64,000 nt of DNA from Neckera pumila (taxonomy: Eukaryota > Streptophyta > Bryopsida > Hypnales > Neckeraceae), in assembly GCA_963969595.1 (NCBI GenBank), contig OZ018409.1, forward strand, positions 24,255,282 through 24,319,281, written 5' to 3'. A model generated the notes under the pieces. It saw only the letters and a program-made list of their open reading frames with translations. It ran no database searches and was not told where the DNA came from. Shown one piece after another: positions 1 through 64,000 of this stretch. Each line of letters begins with the position of its first letter. Position 1 is the stretch's first letter. The position numbers were made by a program, and so were the translations under genes.

Positions 1-531
1 TAAGCAGTTCCGAGCACCAAGCTCCCGGTTAGAGCCCACATCAAAGGGTCTGATCCAACGACAACACCCATTGCAAGACTCTGCAACAACCGCCAGCAGC
101 AACCGCCATGTTCGATCATTGATTACCATCTTAAATTAAGAACAACTCTTCTTGACGGAAAACTTGTACCATTTTCAGGAACAAGGCTTCCAGTAAAAGT
201 GGATTGTTTAAAAACGTCATAAAGAGAATCCTCATCATGCTTCATGGGCAGATCTGCCTATGCTTACAGAGGACTTCCTAACTATACGGAGAGGTCTCCC
301 TACAGTCAAATTTGGCGAACCTCCCCACGATACATACAGAGGCCTTCATATGTACATGTGACCATGGGGAGACCTCTCCATAAATTATGAAGAACATTCC
401 AAGTAGTCTTGCCTCCAAGTTCCTAAACCAGACTAATTTTACTGAAAAGCCTGTTCAGAATTGTAGGAGAAATTTGTTGCGCAGAAACCTAATTTTCAAA
501 ACTCGAAGATTTTGAAGTAGGAAACACGTAC
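1..531 (-). other. Third intron of the HPT-like gene (partial)
   Basis: The donor GT is at 531-530. No exon resembling the next conserved block of the family is seen down to position 1, so the intron exceeds 530 bp. It contains a 13-bp inverted repeat (GGAGAGGTCTCCC at 288-300, complement near 366-379). Confidence 0.6.
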
Positions 532-2128
532 CAAAGCTGCACAGATGGTCACCAGGGTGATCCCAGTGGTGAGCGAAAATTCACCCGAGGCCAGAGGAAG
601 ATACGGCTTGTTAACCTTATCAATGTCAATGTCGTATATTTGATTAATCCCCACGATGTAAACATTCATCAGAAGCGCTGGAACCAAAGCCTGCACCAGA
701 TATACGAACACTTAAAAACCAGCTCAATGACACGCTGTGATGCAGAATTTCAGTCAATGTGTACAAACACAGTGACCACACTGCAATTCGATCGCTAGTG
801 TGGTGTAAAAATAATGTGGACTGTGAAATAGTGTAGACTGTGGCAGCACACTCAGACCTCCTTAATACAACGTTCTCTACAACAACATTCTGGAATGTCT
901 TGCACACTTGTCAAACTATCATTGACTATCATTGACTGTAGCACACATTATCACACATTCAAACTATGCCATAGTCATTACATTAGAACCCTAAGCAATT
1001 TGGATTAAAGAGGTCACATTGCACTTGGCATGTGACTTCTAACTAGTATTGAATTCCTCTGGTCCAAACAAACGAAAATGACAGTCAATACCTGAAGGAG
1101 CCCCACGAAGAAAGTGGAAGTAAAATCAGCAGGGCTCTGAACTGCTAGCAAAGACACGGAGATGACGCCCAACGCTGAGCCGTAGATGGTATGTGGACGA
1201 GTGAACCGACAGAAAGCATCAAACCAGTTGACACCAACTTCCACCAAATTCGTCGCATCGTTGATATCCACATCCATGGGCCTCGCTGTGGCCGCAATTT
1301 GAGCACGCCCATGTGATTTTATGGTTTGAAATCTGGGTTGCACTCTCAGCAGCTTGTTGTAATGCCTCCCAAAGAGGGCTGCTGAAGAGCCCAATCCAGT
1401 AGGATTCACCTGCGACGGCCGACTTCTTCTCCCTGATTGCATGAAAGAGTAAAGTCTCGTTAAAATAACACACATAAAAAGAGCAGTCACAGGTGTCTGC
1501 CCCATTCCCCCAATTGGATGGAAGTAGGATAAGTAAGGTGTTACAATCGAAGGACATCTATGTGATACAAAGTAATAAGTTACTATATTTTATTATGTGG
1601 GACCCCTGTGAGGTAGTGGGGTATAGGACGAGGGCGTCACGTTGTACGCGGGGACCTGGTACCCGGACCGGAGCCTGTGGAGCCCCTGGAGGTGCACAAA
1701 GGGCAACCTGCCATTGGGAATGTGGATGGTATGTTAGTCCGTGCGCATGCTGTCCACAAGTTGGGGCGGTCCTCCGAGCGAGAATCTATTGGACTTTAAG
1801 CCTATGTCCTAATAATTCAATGTTGAATCGCGCAATTTTGAGCTAGCAGTGGAGGCTTAAGAGCATCGGTAAGACTCCAATTGGCCTCCCTACAGCCCAC
1901 CAGGTCGCATATTTCACCAAACTTGCTGAATGAGGCTCGCATATTGAAGACAGCCAAATCTCCAAACCAGAGCTGGAGAACAATCAAAGAATATGGCGGG
2001 TCAAGAAACGCACCTTGAAACGACGAGACGAGGTTGCTTTTGCGCTGACATTGGGCCCGGGCAGCTGTCGCCGGCGAACCTTGCCCCGAAAGTAACAGAA
2101 CAGGTCTCAAAGCTTCCATGGCAATCAT
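532..2128 (-). CDS. HPT/VTE2-like: Homogentisate phytyltransferase-like UbiA prenyltransferase (5' three exons, continues past the left edge)
   Basis: Exons on the minus strand are 2128-2014, 1432-1092 and 690-532. Introns have GT/AG borders and phases match exactly (38 codons+1 nt, 114 codons, 53 codons; 205 residues visible). The N-terminus is rich in Ser, Ala, Arg and Gln, as in a plastid transit peptide. The conserved part follows with [10 protein letters not shown], a membrane segment, and the UbiA prenyl-diphosphate/Mg site N-x3-D-x3-D at N168, D172 and D176 (NQIYDIDID), then [13 protein letters not shown]. That last stretch is typical of the enzyme that joins homogentisate and phytyl diphosphate in tocopherol synthesis at the plastid envelope. 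The related solanesyl transferase (plastoquinone) usually has a different motif there, so HPT is preferred but not proven. The start is ATG 2128; a second in-frame ATG at 2119 is possible. The later transmembrane helices and second Asp-rich motif lie outside the window. Confidence 0.88.
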
Positions 2129-2391
2129 CTCTCCGAGGGGAAACAACAAAATCTTCAAAACTTGAAGCTTCCCAAAAGTTCTGTGCTCTCCTCCCCAAAC
2201 GGAACGGCCACGAGCTCGAGCTTCTCCGCACACCCCAAACCCACCACCAATGCTCAAAGCTAAGGCTCCCCAACTCCAAATACGGCGCTACCAAAGACGA
2301 CTAGGTCTCCAACAGCGCTACACAAACACTCCGAGCATCGTCGGAACTCGACCAAAACTTTGACATTGATCCCAACACGACCCTATATACA
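2129..2391 (-). promoter_or_regulatory. Core promoter and 5' UTR of the HPT-like gene
   Basis: Read on the minus strand, a TATATA box followed by GGG sits at about 2389-2381, roughly 260 nt upstream of the ATG at 2128. A start site near 2355 would leave a 5' UTR of about 225 nt. The frame stays open upstream of ATG 2128 as far as a TTG codon at 2257 but has no further ATG. The segment is richer in GC than the surrounding DNA. No experimental start site is visible, so the TATA assignment is inferred from spacing. Confidence 0.45.
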
Positions 2392-3212
2392 CAACTCCAT
2401 CCCCCTGGACACAAAGTTAATTGTTGAGGGCTCTGTTAGTGTGAGATCTCTTGAATCGTGTCTGGGCTCTGGCCAGTGTGAGATCTCTTGAACCTCGGTC
2501 ACTAAGTTAATTGCTGATGAGGGGTGGTGAGTCTGGTGAGAGCAGGCCGGGAAGAAGCCAGACAAGGCCAGTCCCAATGCAGAGTCCCAATGCAGAGTGT
2601 TCCAATGCGCCAGTGATTCCCCACCAGCCAACCCTTGTGAGCCAGTTGCCATTGGGGAGCTGGAGGGTCCAGGCCTAGACCTCCAGCCTCCAGATCTGTA
2701 AAATTAGAAAACAGGACTGGACCTTCCGGAGCCTCCGCCGGACCTTGCTTTGTGAACTGTACGTGAGGGGGAGATTTCAGATTGTTTTGCACGCTCTGCC
2801 CGTGGTCAAGCTGGACGAGCCTCCAGTTCCTGCTTTCAATGGCAACAGGCTCTGAGTCCGTCTGATGCAATGCATGGCAAAGTTACTGTATCTTACAGAT
2901 GGTTTGGCTGCTGCATAACCACCAATCTGCATCTGAAGGTGGAATGGCAGAATGGGGTGCGCTGTCCGAGTTCGGACGCCACTTGGAGAGCATGTAACTT
3001 TGGCGAGGAAGGCGACACCCCCCGTGCAGGGGGCTTTGCATTGGTGCATGCGGACGATGCTTTCCACAAGACCAAAGACCAAGGACCAAGGTCCAAGGTC
3101 CAATGGACCGCTCCCGGCCTTGGCCTTTGCCTGTGTCGTTTTCTCATCATCAGTCTGTAGTCTGAACCAACCGGGAAAATCAGGCGGCATCTTCAAAGTG
3201 AGCCAGTCAGTG
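2392..3212. other. Upstream intergenic DNA, no gene recognised
   Basis: This is moderately GC-rich DNA behind the HPT promoter. It has short local duplications: TGTGAGATCTCTTGAA occurs twice (about 2438-2495), a 12-bp CCCAATGCAGAG unit twice near 2573, and a run of CCAAGG-type units at 3067-3108. The short open frames on both strands have no recognisable motif and overlap one another. Confidence 0.4.
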
Positions 3213-4240
3213 GCTCAGTGCAATTGTTGTGCAGTGTGAATGCAGTTGTAGATTGGATTTGAAAACTTGGATTCAGAATAGATCATCGATGTCAGAGTCA
3301 ATGCCATAGTCTCCATTTGAAGGACACATCCAACAAAGGATGTGAAATCAGAAGGAAGTTCAGTAGGTCCAAAAATCACCGAGTATTTTAATCATCTCCT
3401 TTCTACACTTGATGTATTTGAGCTACCATAGGGTAGTTAATATCCGGGTGGGACAAACATACCCAAATGATGTGGAGGGAAGGCATTAGGCTTGTCTAAG
3501 GGCCTGTTTCCATGGGCCCCTGGAGGGACCCTGGAAGGCTTTGGACCTTGTGGGTGACGAGCTGGAGGCTCATGTGGTTCCATAGGCTCTCCTTTCCACT
3601 AGAACTAGACTGGATTTTGGACATGTTTTGTGGAGTGGTTACCAAGTAACAACTCAAGTGAATTTTAAAAACTGGCCACCTTGGCAGAGTATATATTGCA
3701 GATGCGTTGTTTGGTAGCTATTTCCGGACCCTCCAGATCACCCTCCAAGACTTCCAAGCCTGCAAAGCCAAATTACACAGATTGGAGGCTAGAGGGATTC
3801 CTGGAGGTCCAGCTAGAGGTCCAGGTTCTATGGAAATCGCCTGGACCCTCCAGATTTGGACCTCCATGCAGCCATGGAAACGGGCTCTAGAAAGATATTG
3901 GCCTCAATATGGCTTATATAGTCATTGCAATTGTATAGTGTGAATACAATTGTAGATAGGATTTGGAAACTTGGATTCAAAGTCCATAGTCGATGTCAGA
4001 ATCAATGCCATAGTCTCTATCCAATGGACACATCCAACAAAGGATGTAAAACCAAAAGGAATTCAGTAGGTTCAAAAATCACCAAATATTTTAACCACCT
4101 CCTTTCTACACTTGAATGGATTTGAATGGATATGGGCCTGCTAATATCCGGGTCGGACAAACATGCCTAGATGGTGTGGAGGGAAGGCATTAGGTTTGTC
4201 TAAAGTGGATATTGGCCTCATAATGACTAATACAGCCATT
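3213..4240. repeat. Tandem pair of a ~320-bp repeat; first copy split by a MITE
   Basis: Copy 1 (about 3213-3499 plus 3888-3925) and copy 2 (about 3923-4240) share long blocks, for example GACACATCCAACAAAGGATG and GTGTGGAGGGAAGGCATTAG. Copy 1 is interrupted by the element at 3500-3887; copy 2 has the uninterrupted site. A third, diverged copy lies at about 36775-37005 and a fragment at 4885-4985. Confidence 0.8.
3500..3887. mobile_element. Tourist-like (PIF/Harbinger) MITE
   Basis: The termini GGGCCTGTTTCCATGG and CCATGGAAACGGGCTC are inverted. They are flanked by TAA on the left and TAG (one change from TAA) on the right. The paralogous site in the second tandem copy near 4200 reads GTCTAAAGTGG without the element, which supports a 3-bp TAA target. 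The element is 388 bp and non-coding. GGGCCTGTTT-type ends with 3-bp TWA duplications are known from Tourist/PIF elements. Confidence 0.8.
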
Positions 4241-5289
4241 GGGTTTTAGATCGTCACCTGATGGATGCCCGATTGTCTTGTAGAAGAATGCCACTAAATT
4301 TTGTTACTTATTTATCAATCATAAGTGGTACCTTATAAGGGCAACTAGCAAAACCACTCAATTAAGGGTGAAAACTTTGTTTCCTAAATCCTTTTGATTT
4401 CATTTATTCAAAACTTTTCATTACTTTTTCTCATTTCTATTTTAGGTTGAGAAGATCTATGGTCTTTATATAATGAAGGGCCATACTAAATTCATTCTTA
4501 TCAGGGGTACAATATTATTTGTAATTTTGGTTTGAAATTGATAATTTTTTTATATTAGAGGATTCTAGCAATTTAACAGCGTCAATTTGAGTTTAAAGGA
4601 AATTGTCCAGTAATCTTGAAGGAAACAAGAGCGGTGTGACTAGGAGGCTCTATCCAAGGTAAACAACAATATTAGTTTATTGATAGTGGATAGTGGAAAA
4701 ATTTAAAAACCAAAACATTGTATCAATGGTACACAAGCAAAATTTTAAATTTCAATAATAATAATAATAATAATATAAAACGGACCTCTCCATCTGACCA
4801 ATTGGACAAGAAGGGGACATCCAACCATTCAAACAAGAAGGGAGGGTCCAACTAGTTAGACCTTTGTCTCCGACCCAACCCTAGCTGCATTATGTAGTGT
4901 GACTAAGGTTGTAGATAGTTTTTGGAAACTCAAATTCAAAAACCATAGTTGATGCAAGAGTCAGTGCCATAGTCTCTATCCAAAAGATAGAGGCAATGAA
5001 CCAGTAGATTTTGAAATTGAAAAGCTTAAACGTGGTGACCATTGTAAAAAAACAGTATATTCCTATGGATAAAGGCAATGAACTAGGGGAGCTCCCAAAA
5101 CATTCTGAACATTGGTCTGTAGTAGACAATAGTAGATGTAAGTTAACAATATCGTACGTGTAGGGCAGCTTCGCCCACTGCCTAAACAAATAATTAATTA
5201 ATTTGAAAATTTCCATCTAAAAAAGGAATTTTTAGAAATTCGACTTTTTGGATAAATGAATAATTGTAGTTTTGCCTTTCATCTCACCT
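4241..5289. other. AT-rich intergenic DNA with repeat fragment
   Basis: It contains an (AAT)n run at about 4757-4778 and a fragment (4885-4985) of the repeat seen at 3213-4240. No gene is seen. Confidence 0.5.
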
Positions 5290-6358
5290 TTAATTCTTAA
5301 AGTTCCATGACTATGTTTTCACTGAAAATGCTCAAAAAATGCCATTTTGAATACAAGTATCCCATTTTTGAAAAAAAACTTTTTTTGATACATGCAACCA
5401 TAGGATCTTGTAGTATGTTGACTTGAGAACACGTGGTAAAAATTTCAGAAATTTCCACCGTGTGGATTGCAAGATATAAGCATTCAAATTTCTTGAAAAT
5501 CATTTTTCTGGCCCTGCAAAAAACAGGGCAGCTGCACTTCACAAGCTCACTTGATGAAAAAATGTCCAAAATGATGGTGCTTCTTTGGATTCTTTTTCCT
5601 AGACAAGTTAACTACATGCTTGAAAATTTTCACTTCATTTGGAATTGTCCAACATATAGGAAAAAAATAGTAAGTACATAGTAGAAGAGAATGATCCAAA
5701 ATACAAAATTGTCAAGAATTTAATTATAGAATTGAAACAATATTGCAACATTGAACATTGCAACATTGAAAAAAATTGCAATATTACAACATTACAACAT
5801 TGCAACATTGGAAAAAATAGTAAGTCAAAAGAAGTAGAGAATGATTCAAATTTATACTAAATTGTTAAGAATTTAGTTATGGAATTGAATGGTTGCAATG
5901 TTGTAATAAGCAAACTACATCCTATGATTTTATATTTTTCAGAAAATATTGAAAATTAAATAAGATAAAGGACTTCAAAGTTTATTTTAGAGTAGAGAAT
6001 CCATAACTGCCCGCACACTAAAAATCTTCATAACTTTTGATTCATTAATAAAAATGGGATGATTCAAAGCTTTCCACATATATATAACTCTAGAAAACCA
6101 ATTTCAAATTTTTGTTTTTGAAAAAAGTGATTTTTTCTGATCTGCCGGAATTGACCAGTTACAAAAAATAGTAACATATTGGGCCATTACTTTTGACTCA
6201 CATTTCCAAATGTCATGAAATTTATTGCATATAAAAGATATTCCTCTCTTCCACCTTCTATTAAAATTTCAACCTAAAATATGGAAATCTCTAGTCACAC
6301 GAACCTGCCCAAAATTTCTATACAGCCAAAAAACGCATCCCGATCTTTTAGGGGTTAA
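5290..6358 (+). mobile_element. TTAA-bounded TIR element, copy 1
   Basis: It ends with CTTTTAGGGGTTAA (TTAA at 6355-6358). Its left end TTAATTCTTAAAG is a degenerate form of TTAACCCCTAAAG (TTAA at 5290-5293). The interior is collinear with the copy at 45976-46908 over most of its length, including the blocks around GTGGTAAAAATTTCAGAAAT and ATAACTGCCCGCA. It carries an open frame of 82 codons (5433-5681) shared with other copies. Length is 1069 bp. It is read as a non-autonomous DNA transposon inserted at TTAA. Confidence 0.65.
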
Positions 6359-6509
6359 TCTAAGTTTTTTACCCTAACACAACTCTTGCCCTCATGCATG
6401 AGTCTCTTGAACAACTTCATAAACCTCTTAAAGTGTAAGGAAATGAGAACACAAGCTCTTTATACAAATAGGGTGGTAGGAAGTAAAACAACCCATGTGG
6501 GATATGTAA

Positions 6510-6960
6510 ATTAGGATTAGTAAGAGCTCAACCACTCATAGTCAAGTGAAAAGTAGGAATTGTGTACAAAGTAGAATTTCAGACTTCATTTAGGCAATGT
6601 AGAATAATTTTTTTCTAAAAAAATTGGTTAATGTGAAAATGAAAGCCAAATTTCATCTCCAAAAATCTATTTGAGATTTCAAACCTCATGGAGGGGTTGG
6701 AAAGGACATTTTCTTTGACATTTTCTTTGACATTTTCAAACATCCTCTTTGAATTTTGTTCATAACTTTTTATTGGAGGCTCAAAATTACAAACGGGTTT
6801 TTGGAGATCAAAGTTAGTTTGATTTAGTAATTTTTTTTTGTTTAACATTTTTTGAAAAGAAATATTCTACTATACCTAAATGAGGTTTGAAGTTCCACAT
6901 TGAACACAATTCTTGCGTGCTGACAATGAGTAGTCAAACTCTCATCTTCAAATTGTTCCA
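6510..6960. repeat. Long imperfect inverted repeat (foldback)
   Basis: The left arm at about 6520-6620 (with GTAGGAATTGTG and TCATTTAGGCAATGTAGAAT) is matched in inverted orientation at about 6845-6955 (ATTCTACTATACCTAAATGA, CACAATTC). The spacer contains three tandem 15-bp GACATTTTCTTT units (6715-6740). A related single arm occurs at about 51950-52070. It is probably a non-autonomous foldback element; its exact borders were not found. Confidence 0.55.
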
Positions 6961-8216
6961 CTCATACCCTTTGAGGATTCATGATGGACACTAGATTTCA
7001 TTATAAAAATGAACTCTCCACCCTTCCTTGTCATAGAATGTCATTGAGGTAATTCCTTCACTTTGTCATCAAAAAGAATTCTTGATGATATATAAATGGC
7101 ACATGAACCAGTTGCGTTCACTTTGAAGTCTAAACCTATTTGGTTCTTTTGCTCACGTAATTCCTAAATATTTTGCCATTGTTTTCATTGTTTTTCATTG
7201 TTTTTTGCCAAATGTTTGGAATAATTTCCAAAATGATTCGCCTTCATTTTTTTGAAACTTTTGTTTTGGGGCGAAGCTGCCGGCTACACGTACGGTAGTA
7301 CTCGGTGCTGACGAGCCTGTTGTCCAAGAAACTGCTCATTCCGTCAGGACTCAGGACTGCGCTTGGTGGGTAGTGAGCACTGAGCACTGGACTGGGACCA
7401 ACGATTCGATGCTGCCTTCGCTTTGGGCGGGCACTTTGCGGGTGGCAGTCTTTGTTGTGTCTTGATTCACATCCAAGTGCAATTAACTTACTGAAGAGGT
7501 TCAAGTTCAAGTGTCCTTGTTGCTGCAACCTTGGGAAAGGTCGTTGAGCAGCAGCAATATCAGGTGTCTTGAGTTGGACCGTCTCTACTCTCTACCAGGA
7601 TGATCGTTCCTACGTTACAGGCTTTCTTTAGACCATCTGCAATGCTGTCACGGCAAAAAGGCCCTGCAACAGTACATCGTGGGCCATTCTACGAGGCCTC
7701 TAAAGTACCGATTCTTTCTTTGGAAAATTTGACCCAATGCAAAGCTGGCATCCAAACACCAAATGGACTTTACGGTATTATAAAAAGAAAGGAAGAAAAG
7801 AATCTACATTAAAGAAAGGACTTTTCATGGAAACAAGGAAGGTTGAATTGATTTTAGCGCACATATCAATAAACTTCTCTTGGCATCCATTGGCTACTAC
7901 CACTTTTTGTCATGATGACTCGCATCAATCAACTTGCCGAAGGTTTTGCCAGGGTTGGCAAAATGACAAAATATGCCGATCCCGGGGGGGCCCATACCGA
8001 GACCGTGAAAGTGGAGGTCTCCATACCGATTGCATTGGAGCACAATTTTAAATCAAAATTCTTGTCCACCTTGCACAGTGCCGATACTGTGCAAGGTGCC
8101 AGTTGCATTGCAGATGGTCTTATACATCATCACGTTGGATCTTCAATAAAGAGATCAGGGTCCTTCTACAAATCATCATGTTGGATCTAGCTTTAGTAGA
8201 GAGGTTGGGGTCCTTC
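6961..8216. other. Intergenic DNA with a GC-richer island, no gene recognised
   Basis: The GC content rises between about 7255 and 8100. Open frames here (minus 7244-7528; plus 7600-8190 in pieces) are short, overlap on both strands and carry no motif I recognise. A ~50-bp unit is imperfectly duplicated at 8122-8218 (ATCATCA[CT]GTTGGATCT ... GGTCCTTCTA). A decayed exon or pseudogene cannot be excluded. Confidence 0.35.
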
Positions 8217-8513
8217 TAAGGTAACTACACCTAAAATTGCACAGTCCTTAAAAGCGCACAACGGATATTCTTGCCTAAAATGTACTCCCACTATTCATAT
8301 GACTCTAGGATTGCTTTTGGGTACACCTATTCTCAACACTTTGGAAACTTGTAGTTTATTCACACGGTGTCCAAAAAATGCATTCTAAGAGAATCTAGAA
8401 TCCCCTTTTGACTACCAATGGGACCCTACAAAAAAAAAGTCAATATAATAGTAAAAACCATGCTAAATCAGGCTGAATTGCTCAACTGTGCGATTTAAGG
8501 TGCAGTTACCTTA
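8217..8513. mobile_element. TAAGGTA-type MITE (subfamily A, copy 1)
   Basis: The termini TAAGGTAACTACACCT and AGGTGCAGTTACCTTA are inverted; 297 bp, no coding capacity. It is about 80 per cent alike to the element at 39802-40079 across its length (shared CGGATATTCTTGCC-like block and CATTCTAAGAGAATCT). The terminal TA is read as target duplication. Confidence 0.8.
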
Positions 8514-8710
8514 CAATGTCATTGAATAACAAGAAAAACTCATGTTGCTACAATGGCCCACAATGCATGGGCAAGTCAACATTCAAGACATTATACCAAT
8601 GATAAAAAGAAGCCTTGATTGAAGGGAAGCAAAGGCCCCCCAGTCTTAGTCTTGAAGTTCAATAATGTTGATGTAAATGTGCATTGGATTTAGCACCAGT
8701 AGAAACAAGG

Positions 8711-9124
8711 TAAGGTAGGAGGCTCGAATTCTGGAGGGTCATTTAGAACCGCCATATAGACTTGCCTGGAATGAAAATGAAGTGGTCTTTAAATGGACCT
8801 TCTATAGTCATTGAATGGATCAATAAAAACTACTATTATTTATTGCTAGAGCCAATCATTGTCTTGCTTTCCCCATTTCTCTCTAGAAGTTGCAAGTGAA
8901 CGGTTTATAAAAGACCTAGGGTCATATATAGGGACCTATGACACATCTTGTTTGAAAATTCATAAGTAATTCAAAAATGCTTCAAAAAAGACGAAATGAC
9001 TTGTGTTACTATCAAAATCTATTTCGCTTTGTCTAGAAAATGAGCAAAAATAATTCCATCTAAGAAACCACATGAAAAAGGCGGACCAGCCCTTAGATGC
9101 TCGCTTTTAGAACCTCCTACCTTA
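8711..9124. mobile_element. TAAGGTA-type MITE (subfamily B, copy 1)
   Basis: The inverted ends are TAAGGTAGGAGG and CCTCCTACCTTA, with subterminal similarity (CTAAAAGCGA in inverted form on the right). The ends and subterminal blocks match the element at 63307-63735. Length is 414 bp. No coding frame is present. Confidence 0.75.
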
Positions 9125-12100
9125 TTCAAGCGCCAATGATTAGCCTGAGAGCATGGTCTTCCATGCCCATGTTGACACCAAGCTACTGTCAATTTGGGCC
9201 TTGGATACCATCTTTTGATTCTATTCCGTGGTGCTTGAAGACTATCCTTTGTACTTGTGCATGTTAGTAGCGTCTAGAATAGATGTTGGATGTTTTTTTC
9301 AAAGAATGATTTTGATATGGATAACTTTCCAAGGAAATTAAAGCCAAGACTGAAACCTTGACATTTCAACTGAAAATGTTCAACTTTCAAGTTGCACAAG
9401 AAAAAAATAGAAGAAACCAAGCTGATAGGAAGAAAGAGAGAAAAAAAATGTTGAAACTAATAATACTCACAATCTTCTTGCCCTTCATGTAGGTTTTCTA
9501 AAAACATGGATTTTCACCAAAGAATAGCCTTCTTTGAAACTACTGTAGCTTCCTAGCAGCTTAGGCAATTTTTTGCCTAATAACCAATTAAAGTGCAAAA
9601 AATAGTTAGGCAATCCAATAATAATACATTAACATTGAACAAGTTTTAATATAATTAAAACAAGTCAGACATTCATCCAAGTTGTTTTTACAATTTTTAG
9701 ATAAATGTTGCTACTTTCGTCTAATGCAAATGCATTTACGTAAACCCTCATCTTAACCTCCAAATTCTAAACTCTCTACCTTATGTGTCAAGGTTTTTTA
9801 AATGTCAAGGTTTGTTGCATGTGAGATATATAAGAAATTGTGCTTTAGAACGGTCAAAATGGCAAGGCAAAAGACTTTGCAATGTATAACTACATTTATT
9901 GACAGAGAAGAGATGCAAGATTATGTAAAGTGAGTTGAATTTCTAAGAATTAGGCAATATATCCTTTAATATTTATCCTTGTAATTATTTTTGGAAAAAA
10001 TAGATTAATAATTTTTCAAAAATTTAGGCACCCTTTTAATTATTTATTTTTTGACTAAGCTACCAAGAAACTTTGGTAGCAAGAACTTAGAATTATGGAT
10101 AATTAGATGCAACTTATTGTCTCAATATCCACTATAATTGTTAAACTTGCCTTATTATTTTGTAGCTCTCTTGGACCCCTCTTCCTATAGTCCAATGACA
10201 AAGATGACAGGCATATCATGCATACATAGAAAATACATATTTGTAAAGTGGCTTCTCCATCTTTAGAATCCAAAGGCTTTGAAAAAAGGAATTTGGGAGA
10301 TTTTCTCATAGATGATATCATAAGTGGATGGTGAATCTATTTTAATATCTTTGGTGAAGTATTGTAGTGCAATAAGAAGTAATAGATAAAGAAAGACTTT
10401 GACACTACTATTAGAATAATTTTGATAATGTCATTTTTTGGGTACTAGATTCCAACTTCAAGTGGTTGCATAGGATAGAATATTCTAAATATTTTGAGTT
10501 TTTCTCAAAAAAACCAATTCTTCTTAGTTTTTTTTGTAGATATAGCCACATATTCTCTATATCTATAGATATATTAATCATTATATTTAGTGTATGATAT
10601 TTTGTTTCATAGAGCCATAATAAACTATGACTATGATCTCCATATGTTTGTGTACCTATTTATAAACATTATTTATTAAGGCTTAGATCATTTCTCAGTT
10701 GTTTGTTGATAAGTCAATTGTATACTTGATTGATTGAATGTTTACTCATTGAAGCTCTTTATGGTGGTTCTATCATACATAGTTTGATATTAAAAATTAT
10801 TTACTCTCTACCTCATTATCTTGGTATTATATCAATCCCTACTTCACACTATAAAATGCTTATAGTAATTGGAAAACTAGTGAATTTAAAACAAAGCATC
10901 TAACATCTTATCATGACATTCAAAAATATATTTTGAATAGGCTCACAAAAAGAACTTTAGTTCTTATATGGTCAAAACTTGTAATAAAATTGCATCCAAT
11001 TGTGACCTTTCTAAAGTTTGGCCTTATAAATTCTAACCATAAGCACATATTCTCTTAAATACATCCATTTAGCCCCTAAAGGATTGCAGTGTTTTGAGGC
11101 CCAAAATTGCTTCAAAATAATTCTACCCAAAATAAGGCTAAAATCTTCATCAATATTTATTTTTTAACAAATCCAACCACAGGATCCTTTAGTTAATTTG
11201 TTCTAATACATCCTCCCAAAATTCTAGAGTAGAAACTTCCATTAATTGCAAATTCAATGTGCCAAAATTCAAGAAGTATTTTTTTCTAGCCCATCTTAAA
11301 GATGAAGTTTTGCCTTTCATTATTCTAGATAAAAGAAGAAACAAAACTCCTAGTAACTCATACAAGAAATTGAAAATTATCAATTCCAATGTTAAATTGT
11401 TCTAGAAAATAATGAATGTCCTATTTTTATCTTTTTATTTGAAAATACTCAAAATTGAATTCAAAAATTGACTTTGTATATTTCTACCTTCATTTCCTAC
11501 AAAATAAAAAACTTTTCATAAATTTCATTTCATTATTCAAAAGGAAATGGTTCAATGTTTTTCAATCTTTTCAATCAATGAATTAATTAATCTTTTTAAA
11601 TATGTATTCTTAGTTGCCTAATTGATATTGAAAGAAAAAAACTTATAACTTTTGCAAAATTTATTGGAATGACAAGAAATAAAGCGGCATATGTAGATTA
11701 GGATAATTTGCATCTATCTTCAAGTTTTCATGAAAAACATCCAAAAATTATGAAGTAAATTGAGCCTAACTATAATCTCAAAACATCCAAAGCCGTGTCT
11801 TTAGTCCTTTTGAATGTAAGGCACTTTGAAGATTCATAGTTTATTTATAAGGGCCCCTAGAAATGCATAGGAAGAAAATCTACAATATTCTTTTGACTTC
11901 TAATAAGATCCAACAAAAAATTAAGCATTTTTACTGATAGGAACATTGCTCAATTGTTTATTGGGTACAAACTAATAAAGGGGTGTTTTAGTAATTGTTA
12001 AAAAACTGTGAATTGATATTAGGATTATTTGTCCATTTATTAGTATTAGAGAAATCTTAGGCAAGGAGTGCATTTTCTTGTAGTGTTAGATTTTTCTATT

Positions 12101-12931
12101 GTTTAGTCAATTATGATATAAAACCATTCAAATGAGTTTCAAAAAATTTATCCCAAATAAAATTTTGAGTTCAAAAATTTACATTTGGAATGCTTAATTG
12201 AGAATGCAAATGATAATTATATATGATAAAGAATGCCAATTGTGTTCTATATTAAGCCAAATTCTTTAATCCCTAAAGGACAATAAGCTCTTGTAGAGCT
12301 TTTGGAAAATTAGGATAGGCTCATACAAAATTGTCATGTTTGACCGGATGAAAGTGAATTTGTTCACCAAAGATGCGTTATATATTAGCTTGTGAAAAAT
12401 AATTTTTTTCCAATCAAATATCTAAATTAAGAATTCATGGGGAGCTTGAGTAGCATGCTAATAGAAAGGACAAGTGGTCCGGCAAGCAATTGAGGCAAGC
12501 ACTGTGAATGTTTGAATGAATGAATGTTTTTTCATTAACTTCAAACACTGTAAAATTATATGGTTTGAAACTTTTTCCACACATTTTTATAGAAGTAGAG
12601 GAAAATAATGTGTAGTTGAAAATAAAAACAATATTTCTTTCCCAATTTATAGTCAATGCACTTGAAATGGCAATTTAGGACAACTTTAGAATCTTTAGCT
12701 CAAATTCTAGTGTAGATTTTTATCTTTTTTTGTACTTGATTTAGAAAAAGGAAAGCTTTGTTGTAACTGTTAGGTTTTGATTCTTCCAAAAAGCAAGTTT
12801 TCCAAAAAAATTGAAACCATACTCATGCAATTGCTTTTTGTAGACATCCTCTTCGAGCAACATGATTTGGGGTATGTTAGACACCTCCATTATCTTTAAA
12901 AATTGGCAAGCAAGTAACTAACTGATCTACC
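9125..12931. other. 3.8 kb AT-rich DNA without recognisable gene
   Basis: Stops are dense in all frames and only frames of under 75 codons remain. A weak pair of inverted ends (GTAGCTTCCTAGCAGCTTAG near 9544 and its relative near 10055-10080) may mark an old TIR element of about 540 bp. Nothing else was identified. Confidence 0.4.
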
Positions 12932-12962
12932 TACCTAAGGTAGCCAACCCATTTCCAACCAC

Positions 12963-14176
12963 TTAACTACTAAAATACCAAAGCATTTTTTGGCTCTGAA
13001 ACCACTCAAAACTGCAATGTTTGTTACGATCATTCAAGAAACCGAAAAACATTTTCTTAAAATCTTACATACGATCTTGTACTTCACTTATCTCAGATCA
13101 TGTGGTAAAAATTTCATAAAGTTTGATTGTTTGGATTGGAAGATATTAGCATTTGAAGTTGGAAAAATATGTTTTTTTGAATGCAAGCCTGCAATTTCAG
13201 ATGACTTTGATTGCCATTGTGGAATTTTTTTGCACTATGGACCATAAATTTAAACTTTTTTTTGTTGATCATTTGAATTGAAAGTGGGGGAAAAAAATTC
13301 AAAATATTGAAATTTGATTTAAAAAAAAATAAAAATAAAGTAGAAGCAAGTCTAAGATTGCACAAAATACTAAATTGTTAATAGCTCTAGGATGGAATTG
13401 AAAAATCATAATCCCATCAATGAGACTTTCTTGCAAAAAAACTTCGCACTATTAAAAAAAATTCAAAATTGAATTCAAAATTGCATTCTATAAGTTGTCT
13501 TTTGAAGAAGATGCATTAGAAGAGATTTGAGGCCTCCAAGAGCCCACGAGTTATCCTGCGTTCCCGCAGCATTCCTATGCTGTTGAACGCAAGAAAGCTG
13601 TTGCGTTGATGTGGTCGAGAGAGTGCCGGGTCATTTTCGGAAAATTAAATTAAAAAAATAAAGAAAAATGCCTGAAATGATATTTGGGAGAGAATTTATT
13701 TTTTTATTTTTTTATTTTTTGAAAAAAAATTCTGACAGCCCGTACCGGCTGTTTTCAGATCTGGCCAGATTGGGAAACGGGCCTGAAACGGCCCTCCAAT
13801 GCCCTCAAATCTCTTCTAATGTGTAGATTGCCCAAAAAACGAGATTGTCCATAATTTTCTCATTATTAGTCCAAATAGAATGAATTAAAGCTCCAAATGT
13901 AGACAAAAGCTTAATCTTTCATAAAAGATTTGAAAACTAAAAAAGTTCCTTTTTTTTGTGTTCTTTGGTTCTACCCGGCGAACTACTTTTAAGACTTCGG
14001 ATGGCATAACTTTTGCTCTCGGGCACCGATGGAAAAAAAATTATAGTCTTAGAACGCAAATATGATTCTTTGTCTTCAAAAAAATTTCCAAAAAATCAAG
14101 TCAAAATTTGAGGTCACACAAGCCTGCCCGAAATCCCAAGTGTCACTCGAGGGAACTTTGGTACTTTAGGGGTTAA
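12963..14176 (+). mobile_element. TTAA-bounded TIR element, copy 2, inserted in another element
   Basis: The left end is TTAACTACTAAAA and the right end ACTTTAGGGGTTAA; TTAA occurs at 12963-12966 and 14173-14176. The interior is a diverged relative of copies 5290-6358 and 42436-43456 (GGATTGGAAGATATTAGCAT near 13133; CACAAGCCTGCC near the right end). The host element's two paralogues show a single TTAA or TTTA at this point, so TTAA behaves as a 4-bp target duplication. A different MITE (13514-13821) is nested inside. Confidence 0.78.
13514..13821 (+). mobile_element. CATTAGAAGAG MITE, copy 1
   Basis: The inverted ends are CATTAGAAGAGATTTGAGG and CCTCAAATCTCTTCTAATG; 308 bp. The family has two more copies (43509-43795 in reverse, 50235-50517). 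Shared internal landmarks are GAGTTATCCTGCGTTCCCGC, a CCAGATTGGG-like block and an AT-rich centre. The target duplication is not clear and the superfamily is not assigned. Confidence 0.75.
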
Positions 14177-14830
14177 GCACTTACACATATCTGGAGTGCA
14201 ATATTTTTGAATGCAGAATTTTATTGTGTAAAGAAATAGGGTTTGGAAGGATTGCATATTTTTTCATAATTTTATTATACAAATGTAATTACTATGAATT
14301 TTTTAAAGGAAGATTCTCTGCGATCTATAATAGACCTTTCTATTTTTACCCATAGGTTGATTGTAAAATCGACCAAGGGCTGGTTGCAATATTAAGAGCC
14401 TTGTAGCCAATCATAATGTGCCACAACTGCTCTGGGAAACTGAGCCATAGCTTCACGGAAAGAAAGCAGCCTATAGATTGGAAATGGGGGTGATAAAAAA
14501 ATGGGTTGGCTATTATATGCAATGGTGAGAATTCCCCTAGTTGGATAGTGCCTCTTTTCTCCAACATAGTATGATCAAGTCAAACTATGTTGACCATGTT
14601 GTAAAGAGTAAAAAATTTCTTAGTTTTTAAATGCAAACAATATAATCTTGTAATCTACATGGTCAAATGGCTAAATTTTCTACAAATTCCTATTATAATT
14701 TGTATGGTTGAAAGAAAGCTTGAAAACGAATTTTGTATTTTGATTATGCTCAATGCACTAGACAATGCCATTTTTTGGATACTTTTTGTGAAAAATAGTG
14801 AAGGAGCTTCAGGGTTTAGGAACAACTTAT

Positions 14831-15893
14831 AGTATTCATTTTTTTTTCCCTGCCCGGTGAACTTCTTTTAAGACTTAGAATGGCATAACTTTTGCTCCCG
14901 TGCACCGATTGAAATAAAAATTATATGTGTAGAAAGCTACTGTGATTTCCTATCTTAAAAAAAAGTTTGTGGATTGAAAGATTATAATGTTTGACCATGA
15001 GGGTGTTAAAACTGCAAAAATCTTTCAATCTTCTTTACACAAGTCAAATCTAAAAAGTTGGTGACACAAAAAAATATGAGGTTAAAGGGCCTAACTTGTA
15101 TAATCCTGATCAATTTATAGCTTCTTAAAATCTACTCTACAATTTTTTTAAATGAATTTTAAATGTGATTTTTTCTCCAAGATCTAGTGTATTTAAGGCT
15201 CATTTCCAAGTGCTCTCAAAACTGTGGGAAGTCAAGATTGCAATGGGTATCCTTGTACAAAAACTTGAATAGAAAAATCACTATCATTTATTTTCAAGAT
15301 TGTATTTTTTTACGCTAAAATTAGCCTTTAAGAATAATTTTCTAAAAATATAAACTACTAAAAATAACAACTTCATTAGTTTTTATTTAACTTCAAAGTT
15401 TTGTAAACACCAGATTTGGGTGCCTTGGGCATTTAGGGATTAAGGCATGGGGAGCAGACCATGAAGTCGGTGTGGAAAACAAATAGACAGAAGGGAAGGC
15501 AAATGGGAGAGAGTGAGATGCAAAAAAAACTAACTCTAAAATATTATGAAATGGCTTCACAAATCTTGGTCAAAGTGCAAAGTTGAAAAGCACCTACTCC
15601 CAATTGTGAGCGGACCCATTTTCAACCACAAATTACAGAGATTCAACGGCCACAAAGCCACCTCATCGTTGTAGTTTGGACACTTGATGGGCAGATTGAG
15701 GGGCAATCACAGGGAACTGGTTTGTGGTCAGAAATGGGTGTGTTTACCTTAGTAGAAAGGTTGTGGTTAGGCTCGAGAGCAACAAAAAGCTTTGTCACCA
15801 CAATTTAAATTAGGTCAAAATTTGAGGTCCCACAAGCTTGCCTAAAATCCCAAGTGTCCCTCTCGGGAACTTTGGTCTTTTACAAGTTAAACG
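14831..15893 (+). mobile_element. Broken TTAA-family element interrupted by later insertions
   Basis: Segments 14831-14960 and 15808-15893 match the right part of the element at 12963-14176 (CCGGTGAACT, GCATAACTTTTGCTC, then TCAAAATTTGAGGTC and CCCAAGTGTCCCTC). Between them lie about 850 bp of other DNA, including the fragment ending at 15443. The terminal TTTAGGGGTTAA is degraded (TTTTACAAGTTAA). Confidence 0.5.
14970..15443 (-). mobile_element. TTAA-family fragment of the GCCCAAGGC subtype
   Basis: It matches, in inverted orientation, the left part of 38589-39427: GATTGAAAGATTATAATGTT at one end and GCCTTGGGCATTTAGGGATT at the other, with TTAA at 15440-15443. The other end is missing. Confidence 0.6.
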
Positions 15894-15918
15894 GTACTGA
15901 CAATGGGGAGGTCATATA

Positions 15919-16528
15919 CTCCCTCCATCCCAGTAAAAACCTCCAAATTGGACATAATGCGTGTACCACTAAAACACTCCTTTTATTGATTTTGAATGTT
16001 GAACAAGCAATGTAGAATTCAAATCAATTTCCACTCAATCAATTCCAAAAAGTCCACATCACTTACTCAATGATCAAAATCAATAATTGAAATGGTTTGG
16101 TGGTGTTGTAGCTGGCCCATTTTTGATTCCCCCCCATTTCCAATCTACAAATTGCTCTCTTTCTATGAATTTGTGGCTTTGATTTCGGAGCAGTTGTGGT
16201 GCATTATGATTGGCTGCAAGGCTCTTGATATTGCAACCAATCCTTGATTGATTTTGCAATTAGCCTATGGTCAGAAATAGAAAGGTCTATATTACCATTA
16301 TAGGTTGAAGATAATCTTCCTCCAAAAATTCATAGTAATTATGTTCTGTGTGATAAAATTCTAGAAAAATATACAATCTTCCCAAATTCTATTTTTGTAC
16401 ATAGAAAATTCCGCACTCAAAAATATTGCACTCCAATAATTATGCAGATTTACTAAAGTAGTTGGAATGGGTCGGCTACCTGACATCCACTATGTCCAAT
16501 TCGAAGGTTTTTAGTGGGACGGAGGGAG
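15919..16528. mobile_element. Stowaway-like (Tc1/mariner) non-autonomous element
   Basis: The left end CTCCCTCCATCCCAGTAAAA and right end (as complement) CTCCCTCCGTCCCACTAAAA extend as an inverted repeat of about 38 bp. Both sides are flanked by TA. CTCCCTCC(G/A)TCCC with a TA target is the classic Stowaway end. At 610 bp it is long for a Stowaway, because another element (about 16109-16482) is nested inside. Confidence 0.88.
16109..16482 (-). mobile_element. TAAGGTA-type subfamily H element, copy 2 (inside the Stowaway)
   Basis: In inverted orientation this matches 14177-14535 and 39440-39800 (TTGGAGTGCAATATTTTTGA on the complement; GATTGGCTGCAAGGCTCTTG). The ends GTAGCTGGCCCATTT and GAATGGGTCGGCTACC are inverted. 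The terminal TAAGG is no longer readable. Confidence 0.65.
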
Positions 16529-17122
16529 TATTTATTGTACCCTTTGACCTACTCTTTGTTGGCAAGGTTGATTTTAAAGATTTTCTATAGAGAAAAGAGC
16601 CTCAATTCATGAAAGCAATGGCAAAGGGTCAAGAATGTTCTCATTATGCTGCACAGCAACTCCTGAACTTCATGAGCTTGGAATCCTTGCATTGTTGCAT
16701 TTGATGAGGGTGCGTAAGTATGACACCTGGTGGACAGGTGTCAAATCGGGGGGAATCACAATTGTGACGTCATAAGTTCATGAGGACATCACGTGAAGAC
16801 TGACGGAGGAAACAATTTTTTAGATTTATTTCAAAAAAACTGAAACAACTACAGTACAGCAGATGCTTGAATTATTCTTAAATCGACACGAAACAATTGC
16901 CAGCTGTCAATGAAAAGTGAAGAAATTGACATATTTCGTACCATTCACGAAGGTCTGATTGGGCACCCGAGTGCCAAAACTGAATTTCCACATCAGATTC
17001 TCAGGGTCCACGTCACCATAGACCATGCACAAAATGACATGTGGCATTTTTTGGGTAAAAAATTGACTTAATTTCAGTCGAATTTGACCTTCACATAGGG
17101 TAGTTGGATTTTCCAATCTTTA
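16529..17122. other. Intergenic DNA, no gene recognised
   Basis: It contains a short perfect dyad GACACCTG...CAGGTGTC near 16720-16742. A minus-strand frame of 69 codons at 16907-17116 has no recognised motif. Confidence 0.35.
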
Positions 17123-17399
17123 CTACACTAAAAATGATATTTAGTGTTGGCAACACTAATTACGAACCTTGACACTAAATATCATAAGTAAGTAACACTA
17201 AATCTAACTTCTAACACTAAATATGCTCTATGGTAAATCTGAAATCTGAAAAGGTTTACATTTAGTGTTAGAACACGTTAAAAAAATGAACTTGCAAAGG
17301 AAAAGATTGAAGACAAGTAAAATTGAAGACAAGTAAAATGGCTGGTAGGGGGGTAAAACACTAAATGTCATACTACACTAAATATCATTTTTAGTGTAG
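17123..17399. mobile_element. Tourist-like palindromic MITE
   Basis: The inverted ends CTACACTAAAAATGATATTT and AAATATCATTTTTAGTGTAG are flanked on both sides by TTA (17120-17122, 17400-17402). Internal ACACTAA motifs recur. Length is 277 bp. The TTA duplication favours PIF/Harbinger over CACTA, although the ends contain the letters CACTA. Confidence 0.8.
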
Positions 17400-17402
17400 T
17401 TA

Positions 17403-19300
17403 GATTGAAAAAGATACCTCACTTCAATCTAAAAACTCAATTTTCTTCACCTCTTTTTTAAAGGTAATAATGTAGGCCACACTACTTTCAGTCATTTGCA
17501 ATTCAAGATTATTTATAAAATATCAACATTAATTTTGGGCAATTTCCAAAAAATAATGTGACTTTATGTTATTTTATTATTTTCACTTAATAGGATTTCA
17601 CTCAAATAAAAAGATACCTTGCGCATTTATTTCATGAAGAAATTTGCATGTTTATCTATGTACTATCACCGTATTTTGTTATCAAGGTTGGTAAAGATTA
17701 AATAAAAAAACCAAATTTGCTTTTTCTGGAAATTACTTTAAGAGATAGTACAAAAAAAAATGATTTATGTTGCAAATGCCAAACTATCAAAAAAATTAAT
17801 CTCATGCAAATTTCAAAATGGACTACATGCAAATTTCATAGTTTCTACATGCAAATCTCATTATTTCTAGGGAATCAATTTCAAATATTATTTATAGAAA
17901 GTAAATTTATAATATAATATTGTTTCACTGTATTTGTAAAATCTTGTTTTTAGAAAATCTAAATATTTGATAGAGATGTGTTGATCTTGTCTTTTATTTA
18001 CAATACCTTACTAGTTCAATAGGCATAAAACAAATTTTATTAGGTGAATTTACTAAATATTATTGCTTAGTGAAATGCGAAAACACTATTTCCAAACAAA
18101 AGGAGTATCAATTTTTCTTCTATATTGGTAATTTTTTTAATTTATAAAAGTAGACGAATCCAATAATTTAATATTGCACTTATTGGACAAAATTTCTTAT
18201 ATAGATGCCAAAAGATTTGGGATTTTGGTTTTTAATTTCTTTTTGTTATGGGAAAAAAAGAATCTTTAATAACATTTCTTGTACACTTCATTTTTCAAAA
18301 ATAATTAAATTTATTTGAAAACAATGTGTTGATCATATCTTTTACTTTTGATATTTTTTTTCACTATAAACTAATCATTCAAAACAAATAGTTCAAAGTT
18401 TCTATTATTCATTATATATGAACATACAAGTGATTCAAAATGGATATAGGAATCTCTATTATTTCTTTGAAAATTTGAAGTTCCTATTATCAATGTATTC
18501 TTTGGGTGTATTCACAATCATTTAGCAACTAAAAAATATAAGCTATTTTTAATTGTAGCAAGTCAAAGATTTATTTCTTAAGGTTTAAAATGTATTTTGG
18601 TCAAAACTATCAGAAATCACCCATTCACAGAATAATGCTAAAATCTATTGTAATTAAATTTTGAATAGATTCAACTATAGAATCTCTTAGCAAACTTCTT
18701 ACAAGATATCCTTCTAAACTTTCAAAGTAAAAAACTCACAAAGTTCAAGATCATGATGCTTTGTAATTTTAAATACAAGTTTTTTAAAATTTGTTCAGAA
18801 TAGTGAAGTTTCATCTTTCAAACTTAAAGAAAAAATTGTCCTATAGCTTGTTGTGAAAAATATTAAATTGAAGAAAAAAAATTGTTAAAAAATGTAAAAA
18901 ATTCAAAAAAAAATCTTCATATTCATTCTCAGAAAAAATACTAAACAAAATAATGGAGGTTCAATACTATATCCTTGTAGTCAAATGCTAACTGGTTATT
19001 AGAGTTTAAGATTGGATCTTGTAAATTTGACCTTGATATCATGTATACGATCCAATTATAATTTTTTTGTTTGCCATAGATGTTATATTTTTTGTTTAGC
19101 AAGATATAACACAATCGTCTTTGAGGAAATAGGAGTGGTTTGATTTTTATAAAGGATGCTACAATAATTCTTTAATTATTTTAATCTTTAAAAGTACGTT
19201 GATTTGTGCTAATAGTGCATGTGGCAATTATTTTCAGAAGTCACTATTTCAAATTAGTGCAACTTTTTCTATGAACAAATGGCCTTCCATCAATTTTTTT
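17403..19300. other. 1.9 kb AT-rich DNA without recognisable gene
   Basis: There are only very short frames, homopolymer-rich sequence and no clear terminal repeats. Confidence 0.4.
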
Positions 19301-19379
19301 GGAAAACAAATGTAGGAGAGGAACCATCGTAGAAGGAGCGGACATTGTTTGGAAGTCATTTGTGCTTGGTGCATTGAAG

Positions 19380-20460
19380 GAGGTTTTTTAAAATGATTTG
19401 GAGCAGAGTTCAAGAAGCCAGAATTTGATTATGAAGTCCCTTGATACACAATCTTGGCAATTTTGCTCTCCATAGTGGCATTAAACATGAGCAATTGAAT
19501 AGAAAAATTGATGGACTAGGTCAAAGCACAAGTGGCAAGCTCAAGCGTTGGTGGCTTCAAGACAAAAATAAAAAACGACATAAAGGGGCTCAAAAACAAT
19601 GTCAACAACAATATGGAATGGCTCAAAAACGACATCACAACAGTCAACGACGACCTCAACGGTCTAAAATTAGGTCTCATAAACAACCTAGTGCCATAAA
19701 CAACTTGGTGGCCATCTAAATCAATTTCTGAAGCCCAAGTCCGATTGATTCTTAGGTAGGATTGTCTGCATCACATTGTGACATTAGTATGTCCGTCATA
19801 ATGTCAACCTTCAACCCTAACGTCCGTCAAAATAAAATGGAGATGAAAACAATTGCGATTAGGACGGACATGATCATTTGACTAAATAGCTTGACAATTC
19901 TTGAAGCCAACCAGCTCAATAACAGGTTGTTAGATTGGAAAATAGGCCAGCCAACCAACATTTAGATTGTCCAACTCGACAAACATAAAGGACAAACATT
20001 TTGTTTTGCTTCCAAATTCTGTTTTGCTTCCAAGTCGCCTTGAAGTTGACGCCTCTAAATTACCTCCAAGTTGTTTTGCCTCCAAGTTGATGCCTCTAAG
20101 TTGCCTCCAAGTCGTTTTGCTTTCAAATCGCCTCGAAGTTGATGCCTTGCTTTCAAGTCGCCTTTGAAGTCGGCTGGTGGTTTAGAATAAACATAAGTGG
20201 GATTGGATAAGAATAGCCTTTATGAATTTAGTATGAATGTCTTTTATTAGAGTTTAGACTAGTTCGAGAGATTGAAACATGTAAAAGACTATTTTCTTCT
20301 TGTAAATGGCTATAAACTTATTGGCTATCTTTTAGTGCACCTATAAATCTCTAGTGTGTCAGTTGTGGCTAGTTGTGAACATGTTGTTGCATTGTTTTGC
20401 GAGTATTTTTGGCAAGTTGTTTTTGCTCTGGATAATCAAGGTATCAAAGTATGTAATACT
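19380..20460 (+). repeat. Dispersed repeat with a decayed membrane/coiled-coil frame, copy 1
   Basis: Around 19524-19700 one frame reads a heptad-like, Asn/Lys-rich stretch (GLKNNVNNNMEWLKNDI) typical of a coiled coil. The region 19380-19500 aligns with 20680-20830 of the second copy. Downstream blocks (19855-20170 with GACATGATCATTTGACTAAA and GCTTCCAAGTCGCCT; 20225-20310 with TATAAACTTATTGGC) recur at 22085-22370 and 21905-22010. The segment near 20435-20450 (AAGGTATCAAAG) loosely resembles a tRNA-Met primer site, so a retroelement origin is possible. Confidence 0.45.
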
Positions 20461-20645
20461 AAATTAAGTTTTTTTTTTTTTTTTCAAACTTCAGTTATAC
20501 TTAAGTGACACTTCAATTCACTTTAACTTTCTCCATTCAAATGACCCTTTATTGTAACATTCTCCGTTTAAATGACACTTCACTTTAACTTTCTTTATTC
20601 AGATGGCCTTTAGGGGAGGCTTTATTTATAAAGCGCATTTTCAAA

Positions 20646-20882
20646 ATGCACTTCGGAGTGGAATACCTTGGATACATAGCTGCATTGAAGAAGGTGTTAA
20701 AAAAGCATTTTGGTGAAAGCTTCAAGAAGCAAGAGCCTATAGTGAAGTGGCTTATAGTCTCTATGATCTTAATTGTTCCGCTATTTTCTATTTTGTTAAA
20801 CATGGCGAATTGCATGCGCAAGTCCATGGCGGAGGTGAAGGCGGAGGTGAAAGCGGAGGTGACAAAGCTCAAGTTAGACTGA
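20646..20882 (+). CDS. Small predicted membrane + coiled-coil protein (unknown; repeat copy 2)
   Basis: This is a 78-codon frame with a basic N-terminal half (ALKKVLKKHFGESFKKQ), one hydrophobic segment at about residues 37-52 (LIVSMILIVPLFSILL) and a short charged tandem repeat (EVKAEVKAEV) at the end. The same arrangement can be aligned, with interrupted frames, to the repeat at 19380-19700, which continues into a longer coiled coil. Here the frame stops early, and later DNA (20900-20960) still matches the other copy. It is therefore likely a truncated member of a dispersed family rather than a functional host gene. I do not recognise the family. Confidence 0.3.
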   Translation: MHFGVEYLGYIAALKKVLKKHFGESFKKQEPIVKWLIVSMILIVPLFSILLNMANCMRKSMAEVKAEVKAEVTKLKLD

Positions 20883-21027
20883 AATCAACAACAACATGAA
20901 GTAGCAAAGTGGAGATGTCATTAACAACCCAGTGGCCATTCTTAAGTCTATGTCCAAGTGATTGAGGTAAACTTTCTAAGTATTTCAAAGTTTTAAAGCC
21001 TTTTCATACAAACAGTTTTAATGTCTT

Positions 21028-21790
21028 TTAACTCCTAAAGGTCGAAGACTATGTTTTCACCAAAAGCACTCCAAAACTGCCATTTCTAGTACAAATATCA
21101 AATTTAAAAAAAAACATTTTTGGATACATATAATCATAGGATCTTGTAGTAAATTTATTTGAGAGTATGTAGAAATAAATTCAGAATTTTCCACCTTGTA
21201 GATTGCAAGATAGTGGCATTTGAATTGACAAAAATCCTTTTTTTGGCCGTGCGGAAACCTAGGCAGCTGCACTTCATAAGGTCACATTTAAATGAAAATG
21301 TCCCAAATGGTGGTTACTCCTTGGATTCACTCTTCAAAGCAAGTTGAATACATGCTTGAAAAAATTTCAGATCATTTGAAATTACACAACATATAGGAAA
21401 AAAATAGGTGGTAGAAAGAAGTAGAGAATGATTCAAAACACAAAATTGTTAAGAATTTAACAATTTAATTTGATTATGGAATAAAAAAATGTCAATTCCA
21501 ATGGTTGCAATGTTGCAGTAAACAATATACATCCTATGCTTTTATTTTTTTCAAAAAATATTAAAAATAGAATTAAATAAAAGACTTCTAAGTTTATTTT
21601 AGAATAGGGAATCCATAACTGCCTGCAAATTAGAACACCTCATAATTTTATCTCATAAATCAAAATGGAATAATTCAAAGCTTCACGCATATATATAAAT
21701 CTAAAAAACCAATTTCAAATTTTTATTTTTTTAAAAGTAATTTTTCAGAAAAAAATTGAGTTGCCCGCCGATAGTTGAAAATGACATATC
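21028..21790 (+). mobile_element. TTAA-bounded element, copy 3 (right end lost)
   Basis: The left end is TTAACTCCTAAAGGTCGAAG. The interior matches 5290-6358 and 45976-46908 (CAAAACTGCCATTTCTAGTA, AGATTGCAAGATAGTGGCAT, ATCCATAACTGCC). The alignment ends near 21790, before any TTTAGGGGTTAA. A frame of 62 codons at 21159-21347 corresponds to the shared frame of the other copies. Confidence 0.65.
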
Positions 21791-21894
21791 ATCCAATGTC
21801 TTTTAACATGTTTTATTATGAGAGGCTTTAAAACTTGGAAAAACATTAGGAGTAGCCAAAAGTGAGTTTGGACATGAGCGGGTTGGAAAGGAAT

Positions 21895-22400
21895 CATTTT
21901 TTGAAAGAGTCTTTATGAATTTAGCATGAATTTCTTTTGTTAAAGTTTAGATTAGTATAAGAAATTGAGAGATGTAAAAGATTATTTTCTATTTATAAAT
22001 GATTGGAAACTTATTGGCACTCTTATAATGCAACCAACATCATAACGCCAACCTTCAACTCCATTATCTATTAGAATAAAATGTGGATGAAAAAAATTGC
22101 AATTAGGATGGACATGATCATTTGACTAAACGGCTCAACAATTCTTAAGGCCCTCCAACTCGATTAAAAAGCCATCGAGCTCGATGGACAATTTGTTTAT
22201 ATTGACAAACAAGCCGTCCAACCAATGGATAGGCCGTCTATTTAGTAACAAATAGGTTGTCCAGCCAGCGAATAGGCTACCTAACTCAACAAACATGGAG
22301 GACAATCATTTTTTTTTGCTTCCAAGTTCCAATTTGCTTCCAAGTCCCCTCCAAGTTGACGCCTCTAAGTCTTCTAAAGTTGGTTGGTGGTATAGAATAA
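21895..22400 (+). repeat. Dispersed repeat, copy 2 3' blocks
   Basis: It matches 20225-20310 and 19855-20170 in block order reversed from copy 1. With the truncated frame at 20646-20960 and the TTAA element in between, it looks like a rearranged second copy. Confidence 0.5.
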
Positions 22401-24903
22401 ACAACATATATTTGCAAGGTATGGTGGTTTATGTTTGTAGAAAATCAAAGTATGGCAATTGGTGTCAACTTATATTAAGTAACACTAAAGAGTTGTTAAG
22501 TTTCGTTTCTCCCAACTTTGATTACATTTCAATTCATTGAAGTTAAGTTGAAATGTTATTGTAGTGTACTAATTTCCATTAAATTTTTTTTCTGCCATGA
22601 CCCAAATTTCAAAGGTAGTGCTAATTTCTTCTTCTCACTAATAGGACAAGCCAATGTAGTTGGCACTTATTCATTTCACACATGTTTTTTGAAAACTAGT
22701 AGCTTCCAATTGATATCTTTTTATATATTATTACTCAATGCACACTTGGCACAATTTTAACAAAAATTCAATGCAAAATCTATATAAAACAAATACAATA
22801 TAGACAATATAGACAAAATAGACCCCAAAATACATAAATATGAAAGCATTAATTAACTTTAGAATTTAAGAGTTTTACCTCTTATGAATTTATGATTTTG
22901 TGATATTGAAATCTCACCAAAAATAAGAAGATCAATAAAAATTCTAATTATTTTTCAAATTTTATATTTAAAATATTATTTATTTTTGAATATATCAAAA
23001 GAATGAATTGGTCATTCTTAAGCACAAAGTAAAATCATGGTATTCAAAACTAAAATTTTAATTATCTACATTCTAGTAACACCATGGAGTCTAAAAAGAT
23101 CTATAAATGGTGTTACTAGAATATCAAGTGAATCTAAAAAGACAATTGTCACTGTTTGTTATTTATCGTTTGTTTAAATCTCTAAAATTTCTTGAAATCA
23201 AAATGTGTTCAATGTTGTTTGGAGGTATTCAATTAAAGACAAATAAAATTTTCAACATTCTTTATAGTTGAAGTCTTTTTTCAAATATCTTTTATAAATT
23301 AAAAAATCATAAAATTTAGTGTCTTAATGAATCCATGGCAAATATTTTGTAAAATGTAGATGAAAAAGTATGTCTTGTATTTTTTGAGTCTTTGAAATGA
23401 AACTATGTAACCATGTAAAGTAAACTTGGACAAGGATATAGGGAAGAAACATTATTAATTTTTCTTTATAGTTTGTTAAATTTTAATATTTTTGAGGGAG
23501 ATTTGCACATAGTTTAACACAATATAATATTCACAATCATATATTAGGCTTGATTGTGAAGCCTTTGATTTTCTTAAAGAAAATTTGCAATTTCCATATT
23601 TTGGGAACTTTGGATTAAGTCCCTTATTCATCATGGAAATTTCATGCACTCATATATATTGACACATTTATGCTTGAAATTTGAGCTAAGTATTGTCAAC
23701 TTGAATTAGAACTAATTTCCAAACTATCACAAGGAAAATATCTAATCTTTGTGTCTTTTTGAAATAAGAGTTTTATTGCAAGAACTATTTGAGAGAAAAA
23801 CTTCATTTTTGAACATTATAATCACTTTGGTCCAAAATATTTGGATAAAAAGCTTTTGGAGATTGATGCTTAAGAATAGGACTTTGTCTATCATTGATAG
23901 ATTCATGTACCATATTTTTTTAATCAATTCAGGAAATCAAATGTATACATAATAATATTCATAATCATGTAGTGGACTTTGTGAATTTTTGAGTTGCATT
24001 ACAAAATACTTCACTTTTACATTCACAAGAAACATTTTCAAGGTTCCCTGTAGGCACTATAACATAAATCCCCTCCCATAATTTGCTTTTTTTGCCTTTT
24101 TTCCAGTACACAGGGAATGTAGCTTTCACAAGGAAATGTGAGACAAGGAATTTTGTGCATTTTTCAGTGATGTCCCCACCTCCAAATCTATTGAATTTTT
24201 GAAACTTAATATTTCAGAATGTAGATTTATGCCTCCAAAATCTAAGCTTAATGTAGATTTTAGCTTGCATAATCAATATAATTTATAGATTTTGAAAGTT
24301 GAAATTTGATGAAAATATAGATATTGAATTTCCAATCTTCTTGATTTGTACATTTCAAAATTTGTACATTTCAGATTTGCACATTTCAAAATTTCTTAGA
24401 TTTCCAAATTGTTCAAACTCTAGAAAAGTTAGATTATTGTAAAATCAATGGAATCCATTGCTTTGGAGATTACATGACAACTTACAAGTCTTATGTGTCC
24501 AACCTTACCGTACCTTTGACAATTGATATGGGACAATTGTCTCTTGTAAAATCTACCAAATATTAGGTGGAAACAACATTGAAATGTAAAATGTATATAA
24601 AATCTACCAGTTTTAATTGTACACGGGGAAATTGGAGAGAATTTATGAAATACTTGCAAAGAAAATCCATGATTTTTTCTTGTATAGGAATTCTTTGAAG
24701 ATCCCTCCATGGTGACAATAGAACACAAAGAAACATGAAAACTAGGAGAAACTTGCAGGGAAAAATTGCAAAATCTCCAAATTGTCGGAGGGAATTCCAA
24801 GAAAGGCCGGTGTAATTTTAATAGTTGAAAAGATTAATTTATATCTTCTAGTTACAACTATTAGTTTGAAGTTGGTTTAATTCTAGTGCACTATAGCATC
24901 CAT
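22401..24903. other. 2.5 kb AT-rich DNA without recognisable gene
   Basis: Only frames below 125 codons exist. The largest (minus 24429-24800) shows no domain and low-complexity composition. Some internal short repeats (ACATTTCAAAATTT near 24350-24390) are present. Confidence 0.4.
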
Positions 24904-25200
24904 TCACTATAAGAAAAAGGAACACTATTAACAAAAGATCAATGTATATACGTTGATTACGACAAATTTTGGGGGCGCTCTATTGATTTGGCAGTCTTCT
25001 AAACATCAATCAACATAATTTTGTTGGTTTGACCAGAAAAAAATTTGCTCAATTGATTCGACAATCCTCTCAACAACAATCAACATAACTTTGTTGATTT
25101 GACCCCCAAAATAGGATTTCAAATAATAATTTTACATTATAAATACCAATTAATATAGAGTGAGTAAAAATAAATAAAAACAAACCACCTATTATACTTA

Positions 25201-25280
25201 TAAAGCTCCAGCCTTGGTGCAATGGTTGGAGCTATAGTTTCCCAAATATGTGGTTGTGGGTTCAATCCCTACAAGCAACC
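25201..25280 (+). repeat. tRNA-derived SINE head (box A and box B)
   Basis: A box A-like TTGGTGCAATGG at 25214-25225 and box B-like GGGTTCAATCC at 25258-25268 are about 33 nt apart, in the order and spacing of an RNA polymerase III promoter. The sequence cannot fold as an intact tRNA. It is read as the head of a short interspersed element. Confidence 0.6.
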
Positions 25281-25455
25281 TTGCCTAAGTGGCAAGCTTG
25301 CCTAGGTGGCAGATTTGCATAGGTAGCAGCTTGTCTATGTTGCGGGGCTATCTAGATGATAGTTTGTCTACGTGGCAGGTCTGTCTAGATGGCAGTTTAG
25401 TCCACCTGGTGTTTTTTTGCGTATGTGGCAAATATTGCATATGTGGTAGTCTACA
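25281..25455 (+). repeat. Minisatellite of ~17-bp dyad units
   Basis: Seven to nine imperfect units of the form TTGCCTAGGTGGCAGA follow the SINE head directly. Each unit is nearly self-complementary (TTGCC ... GGCAA), so the array could form serial small hairpins. Confidence 0.6.
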
Positions 25456-25613
25456 TAGAGTAATAATAACTTTCTCCAAATTTGACCAAATCTAGAATTA
25501 AAATCAACATAAAACTGTTGATTATTGTCCGATTCAAAATGTCCTAATCAACTGTCCAAATGAACAAGTATTTTTTGGTTTTCTTTTTGAATTAGACACT
25601 GAATTTTGTAGTA

Positions 25614-27029
25614 CTGGTTTGCCAATTATTGAATGGCCATCGCATCTATTTCACATAGGAAGTATCCACATTTTTTTAAGGTGACAAACATATTCACCTA
25701 TTTTTAAGTGTCCAATTAGGCATGCAAGATTGAAAGAACTAGAATACTTAGAGGTTTATCATGCATTTTTAAGCTTTTATGATGGAAATAAAAGACTAGG
25801 GGATGCTTATGCAGAGTATTGGGCTTCAATGTCAACTACAAAACTAGGAACATTAGAAGTGTGCTACTATTTAGAGATCTTCTAGAAAAAACTATGGATT
25901 GATGTGAAACTTCTCTAAAGTCTTCAAGTATGGTATTCACGTATTTGGCTACATGCAAGGAAAATATGGTGTTCTCCTATGAGCCCCTACTCTCCACAAT
26001 CACAATTGTATTTTTAGTTGAATATGAATGCACATGTTGTAATTGTCCTTGCTCATACATGTCTAAACAAGACCAAATCCAAGACAAAATTGTACCATGC
26101 TAATCTGTGAGATGCCAATATAGATCATTTTACCACCAAGAGGTCGCAAATACTTTCTAGAGGTCACAAATTACCAAATTGACCAACCACAAAAAAAAAT
26201 TAAATTCCACTCCGAGGAATGCTAATTGGACTACAATATGTGCGTATATAATTGCTACAAGTCACAATTGAGCATAATTACAATAATTAAATATGAATGG
26301 TTTTTAATGGATCTTATTGGCAATGGAAATAAGATTCCAATGTAGTATAGTAGGCATTATTTGAACAATGTATGAATAAGTTAATTGTTTACACCTTTGT
26401 GTAATCAATATCTAACTTTTTGTGATGCCTTTTGGTACAATTAAATTAAGAGTTGCATTTGGGGCAGTTTTGATTATAGATGTAGAGTCGGAGACAAAAT
26501 GATCCATTCCTCATTGAGATGCTTCTCTACATAGTCAATACTTCATCAAATTTTACAAACTAATTACATAATCTGAAGGCTATGAAAGAGAGACAAAAGG
26601 TGTAAAATTTTGAGGCATATCAAACAAAAAGAAGTAATAGTAAAAAATTTAGAAATAATAAATTAAAATGATGGTTTGAAGTCTCTAAAATTGTTTTAAA
26701 TCCACCAATAATCTACAAGACTAATCCATTCTTAATCTACAAGACACTCACATGATTTGAGGCACTTTTAGGTTTACAAGAGCGGTCTAAAGCCAAAACA
26801 ATGTTGTTGGATATTGATGAATTTGATATCTTCTTTAAATATAAGAAATGCAAAATTGTGCTTGGCAAGGGTTAAAAGATGGTAGGGCAAGTCCCTACAG
26901 CTCCGATTTTAATACATTTTTTCTTCCTTTCTCAACTTTCAAAATATAAAGCCAACATTTTGATAATTTGTATCAATTTTTTTTGAATTGTAACCAGAGA
27001 TTACATAAAGAACCCCCCCCCAGCAATAT
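25614..27029. other. AT-rich DNA without recognisable gene
   Basis: No frame above 60 codons and no clear terminal repeats were found. Confidence 0.35.
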
Positions 27030-27512
27030 CACTTATGGATTGAAAGATTATAATGTTTGGTCATGAGGGTGTTAAAATTGCAAAAGTGATTTGAAGTCTT
27101 TTAATCCTCTTTTCACATGTCAAATCTAAAAAGTTGGTTACCAAAAAAATTTGAGGTTAAAGGGCCTAACATGCATAACCCCAATCAATTTATGGCTTCT
27201 CAAAAATCTATTCTACAAATTTTTTTAAATGAATTTCTAATGTAATTTTTTTCTACAAGTTCTAGCTCATTTCCAAGAGCCCTCAATACTACAGAAAGTC
27301 AAGATTACAATGGACATCCGCTTGCACAAAATCTTGAATGGAAAAATCATAATGATTCATTTTCAAAATCGGGTTTTTAATGCTAAAACTAGACTTCAAA
27401 GAGAAGTTTTCAAATATAAAAAACTACTAAAAATAGCAACTTGGTTAGGTTTCATTCAACTTCAAAGTATTGTCAACACTAAAATTTGGTGCCTCGGGCA
27501 TGTAGGAGTTAA
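27030..27512 (-). mobile_element. TTAA-family fragment of the GCCCAAGGC subtype, second
   Basis: It matches 14970-15443 over its whole length (GATTGAAAGATTATAATGTT, TCAAATCTAAAAAGTTGGT, ending GCCTCGGGCATGTAGGAGTT with TTAA at 27509-27512). It is truncated at the same place as that copy. Confidence 0.6.
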
Positions 27513-27587
27513 GTTTGGTGGAAAATTGACTCTATGGAAAAAGGTCTAAGTGAATAATGGTTTATTTCCATCCACATCTCTATATAA

Positions 27588-27718
27588 GAGTTGCCCCCAC
27601 TGCAACACACCAAAGCAACATTGTGAAGCAAATCAATAGAAGACATTCTTCATTATTAGAAGATCAATGGTGCAGAATCTTTAGAGTGTTGCTTCAGCGT
27701 GTTGCAGTGGGGTTGCTC
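27588..27718. mobile_element. Short Tourist-like MITE
   Basis: The inverted ends GAGTTGCCCCCACTGCAACA and TGTTGCAGTGGGGTTGCTC are flanked by TAA on both sides (27585-27587, 27719-27721). The element is only 131 bp. Ends are well conserved over about 32 bp. Confidence 0.82.
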
Positions 27719-27765
27719 TAAGTTCCCTTATTCCAACAAATCTCCATGCATGGTCCTTGTAGAAG

Positions 27766-28213
27766 TAAGGTAAACCAGCCCATTGTGGTCAGATGACCCA
27801 TAGATAGACACCTAATGACCCCATGACAGTTTTTTGGGCCACAATCAATGTCTAACTTGACATCAATAGACTGATTGGTGACCTCGTTAGGAACACCTGC
27901 TTTTTCAATGTAAATCATTGCAGGAAGTCACTTTTCATGGCCTTCTATGTTAGAAATTATTGTGACTACTTAAGGTGATTAAGAAGAGCATATTGGATAC
28001 AATTTTTGTTGGTTATGGAGTAGTCTACTAACTCTTTTGGACAGATCACTTCAAAAATCCGTAACAAATTCATTACTTTGTTTGAAAAAATACAATTTCA
28101 ATTGCTCTCACTATTTCTCACACTTGTCTTCATGTGGAAAAAAATTTGAAAACTTTCAGCAATGGCATGAGAGTAGACTCCAAAGTTTGACCACAATAGA
28201 CTGGTTTACCTTA
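27766..28213. mobile_element. TAAGGTA-type element (subfamily C, copy 1)
   Basis: The inverted ends TAAGGTAAACCAGCCCATTG and CTGGTTTACCTTA carry TTGTGGTCA / TGACCACAA just inside. It is related to 54138-54580 (CCATTG[TC]GGTCAGA, CATTAGGTGTC in one orientation). Length is 448 bp. Confidence 0.75.
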
Positions 28214-29029
28214 CCCACCACAAACATTAACCCGATTATGCCGCCGGCGCCATTTTGTGGAGTCGGAATGACAATACTGTGAGCTGGACAGAGTTTGAAA
28301 GTATTTTTTCATCCGGACTTTTTTTGTTTGACCTTTCATGTTGGGTTATGAAGAGTATCTAATTGAATTTGTAGTCTTGCGAGTGTTTGTCTTCACTTAA
28401 ATGAGAAGTTATTAAAAAAAACGGATCACAAAATATGCTATTTTAGTGTATTTGGGAAGTTGTTGTTGTTTGCTCTAAATCTGAAATTTCTCCACAAAAA
28501 TGATATTTTTTGAATTTGAGCCCAACTAACAAAATGAAGGTCATCTAGTCTAGTTTCTACTCTAATTTGAATTTTGAAAAAATTCCTAATATTGAATATT
28601 TAATTGCAATTTCAACTTAGGATGCATTTTCAATGTCTAATATTTTCTAATTATAGAATGACACGGAAATTGAGTTTACACCATGATGTTTGTCAACGTA
28701 ATATACACACATGGTGAGATTTTCAGATTTTTTAAAATATTTTTCTATTTGATATGATCTTTCTTCACTTTTTCTTCAAAATTTCTCAAAAAAATATCAT
28801 TTTCACAAAAAAATCTAAAAAAATTCCAAAGTATAGAAGACATGTAATTCCAACTCTGAAACATAAATCTAAATTTTTTCATTCATATCTAGTTGCAAAA
28901 TGGTAGAAAATGAGTGATAGGTAGCGAGGCTTGAAATCAGTGGTCATGGGTCCGTCCTTTAAGGGTTTAAAAAAAAAATCAAAACCTACAGTACATGAAG
29001 TCCAGGCTAAGTTCCACCTAAAATACCAA
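28214..29029. other. AT-rich DNA upstream of the CMP-KDO synthetase gene
   Basis: No gene is seen. Near 28947-28965 there is a degenerate CTTTAAGGGTTTAA that may be a worn TTAA-element end. Confidence 0.35.
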
Positions 29030-29030
29030 C

Positions 29031-29463
29031 ATATAAAAATAATAATTAAATCATTTTCATTTATTTGTTAAATCCCCAAAACAGTAAGCAAGCAAGGGCA
29101 GGTCGGAAGGATGATTTGGTGCACTGGCGCCCGCAGTCATCAATTTCAGCAGCCCTCGGACAGAGATTCTGGGTGTGCCCAGAGACAGAGTCCCTTTCAA
29201 GTTTCAAGCCTCTGGTGGTGTCTGTGTGTCTGTCTCTCTCTGTCTCCTTCTCTCTCTCGCTGTGAAGAAGAAGAAGAGCAGTGCGAGCTTATCAAGCTCA
29301 CAATTAGCAGTAGCACTAGGAACCACCTCGACTCAAGGATTTCCTGCTTGTGGGCAGGACTTAAGTTAGAGCTAGTAGGAGCTTTCGGATGGATCCCATC
29401 ACTGGGGAGTCCTCAAGGACCGAGCTCTGAGGTTTCCTTAGGCTCTCCCCCCCGGCACTGCAG
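29031..29463 (+). promoter_or_regulatory. Probable TATA box and non-coding first exon of CKS
   Basis: CATATAAAAATA at 29031-29042 is a TATA candidate. The following segment is GC-richer, has a pyrimidine-rich TCTCTCTGTCTC tract (29231-29260), and ends in a strong splice donor CTGCAG|GTGAGT at 29463/29464. A matching acceptor (TTGTGCAG) lies at 30381, 22 nt before the ATG. This arrangement fits a 5' UTR exon plus leader intron. The frames in this segment do not continue into the protein. Confidence 0.5.
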
Positions 29464-30381
29464 GTGAGTGGATCCACTGTTTTCTGAGTATGAATAGGGG
29501 GTTGTTACGTTGACAGCTGAGTTTGGGCAAGTTTTGAGCTTTGGGCATCGGATGTCAATGGGGTGATTAGCTTCGGGAGTAGTGCGTTTCTGTAGAAGTG
29601 GACAAATTTCGTAATGGAGGTTGGAATGTGTGGGCAGCAGTAGTTAGGTTTCAAAGTTTCAGCTTTCTTGCATCGGTGATCCATAAGTTGATTGGCGTTT
29701 GGAAGATGTGTCCCTACAACTTGTAATAGAGGTTTGGATATGGGGGTTGCGGCTGCTTTGAGAGTGTGTTGCATCGCATCGGTGTGGTTGATGTTAAGGG
29801 GGTGTCTGATTAGGAGTGTGTTGTTTCAAGAGTTGATGTTTTAAGATTGTGGTTTGAGCCCATTGTTGTTAAGAATTGGGATATGTTTCGTTAGGTTACG
29901 GGTTGAGTTTTTGACATCAGCACTCAATAGGTTGATGAACTGTCAGAGGGGTGTCCCAGAGGGGTACAGAAGTTGGAAGAGGTTTGGATATGGTGGTTTA
30001 GAGTTTAGAGTATTTTTGCATCGGGACTGTATGTGATTTTCGAAGGTACGGTATGGAGGTGTTTGGTGTGGAGTGTGATTTCTAATTGTTGATGTTGGAG
30101 AGCATTGTTATTAAGGATTGGGATATGTTTCGTTAGGTTTGGCGTTTTGGGCTTTTGATATCAGCACTCAATAGGTTGATTAGTTGTCAGAGTGTTGTCT
30201 CAGAGTTTTACTCAAGTCAGAAGGGGTTTGGATATGGCGGTTTAGAGTTTAGACTGTTTCGCATCGGCACTGGGAGTGATTTTCAAGGTTAGGATATGGA
30301 GGTGTTTGCTAAGGAGTGCGGTTTGAATTGTCGATTGTTCGAGTGCATTGTTGTTAAGAATTGGGATATGGTGTTGTGCAG
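29464..30381 (+). repeat. Leader intron of CKS made of ~244-bp imperfect tandem repeats
   Basis: The landmark AATTGGGATATG(TTTCGTTAGG) recurs at about 29873, 30116 (GATTGGGATATG) and 30359. TCAGCACTCAATAGGTTGAT and GGTTTGGATATGG also recur one unit apart. At least two full units and partial flanking ones fill the intron, and the acceptor AG lies within the start of the last partial unit. Confidence 0.7.
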
Positions 30382-30403
30382 GGAATAACCAGGCATAATA
30401 ACC

Positions 30404-33400
30404 ATGAGCTGCAAGAGTGTGATGGGCGAGCATGGCTCGTGGGCACCATGGCTGGTGCACACAGCTGTGGCCGCGGGCGCCATCACCCTTGCAGCCGCCG
30501 CAAACCATTTCTGGTTCCACGCGAGGCTTAAAGGCCGGCCTCGCGTGGTGGGCATCATCCCTGCGCGCTACAAGTCTTCGCGTTTCGAGGGCAAGCCTCT
30601 GGTGCCTATCATGGGCAAGCCCATGATCCAGGTCCGCCATTGCTTTGATCATCACTTCTTTGGAGCTTGGTTTTGGCGGAAGTCCTCTTTTGGAAGTTTA
30701 GGGTTCAGCGATTGCGTGGACTGAATTGAACTTCATGTGGTTGGATGGTGTAGAGGACGTGGGAGCAAGCCATGAAGTGCACCTTGCTTCAAGCTGTTGG
30801 TTAGTTTCCGTTCTTTCTTGTTGTTAGAGGTTTTCGGGAAGCCCCCCCCACCCCCTGCAGGATACATAGGCACCCCTTGCTGTCTCCTGTTCAAGATGTC
30901 TCTATTAGGGATATCTTGCAGATGAGGTTCCCGAGGATTTGATCATGGATGAGCAATTGTCTTTGGTGTTGTTTGCAATTGGAAGACGATTCCATTGCAT
31001 CCATTACCGTCTGAATGATCTATGAATTTCTGAGTGCTGATTATAGGTGTACCTAAAGTCGGGCTTAGGCTCTCATGTGCAGGGCATGTACATATTAGGC
31101 AAGAATCTATTGGGCCTTTGTGTTACTTGCTTGAATGCACTTGAATTGCAAATGTTCCAGATGTGAAGTCGGATACAAGGACTTGATGATGAATGGGTTT
31201 CATGCAGTGGTGGCCACTGATGACGAAAGAATTGCCGACTGCTGTCGTGAGTTTGGCGCCTTCGTTGTCATGACGTCGGAGAATTGCCAGAATGGTGCGT
31301 TTTCCCCCTTCTCTCCAAGAGTTAGGTTTAGTTTACTTACCGATCCCTCGTGATCTTCTAGTTACCTGGTTGTCCACCAAAACCGGAAGCTATTATGGAT
31401 GCTATAATAAAACTTCGTAAAAAAGTAGCTCAAAAAACATATAAAGATAAATATAAATTTTAAACAAGGAGTTGAATAGTGTGCTGGAAAGTACAGAAAT
31501 CACATGTGGATCGTTCAGAGTTGTAGAATATTCAAAAATTATATGGCTGAAGTATACAAGTACTGTTTTTCTGCACTTAGATGCTCAACTAGAATAGAAC
31601 GTCCTCTTTGGAAGCTCGCAGCTGATTATAGTAACTTTAAAATCTTATTTCTATTGTTAAATAAATGCATGATATGGTTTCGTTTTCCTTTAGATACATT
31701 CTGTTACGCTCCTTGCAGATTTCTCAATGATTTTTGGAAGATATGGAAGTGGTCATTTGTACAATTAGCGGTTCAGTAAAATCAGAGTGTGAAGTGGTTT
31801 TCATGTTTTTCATTGGCGTACTTTGTTGATAGATTCCGTGATGTAGTGCAGGGACAGAACGGTGCAATGAGGCACTTGGAAAGCTCCGCTCAGAGTATGA
31901 CCTTGTGGTGAACATACAAGGCGATGAACCTCTCATCGAGCCTGTCGTCATTGATGGCATTATCCTTGCATTGCAGGTATGCTGCAGAGTAAGATTACTG
32001 TAAACTGGTTTTAAAACATTTTGAATTGCCTGATTGTGAAGTTCAAATCTGCACACAGTCAGAAAGATATCATTCATTAAGAAGTCTAGAGCCTGTGACT
32101 CATGTGGTACAAGCTGTGCAGAGGTCGCCAGTTGCCGTATACAGCACTGCCGTAACTGCATTGGAACTGGAGGATGCTAGTGACCCCAACCGAGTGAAAT
32201 GTATTGTGGACAGAAATGGCTATGCTCTGTATTTCTCCCGCGGTCTTCTGCCTTACAACAAGTAAGTCTATTCACTTGCATTCACTTTTTTTTAGCTGTC
32301 CATCCCCTGATTAAGATTCTGTAAAATCGAGATGATTTACATCTGTCAATTCTGTTCAACCTAGATTCTGACGGTCGACATCATTGTGAATTTAATCTTT
32401 TTCTTTGGTCAAAATTGTGAAGTGTCTACTCATTCTCAGGAAAATTGTGTAAGTTGGCGCGTGTCCTTAGGAAGGATGAAGGATCTTGTGTCTAGTGAAG
32501 CGCTGGACATCAGAATTTGATATGTTATGAGCCAAGCTATTTATCGTGAAGGACTCAAAATTAAAGTTGCTCACGCAATTGGCAATTTTGCTTTGCTGCC
32601 TTACAGGAAAGGAACGCCAGATCCAGACTTTCCATATCTTCTGCATCTTGGCATACAGGTCGGTTGCAAAAGGTTGAATGATTACTGCTTTACACCATCA
32701 GAGCTTGTTTGTAACTCGATCATAAATTGGATCTGTATGCCACATATTCTGGGAACAGCATCTAGTTTAGAAAACACTATTTGTGTCACTTCAAGCATTT
32801 CATGTAGGAGTTTTTTTGGGAGATATCACTAGAGTTGTGGAGAGATTTTTGTGTCCAAGAGCCAAATCTGTTGAGATCAACTTCTATCGCTGTGTAGGAA
32901 TTTCTTATGCGATCTCAAAGGAAGAGGTTGTAGACCCACTTTAAGTGACAATTCGCAAGCCCTTTTTTTCTTTCGAAGATCAGTGTCCGTAGACATTTAG
33001 CGCAATCCATGTTTCTTACACCCAACTTACTAATTGAAGACCAACCAATTGTATTGGAAGAGATGAGTTGCTGTGGGTAACATGATCAGTATAGAAGATG
33101 GGATTAGGTTCTTCACAGTAGCAGTCTCCTTTGCCTTGAATGATTTTTCGGTGACTCAGTGGACTGAATCCTCTTCTGAAAACTTTCTTACACGTTTCTG
33201 GTTCATGATGTGGCAGTGTTACGATACTAAATTTCTGAAAGTTTACGCCAGTTTGCCACCGTCTCCATTGCAACTTGAAGAGGACCTAGAGCAGCTTAAA
33301 GTTCTCGAGAATGGCTACAAACTAAAGGTATTCTTCCAGCTTCGTGATTTTCAAACCATGATTAAACTTGGTATGTTGCTAAATTTATTGGCTTCATTAT

Positions 33401-33539
33401 GATGATAACGCCATCTCAAACTGGGTACAAAAATTTCTCATTTCAGGTGATCAAGGTGGACCACCAAGCACACGGAGTTGACACCCCTGGGGACATCGCC
33501 AAAGTTGAAGCTTTGATGCGGGCTCAACACCTTGCGTGA
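30404..33539 (+). CDS. CKS/KDSB: CMP-KDO synthetase (3-deoxy-manno-octulosonate cytidylyltransferase)
   Basis: Exons are 30404-30631, 30754-30799, 31208-31294, 31852-31976, 32122-32261, 32607-32658, 33217-33327 and 33447-33539. All introns are GT-AG and phases agree, giving 293 residues, the usual plant length. The enzyme couples CTP and KDO to CMP-KDO, the donor for KDO in rhamnogalacturonan II. Visible motifs are [16 protein letters not shown] (51-66, CTP site), VVATDDER (92-99), [11 protein letters not shown] (141-151, metal/nucleotide), DPNRVKC, HLGIQ (222-226), [10 protein letters not shown] and HGVDTP (272-277). Residues 16-37 are hydrophobic and could anchor the protein in a membrane, as reported for the Arabidopsis enzyme in mitochondria. 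The start is the only ATG with a good context (ACCATGA) just after the leader acceptor. No lesion is seen, so it should be functional. Confidence 0.96.
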
Positions 33540-35081
33540 CCTTTTTGGTAGTGTAGGAGTGCGTGAGACATTTCCAAGGCACCAGATTTTGATGCTCTTT
33601 CTCTGTTTTCTTGAGTGAGAAACAATCTTCAAAGCTGGAATCTTTTCAACTCCTGGTCAATGCTTACTATGCAACGTAACGAACTCCAATTTCCATCAGG
33701 ATTTGTATGCTCGCCAACTAACATCTGCTCATCAATCTGGAAGTTTGAATCAAGTTGCTCTCTCACTAGAAATGTTGGCCAAGAATCCCGGAAGCATGAA
33801 CATGCTCGTTTTCATTCTTCTGGTGATGAACCTATGCAGTTGTTCCTTTTCAACAGGATGAGAAAAGTTGCAAAAATCGTCCCGACTCCGTTGGCAAATG
33901 TTCACTGAATAAGTTGATACAGGGTCGACAACCGTGTCTGAATTCATGATGCCAAGTCCGAGTTTGCCCCCCCACGAGTGCCGCCATCCACAGGGTTGAT
34001 TATTAGTCCTTTTCAAGAGCTTACTGTGGGAGTAAGTTGAAAGCATAATTTTCTTCTATTCCTCAACAATGTGAGTGCAAGTGCCTTGCCTGGTCACTTG
34101 GTGCTTCATGATTTCTGTATAAGGTTGTGAATCACTTCATGTAGGGATGGGATGAAAATGAGAAACTTTCAGAAATCATCTTGTGTATGGATTCTTCTCA
34201 AACCATTTGATTTTGCTTTCAAAGTTTCTACATTCTGCCTCTTACCAAGCTCTCCGGGGGGAAATATGAAATGTGAGGTGGAGGTTTCAAAGTCAATGGA
34301 AGTGATTGCACCAAGGGCCAAATCAATACTCATATCCAATGCCAATGGTGCATCACATGGTTGGTGGGTTACACCTTGTATAGAAATCATGAAACACCAT
34401 GTACATGGTTGTTAATCACTTCCACTCTTGAAGGTTAAAATTTTCACCCTTGAGATAATATTCAAAATAATCAAATGTTGAATGCAATAGAGAGGGTCCC
34501 TACCTTTATATGGTCCTTGAAGAGTATGGTTTCTTATTTTTTTTCTTTGCTTACTCTTTGAAGATTATATTTCCTCTTTTTGCATAAATTTAAAAAGTGG
34601 AAAGGGAACATTTAAGAATGTGTAATCAAAAATTGGATGACTAGTAGGCTAAGAGATCTTGGAGAATGAGTTATTGGAATAGTGCATAGGCTATCCTAAA
34701 GTAGTTGGAAATGTTGTTGAACTCCTACCAAAAGAATTCCAAGTCACCTAATTGAAAATGGAAGTGGAGCAATTTATATTACTTAAAAAAAAAAGACGAA
34801 TGTTCACAGAATAAGTAAAGTAGTGTTTTTTAATTATGACGTATATTCACACTCTAACAAATTTGAGCTTGTCAAATTTGGTTCCTCCAAAACTGTGTCA
34901 ATGTTGTGAAGGCTTGTGGCCGTTTATTGTATCCTCCAAAAAATGTTGAAGCAAAGTAGTCACTAAATATTCTTCCAATTATATCCAAAAATGATCCATA
35001 TTAACTTAAATAAAAATTCAATGAATGAACAGTTGCAGTTGAACAACTTTCTTTATTTCAGTGTTCTTTTGGGATAATGGT
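33540..35081. other. 3' flank of CKS and intergenic DNA
   Basis: The first few hundred bases probably include the 3' UTR, but no clear polyadenylation signal stands out. Frames at 33615-33908, 33750-34046 and 34152-34415 overlap on both strands and lack motifs. Confidence 0.4.
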
Positions 35082-35084
35082 TAA

Positions 35085-35493
35085 GTGCATTGCCACTCAT
35101 TCATTGGAAAGCTTCCCAACCCGGGCTTGGTGGTGGCCGGCCAAGAAAAAGTGGTCCACTATAGACTCAACCAGGGACAAAAGGATACCGGTCATTCCAG
35201 AATTCTCTTTTCAAACACAAAAAGAATGCCCCCACTATGCTCTAACTCTTGCTTGATCTTGTCGGATTTGTTAATTTGTGAGTTTTACAACAGTATCTCA
35301 TTTCTTACAATTTTTTAATCAATTCCTATATTGGTTGGTTCTTGATTCTATCAAGTCATTAATGCATGAATTTGACTTGTTTTGATGTATCCTTGAAGGC
35401 GGGGATGAATGAGGGATAGAAACGACCTAGGGACTACAAGGCTTAGCCAACCCATTTCCCTAGCCTTGTTTGGGGGAATGTGTGGCGATGCTC
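35085..35493. mobile_element. Tourist-like MITE (GCATTGCCAC subfamily), copy 1
   Basis: The left end GTGCATTGCCACTC and right end GTGTGGCGATGCTC are flanked by TAA (35082-35084, 35494-35496). It is homologous to 48114-48509 (TGGCCGGCCAAGAAAA / TGGCCGCCCAAGAAAA, GCTTGATCTTGTCG). It abuts the next MITE through one shared TAA. Confidence 0.8.
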
Positions 35494-35496
35494 TAA

Positions 35497-35832
35497 GAGC
35501 ATCTCCTGCAGCCCTCCACCCAAATTGTTCCTTCAATCGAAGAGATCTGTCTAATTTGAAGGGGATGGCCACTTGAATCCCCAACAATAGAACTCACTAA
35601 ATATACTTCCAACCAATCACAAATCACATAACTTGGCAAAAGCAATAAGTAAGCTATGACAATTGCTAATCCCAAGAAAAAATATAGCATGTAGTGACCG
35701 TAAAGGTCTGCACCAAATATGGATTATTTGGTGTGTGAAAGTAAAGGTGGAGCCTAACAAACACTACAATTCATTGCTTATCATCCAAAAATTAGAGGAG
35801 AGGGGTTCTTTGGAGGGGTGCAGGAGATGCTC
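35497..35832. mobile_element. Tourist-like MITE (GAGCATCTCCTGCAG subfamily), copy 1
   Basis: The ends GAGCATCTCCTGCAGCCCTC and the inverted GGTGCAGGAGATGCTC are flanked by TAA at 35494-35496 and 35833-35835. It is collinear with 41688-42030 (GGGGATGGCCACTTG, CTTCCAACCAATCACAA, GCAATAAGTAAGCTAT). Confidence 0.85.
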
Positions 35833-36774
35833 TAAAGCACGGCATGAATTCAGGTTTGTACCCACTACCCGCCTTGACTCTCAATCTCAAGATGAATATT
35901 TATCCTGGCATGAAGTAAATTTTAAACTCTTGTTAACCCCACAGTGTTATAAATTTATATTCTGCCTTTTCTTCAGCCTTGTGTGAATGTAATATTAGGG
36001 GTTAAAAGGCAACCGTCATTGGTTGCTCAGAAGAAGGTTATAATGAGTACATTCTTCTTTAGTAATGGTGAATGTTTTGAGTTGCCATTACTGTCGAAGT
36101 ACTACTTCCAGTAGGGTCGTTAATTAAAGGCTAGCATTTACTTTAATTTATTACTTCCAATAGATGAATCCATAACCTGAACCCGTAACTCTTCTTGTGA
36201 ACTGAATGCGAGCAGGAGACAGGAGGAGACATTCCACGCGGTATCATTGAAACATTTCAAAGTGATCAATGTCATGGTATAAAATGCTTGAAATTCCAAG
36301 GTGCTGGAATAATGAGCTTTTTGTTGAATTCTTCATGTTGAATAATGAGCTTTATGTCTTCTGCAACTGCAAAGTCATATGAATTTCATTCCAATTTCAT
36401 TCAATTTTATTGTTCTCATTAACTTACATCCAGCATAATAAAGACATTAAATTTCCAAAGCTGAATACTTTGTAAGTACTGACCATTTCAATACTGGTTC
36501 AATTTACTGTACTGTATAGGTAATGTCCCTAATAACAAAATAGATGACCGAAGAGAGTGATTGCACAGAAGATTCTTGAATGTCCAGCATTGACACACAA
36601 TGAACATCTAATTTAATTCGAGTGAATTTGACTGAGCACTTCAATCAATCCTGTGCAGGCCATGTCTCCATTACGTAGATGACCAAGGAGAGAGAATGCA
36701 CAGCAAACAGGAACAACTGAGTGGCGGCTAGTTCAAAATTAACCGGTGCAATTGGGAATAAAAACATTTGCCTT
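35833..36774. other. Intergenic DNA, no gene recognised
   Basis: An isolated ATTAGGGGTTAA at 35994-36005 resembles the right end of the TTAA family, but no matching left end was found. Confidence 0.35.
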
Positions 36775-37005
36775 TTGAAAACAAAGGATGTAAAAATAGA
36801 AGGAAATTTAGTCGGTCTGGAAATCAACCGGAACTTGGAAAAAAAAACATTGGATATTTAACCACCTCCTTCCTACACTTGATGGATTTCAATTGCTATC
36901 GGACAAGGAATAGCAGCCAATACCCAGGAGGGACAAGATACACAAAAGATGTAAAGGGAAGGTATGTATTCGGTTTGTGGGAAGTAGGTATTGGCCTCAA
37001 TATGG
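36775..37005 (+). repeat. Third copy of the 3213-4240 repeat
   Basis: It shares ACAAAGGATGTAAAA, ACCACCTCCTTCCTACACTT and TATTGGCCTCAATATGG with the tandem pair at 3213-4240 in the same order. Confidence 0.65.
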
Positions 37006-37302
37006 GTGCATTTAGGTTGCCTTACCTCAGGTAAATTGTCTCATGACTCAACGGTAGTATACATGGAGGCTCATGCAACTCTCTGGACTGGGCCTTGAAC
37101 TAGTGCACTAATCCTTGTCACACACATTGCTCTGGATTGAAAGCATCATTGTACAACAACAATGAATATTTATATAGTGTGGATTATCAAGGTATTAGTG
37201 TGAGGCAACTTAATTGCACTATTTAGTGTAGCGAAACCACTTAATTAAACAAAGAGGTATTCTTTAGACACAGAGGTATCAAACATGACTAGGACGTACA
37301 AA

Positions 37303-37628
37303 TAAGGTAACAGGCTCTAAAATTGTACAGGTTCTAAAATTGCCCACCCTACTCAAATGTACACTATTTGTACATGTTGCTTTTTCATAACCTTCAGCAA
37401 TGTACAAACTATGTACATTTTAGGGGGTGGGCGATTTTAGAGCACTATGCCACTTCAAAATTTCATATCTAATTCTAGAAAGCTCCAAAAAATATGAAAC
37501 GAATTGGATTAGATGCCAATTCCTCTTGTCTTTCAAGGAAAATTTACTGAAAATTGTTTCAAGAAGCTTCGCCTCCCCAAAATTCACTTTCAGCTCTTAA
37601 ATGGGCGATTTCTGGACCCGTTACCTTA
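37303..37628. mobile_element. TAAGGTA-type MITE (subfamily D) with internal foldback
   Basis: The ends are TAAGGTAACAGG and CCCGTTACCTTA. Inside, about 37325-37443 is a second inverted repeat with ~48-nt arms (TCTAAAATTGCCCACCC and its complement GGGTGGGCGATTTTAGA; GTACATTT). Length is 326 bp. Confidence 0.72.
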
Positions 37629-38125
37629 AAGGAATAACTAAAGTGTCCACTTGTTTTCAACCGAAGAAATTTCTGAAACCATTATATAAAAATAAAAACA
37701 AGAATATCCCAGTGTAGAAGGAGCATGAATCTCATGTAGTTCTGTTCTTTTGTATTCTACTTCCAAATAGTTTGCGAGTGCTCAGCAATATCAGTTTATT
37801 CGCTGCCAATAATTGTGTTATATAAGCCCAGAGCAACTGAAAGTCAAAGAACATAACTGATCTACAGTTGCCGTGTAGTACTATCCATGTGTTGATAAAA
37901 GTCTTGAAATAGAATTATTGTATTTTTGTCGGTCCTTTACAGAATAAAAATTTACGCATTGATGCGCATATCTAAATGATGCATTCTTGGCTTCATTTTA
38001 ATTTTTTTTAAGGTGCCTACAGTAGTTTCTATTAGGCAAAAAAAATACTCAGTATAAATGAATCGGGATCCCACGAAATACGTCCCCTTATCAGTGTATT
38101 CTCAGATACTCCAAGTGGTGAGAGG
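37629..38125. other. Intergenic DNA, no gene recognised
   Basis: There is no frame above 60 codons and no repeat ends are seen. Confidence 0.35.
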
Positions 38126-38340
38126 TTAACCCCTAAAAGGACCAAGCTGCATTTTTTGGCGACATAGCAATTTTGGGCAGCCCACTATGGATGGAGTTTT
38201 TATTTATTTTCTTTGAAAATTTAATACAACATGTGCCCAAGGAGTAGTTCTAAGGCCCAACAGTTTTTCGTAACTTTTGACTACATATTTAAAAAGTTAT
38301 TGCATGATATGTGGGTTTAGTTAGGGTTTAGTTACGGTCT
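38126..38340 (-). mobile_element. TTAA-family fragment in reverse orientation
   Basis: It begins TTAACCCCTAAAAGGACCAA, then CATTTTTTGGCGACATAG and ATTTTGGGCAG, which is the complement of the right end of 5290-6358. Similarity fades by about 38340. Confidence 0.6.
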
Positions 38341-38588
38341 TTTTCCGGCCCTAGGACCAGGTTTGTTTTCCAACCACCATAGGCAATTGCTGCCATGGTG
38401 GGGCAGTTCCCGCCCCAACTGTGATGGCACTTGGTTTATAGTTTATTGTATTTGTGTCTTCTTGTTTTTGTTGCTTGCTCCCCTAAGCCGCTTGCGGCTG
38501 GGGTCTTGTTCCTTTTTTCTTGCAGTTAAAGTCAACCTTTATTTGTGTCAAAATACCCAAAAACAGAAACCAAAAAATTACAATAAGC
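38341..38588 (+). other. Possible retroposon 3' region
   Basis: The T-rich segment ending CTTGTTCCTTTTTTCTTGC resembles in style the 3' tail of the non-LTR element near 53560-53610. The evidence is weak. Confidence 0.25.
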
Positions 38589-39427
38589 TTAACTCCTAAA
38601 TGCCCAAGGCACCCAAATATGGTGCCAAAGAAACTTTGAAGTTAAATTAAACCTTACTATTTTCTATTTTCAGCAATTTATATTTTTGAAAGATTCTTTT
38701 TTGAAGTCTGGTTTTAGCATCAAAAATCTGATTTTGATAATGAATGATTATGATTTTCCTATTCAAGATCTTGTGCAAAGGTACCCATTACAATCTTGAC
38801 TTTTTGTAGTGTTGAGGGCTCTTGGAAATGAGCCTCAAATACACTAGATCTTGGAAAAAAAATCACACTAGAAATTCATTTAAGAAAATTGTAGAGTAGA
38901 TTTTGAGAAGTCATAAATTGATTGGGGTTATATTTGTTAGGCCCTTTAACCTCATAGTTTTCTGGTCTTTAATTTTTTAGATTTGACATGCAAAAAAGAA
39001 AGCTCAAAGATTTTTATAGTTTTAACACATTGATGATCAAACATTATAATCTTTCAATCCTTTAATGATAATGTTGTGTTTTCTTTTCCTATGTGATCTC
39101 TAACATGTTTAGTTTGAATTTGTACGGTTACAATTTTAAAAGAAATTGATTCAACTTATCAAAATGTTGTCTTTTTGTTCAAGTTACATAACATTCATTA
39201 GCCTTCAAGGAGGCTGCCTTTCCATCCTTGAGGCCACATCCACAAAAACTCATCAATGTCAGCATGTAGTGTCATTTTTAGCTGACAAGTGTTCTTTAGC
39301 TAAATATGGTGTGGAATATTCCACACCATTTTGTCAGGGAAAAGGCAGTCTTGTAGTCTGCTCTGGAATGTTATGTTAGAGCAAATTTCAAGAGGTTCAA
39401 AATAGGCCTTGGGCATTTAGGGGTTAG
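38589..39427 (+). mobile_element. TTAA-bounded element, GCCCAAGGC subtype (full length)
   Basis: The left end TTAACTCCTAAATGCCCAAG (plus GC) and the right end, as complement CTAACCCCTAAATGCCCAAG (plus GC), form a 22-bp inverted repeat with two differences. Right-hand TTAA has become TTAG. Length is 839 bp. It is the only copy of its subtype with both ends; 14970-15443 and 27030-27512 are partial relatives. Confidence 0.75.
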
Positions 39428-40099
39428 AGGAGGCAACCCGTTTCCGATCAGTTAAGGAGTTACGCATGTCTGCAAGGCAGGTTTCTTCAGTTGGGAAATT
39501 TACTTGTGTGCAAAAATAGAGTTAGGAAGGTTTCCATAATTTTTCAGATTTTTATTTCTCAAAACGCATTTACTATGATTTTTTTAGTTGAAGATTCTAT
39601 TCGACCCATTCTTGTCATATAGACTTTCCTATTTCCAACCATGGGCTGGTTGTAAAACCCACCAAGGGTTGGTTGCAATATTGAGAATCTTGTAGCCAAT
39701 CCAAATCCGCCACAATTGCACCAGAAACCACGCCATAATGAATAACTGCTCATCTGTTCCTTCACGGAAAGAGAGTGGACTATATAGCCAGAATGGGAGA
39801 GTAAGGTAACTACACCTAAAATCACACTGTCCTTAAAAGTGCACAACAGATATTCTTGCCTAAAATGTACTCCTACTGTTCATATGACTCTATGATTGCT
39901 TTTAGGTGCACCTATTTTCAACACTTTGAAAATTCGTAGTTTATTCATAGAATGTCCAAAAAATGCATTCTAAGAGAATCTAAAACCCTGTTTTGACTAC
40001 AATGGGACCCCACAATTTATTTTTCAATATAATAGTGAAAACCATGCTTAACTGTACGATTTAAGGTGCAGTTACCTTAGTCGGGAATGGGTTGCCTCC
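39424..40099 (+). mobile_element. TAAGGTA-type subfamily H element, copy 3
   Basis: The left end TTAGAGGAGGCAACCCG and right end GGGTTGCCTCCCCTAAG are inverted. The body is collinear with 14177-14535. It keeps one uninterrupted TTAA at 39442-39445 where copy 1 carries the 12963-14176 insertion, and is itself interrupted by 39802-40079. Confidence 0.75.
39802..40079. mobile_element. TAAGGTA-type MITE (subfamily A, copy 2)
   Basis: The ends TAAGGTAACTACACCT and AGGTGCAGTTACCTTA are identical to those at 8217-8513. It is inserted near the right end of the subfamily H element; the paralogous uninterrupted site in copy 1 has a single TA there. Confidence 0.82.
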
Positions 40100-40769
40100 C
40101 CTAAGTTAAGTTAAGTTCGATTCGAGCGTGTGTGTTTTGAAACAAGACTGACCTGCCGCACAGCCTTCGCAACCCTGGCGCACTTCTGGAGGGACGACGG
40201 AGTCACTGACAGGATCGATCGAGCCTTGTCAGCGAGTGCCAAAATTAACACACACACACACACACACCACACACACACGTTGATCCAGCAGCAGTCTTCC
40301 ATTCTGCTCTTCTCCTGCGAAGGATCGAAGACGCTGGTCTGACCAACTCTGTAGTCCTTCACCTAGCTTAGCTTCTTATAGTTTCCTGACCAAATAACGT
40401 ACTGCAGTACTTCGCACTGTTCCCAGGTTATGGAAGATCTAGCTCTCCGCTCCAGACTCTCTTGCAATCACATGATTGGAAGAGGAGAAGGAAGGAACTG
40501 AATAGATCGAATAACTTAAGCGGCAATTAATCCAATAACTCATTTGCTTCCAAGAGTCGCATAAGGTACCAGTAACTTACAGTACTGTCAATCTCGCTGC
40601 CAACAGCGCCACACTCGATCTGTAAGTTAGTACGAGATCATAAATTATATAATTAACACCTAGCTACAGTATGCTATTTTATCATAAGTATAGTGCCGTC
40701 ACTGGAAGAAAGCACTCATTCAAGTCTAAGTTACATCACTCACAGAAAATCTCCATACAGGCTTGGCAG
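40100..40769. other. Intergenic DNA with (CA)n
   Basis: It contains a CA dinucleotide run with one interruption (40249-40278) and locally higher GC. Frames on both strands across 40111-40362 are created by the repeat and carry no motif. Confidence 0.4.
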
Positions 40770-40784
40770 AAGTAAATCGATCTT

Positions 40785-40858
40785 CTTCATTCTTCTTTTG
40801 AAAAGGAACGGTGTGTACAAAAAAAAAAAAAGGAGAAAAAACAAACAAACAAACAAAC
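40785..40858 (+). mobile_element. Tiny retroposed fragment with A-rich tail and target duplication
   Basis: The 15-bp AAGTAAATCGATCTT occurs at 40770-40784 and again at 40859-40873. Between them lie 74 bp ending in a poly(A) run, then AAAC repeats. Long direct repeats plus an A-rich 3' tail are the signature of LINE-type integration of a truncated transcript. Confidence 0.7.
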
Positions 40859-40900
40859 AAGTAAATCGATCTTTGGACTTGGATCATTCACAAGAAGAAC

Positions 40901-41035
40901 GGGGAGGCGTTACCCTCCCCGGTGTTTATTTCCACAATGAAGCTTCACCCCCCCCTTGACTTTCTTTAAACGGAAAGTCAAGGGGGGGTGAAGCTTCACT
41001 GTGAAATTAAATACCGGGGAGGGTAACGCCTCCCC
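40901..41035. repeat. Near-perfect hairpin with 64-nt arms
   Basis: The arms 40901-40964 and 40973-41035 are about 94 per cent complementary, with an 8-nt loop (TTTAAACG). Landmarks GGGGAGGCGTTACCCTCCCC and GAAGCTTCACCCCCCC are mirrored exactly or nearly so. Weaker symmetry continues out to ATTCAC (40885) and GTGAAT (41057). Confidence 0.85.
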
Positions 41036-41280
41036 ATTCTCCCTGTGATTGGTGAATCACACAAAGTTCATCTGTTTCTTGTTTTCTTGGAAGGAACAGG
41101 TTCGTCTTTGAGGGAGAAAACCTCGCCCACTCGTCAAATCTGCAGGCAAACTTGGTGGGACACCAGTATGGCCGGTATGGCCCAGCGGTTCAACAATACC
41201 CTTTCCTACTTCGTGTGTTTTTTAATGCAAATGGTCACCATCTCTTTGAAAGATCACCATCAATACCTTAAATCAGGCTG

Positions 41281-41330
41281 TTTGTTTGTTTGTTTGTTTG
41301 TTTTGTTTTGTTTTGTTTTGTTTTGTTTGT
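41281..41330 (+). repeat. (TTTG)n/(TTTTG)n microsatellite
   Basis: Four or five TTTG units run directly into TTTTG units. The open frame reading through it (Phe/Val/Leu/Cys-rich) is an artefact of the repeat. Confidence 0.9.
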
Positions 41331-41529
41331 AGCATGGACAACTTCCTGACCGTGCGTCCCCCGGCCGCGTGCTTGGTACCGTCAGAAAGCTCTCACCGAG
41401 GAGGGGTGCACCGGCTTGGTTTCATGGCGTTTGGAGCGGTGGTGCAAAAGTTATTGAATTTCAAAGTATTTCTTGATTAAAAAATTAGAAAATTACTTTT
41501 ACTTTGATTTTGGTGGCGTTCTTGCTACT

Positions 41530-41600
41530 GGGAGTGGAACCAGGAGTAGAACTGGGAGTAGAATCGGAAGTAGAACCAGGAGTGGAACCGGGAGTAGATG
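41530..41600 (+). repeat. 12-bp minisatellite
   Basis: Six units of the type GGGAGTAGAACC follow each other with one or two substitutions each (41530-41600). Confidence 0.88.
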
Positions 41601-41687
41601 AAAATTGGGCCAATGGCACAGGGTCACACTAGTCTCTTTGAAAGAAAAAAAAAAAGAGATAGAAAAAAAAAAGGCAACAGCTTCTTA

Positions 41688-42030
41688 GAGCATCTCCTGC
41701 AGCCCTCCAAATTTCCAAGCTCCTTCAATCAAGATCCATCCAATGTAGAGGGGATGGCCACTTGTATCTCCATTCCCCAACAATGCAACTTCCTCAAATA
41801 TACTTCCAACCAATCACAAGTCACAAAACTTGCAAAAGCAATAAGTAAGCTATCATTTATTATGACAACTTGTTAATCCCAAGAGAATATATAGCATATA
41901 GAGGGGTTAGTGCCCCCTTCAAATATGGCCTTATTTGATGGGGAAAGTAAAGGTAGAGGCCGACATACACTAGAATCGATTGCTTATCATCCAAAAATTA
42001 GAGTTCTTTGGAGGGTTGCAGGAGATGCTC
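41688..42030. mobile_element. Tourist-like MITE (GAGCATCTCCTGCAG subfamily), copy 2
   Basis: The ends GAGCATCTCCTGCAGCCCTC and GGGTTGCAGGAGATGCTC are flanked by TTA (41685-41687, 42031-42033). It is collinear with 35497-35832. A partial extra copy follows at once (42034-42163). Confidence 0.87.
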
Positions 42031-42166
42031 TTAGTGACCCCTTCAAATATGACTTTATTTGAAAGAGAAAGTAAAGGTAGAAGTCGACATACACTGGAAT
42101 TGATTGTTTAGTATCCAAAAATTAGAGGGAAGGGGGATTTTTGGAGGACTGCAAGAGATGCTCTTA
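42031..42166. mobile_element. Partial tandem copy of the preceding MITE
   Basis: It repeats the right ~130 bp of 41688-42030 (CCTTCAAATATG, AAGTAAAGGTAGA, CGACATACACT, CCAAAAATTAGAG) and ends GAGATGCTC then TTA. This is probably unequal exchange or a nested abortive insertion. Confidence 0.8.
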
Positions 42167-42435
42167 GTCAGGATTTTTAGCTTATTAGTCAGGAGTTTCA
42201 TGATACTTGGTGCAAAAATGGAGTCTTTTGCTCTAGTAGTTTTCATTGGATGGAGTAGCACTTATTTCTTAGCCTTCCACCTAGGTTGCATTGTCCGTTG
42301 AGCCGAACTAGTTGTTCTTTTTTCCTTTTCTCTTCATTCATATTGTCACTTTGAAAGAACAAAAAAATGATATATAATAGAGGGAAGAGCAAGAGCCTGC
42401 ACCTTCTAAAAAAACTAAAGAGGGTCATAAGAGGA

Positions 42436-43456
42436 TTAACCCCTACAGATCTATGCCCATGTTTTCATCAAAAAACACTAAAAACTGCTATTTTTATTGA
42501 AAAGAGAAAAAAATGTTTTTAATTTTTTAATTTTTTCTATATCTAACCATAGGATCTTGCACTAACTATTATTAAAATTTGTCAAAGAAATTCAAAAACT
42601 TTGACTACATAGATTCTAAGATAATTGCATTTTAAGTGGAGAAATCAAGTTTTTTGGCACCTTGCTTGACTAGATTTTTTGGCTTTGAATCTTCTTAGCT
42701 TAAAATTTTTGCATTCCATTCATTGTAATTTTTTTAAATAGAAGTATGAGATTGAATAAAAATATAAAATTGTTAATAGCTCAAAGATGGAATTGAAACA
42801 CAATGATTCCAACAGTGAGATCGAGATTGTTCTAGCAAACAAATTCAAGCCTCATTAAAAAAAAATTCTATAATTTATTTCTTCAAAAAGATGCTTAGAT
42901 TGCATGAAAAAGAAGATTGTTTATCTTTCTCATCACTAGACTAAATAGAATGAATTAAAGCTTCACATGTAGACAAAAGTGTAATCTTTGAAAAAAATTA
43001 AAATTAAAATTAAAATGCTTATTTTGTGATTTTTTCTATTGCCTCTCAAATTCCATTTGGACTTAGGACAACATAATTTTTGTTTCTAGTTACCAATTGA
43101 AGTTAAAATTATTTTCTCAAAGCTCATATGATTTCCTATCAAAAATTGAGGTCACGCAAGCCTATCCAAAATCCCAAGAGTCCGGCATCATAACATTATT
43201 AACGTTTGCTGGGAGGGTCTCTTTTGCTCCCCTAAAAATCGGGAGCCTTCCAGCTTATGCGACCAATGTCGTCTTCCAAAGCACAATATCTCTAACGCAT
43301 TATGGCTATTAGCTTTGCTTGACCAATAGTAATGACAATATTATAATTTAAGTCTCCTTCCAAGTCTTTTGGGGGGGGATTATACCTTCACCTGGGGGGA
43401 GGTACCAGACTTGGTTAATAATGTTACGATAGGGACTTTAGGACTTTAGGAGATAA
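42436..43456 (+). mobile_element. TTAA-bounded element, copy 4 (with a nested TIR insertion)
   Basis: The left end is TTAACCCCTACAGATCTATG and the right end CTTTAGGAGATAA (a worn CTTTAGGGGTTAA). The interior follows 12963-14176 (ACTAAATAGAATGAATTAAA, CACGCAAGCCTATCC, AATCCCAAGAGTC). A separate element occupies 43191-43426. Confidence 0.62.
43191..43426. mobile_element. Short TIR element nested in copy 4
   Basis: TAACATTATTAAC (43191-43203) is exactly mirrored by GTTAATAATGTTA (43414-43426), with further weak symmetry (GCTGGGAGGGT / CCTGGGGGGAGG). Length is 236 bp. The superfamily is unassigned. Confidence 0.55.
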
Positions 43457-43508
43457 TATCGAAAGCCAAGAGGTTCTACATTGGGTTACTAGTACCACCA
43501 AAATAGAT

Positions 43509-43795
43509 CATTAGAGGAGATTTGAAGGCATTAGAGGGCCGTTTCAGGTCCGTTCCCAATGTTGTCCCGATTTTGTGAACAGCTGATATGGGCTGTTAGA
43601 ATTTTCTTTTTCAAATAAAAAAAAAAAAAAAAAAAAATGCCCAAAATATCATTCTAAGCAAAAAAAAATCGGAAATGACATGGCACTCCCTCGACCACGT
43701 CAGCCCAGTAGCTTTTTTGCGTTCCATAGCGTGGGAACGCTGCGGGAACGCAGGATAACTCACGGGCTCTTGGAGAACTCAAATCTCTTCTAATG
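43509..43795 (-). mobile_element. CATTAGAAGAG MITE, copy 2 (reverse)
   Basis: It is inverted relative to 13514-13821: GGCATTAGAGGGCCGTTTCA, then GCGGGAACGCAGGATAACTC and CTCTTCTAATG. It sits 52 bp right of the TTAA element 42436-43456. Confidence 0.78.
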
Positions 43796-45338
43796 TGATT
43801 TGTGCTTGCAAAAAAGTTTGAAAAAAAAAATTGGTCAACGTTTCTACAAAAAGGTCATTTTAAACTCAATTTTAATTGTTTCTGAAACTCTAAAGTGCTA
43901 AGTGTTTAGATGGTCTGCTACAACATTTCTTTCATTGGAGTTGGCATGTTTCAAGTTTGTATCATATTTAATAGATATTTAGTTTTTTCTAACCATCTTG
44001 AATATTTAGCCTCATAAAGATTATTCGACCTTAGAAAGACAATGAAGATGTTTTGCGCCCATTGGATGGTCAACCAAGCTTTATGCATATTGAAGAATAG
44101 ATGATTTTCATCCAATTTTTTGTATGTAGCTTTATTGATGCTATAGTCACATCATTGAAATAAATTCAAGATATTTTAGTTGTTTTTTTATTTTTTATTG
44201 GGTAGTTTAGAAAAAAGATGGTACCCTATCCAATATATTTCAATACTCATAATTTTTTTCCATTATTTTGATTTTGACATTCAGTTTTTTTTTTTCTTTT
44301 GAGCAAAACCAAAAATGAAGCTTTGAAGTGAAGTTTTGGCTTCATATAGAAAATTTGAATTTTGAAGTTGAAGATCTATATCCCCGTTTCTAAATATGAA
44401 GTGACATAGAAACTTTCTTTATACAAAAAATGTTCTACACCATAATGCACTTCTATTTTGGAAATTTCAGATTTTATGAATATGATTTGTATTTAATTTG
44501 ATTTTTTTTCATTTTTTTCTTCAACAAATCATGGTGATTTGAAATTATCACCAAAAAAGTTTGAAATTTTTATGGCATATATTAGACATATGATTTTATC
44601 TCTAAAAATAAAACCAAAAAATTTAGGGGTAATTTTGAAGGTTAACTATTGAAAATATTTATTTTTCACTGAGAAAGGTAAATATTTAATTTTTGAGAGG
44701 TCCTCAAAGGCATACGTGTACCATTGTGGAAGTGTAAAGCTTACAAATTTTACTTGATTTCCCAGCTATAAGCAAAGCTTGCCAATTTCACTTGAATTGA
44801 GATCTAAAAAATTGTACTTATCCATTTGCTTTGAAAATGGTTCCAATGGAAAGTGTAAAGTGTTTTCATGATTTTCACTATTGAAAATTTGAACATTCAA
44901 TTGTTGACTTGGAGTTATTTGCAAATTTTTTTCATAAAAAAAATTGCATTTAAGCAATTCCAAGGTGGATTGTGTAATGAGTTGGATAGGGTCTTCATTT
45001 GAACTTGAGATTTTTGGAAGTGCATTTTAGTGTGCCTACACAATTTTTAGTAGTTAATGTCACCTCTAATTCCAAAAGTCTCTTGTATGCAAATATCCCA
45101 AACATTGTGGAGAGCAGCAGCATACTAAAAATAAAATACATACATTTCTCTTATTATAATCCACAATTCCTATACAAACTTGCACTCAAAATTGGCATGC
45201 ATACTAGTAAGCAAGCTCTTTAAACATCTATTTGATTAAATTTTGAAAAGAAAAGAAAATTGATTCATTAGGGATAACTATAAGCCCATGCTCTTTTCTC
45301 GTAGGAAAAACACATGGAAAGGCTTTGGCACTTAGGGG
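43796..45338. other. AT-rich DNA, no gene recognised
   Basis: It ends with an isolated CTTAGGGGTTAA (45331-45342), which is a TTAA-family right end. The matching left end was not identified, so the element's extent is unknown. Confidence 0.4.
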
Positions 45339-45342
45339 TTAA

Positions 45343-45975
45343 ATTTTAAACAAAAGCTAAAGAGTCGCATGTCCAGATCTTTTTGGTAAACACTTGGAGA
45401 AAGTAAAAATTTGGAGAAATGTCTTGTTCAGCTGGCGGCAGATAGTAAAAGACGACTGAAAGGAACTGAAGAACAAATCCTTGTGTCCTTGAGATCCCTA
45501 GTGTCTGTGAATGGTGATATTATCGAATCAGGTCTATTTTGTACTGTGGAATAAGCTTAATGGTTGTTGGGCATACTCACCTTTCATTTTTATTGTGGCT
45601 CAAAGAAAGCTCACCAACCAGTGAATATGCAATTAACAGACAGTAAATACCACCTACCTTGAAGTTATCAGATTATAATGCCGGCAGCTTAACTTCATTA
45701 ACCCCTAAAATTTCTTTGAAATTTTTGAGCCTCCAAAAACAAAGAAAATGGTCATTTAATTTTGTATCAAGTTTTTTCAATGAATTTTTTTTCAAGCCTA
45801 TGGACAATTGTAATCGTAAGATCTTAACCTCAACTTGACATTGTTCTTTTCCAAAAAAGATCTCAATCATGTAGAGTACATACAAAAAATTTCAAACTCA
45901 AATTCTCTATCATTTGGGAGATCTACAAGCTCAAAAGAGAAGGTCTTTTTCTTTTTCTTTTTTTTCTTCTCTTTT
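45343..45975. other. Intergenic DNA with a solo TTAA-family left end
   Basis: TTAACCCCTAAAATTT at 45698 looks like a left end, but the similarity to other copies stops soon after. A minus-strand 70-codon frame (45673-45885) overlaps it without a motif. Confidence 0.4.
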
Positions 45976-46908
45976 TTAACCCCTAAAGTTCCTTGACTAT
46001 GTTCTCACCAAAAATGCTCCAAAATTGCTATTTCTAGCACAAGTACCAAATTTTTGAAAAAATATCATTTTTGGACACATAAAATCGTAGGATCTTTTAG
46101 TACTCTGGTTTGGGAATGTGTGGAAAAAATTTCAGAAATTTCCATTGTGTAGATTGGAAGATATTAGCATTTGAAGTGGCAAAAGTCCATTTTTTGGCCC
46201 TGCAAAAAACTGGACAGGTGCACTTCACAAGGTCAAATTATTATGAAAAAAATTCTAAAATGCTTGTACTTCTTTGGATTCATTCTTCAAAGCAAGTTGT
46301 CTACATGCTTAAAAATTTTCAGATTATTTGCAATTGTACAACATATAGGAAAAAAATAGTAAATAGAAAGAAGTAGAAATTGGTTCAAAACACTAAATTG
46401 TTAATAAGTTAATTATGGAATTGAAAAATGCCAATTCCAATGGTTGCAATGTTGTAATAAACAATCTACATCCTACAATTTTATTTTATTTTTAAAATAT
46501 TGAAAATTGAGTGAAATAAACAACTTCAAAGTTTGTTTTAGAGTAGACAATCCGTAACTGCCCGCAAACTAAAAATCCTTGTAACGTTTGACTCATTGAT
46601 CAAAATGGAATGATTCAAAGCTTTCCATGTGTATATAAACCCTAAACCAATTTCAAATTTTTATTTTTGAAAAAAGTGATTTTTCCTAATTTGCCCAAAC
46701 TGCCCGGTTACAAAAAAAAAGTAATATATTAGGCCATAACTTTTGACTTGTATTTCCAAATGTCATGAAAGCTAGTGCATATGAAAGATATTCCTTGTCT
46801 CCACCTTCTATAAAAAATTCAGCCCAAAATATGCAAATTTCTAGTCACACGTACTTGCCCAAAATTTCTATGTTGCCAAAAAATGCATGTTAGTCCTTTA
46901 GGGGTTAA
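45976..46908 (+). mobile_element. TTAA-bounded element, copy 5 (best preserved)
   Basis: The ends are a perfect inverted pair, TTAACCCCTAAAG and CTTTAGGGGTTAA (45976-45988, 46896-46908); 933 bp. The interior is collinear with 5290-6358. No direct repeat other than TTAA flanks it. It carries an 88-codon frame (46110-46376) shared with other copies. It contains no transposase and is therefore non-autonomous. Confidence 0.78.
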
Positions 46909-48110
46909 CGATTTTACTCAGTGCTTGTAGGTATTCCAACTTCAAAATTCAATGCTACTTAGATGTATTTTGAATTTAGTTTGTATCTCTTAGTATGATG
47001 TAAATGATATGGTTGGAAACTAGCATACCAGACATTGAAATTTGAATTCACTTTGTAAAAAAACTTTTAGACCTTGCATTACCTTTATCCCTTTGAAAAG
47101 AGAAAACATCAGCAAAAACATCAATAATTTCATAAAAAATTCAAAATCGCCTTTTTCTTCAATCCAAACAGAGGAGAATTGCAATGCAACTACAAAAAGT
47201 TATAGGAGAAAAAATTGAAAAAAAGTTATTAAATGCAATTTTTATAGCCTAAGAGATGATTTTGCATGACATGCCCACAAGGAAGAATGTCCTCATTCAA
47301 GTGTCAAAAATTGCCTAAGTGGCAAATCCTCACAAGTCCTTCAGTAATTGCATAAAAAAAAAATGGATACAAACTCACATGTCCATGCAAATTATACTTT
47401 TGGATTTGCATAAAAAAAGTGCATCTAGACTACTATAAATTGCACACACAACTAAGTCAAAAGTCGAATTACAACAGCTGAAAAAATACAATGTTAAATC
47501 CCTCTTCTATTTAGGATTTGCAAAGATTAGTAACATAATACATTACATGATTAATACACATATAATATATGCCAAGAAAATACTCCAAGGAGAGTTAAAA
47601 CTAGTAGTCTTTAAAAAATTGGGCCAAAAAAATTATTTTTGAAATCCAAACACTACAATTATTGCAATCTGTACAACTTAATTTTTTTTTTAAAACTCCA
47701 CACATTTCCATAGTAGCCTAGCATCATTTTGAATTGTTGAAGTTTGCCCCAAAAATATTGTTTCCACTTAATTCAATGTACAAAAATGATAGTTTTTAAC
47801 CATATATGCATGAAATGTACATTAGATTCTTAGGAACCAAATTCAAGACATTTTAGCTGTACTTTATTTTATATAGGATAGTACATTGGAGAAGTAGTAT
47901 ACGTATGTAGCATATTTTAGCACTTTTGACTTTTTGTTTTGAAAACTTGACTTGACATTCAAAATAACATGTGATATCACTTCCACAAATAAAAAAATAA
48001 AAAATTCAATAATGCGTGGTGGAAAAATGAAGCATTTAGGGTAATCGTTAAAATTTGAAGTTTGACTTTATGGTCAGAATTTATACCTATGCATGGTTAA
48101 GGATATGACA
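46909..48110. other. AT-rich DNA, no gene recognised
   Basis: No frame above 60 codons and no terminal repeats are seen. Confidence 0.35.
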
Positions 48111-48113
48111 TAA

Positions 48114-48509
48114 GAGCATCGCCACTTGTTTCATGGGGAAGCTCCTTGGCTTGGGCTTGGGCGTGGCCGCCCAAGAAAAGTTGGCCTACCATAGACCTGG
48201 CCAAGGACAAAAGAAGACTCGGTCACTCCATAATGAACTCTTCAAACACTATCTCCGTGTCCTTGCCATGCTTTGATCCGGGCTTGATCTTGTCGAGTTT
48301 GTTGGTTTATGGGCCATTTTAAATTTTTTTTAATCAATTAGCATTTTGGTTGGCTTTTTATTATGACAAGTCATTAATGCATGAGTTTATCTTGTTTTGG
48401 CGTGTTTGCTTTCCTGTGAATGAATGGGAAATGGAAGCAACCCGGGAACTCACCCAACACGGGCCATCCCATTTCACAGCCTCATTTTGGGGATTGGGTG
48501 GAGAAGCTC
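48114..48509. mobile_element. Tourist-like MITE (GCATCGCCAC subfamily), copy 2
   Basis: The ends GAGCATCGCCACTTG and GGGTGGAGAAGCTC are flanked by TAA (48111-48113, 48510-48512). It is homologous to 35085-35493. The frames crossing it are incidental. Confidence 0.8.
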
Positions 48510-48512
48510 TAA

Positions 48513-50234
48513 AAAGTTTGAACAATGGGTGAATATTAACATGTCCGTACATGCCAAAACCAAGTTTTTTCAATACTTAAGCTTGAAAATTCCTATAAGC
48601 ATCTATAAGTCAAAGAGCATAATTATGTCTCACTTCAAAAACTAACTTTATTGCTACAAAAAATGATCCTTAAAAAATAATTACCATAAAAAACACCCCT
48701 AGATATTTCCCTTTAATTAGGGGTATTAAAATTCTAAATTTAAAAGGAATGGACTAAAATAAGAATTTTTGTTGTTGCCACTTTAAGACCAGTCAGAACA
48801 ATGGCAAACCATTCAAAAAGAAAATATTGCATTGCATGGAAGCTTCCATGTACAAACCTATAAGGGTTCAAAACCTATATGTTGTAAGGTAGGAGTACCT
48901 CAATGTAACACCAAATGTTTATAAACTCCTAAAAAATGCCCTAAAGCAAGGCAAAGATTGTAGGCAAAGTAGAGAGGTGGTGTTCCAAAAAGTAGTCACG
49001 GTCATGAGGGCGTTTTTTGCATTGGCCAATTTCCTGCGCATGATACAAGCTTACATTTTGTTGCTTTTGGGTATTTCCATGACTGCTTTTGTGTTAGTCT
49101 ATGTTTCATAGTAGGTGCATCTATGCAATTCTTTCAAAAAAATTGTATTATATTTATGCAAAGTTAGAAAAATACAAAACCAATTTTGTTGGTTTTCCTA
49201 CTAATTTCTATCAAGCACACATCATTTGTTTTTGCAAACACCTTCCAAATCAATGGATCCACAATATGTGTCACATTTAAGTACTTCTATTTCAGTATCC
49301 ACACATATTTGAATTGTATGATTCTACTCCAATTATAATCATTTTTTGCTGGAATAAAAGAATAAATAGGATTTGTTGTGAAAATGAAATGCAATAAAGT
49401 GGGAAAAATCAAATTTTATAATTCATTTTAATGTGTGACAACTTGACTTGGCAACTAAGGGCCTACCTTTAGATGGGCAAAAAAAGCACTACAAGACAAG
49501 AAGATCCCACCAATTGATTTGCCGGCATCAGTGAGCGAAAAAGAAGGAATTTGTGTTTCACTGATCATTGGTGGACAATACTATTGGTGAGGATTGGTCT
49601 ACCTTGAAGGAATCAATACATGTGCTATTCTTACTCGCTCTCTCTCCACCCATTGGGTCTGCATGGAAGGACAATTGCTTGAGCAGACCTTATAGCTCCC
49701 CTTGCCAAGTTTGCCCGCCTGACTCATATAGAAGGAGGCCCTAAGTATTCATCCATAATAACCCAAGCAACCATTTTCTAGTCCACTACCCTCTTTTTTG
49801 AGTAGGCCATTTTCAAACTTTCATTTTTTTTTAAATAAAAATTATTTCTAGAAAATAGTCTACATTATGAATCCAATGTCTGTAGTTTCATCAAATTTTG
49901 AGTCAAAACTCCGCCTTGTGAAAATTTTAGAAGTGGAGTGGCATAGTGTAGTTCACAATTCATTTTTTGGTGTTTGTTTTGGATATGCACTAAAAAGTCA
50001 ACCAACCAATGCAATTATTGCCCTCCTCAAGAAGATAGATCCACCTCAAAACAAGCAAATCTAAGGAGCTCAAGGAGAAGACAAGTGTCTTGTTCTTGTT
50101 TTTCTTACAAACACTAAGTTACACTCAACTTAGTGACCATCATGCATTGCAAGCTCCACCATCAAAATTGAAAAATGCTTGGAATGTCGAAAAAATTTGG
50201 ATGGTCATTTCCAACCATTAGATGACATTTCAAG
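48513..50234. other. AT-rich DNA, no gene recognised
   Basis: Only short frames are present (largest 65 codons at 49867-50064), without motif. Confidence 0.35.
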
Positions 50235-50517
50235 CATTAGGAGATTGTGAGTTCCCGGAGAGTTCCCTATGTTTCTAAACTATGGTCCAAATGCAGCTGC
50301 AGCAGTTGGCAAATGTGGCACGGACTATGCCACATCATTTTTGAAAAAAAATAAAAACTTTTTTTTGCTTATAATGATATTTGGAAAAATAAAACTAAAA
50401 AAAAATTAAAAAAATTAAAATTAAATTATGACAAATTGTACTGTTGTTCACAGAATCTGGTCAGATTGGGGAACGAGCTTAAAAAGGGCTTCTAATGCCC
50501 CCAAATGTCATCTAATG
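50235..50517 (+). mobile_element. CATTAGAAGAG MITE, copy 3 (diverged)
   Basis: The left end CATTAGGAGATTGTGAGTTC and right end AAATGTCATCTAATG match the family. Internal landmarks are GTGGCACGGACTATGCC and GGTCAGATTGGGGAACGAGC. Confidence 0.65.
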
Positions 50518-51935
50518 TTTTCACAGATGGCTTCTAATACATGTCTAAAATTTAATCTCATTTTTTCATAATTAAACACATCAAATTGAATTTTATATGA
50601 ATTTAAAAAAAAAATCTTTATAAAAATTATAATAAGATATATTTTTTTGCAAAATTGTTGGTACCATTTTAATGGATGACATCTTGAAAGTCTGAAAATC
50701 CTAAAAATTACAAAATGCTTAAATAGAAGGAATTTTAAAGAAAAATAGAAATAATAGTGACAAACATCATGGTGTAATTGATGTTGTCTTTCAACTCACA
50801 CCTAGAGAAGTTCAATAGAAAAAGTTCAAAAATGGTGTATTTTGAATTTTCAAAATGCTATCTCCAAAGTGTCACAAACTTTACAATTTGAAAAAATTGA
50901 AAAAACTCAAATGGAATAAAAAGTAGATTATTGAAGCTACATTTTCTTAGTTAAGCTTGAAAACATTTCAAATTAAGAAATATGTGAAAATGCAGATTTT
51001 GACTTTCAAAATGCCCATAGGGCTTGTAATGTCTTTTGAAGGTTAAAGGTGTTTTCAAGCTATGGATCCGCTCCAAAATGCAATCATAAATTGACAATTT
51101 TGCAAAATTTTGAACTTAAGGATTTCCTTCTATTTTTTGGATTTGCATTTTCTCAAGCCTTCATTAAAAAGATATGTATATATTAGTATTTTATTTCCCA
51201 AGATAGTTTGGACATCCTATTTTTGGAATTTCATATCCAAACTAATGCATTTAAAACATGTCACACGCACTACAATTTTTTTTGGGAAAAAATGACTGCC
51301 AAAAAGTTTTGGACATAAACGGCTGCAAAATGACTCAAGGTCCTGGAGTCATTGTGGTCAAGTTGTTTAGCTAAACAACTACAGTTTTATCATCACCATC
51401 CGTTTCTACCTTAGAGTAAGAGAAAAGAAAAGAAAAAAAGAGAAAAGAAAAGAAAAAAAGAGAAAAGAAATGGGTGAAGTGATGAAGAAAGTTGGGCTTA
51501 AACAAAAGTCTTTAGAGCTACCATATGGAAAGCGAGACCCTTGAAACATTTGACGTGGACATCCACATGGCCAGTCATTCTTTAGTCATTCTGAAGTTAT
51601 GACTGACCTATGATGAATCTGACGTGGATGGCCACGTAGGAAGTCGTTCCTGAGTCCTTGAAAAGTCATTTTGTATTTGCTGAGGAGTGAAACTTGTTTA
51701 TGGTTTAGGTGACCTTGCCGCTGACGTCTCTAGTCATTTTGAATGGAAATGTGGGGTTCATTATTTGAGGAGTAGGCACTATGAAGTCGCATATCAATAC
51801 ATTCAAAATTTCACAACAATATACCATACACAATATGCCATACATCATATACCATGTATGATACACCATATACAATACACCATACATTGTAGTTGGCACA
51901 TGTGTCACATGGCTTTCAAAGCCACTTAGTGTATG
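50518..51935. other. AT-rich DNA with simple repeats
   Basis: A ~20-bp AGAGAAAAGAAAAGAAAAAA unit is repeated at 51417-51468. An ATACACCATATACA-type degenerate repeat lies at 51823-51892. No gene is seen. Confidence 0.5.
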
Positions 51936-52123
51936 AGTATGAAGAAATGAAATAACAAGCCTTTTGTACAAGTGGGATGGTAGGAGGCAAGACAAATGAT
52001 GTGGGATATATAAGACGCAGGAATTGTGTTTCAAATAATATTTCAAGTCTCATTTAGGCATGTTACATTAGATTTTTTCAAAAACCTTTGAACTACTTTT
52101 GAACTTTCAAGGTATCTTCAAAT

Positions 52124-52207
52124 TTACTTAAGAACTTACTTAAAAGACGTTACTTAAAAGACGTGATGTCTAGGACACTACTTAAAACACCCCTTTCTCT
52201 TGTAGTG
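52124..52207 (+). mobile_element. Half copy of the CACTACAAGAGAA palindromic element
   Basis: TTACTTAAAAGACGTGATGT through CACCCCTTTCTCTTGTAGTG is identical in order to the right half of 58119-58281. The left half is missing. Confidence 0.75.
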
Positions 52208-52600
52208 AATATTTCAAGAGGTCTAACCTCCCCAAATTAATTTCCAGCGGACTAGGACAAAGATGGAGCAGATGATTTGGGAGGTCACAGTGATCATAAA
52301 CGGACAATGTGGTACAAAACTTCTCTGTTGCTTGATAGATTTCTAAAGAAGTCCAACAAATTTCTTTGCAAGTTTGATAACATTTGGCTTAGGACCCCAT
52401 TTTTGGCTCTTGCCAAGGTAGAGCCATCACATGGCATTTTAGGAAACCCACTTGTGGGTCCTTTATGTAAAAATGTATTTTATTGAGTTGTTGAGATGTA
52501 CTTTGGTTGCTTTCTCCAGGGTGAGCCCTTGGCTTTCTGCTGTTTGTTCTCAGTAATTTTTTGGAATAAACTCTAGGTTTAAAAAAAAAATTATTAACAC
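52208..52600 (+). other. Possible truncated retroposon with A-tail
   Basis: It ends in a run of ten A residues (52581-52590) after TGGAATAAACTCTAGGTTT. No protein motif is seen and the left border is unknown. Confidence 0.3.
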
Positions 52601-53785
52601 GATAGCTCCTTCGATTCATAGAGATATTGTGTGGAGAATTTGAGTTAATCAAGTCAAGAAAGGAAAAAGATGTTTACTAAATCTCTTGTTTTTAGGACCC
52701 ATTCATTCTATTCAATTTGATCCAAGGAAATGGAAGTGGTCTAATGGCAAATCCTTCATGGATTATATGGCTGCCATTGGTCGCAAGTTACTTTTGAACT
52801 CCACTTAGCTGAAGTGTCCCATAGCAGGGAAATGGCTTGGCCTTCTCAGATTTGTATGTCCCATGCTGGAGGGAGATCTGAATCAAAGACCACCCTCATA
52901 AAGATGCGGCCTTTATCTGGTCTATCTGGCACAACGCCGTTGTTGTTAACTCTTGGCAGGCCCAAATTGCCCCAGGAATTGATGTGAATTGTGTTTGTTG
53001 CAATTTCGGTGCTGTAGAGACCTCTCTCCACAGGTTTTTTGAGTGCTCAGGATGCCAAGAAATTTGGGATTACGCACTATCAATGATTCATCATATCCGT
53101 GGCACGTCCCCAGCTTTAGGCCCTCGTCGCAGACTGAGTGCCATCCAATGTATTTTTGGGACCTCTATCCCTAGATTGTTCCACAGAATTCACACGATTT
53201 GGTTTATTGTTTGCGGAGCTGCCCTGTGGCTATCAGTAATGTTGGATATGTGTAATCATATGGTCTTTGCCTAGGATTGTTGGCCTACCATCCTTCTTCA
53301 CACTACTCTTTGGAACGCCCTCCTTAACTCAGGACGTGCTGTTGCCTTTAAGATAGACATAGCTTCCAGGCATAGACCTTAGCATTATAATAGGATTTTG
53401 TCCAAACAAGTACCCCCCTAGTACTTGGTTGCAATCTCCGGTTCTTGCTACTAGAATAGGTTATCCTATTAGGTGGAACAAAGAGGACCCCTTTTGTTTG
53501 TTCTCCTAATTTCTTAGTTCTTTCTTTTTGTTGCCTTCCGCTCTTCATTTGCTCATCTTCTCTTCATTTGTACAGCCTCTGGCTTGGCAGTTACTTCGTT
53601 CCTTTTTTTTTTTTCAAAGAGACAGTGGCCAACTAATTAAAAAACACAAATAAAGTACATTCAATCCGCCTCAAGCGACCAATCTAACCTAGGAGGGGGG
53701 CTACTTTGTTCCTTTTTAATACAATGGTTTTCATTTGTTATCAAAATAATAATAATAATAATAACAATAATAATAATAATAATTT
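52601..53785 (+). pseudogene. Non-LTR (LINE) retrotransposon remnant, C-terminal end
   Basis: Pieces of one polyprotein are visible in shifted frames: DPRKWKWSNGKSFMDYMAAI (about 52721-52780), then DAAFIWSIWHNAVVVNSWQA (about 52901-52960) running into a zinc-binding reverse-transcriptase tail with CVCC, ETSLHRFFECS and W (52993-53070). The frame ends at 53274. This C-x2-C ... H-x3-4-C pattern is the zf-RVT domain found at the C-terminus of plant LINE reverse transcriptases. The polymerase core is absent and frames are broken, so the copy is dead. The 3' tail is (AAT)n at 53743-53781. Confidence 0.75.
53610..53699 (-). mobile_element. Tiny (~90 bp) retroposon, copy 1, inside the LINE 3' region
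   Basis: On the minus strand it ends CACTGTCTCTTTG plus an A-run. It is flanked by TTACTTCGTTCCTTTTT and CTACTTTGTTCCTTTTT, a 17-bp target duplication with two differences. The same tail occurs at 63089-63180. Confidence 0.65.
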
Positions 53786-54137
53786 CCAGCTCTTAATTAA
53801 GTGCTTTATTGACCTCGTGCCTTAAAAGAAGTCAACTGAACTGAATGTTGGTAAGTTAGTGTGGCACACAGTAAGCTTAACTTGATATAAGTGGTGTAGA
53901 CTGGATGCTGATTTATTATGCCTCTGATAAATGTTTACTTCAAGAAAGCAAGTTGGATTATCTCCATGTAACTATTTTACAAGGATGGTTGAATTAACAA
54001 GATTGTCTTTCAATGAAGTTAATTCAACGATAGACCATCATTTACTTAATTGATCATGAGTGGAGACATGTCCCATCTCCATTTCTGCTGTCTCGTCTAA
54101 GTTAACCTTCCAGGAGAGGAGAGGACAGCCTTTTTAT
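53786..54137. other. Intergenic DNA, no gene recognised
   Basis: No repeat ends and no frame of note. Confidence 0.35.
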
Positions 54138-54580
54138 TAAGGTAAAAGACCCCATTGCGGTCAGAATTTGGAGTGTGCCCTCATCCCATTGCTCAAATTT
54201 TTCAAATTTTTTTTCACACGAAGATAAGTGTGAGAGACAGTGTGGAAATCTGAAATTATATTTTTTGGACCAAGTATGAATTAGTTCTGAACTTTTGAGT
54301 GATCATCCCATAGGGGTCTGTAGGCTACCTCATGACCAACAAAATCTGAATCCAGTATGGTCATCTTCCTACCCATTGCAGTCACAACATATTCAAATAT
54401 AGAAGACCTAAAAAATCAGTTTTTACAAAGAATTTTACACTGAGAGTTGGAAGTACCTATGCAGGTCACTAATTACTCCATAACTACCTTGTAAGGCATT
54501 GATTGTGGTCTGAAAAACCACAATGGGTCATTAGGTGTCCATCATGGGCCATTTGACTGCAATGGGGTCTTTTACCTTCA
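54138..54580. mobile_element. TAAGGTA-type element (subfamily C, copy 2)
   Basis: The ends TAAGGTAAAAGACCCCATTG and CAATGGGGTCTTTTACCTT are inverted over about 25 bp, with GGTCAGA / TGACTGC inside. It is related to 27766-28213. Confidence 0.78.
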
Positions 54581-54974
54581 TGTTGGTACCTAAAAACCTA
54601 CTTTGGAAAGAAGAGGAGGCCAATTTTTAATTTTTAATTTTTAAAAACTTGGAGTATATTCCAAAAAGATAACCAAGAGCAAAGGGTAGGAAGCCAAGGA
54701 TAGAGCCCTAGAGACCAAATCCACAATGCTAAATTACACAATGGACTCACAAGTGGGTTTCATAACCTGTAAATCACTCCCAAGAAATTGCCCACTCATT
54801 TTCTTGGAGGGCTCTCGGCCGCAATGAGTCCGTAATGCCCAACTATGCGAGCAAACCTGTAGTGCTAAATTACACAATAGATTTCCATCCAACAGGGTTT
54901 CTCATCCCAAATAAAATTCATCCAATTTCAACTTTTTGCTCGTCATTTACGTAGGGCAATGCCGCTTGATGTAG
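54581..54974. other. Intergenic DNA, no gene recognised
   Basis: Short direct repeats GTAGGGCAATGCC / GTAGGGCATTGCC occur at about 54952-54984, next to the following element. Confidence 0.35.
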
Positions 54975-54979
54975 GGCAT

Positions 54980-55872
54980 TGCCCTATACTAAAGGCCCAT
55001 TGTTTTTTTGTGGGACAAATGAAATTTTGGGCAGGTACCTACGGGCTGCATTTTTGTCTTTATTTTTTGAAACTTTTTTTGAAGATAGAAAAAATTATTA
55101 GCTTCATAGGAATATTACTATTTTTTCAATCGGTGCCCGAGAAGAAAAGTTATGTCAAAATAAGCTCAAAACAATGGAGAGGGGGCAACAAAAAAAAAAT
55201 TTCAAAGATTTTCTTATAGATTTTATTTTTTGTCTACTTAGAAAGCTTTGTTTCATTCCATTTGGATTTGTTATGAGAAAGTTATGGACAATCTCGTTTT
55301 TAGGGCAATTAGAGCATCTTCTTGAAAAAACAACTTGTAGGATCATTTCTAAATGCAACTCTTACAATTTTTCTTAAAAAAAGCTCTACATGGTTTAGTT
55401 TTTTTGCTATAACAATCTCACCATTGGTATTCGTGCATTTTAATTCAATTTTAGAGATATAAATCATTTAGATTTTCCTTCTATCTCGTTCCTACTTCTA
55501 CTTAACAATTTTTTAAAGTATGAAAAAAAAATTTGAATTATTTTTTCTAGACTCTCAACTCAATTCTCTTCCATAAACATTAAAAGCTCAAAACTTTGGA
55601 GTCCAAAAAATTATAGTTAAGAAAGTTCAAAGTCAAATAATCTAGCCCTGACATGTGCTGAATTTTATTTATTTTTCACTTTAAACACAAATATCTTTCA
55701 ATTTGTGTTGTCAAAAATCCTAATTTTTTTTCCACACATTCTTATACTAGTTAGGTGTACAATCCTATGGTTAGATGTAGAAAAAAAAATTTAGTTTTTT
55801 AACTCTTTGCTAGAGAAGTGGCAGTTTTGAGCGTTCTTTGGCAGAAAATAGGCCTTGGGCCTTTGGGGTTAA
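54980..55872 (-). mobile_element. TTAA-family element in reverse orientation
   Basis: The right side reads TAACCATAGG-like sequence in complement, then GGCCTTGGGCCTTTGGGGTT with TTAA at 55869-55872. The left side (TACTAAAGGCCC, TTTTGGGCAGG, CGGTGCCCGAGAAGAAAAGT) is the complement of the right part of 12963-14176. The left TTAA is no longer readable. Confidence 0.55.
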
Positions 55873-57157
55873 AGTGCAAGGTGATGACCCTCTCATGTTG
55901 CAAACCAAAGAACAAGATACAAAGCCAAGTGCTATCATAATTTCAGAGAAACTTGTGAGACTTGCTTGGAAACCTATCACATAGGATGTTTGTGCAGGGC
56001 CGTGCAGCCCTAGTCCAAAGTCATTTTCCAAATCAACTGCTCCAAATTAGTCTAAGACCGTGCTTCATGATTAAAGACCATGTCTTTCTCTCCAGCCAGC
56101 TCGGCCAAACTACTGAGGTCTAGAGCAAGGACCAAATCACAATCCTAGTCCAAAGTTGAGTCTTAAGCCCAGGAGGCTTTGTTACTAGATAAGGTTGGAC
56201 TAGCAACCATCAATTATTGGAACAACCTGTGAGAAGCAAAGGATGAAAAGCGCAAACACCCACACCAATTGGCTCAGGGTGCATTCAACAAATCTATGGA
56301 GGAGGCCAAAAAAATTCTTAGACATACGGCTCTATTTTTTACTACAATAAAATTTCTTTATTTTGGCATTTAAAGTTTAGGATAATTTTTCGTAAATCCT
56401 AAAAGGTTTGGTAGTATTGATTTGTACTAAAAAGAGAAGAATTATTGTCATTTCTTTGAATTTGTTCTATTTTTGATGTGGCAACCATCCTTCTGGTTGG
56501 CTGAAAGTTTCAATCCACGATGCTCACATTAAACAAGAAACCATGGACCACAATCTACTACTCAACTTCAAAAGTTTGTACAAAAGTGAAATTTAACTCA
56601 AAATTTGACTAAAATTGGTGCTATTGGATTCATAACTAACTTTATTTTTTAGGAATGGTTTTAATTCTATCTAAATATATGAAACCCTAATGGAATAGAA
56701 GATAGAAGTGGGTGGGTGGATCCTTCTTTTATTAAGACTTTTGTTAGAGGAAAATTATGTAGCTGAGTTTTGGAAATTGCTTAGTTTGCTTTATTGTTTT
56801 TATATTACAAATTTATCTGGGTGTACACTTTCTATATTTTCCAAAAATACAAAAGCACACCTTTTTTTCCAAAATTTATTAGTCTAGTTTAGTGCAAATT
56901 TTCTCTAGTTGACAATATATTGCTATATAAAAATTCTATTTTTAGACATACTAGATTTGAACTTAAAATTGTCTTCTTACTTCCAAATTTTCACCCATTC
57001 AATTTTTTCCATCTAATCTACTATCTTCATCTAGTTTCAACTAAATACCATATTGTTGCTTGTTGTTCTAACTCTATTAAAAATTTATAGAAAATCCTCG
57101 GTTCAAGATTAGGGTGATGTCTTGTTTTCAATTAGAATACAATGTCAACTTGTTTCA
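55873..57157. other. Intergenic DNA, no gene recognised
   Basis: No gene or terminal repeat was identified. Confidence 0.35.
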
Positions 57158-57536
57158 GAGCATCTCCACTCTTTCATTGAGAATAGGCCTGGCTTGGTCA
57201 ATGACGAGCCCAACCTCCCAAATGTCCCTCATTGCAAACACAACTAAGGAAAAAAATCGTTTAACTGTTGGAAATGAGCCTTCAACCTTCCACTTTTGTA
57301 GGCCCTCTCATCTCTTCACCAAGCTTGGATTTTTTTTGTCTATCTAAGCTTATATCTTTTTAAAGACTTTTTGAAATGTTTAAAAAATTTAGCAGCTTCT
57401 AGTAATGAAAGTGCAAAGCTGCTAGAGATATGGAGAAAAATGGTGGAAAATTACTATGTTGGTGGAAATTGAAAGGACAATTGAGCCCGCCAAAAGCCAT
57501 TTGGCAAGGCAGTTTTCTAGTGAAAAAGTAGAGATG
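57158..57536. mobile_element. Worn Tourist-like MITE
   Basis: The left end GAGCATCTCCACTCTTTCAT resembles the family at 48114. The right end AGTAGAGATGTTTA is a degenerate complement. The target duplication is not intact. Confidence 0.45.
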
Positions 57537-57781
57537 TTTACAATGCAGCAACAATAAAAACACATGCTAATAAGTAAACATCTTCAAATCTGTACAAACC
57601 TACAATCATTGGCATGAGTGCAAAATGTTCATGCCCTCCCAAATGTCAATGATCATAAATGCATTCCCAACCCTTAGGTTTAGAAGTAAGAACATAAGAA
57701 CAAATTTATAACAAAAAATAACATTAAACTACTTATTTGAATAATATGGAGTATACTACAACATAGAGCTTGTTAGGTGAA

Positions 57782-58293
57782 TAAAGTAACCACACCTAAG
57801 ATCGACCACTCCTAAAAAACTAACCCATATTCTTGAAGGGAAACTAAACAAGGAGGATATCCAAAATGGTGAGCTTGAAAAGACAAGTTTAAGGTGGTCA
57901 AAATAAATCTTGGCATCACCTACTATACATGACACTTTCAGCTTCCTACACTTTGCATCTTTGAAAGTTTGTAACTAATTCCCAATGCTTCCAAAAATGA
58001 CGGAACCACTTGAATTTTGATTCCTAATCCTTCACCGATGTGCAAAAATAGTTGTTCATTTTCTAAAGCATATCATTTATGCCAAAGAGCTTATTCATGT
58101 GATTTTAGGTGAAGTTACCACTACAAGAGAATGGGGTGTTTTAAGTAGTGTCCTAGACATCACGTCTTTTAAGTAAGTTTTTAAGTAAAAATTTACTAAA
58201 AAGACAATCTTTTTAGTAAAATTTTACTTAAAAGACGTGATGTCTAGGACACTACTTAAAACACCCCTTTCTCTTGTAGTGTATGTTACCTTA
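57782..58293. mobile_element. TAAGGTA-type MITE (subfamily A, copy 3), interrupted
   Basis: It begins TAAAGTAACCACACCTAAG and ends TTAGGTGAAGTTAC ... GTTACCTTA. It is split near its right end by the palindromic element 58119-58281. The Harbinger element begins three bases beyond it. Confidence 0.7.
58119..58281. mobile_element. CACTACAAGAGAA palindromic MITE
   Basis: It is a 163-bp element with nearly full-length inverted symmetry: CACTACAAGAGAATGGGGTG ... CACCCCTTTCTCTTGTAGTG and TGTCCTAGACATCACGTCTT mirrored. Flanks GAAGTTAC and TATGTTAC suggest an imperfect duplication. The end sequence is CACTA-like, but the flank length would not suit CACTA (3 bp), so the class is open. Confidence 0.75.
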
Positions 58294-58741
58294 TAAGGGC
58301 CGCTTTACACCAAGAGGCTGGGCCAATTCATTGTGTAAGAGGCCTGAAATCCTCACTTGTGATTGGCTAATTGGCTGAAATTGGTCTGAACCCCTTTACA
58401 CCAAGAAGGCTGGCCAATTTGGTCAAATGGATTTTTTAATCAAAAAACGTATGTTCTGACATGGCCCGAGCTTGCTGAATTGGTGCACCCAAAATAGAGG
58501 GCCAATTCGTGGCCTCGGGGCCGATGTCAGATTTCAATTAAAAAACCTTTTTTATAAAATATAAGTTTTTTCAACAAACCAGATCTGTTAGATTGTCTGG
58601 AAATCTGAACGGCTCTTTTGGTCCCATCATCACTTCATCCTCTCCTCTCTTCTCTTTGTCTCTCTCTTTTCTCCTTGTAGAACATCTCTTACTGAATTTT
58701 TTTGCGCTTGTCAATTTGTTGCTACCGTTTCTAGAGATAGC

Positions 58742-60736
58742 ATGGAGGGGTCCTTAGAGATGAGTGGATGGAATTCTAGGGAAGGATACATGGCGATGCA
58801 AAGGTATCAAAGTGCTCAAGCTCATGCTTTTCAACCCTTCCAAACCTCTTTACAAGAACATGTAGGTAGTATAGGGGTTCCTGTATTTTTCCAATTGCCT
58901 CTTGGAACTCCTATTCCTCCACCGCCACCGTTGATTCTCGGCATTCTTGGAAGTCAGTCAAAGAGAAAGGCTACCGAAGAGATTGAAGAGAAAGAAGTAC
59001 AGATTATAGCTCCACCGGCACCAAAGAAGAGAAGAGCCGTAGTTGCAAAGAAGCCTCGCAAACAGAATGTGAAGAAAGAAAAGGTGGAGGAAGAAGAAGA
59101 CCTTGGCTTAAAGAATTGGAAGGACCATGACGTGGAGACTATGATTTTGCTGCGTGGTGAGATGGAACTCAAATTTCTGAAGAACGCAAAGAAACAAGGT
59201 AATTTTTTTGCATATGTGAATTTATTGACAAAAAAAATCAGATTTCAAATTTGGCCAATTTGGTCTTTTAAAGGCCTTTGCCTTTGCCGCCTCGCCCCAA
59301 GCCTCCCCTTTCCCCCCAACGGCCTTCAAGACGACCATTGTGAGAGCAATTTGTGATGGAGCTAGTTTTTTTGATACAGTGGCCTGGGCAAGAAGGAGCC
59401 AAATAAGAATAAGAGCAAAACACAAAACACAAGCAAGCAACAACAGGTGGCACCCACAGGGTGCGGTGTTAGCCGCACCACGTGGGTGCGTGGTGGAGGG
59501 ATCAAACCCTAGCTCCATCAATTCTTCAATTGGAATGCACTGATTTGTGCGCACGAACCCAATTGGGGTCTATGCTGTCGTTTCGGTGTAATTCCATCTG
59601 AAGGGGAAGGACGCAATGAAGCTCCAGGTGCGGTCCGGTGCAACATGCTAACCAACTAAGGGCGGATCAAGGATCATTTGCGTCTGTGATTACTATTTGT
59701 TCTCAATTTGAGGAAGGGCGGAAGCACGTAGAGCGGAGGATTGCGTGGAGCCGGAACTGGTGGCGGCGGTCACCAATATGGGTAGGAATGAGCGTATCCA
59801 CCCCACCATCCCTTGGCCAGGGGAGGTTCTGCCAACCCAGAGCCGTTTTCATCTACCAACTTCTTCTTCAACCTCCTCTTCAACCTCCTCTTCAATCTCC
59901 TTCTTCACCAAAGAGATTGAAGAGGAGGTTGAAGAAGGAGATTTTCCCCTTCAGATGGAATTACACCAAAACGACAGCATGGACCCCAATTGGATCCGCG
60001 CGCACAAATCAGTGCATTCCAATTGAAGAATTGATGGAGCTAGGGTTTGATCCCTCCACCTCGCGGGCGCAAGGAGAGAGTCTTTTTAGGAGACCTCCAA
60101 GTCTTCCTTCCTTCCCCCTTCATGTTCATTGTACCCAACATGGAGTTCTTATACAAGAACCATTGCTGGAATTCACAACTGATTCACTATTTAGAGGCCT
60201 AATCAAGCCCAAAACAACTTTTTTACTATGCTTTCAACCTATGCAAGTGATGTGCAAGTGTAGATACTTGGTTGAAGCTACATGCCCGTTTGATTGCGGT
60301 AATTCTTGGACTAAATTGAACTGCGGAGGCTTGCAAAAAGAAATTCAACAGTTTGTACAAGCTATACAAACAAGACAAGATGGCAAATAGAATTTTAGGA
60401 TCAGACCGCCACGCATGTAAGTTCTACGATTCTTTTTATCAATGGTGGCATCAGAATGGCATTGTAATGAAACATGTGACAACTTTTGCTAATGATTCAG
60501 TTAGTGCCGAAGATAGCACCACGGACATTGAGAAAGATCTACATTCAAAGGACATTGTTACTACGACTCCAAATTCAACAACCAAGGTAGACAAGAAGAA
60601 TTTTCAGGAGCAATGCTATGGAGTTTTCATACAGATGGCCAAAAATAGTTCAGTCATGGTTCAGAATTTTGAAAAAACCAATGCTTTACAAGAAAAGGTA
60701 GAACGACGAATGGATAGGCTTATAGACAAACTTTAG
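58742..60736 (+). pseudogene. Harbinger Myb/SANT-like (trihelix) protein, spliced, with frameshift
   Basis: Exon 1 is 58742-59198 (donor CAAG|GTAATT), 152 codons. It has a Pro/Gln-rich start, basic clusters (KKRRAVVAKKPRKQ) that would serve as nuclear signal, an acidic stretch, then the start of the SANT-like domain (NWKDHDVETMILLRGEME). The domain resumes about 1 kb later (CPFDCGNSWTKLN near 60283-60320; CKKKFNSLYKLYKQDKMA and FYDSFYQWWHQ from 60332) and the protein ends at 60736 in a helical tail. Between WTKLN and CKKKF the frame changes by one base, with no plausible intron (about 30 nt), so a small indel probably disrupts this copy. In this superfamily the partner protein helps the transposase bind TIRs and enter the nucleus. 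Confidence 0.72.
59490..60066. repeat. Inverted repeat inside the Harbinger intron
   Basis: The arms are about 59500-59612 and 59943-60057. They mirror each other closely (GGATCAAACCCTAGCTCCAT, ACTGATTTGTGCGC, CAATTGG, TGTCGTTT, GTGTAATTCCATCTGAAGGG). A smaller inner inverted repeat (CAACCTCCTCTTCAA... and its complement) lies at 59877-59936. This is probably a nested foldback that lengthened the intron. Confidence 0.75.
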
Positions 60737-60800
60737 ATTTAGTCTTCCTCCAAATCAGATGCCTTGTGGTCACGAGGGAAGAGAATTTTTCCTTCCATTC

Positions 60801-62213
60801 TCAAATGTGCTTTCCAAAAGATTGAGCTAGTAATTCATGTGCTTGTGTAGCTTGTACAAGCATGCTTTTCATCCTAGCCTCCTTGTCCTTTTTTGTTTCT
60901 ACAATCTCTGCACTCTCATCTTCATCTTCTTCTATACCTTCAATATCATTTACCACGATTTCTTCAATGTCTTCAATTTGCACACTTCCTACTTCAACCT
61001 CGTCCATTTTCAGGTATCTTCTCATCTCTTTTGCTGCTTATGTTACTGCCATAAAAATATCTATATTCTCTAGCTGTCCTAGTTGACTTGTACTTTCCAT
61101 ATGCATGATTCTCTCTCCTTCCTTTGCCCATTCATCATCAAACTTGTCTCGGTGTATTATACACATATTGTGAAGGCAAATGCAGGTAGTTACCAGATTT
61201 GGTACATGTCGAAGAGGCATGTCAATTCTCTTCAATAGAATCCTCCACCTCCCTTTCAATATACCAAAGGCTCTCTCTATAGCCATTTTTGTTGATGATT
61301 GGATAAAAGTCCAATGTGCCTTTGCTCTAGGTAATCCATGTTTTTCACCTTTGAAAGGAGAATAGAACCATGGTCTCATTGGATAAGCTGCATCACCCAT
61401 AAGTTTGTAAGGTAATAGCTCACCTTTCATCACTCTCTTCCCAATATCTGAATTTTGGAACAAAGTCCAGTCATGACAACGCCTGGCCCATCCAAAATCG
61501 TAATCCCAGAATCTGCATTTGCTGTCCACTACACCTTGAAGTAGAGTTGAATAAAAACCTTTCCTACAATAATATGAAGTAGAATCTATAGGAGGAGCAA
61601 TGATAGGTATATGACTTCCATCAACCGCCCTAATCACATAAGGTAATCCCATGAGCTCTTCAAACTCGGCTGCTATTCTACTCAAAGTGGCTCCAGATTG
61701 TTTCTCAATCACTAATGGTTTTAAAAGCTTCTCAATTGCTGCACAAAACTCCCTAACAATGATAGATGCAGTACTTTCATGAATTCCATAAATTTTAGCA
61801 CAACCGTGTAATGAATTACCACTACTAAGTCTAATAAAAGAAAGAGCAACCCGGTTTCTAAGAGGAATGGATGCTCTATAATTTGTATCCTTACGACTCA
61901 ATGATGGAGATAAGACACCACACAAATAATCAAAAGTTTCAGGAACTAACCTTGTATGTTGCTTGAATAACTTAACTAAGTAGCATCCAAATAACTGTCT
62001 ATCCACAAAAAGAGTACTCCGGTGATACATCCAAATGCTCCATGTCCTCCTAGAAGCACCGCTTTCTGCAACCATCACAGCAAAAACCATTGCCATGCCA
62101 GCATAATGCTGATGCAACGCAAGTTTTTGCAAAATTGCAACAACTGCCATAACATGTTGCATGGCCATGAAGAACACAAGAGCCACTAACACCTTTTGTC
62201 TACGTTCATCCAT
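60801..62213 (-). CDS. PIF/Harbinger DDE transposase (in-frame stop before the C-terminal tail)
   Basis: ATG at 62213; 391 codons to a TAA at 61040-61038. The frame then continues without shift for about 78 more codons (AAKE, MRRYLKMDEV..., acidic tail, stop near 60801). Catalytic residues are present: D198 in RAVDGSHIP, D274 in MGDAAYP and E313 in MAIERAFGILKGRW; HD at 247-248 is also conserved. An HTH-like segment sits at about 120-160. The intact DDE triad and single-exon core fit the superfamily's cut-and-paste nuclease. The stop at codon 392 removes an acidic tail and could have arisen by one transition from CAA. Whether the core alone is active is unknown. Confidence 0.9.
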
Positions 62214-62234
62214 CTTTGTCCAAACAGTAATGAA

Positions 62235-62259
62235 AAGAGAGAGAGAGAGAGAGAGAGAG
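62235..62259 (+). repeat. (AG)n microsatellite upstream of the transposase
   Basis: A GA dinucleotide run lies about 22 bp upstream of the transposase ATG. Read on the coding strand it is a (CT)n tract, a common 5' UTR feature. Confidence 0.9.
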
Positions 62260-62454
62260 GGGCTGAAATTTGCTAGATTTATTGAATCGGCCTAGCTTCT
62301 TGGCCCCAAGACCTTTACATATGTAAAAATTGGCCCCATTATAATCTTATTATAATGAGAGTTGAGGCTGACCTCCAGCCCAAAACATGCTGAAATTTGA
62401 TGCAATCGACCTCAAAGGAAATTGGCTTGACCTCTTGGTGTAAAGCGGCCCTAA

Positions 62455-63088
62455 GCTCAGCAGCATTTGAAAGCACTGATGTCTGTCTGCACATCTGAAC
62501 CAAACATGAGAACTGACTATTGGTGGTTTGCCAAATGCTTGCCAACCCAGGTGCAGATCAGAGAAGCTGATGATTGCCACATTGATACAATCATCAGGCA
62601 AGTCTAAAGGATTCAAACTTTTCTGCACAAAATGGGAAAAATTCAAACACTCACTTCTGTGAAGAATGCATGTGCCAGCAACCGCCAGTGACGGCTTGGC
62701 TTGGCTTGGCATGGTGTTCTGTGGGAACTGGCACTTCTAATCACTGAAGCAACAAAGGTATGAAAATCCATTTGATCAACTGTGCTGGAATAGCAGCACA
62801 AAAACTTGGAAATTTGAGTATGAATGGGGAAAGAAGAATGATGTGGTAGATTGTTGTCATTAAAAGAAGGTAATGGCGAGAACTAAAGTCATTCAACAAG
62901 TATCATTAAGTTAAGTTACGTGGATTCACCATTTGGGGTGCTCATTGCATTCTTTGCAGCAAGTGTGTGTATGCGCGCTTGATTTATGGGTGCGTTGATT
63001 ATTGATGATCTCTAGATAAAGAAGATTTTGAATTATCAAAGTAGTGATTGGTGGAGACTGGAGAGATAGGCATGGTCTAAGTTGGGTT
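62455..63088. other. Intergenic DNA, no gene recognised
   Basis: Short frames on the minus strand (62339-62712, 62926-63156) have no recognised domain. Confidence 0.35.
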
Positions 63089-63180
63089 TGCACTTTTTTT
63101 TTCCAAAGAGACGGTGACAATTGTATTAAAAAACATAGGAAGAAGAACACAATCAATCCGGTTCCATGGATGGTTCAGCA
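63089..63180 (-). mobile_element. Tiny (~90 bp) retroposon, copy 2
   Basis: On the minus strand it ends TTTTTTAATACAATTGTCAC, CGTCTCTTTGG and an A-run. It is flanked by TTGGGTTTGCAC (left) and TTGGGTTTACAC (right), a 12-bp target duplication with one difference. Confidence 0.65.
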
Positions 63181-63306
63181 TTGGGTTTACACATTTGGCC
63201 CATGCCATTTTTTATGATGAGAAGTTCATTTGGAATCCTACATGGTCAGAGTAGATTATTTTTTTGCTGGTTTTAAGGAGCTTTTTTCTTGACCAATTCT
63301 TTGAGG

Positions 63307-63602
63307 TAAGGTAGGATGCTCTAAAAGCGACCATTTAAGAGCTGGTCCGCCTTTTTTGTAGGTTTGCATGATTAGAAATGTTTTTCACTCATTTTTTAGA
63401 GAAAGAAAAATGGATGAAGAACAAAATCAAAGTGGTTTCATGTTTTTTGAAGCAATTTTGAATTAGTTATGAATTTCCCAAGATTTCTGTTGTAGGTACC
63501 TATTTGTGACCCTAGGTCTCCCAAAATGCATCCACTTACAACTTCTAAAGTGATTTGAGGAAATCGAGGCCAATGACTGGCTCTTGCAATAAAGAATACT
63601 TT

Positions 63603-63634
<32 letters not shown>

Positions 63635-63735
63635 AATCAATGACTAAAGTGGTCCATTTAAAGACCAACACATATCAGTGCCGTTTTGTATGGTTGATTT
63701 GAAGAAGCCGGTCGCTTTTAGAGCATCCTACCTTA
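63307..63735. mobile_element. TAAGGTA-type MITE (subfamily B, copy 2)
   Basis: The ends TAAGGTAGGATGCTCTAAAA and TTTTAGAGCATCCTACCTTA are exactly inverted for 20 bp, then GCGACC / GGTCGC-like. A (TG)n run lies at 63604-63633. It is homologous at ends and subterminal parts to 8711-9124. Confidence 0.85.
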
Positions 63736-63799
63736 GGCATAATGAATTTCTAGGAGACAATGACAAGACAAAAATCCCACAATCATAGATTTTGTCTAT

Positions 63800-64000
63800 T
63801 TAACCCCTAAAGGTCAAAGACTATATTTTCACCAAAAACACTCCAAAACTGCCATTTCTAGTACAAGTACCAAATGTTAGAAAAAAAACATTTTTTGACA
63901 CATGTAGCCGTACGATCTTCTAGTCAACTTGTTTGAGAATATGCAGAAAAAATTTCAGAATTTTCCACCTTGTAGATTGCAAGATATTAGCATTTGAATT
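63800..64000 (+). mobile_element. TTAA-bounded element, copy 6 (runs off the window)
   Basis: The left end is TTAACCCCTAAAGGTCAAAG. The interior matches copies at 5290, 21028 and 45976 (CCAAAACTGCCATTTCTAGT, AGATTGCAAGATATTAGCAT). The right part lies beyond the window. Confidence 0.75.

Follow-up and report, generated by a model that had tools for sequence, protein, structure and literature searches.

At positions 12963-14176 of the sequence examined here, an older repeat is cut in two by an insertion with TTAA on both sides, and the locus raises the question of which class of transposon was responsible. The sequence is a window of 64,000 nucleotides (C2:24255282-24319281) in a genome of 339.5 Mb with a GC content of 36-37% (18 contigs, among them ten of 23.5-52.8 Mb and the smaller C11). 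The original prediction of a piggyBac-like non-autonomous family is borne out by TTAA at both borders, an empty site, ends common to the family, and a PF13843 gene contained in an element with those same ends. The insertion very probably belongs to the piggyBac superfamily as a non-autonomous (MITE-like) element, put in place by a piggyBac transposase resident in the host. Genes in the vicinity encode an NPH3-BTB protein, an LRR protein, a ZIP transporter and a receptor kinase whose nearest solved structure is BRI1; the NPH3 and receptor kinase genes, both of plant type, fit the predicted land-plant host.

The insertion and its target site

The whole element starts with TTAACTACTAAAATACCAAAG and ends with CTTTGGTACTTTAGGGGTTAA. 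Its clean CCCC end is the right one, which reads CTTTGGTACTTTAGGGG and is followed by TTAA at 14173-14176, so that in this copy the CCCCTAAAG-type ends described after TTAA are clean on the right and decayed on the left. The 17-base right terminus has three matches in the window at up to three mismatches (0.15 expected), located at both ends of the element and at 43436-43452.

When the element was searched against its own genome, 40 of 12,277 candidates were scored and gave 83 matches, and the printed matches stop near query position 551 and restart near 862. Members of this family, designated A, usually measure about 924 bp, to which the window copy adds a 310-bp nested insert. The latter is a repeat in its own right, with CATTAGAAGAGATTTGAG ends and relatives elsewhere in the window, separate from the piggyBac-type families. 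The longest stop-to-stop frame in the family A consensus comprises 91 codons. Family A thus has the properties of a MITE: it lacks coding capacity, is present in high copy number and has its ends in common with an autonomous element. Pairwise K2P divergence among the 21 copies behind the consensus ranges from 0.09 to 0.28 (median 0.22), and the family is therefore old. Just inside one end, family A carries the palindrome GTCCCC-CGA-GGGGAC, a form of which is also present at the 5' end of the autonomous element described below.

Table 1. Positions, strands and supporting evidence of the element, its target repeat and related copies in the window.
Feature	Position	Strand	Evidence or remarks
Probable piggyBac-type MITE, family A, TTAA to TTAA	12963..14176	+	40 loci; ends TTAACCCCTAAA..TTTAGGGGTTAA
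Left TTAA and terminal inverted repeat, decayed: CTACTAAAATACCAAAG	12963..12983	+	TTAA is 12963-12966
Right terminal inverted repeat CCCCTAAAGTACCAAAG and TTAA	14156..14176	-	Exact match to TTAACCCCTAAAG
Decayed 15-base subterminal palindrome; family consensus GTCCCCCGAGGGGAC	14142..14156	.	Sequence; function putative
Unrelated 310-bp nested insert, CATTAGAAGAGATTTGAG ends	13514..13823	+	Relatives 43509-43795 (inverted), 50415-50518
Left part of the older repeat cut by the element	12932..12962	+	Joined-flank alignment
Right part of the split repeat	14177..14535	+	Joined-flank alignment
Intact paralogue of the split repeat; single TTAA at the empty site	39428..39800	+	Joined-flank alignment
Second unsplit paralogue, TTTA at the site	16109..16482	-	Joined-flank alignment
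Family B, 933 bp, exact TTAACCCCTAAAG at both ends	45976..46908	+	
Family B/E copy, 1069 bp	5290..6358	+	
Family E/B copy, right end not recognised	21028..21804	+	
A-related copy, right end lost	42436..43183	+	
A-related copy	54989..55872	-	
Family C copy, ends TTAACTCCTAAATGCCCAAGGC / CTAACCCCTAAATGCCCAAGGC, adjoins the empty-site repeat	38589..39427	+	
Partial copy of family C, covering C positions 1-476	14967..15443	-	
Partial copy of family C, covering C positions 1-585	26948..27512	-	
Family E copy, start; continues to window coordinate 65005 (in L049)	63800..64000	+	

The flanks of the element, joined with a single TTAA, align both to the paralogue at 39428 (..CAGTTAAGGAG..) and to the inverted paralogue. 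Both had been proposed as empty sites; each is indeed uninterrupted, and the first has the one TTAA expected, but the second reads TTTA at that place. The second paralogue is itself enclosed by the ends ctccctccatcccagtaaaa ... ttagtgggacggagggagta (~15920-16529), which we take to be Stowaway-like.

The predicted TTAA borders are present at both ends of the element and are kept across the family A copies fetched from the genome (40 loci, i.e., the window copy and 39 others). At the left end, each letter of TTAA is kept in 36-37 of the 38 scored rows, two of the 40 having been dropped; at the right end, which was placed in 37 loci, dropping 11 left 26 rows, and 25-26 of these retain each letter. 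These figures lean upward, since the 12-base motif by which poorly matching rows were dropped itself contains TTAA. Positions outside TTAA hold little information in these loci (at most 0.61 bits). A longer or different target duplication, which would have spoken against a piggyBac origin, was not found.

The same borders could be read as T-TA-[ACCCC..GGGGT]-TA-A, that is, as a Tc1/mariner element with ACCCC..GGGGT termini that duplicates only TA within TTAA targets, and by sequence alone this reading is inseparable from TTAA-[CCCC..GGGG]-TTAA. The outer T and A are, however, conserved as well as the inner TA (36-37 of 38 rows on the left, 25-26 of 26 on the right), and a full-length element bounded by these ends carries a piggyBac transposase gene, so that a Tc1/mariner origin appears extremely improbable.

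The joined-flank test was extended to 52 elements, which were queried against 264 kb of contiguous sequence and the fetched loci; 12 of them had paralogues spanning the junction, and the spanning paralogues printed were 66-86% alike. An ungapped TTAA was found at the junction for three of the 12, namely -31940 (14 of 42 paralogues), -34058 (3 of 15) and L045 (2 of 2). For another three (96316, -75251 and 147233) the TTAA lies beside an indel, the last being a weak test in that it abuts the end of another element. No TTAA was present at the junction in the spanning paralogues of the other six (-35153, 150417, L015, L022, L027 and L042), which may have inserted into copies that had gained TTAA by mutation. 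Taken with the window locus, the conserved borders and the junctions of the full-length copies described below, these observations show that the TTAA target is duplicated upon insertion, as in piggyBac.

Related families and other repeats

The contiguous 264 kb comprise the window together with L059-L068 on one side and L049-L058 on the other. At least six families with TTAACCCCTAAA-type ends were distinguished there: A (924 bp), B (933 bp), C (~643 bp), D (877 bp), E (1,206 bp) and F (2,471 bp). Their joint share of the 264 kb is 11.7%, and that of the window alone 12.0%, the interior of F being left out of both values; were this region typical, extrapolation would assign to them some 40 Mb, about a tenth of the genome. 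The two strands of the 264 kb carry 53 and 50 termini that start with TTAA and have up to three mismatches, whereas five first-order Markov controls gave 16-21 per strand. Genome-wide, the 19-base terminus pattern TTAACCCCTAAAGGNCCAA (one free base) has 8,825 exact matches and its reversed control none. The termini begin with a C-run, in the 5'-CC..GG-3' form stated for piggyBac (PMC10045372).

Pairs of termini lying 2-10 kb apart in the 264 kb were considered as autonomous copies and rejected. The long pair with two good ends, the family F member at 96316-98786, contains tandem repeats and lacks a long open frame; the remaining pairs look like chance or nested pairings. This 2.47-kb member (L052, window-relative coordinates) contains a 173-bp tandem repeat, copies of which are scattered through the 264 kb. 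A tblastn search of the 264 kb and the 40 family A loci yielded no transposase remnant (best E 6.3).

Several repeats of other kinds were observed in passing. An inverted repeat of 121 bases (59488-59608 / 59944-60064; 95% complementary, 335 bases apart) lies among the open frames of 58592-60390. Two tight hairpins, one at 58119-58190 / 58210-58281 (72-nt arms, 19-nt loop, 92%) with an inverted match at 52150-52216, the other at 40885-40954 / 40982-41051 (70-nt arms, 27-nt loop, 89%), are possible foldback elements or small-RNA sources. About 28 kb to the left of the window (L066, -29440 to -27768 in window-relative coordinates), reverse-transcriptase-like frames of LINE type were recognised by eye.

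An autonomous element with the same ends

A profile search of the genome with PF13843 (DDE_Tnp_1_7) gave at least 116 matches, scored from 872 candidates and all above the cut-off (best E 4.6e-80), and none in any of 14 control genomes. By hand count, 35 of the 116 have no stop inside the match. Around the best of them lies an autonomous element of 5.63 kb, C9:13927880-13933513, with an exact TTAACCCCTAAAG at both termini and TTAACCCCTAAAGTCCCA at both ends. Its left end, TTAACCCCTAAAGTCCCATTGTCCCTACGGGGGAC, starts at 13927880, and its right end, CCTTGGGACTTTAGGGGTTAA, finishes at 13933513. The element was read for the most part, in small pieces, with ~0.8 kb of the second exon outside the reads. 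The original prediction had called for an autonomous copy in which these ends flank a transposase of piggyBac type, and this element, together with the two near-identical copies described next, answers to that description.

A 700-bp query from the 5' end of the C9 element recovered two more full-length matches (99%) on C8 and C2, whose distance to their own transposase match equals that on C9 within one base. The three copies are 99-100% identical over the 700 bp compared, and all six of their ends bear TTAA, with different flanks. The C9 copy sits in family B sequence, where 4 of 11 spanning paralogues have TTAA exactly at the junction; the C2 copy sits in an AT-rich run of family A sequence, where TTAA is exact in 1 of 47 spanning paralogues and lies within two bases in 15 of the 47. 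No spanning paralogue was found in a search with the C8 site. The near identity of these copies at unrelated sites points to recent transposition. Exact matches to the terminus pattern, which misses variants, were absent within 15 kb of two transposase matches on C1, among the first 100 places listed. Three equal-scoring matches to the autonomous 5' end (92%, query 1-179), at C1:45861281, C1:45707592 and C1:41247325, are possibly a young non-autonomous family.

The ends of the C9 element resemble those of the MITEs. Its 3' end is 72% identical to positions 1-303 of family A, 69% to D and F and 69% to E over positions 1-206, and its 5' end is 71% identical to F (184 columns), 73% to A (98) and 68% to D (175). 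Inside the terminal inverted repeat, family A reads GACCAAGG versus TCCCAAGG in the C9 element. Given this difference and ends that are only ~72% alike, the C9 element itself need not be the mover of family A.

The gene predicted on C9 has a first exon of 12 amino acids and a second of 867 codons, separated by an 85-bp intron, for a product of ~879 aa; the frame is open over 894 codons with no stop. A piece of 491 aa matches PF13843 over profile positions 4-347 of 349 (E 1.1e-81) and, among solved structures, piggyBac (PDB 6x67; E 5.6e-36) and piggyBat (9c0f; E 2.7e-23). Aspartates 144, 235 and 353 of this piece align with the aspartates of 6x67 that are known as catalytic. Among 54 relatives of at least 380 aa, D occupies the first, second and third of these positions in 50, 52 and 42, respectively; 1, 1 and 12 of the 54 rows are gapped there, and the other rows have another residue. 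The protein has the three catalytic aspartates of piggyBac, at a spacing (91 and 118 residues) wider than that published for the animal clades. Toward the C-terminus, C451, C454, C468, C477, C482 and H487 are each the commonest residue, found in 19-21 of the ~19-23 relatives with a residue there, as counted from the top three residues per position; the protein thus has the cysteine-rich C-terminus of piggyBac, and no Pfam domain was reported in that part.

A fold model of the 366-aa domain is of moderate quality (mean pLDDT 72.2, pTM 0.66). In a fold search 6x67 came first (E 5.0e-20), and the three best hits were chains of 6x67 and 9c0f, followed by Tn5. Protein relatives numbered 180 at E <= 0.001 among 2,427 candidates, and the best 120 of these (P0001-P0120, of metagenome type) all have PF13843, at 42-72% identity to the C9 transposase.

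An element with the family's ends and a transposase of another class would have severed the link to piggyBac; the transposase of the C9 element is PF13843, as a piggyBac origin demands. This result also bears on PIF/Harbinger, for which a 3-bp TTA/TAA duplication would have to be assumed. A transposase of that type does lie in the window, encoded by a long open frame of 417 aa at 61038-62291 on the minus strand (DDE_Tnp_4, Plant_tran). The 3-bp reading would nevertheless make the ends asymmetric, the terminus scan shows no close pair of such ends flanking the Harbinger gene, and TTAA ends with a PF13843 partner were found in place of a 3-bp duplication with DDE_Tnp_4; we regard this origin as having a negligible probability.

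Kolobok and Sola3 also use TTAA. An element of one of these superfamilies might have been the mover, with the piggyBac gene of the C9, C8 and C2 copies as a passenger, and the ends were read for only three of the at least 116 transposase matches. Against this stand the single long gene in the parts of the C9 element that were read, which is of a TTAA-cutting class and retains its frame of 894 open codons, and the CC..GG termini, stated for piggyBac and IS1380 in the text available of PMC10045372. A Kolobok or Sola3 mover is accordingly very unlikely, and a piggyBac transposase remains the preferred agent.

Proposed mechanism and significance

In the proposed mechanism, the piggyBac transposase would recognise TTAA-CCCCTAAAG... 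ends, and the element would be cut out and joined into a TTAA, which is duplicated in the process. The MITEs would have kept both ends of the 5.6-kb element, its internal gene being replaced by non-coding DNA; the left end of family A would correspond to the autonomous 3' end, and the right end, with the palindrome, to the autonomous 5' end. Through these common ends the transposase could act on the MITEs in trans by cut-and-paste. A transposase of the C9 type or a close paralogue would have moved family A in this way, excision would probably be precise, and the system appears to have been active until recently. The subterminal palindrome might, as a guess, be part of an asymmetry in recognition.

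The C9 transposase and its element resemble piggyBac of Trichoplusia ni (PDB 6x67) in TTAA duplication, C-run ends, the DDD catalytic domain and the cysteine-rich C-terminus. In contrast, the two proteins are 26% identical in structural alignment, and the T. ni element is given as 2,472 bp (PMC10140906) versus 5.6 kb for the C9 element. The catalytic domain is likewise similar to that of piggyBat (E 2.7e-23), described as a bat transposon (PMC12732532), but identity in structural alignments is 21-23%. In the seven animal clades listed in the accessible text of PMC10813416, the aspartates are 78-85 and 98-113 residues apart; the values of 91 and 118 found here fall outside these ranges, which suggests a separate lineage. 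The Pokey MITEs of Daphnia, mPok1 and mPok2 (PMC4912750), also occur in groups, alongside elements of their own family that are putatively autonomous. Unlike them, the present MITEs inhabit a plant, fall into at least six size families and make up ~12% of the DNA examined.

The superfamily is known above all from animals. It was predicted to be seldom reported in land plants, and a 2025 account agrees: piggyBac is said there to be widespread in animals, fungi and protists, its occurrence in plants is called occasional, with red algae cited, and plant studies are described as limited (PMC12732532). PiggyBac is named among plant DNA superfamilies (PMC10794571), is said without detail to be found in plants (PMC10813416, PMC10140906) and accounts for 1,230 automatic annotations in a fern genome (PMC6890710), as far as the available text of these sources extends. 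A description of piggyBac MITEs from plants, including mosses and other land plants, was not found in the accessible literature, which consisted mostly of titles and the beginnings of abstracts and included few subscription journals; a search by the letters of the termini returned bacterial papers only. The kind of element is known, and the host and the scale are new.

It is likely that the genome harbours a piggyBac lineage native to a land plant, with a catalytic spacing distinct from that of the described animal clades, MITEs amounting to about a tenth of the 340-Mb genome, and near-identical, apparently intact autonomous copies. If so, this would be a natural plant piggyBac system, possibly still active. 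The presence in a land plant of at least 116 transposase-domain matches, and of MITEs in ~12% of the DNA examined, alters the picture of piggyBac in plants, and annotation of plant repeats that leaves out piggyBac might overlook much of a genome like this one. The finding opens the questions of whether plant piggyBac arose by vertical descent or by transfer and of how the host bears such an expansion, and it provides plant biologists with a native transposon that targets TTAA and is present in full-length copies.
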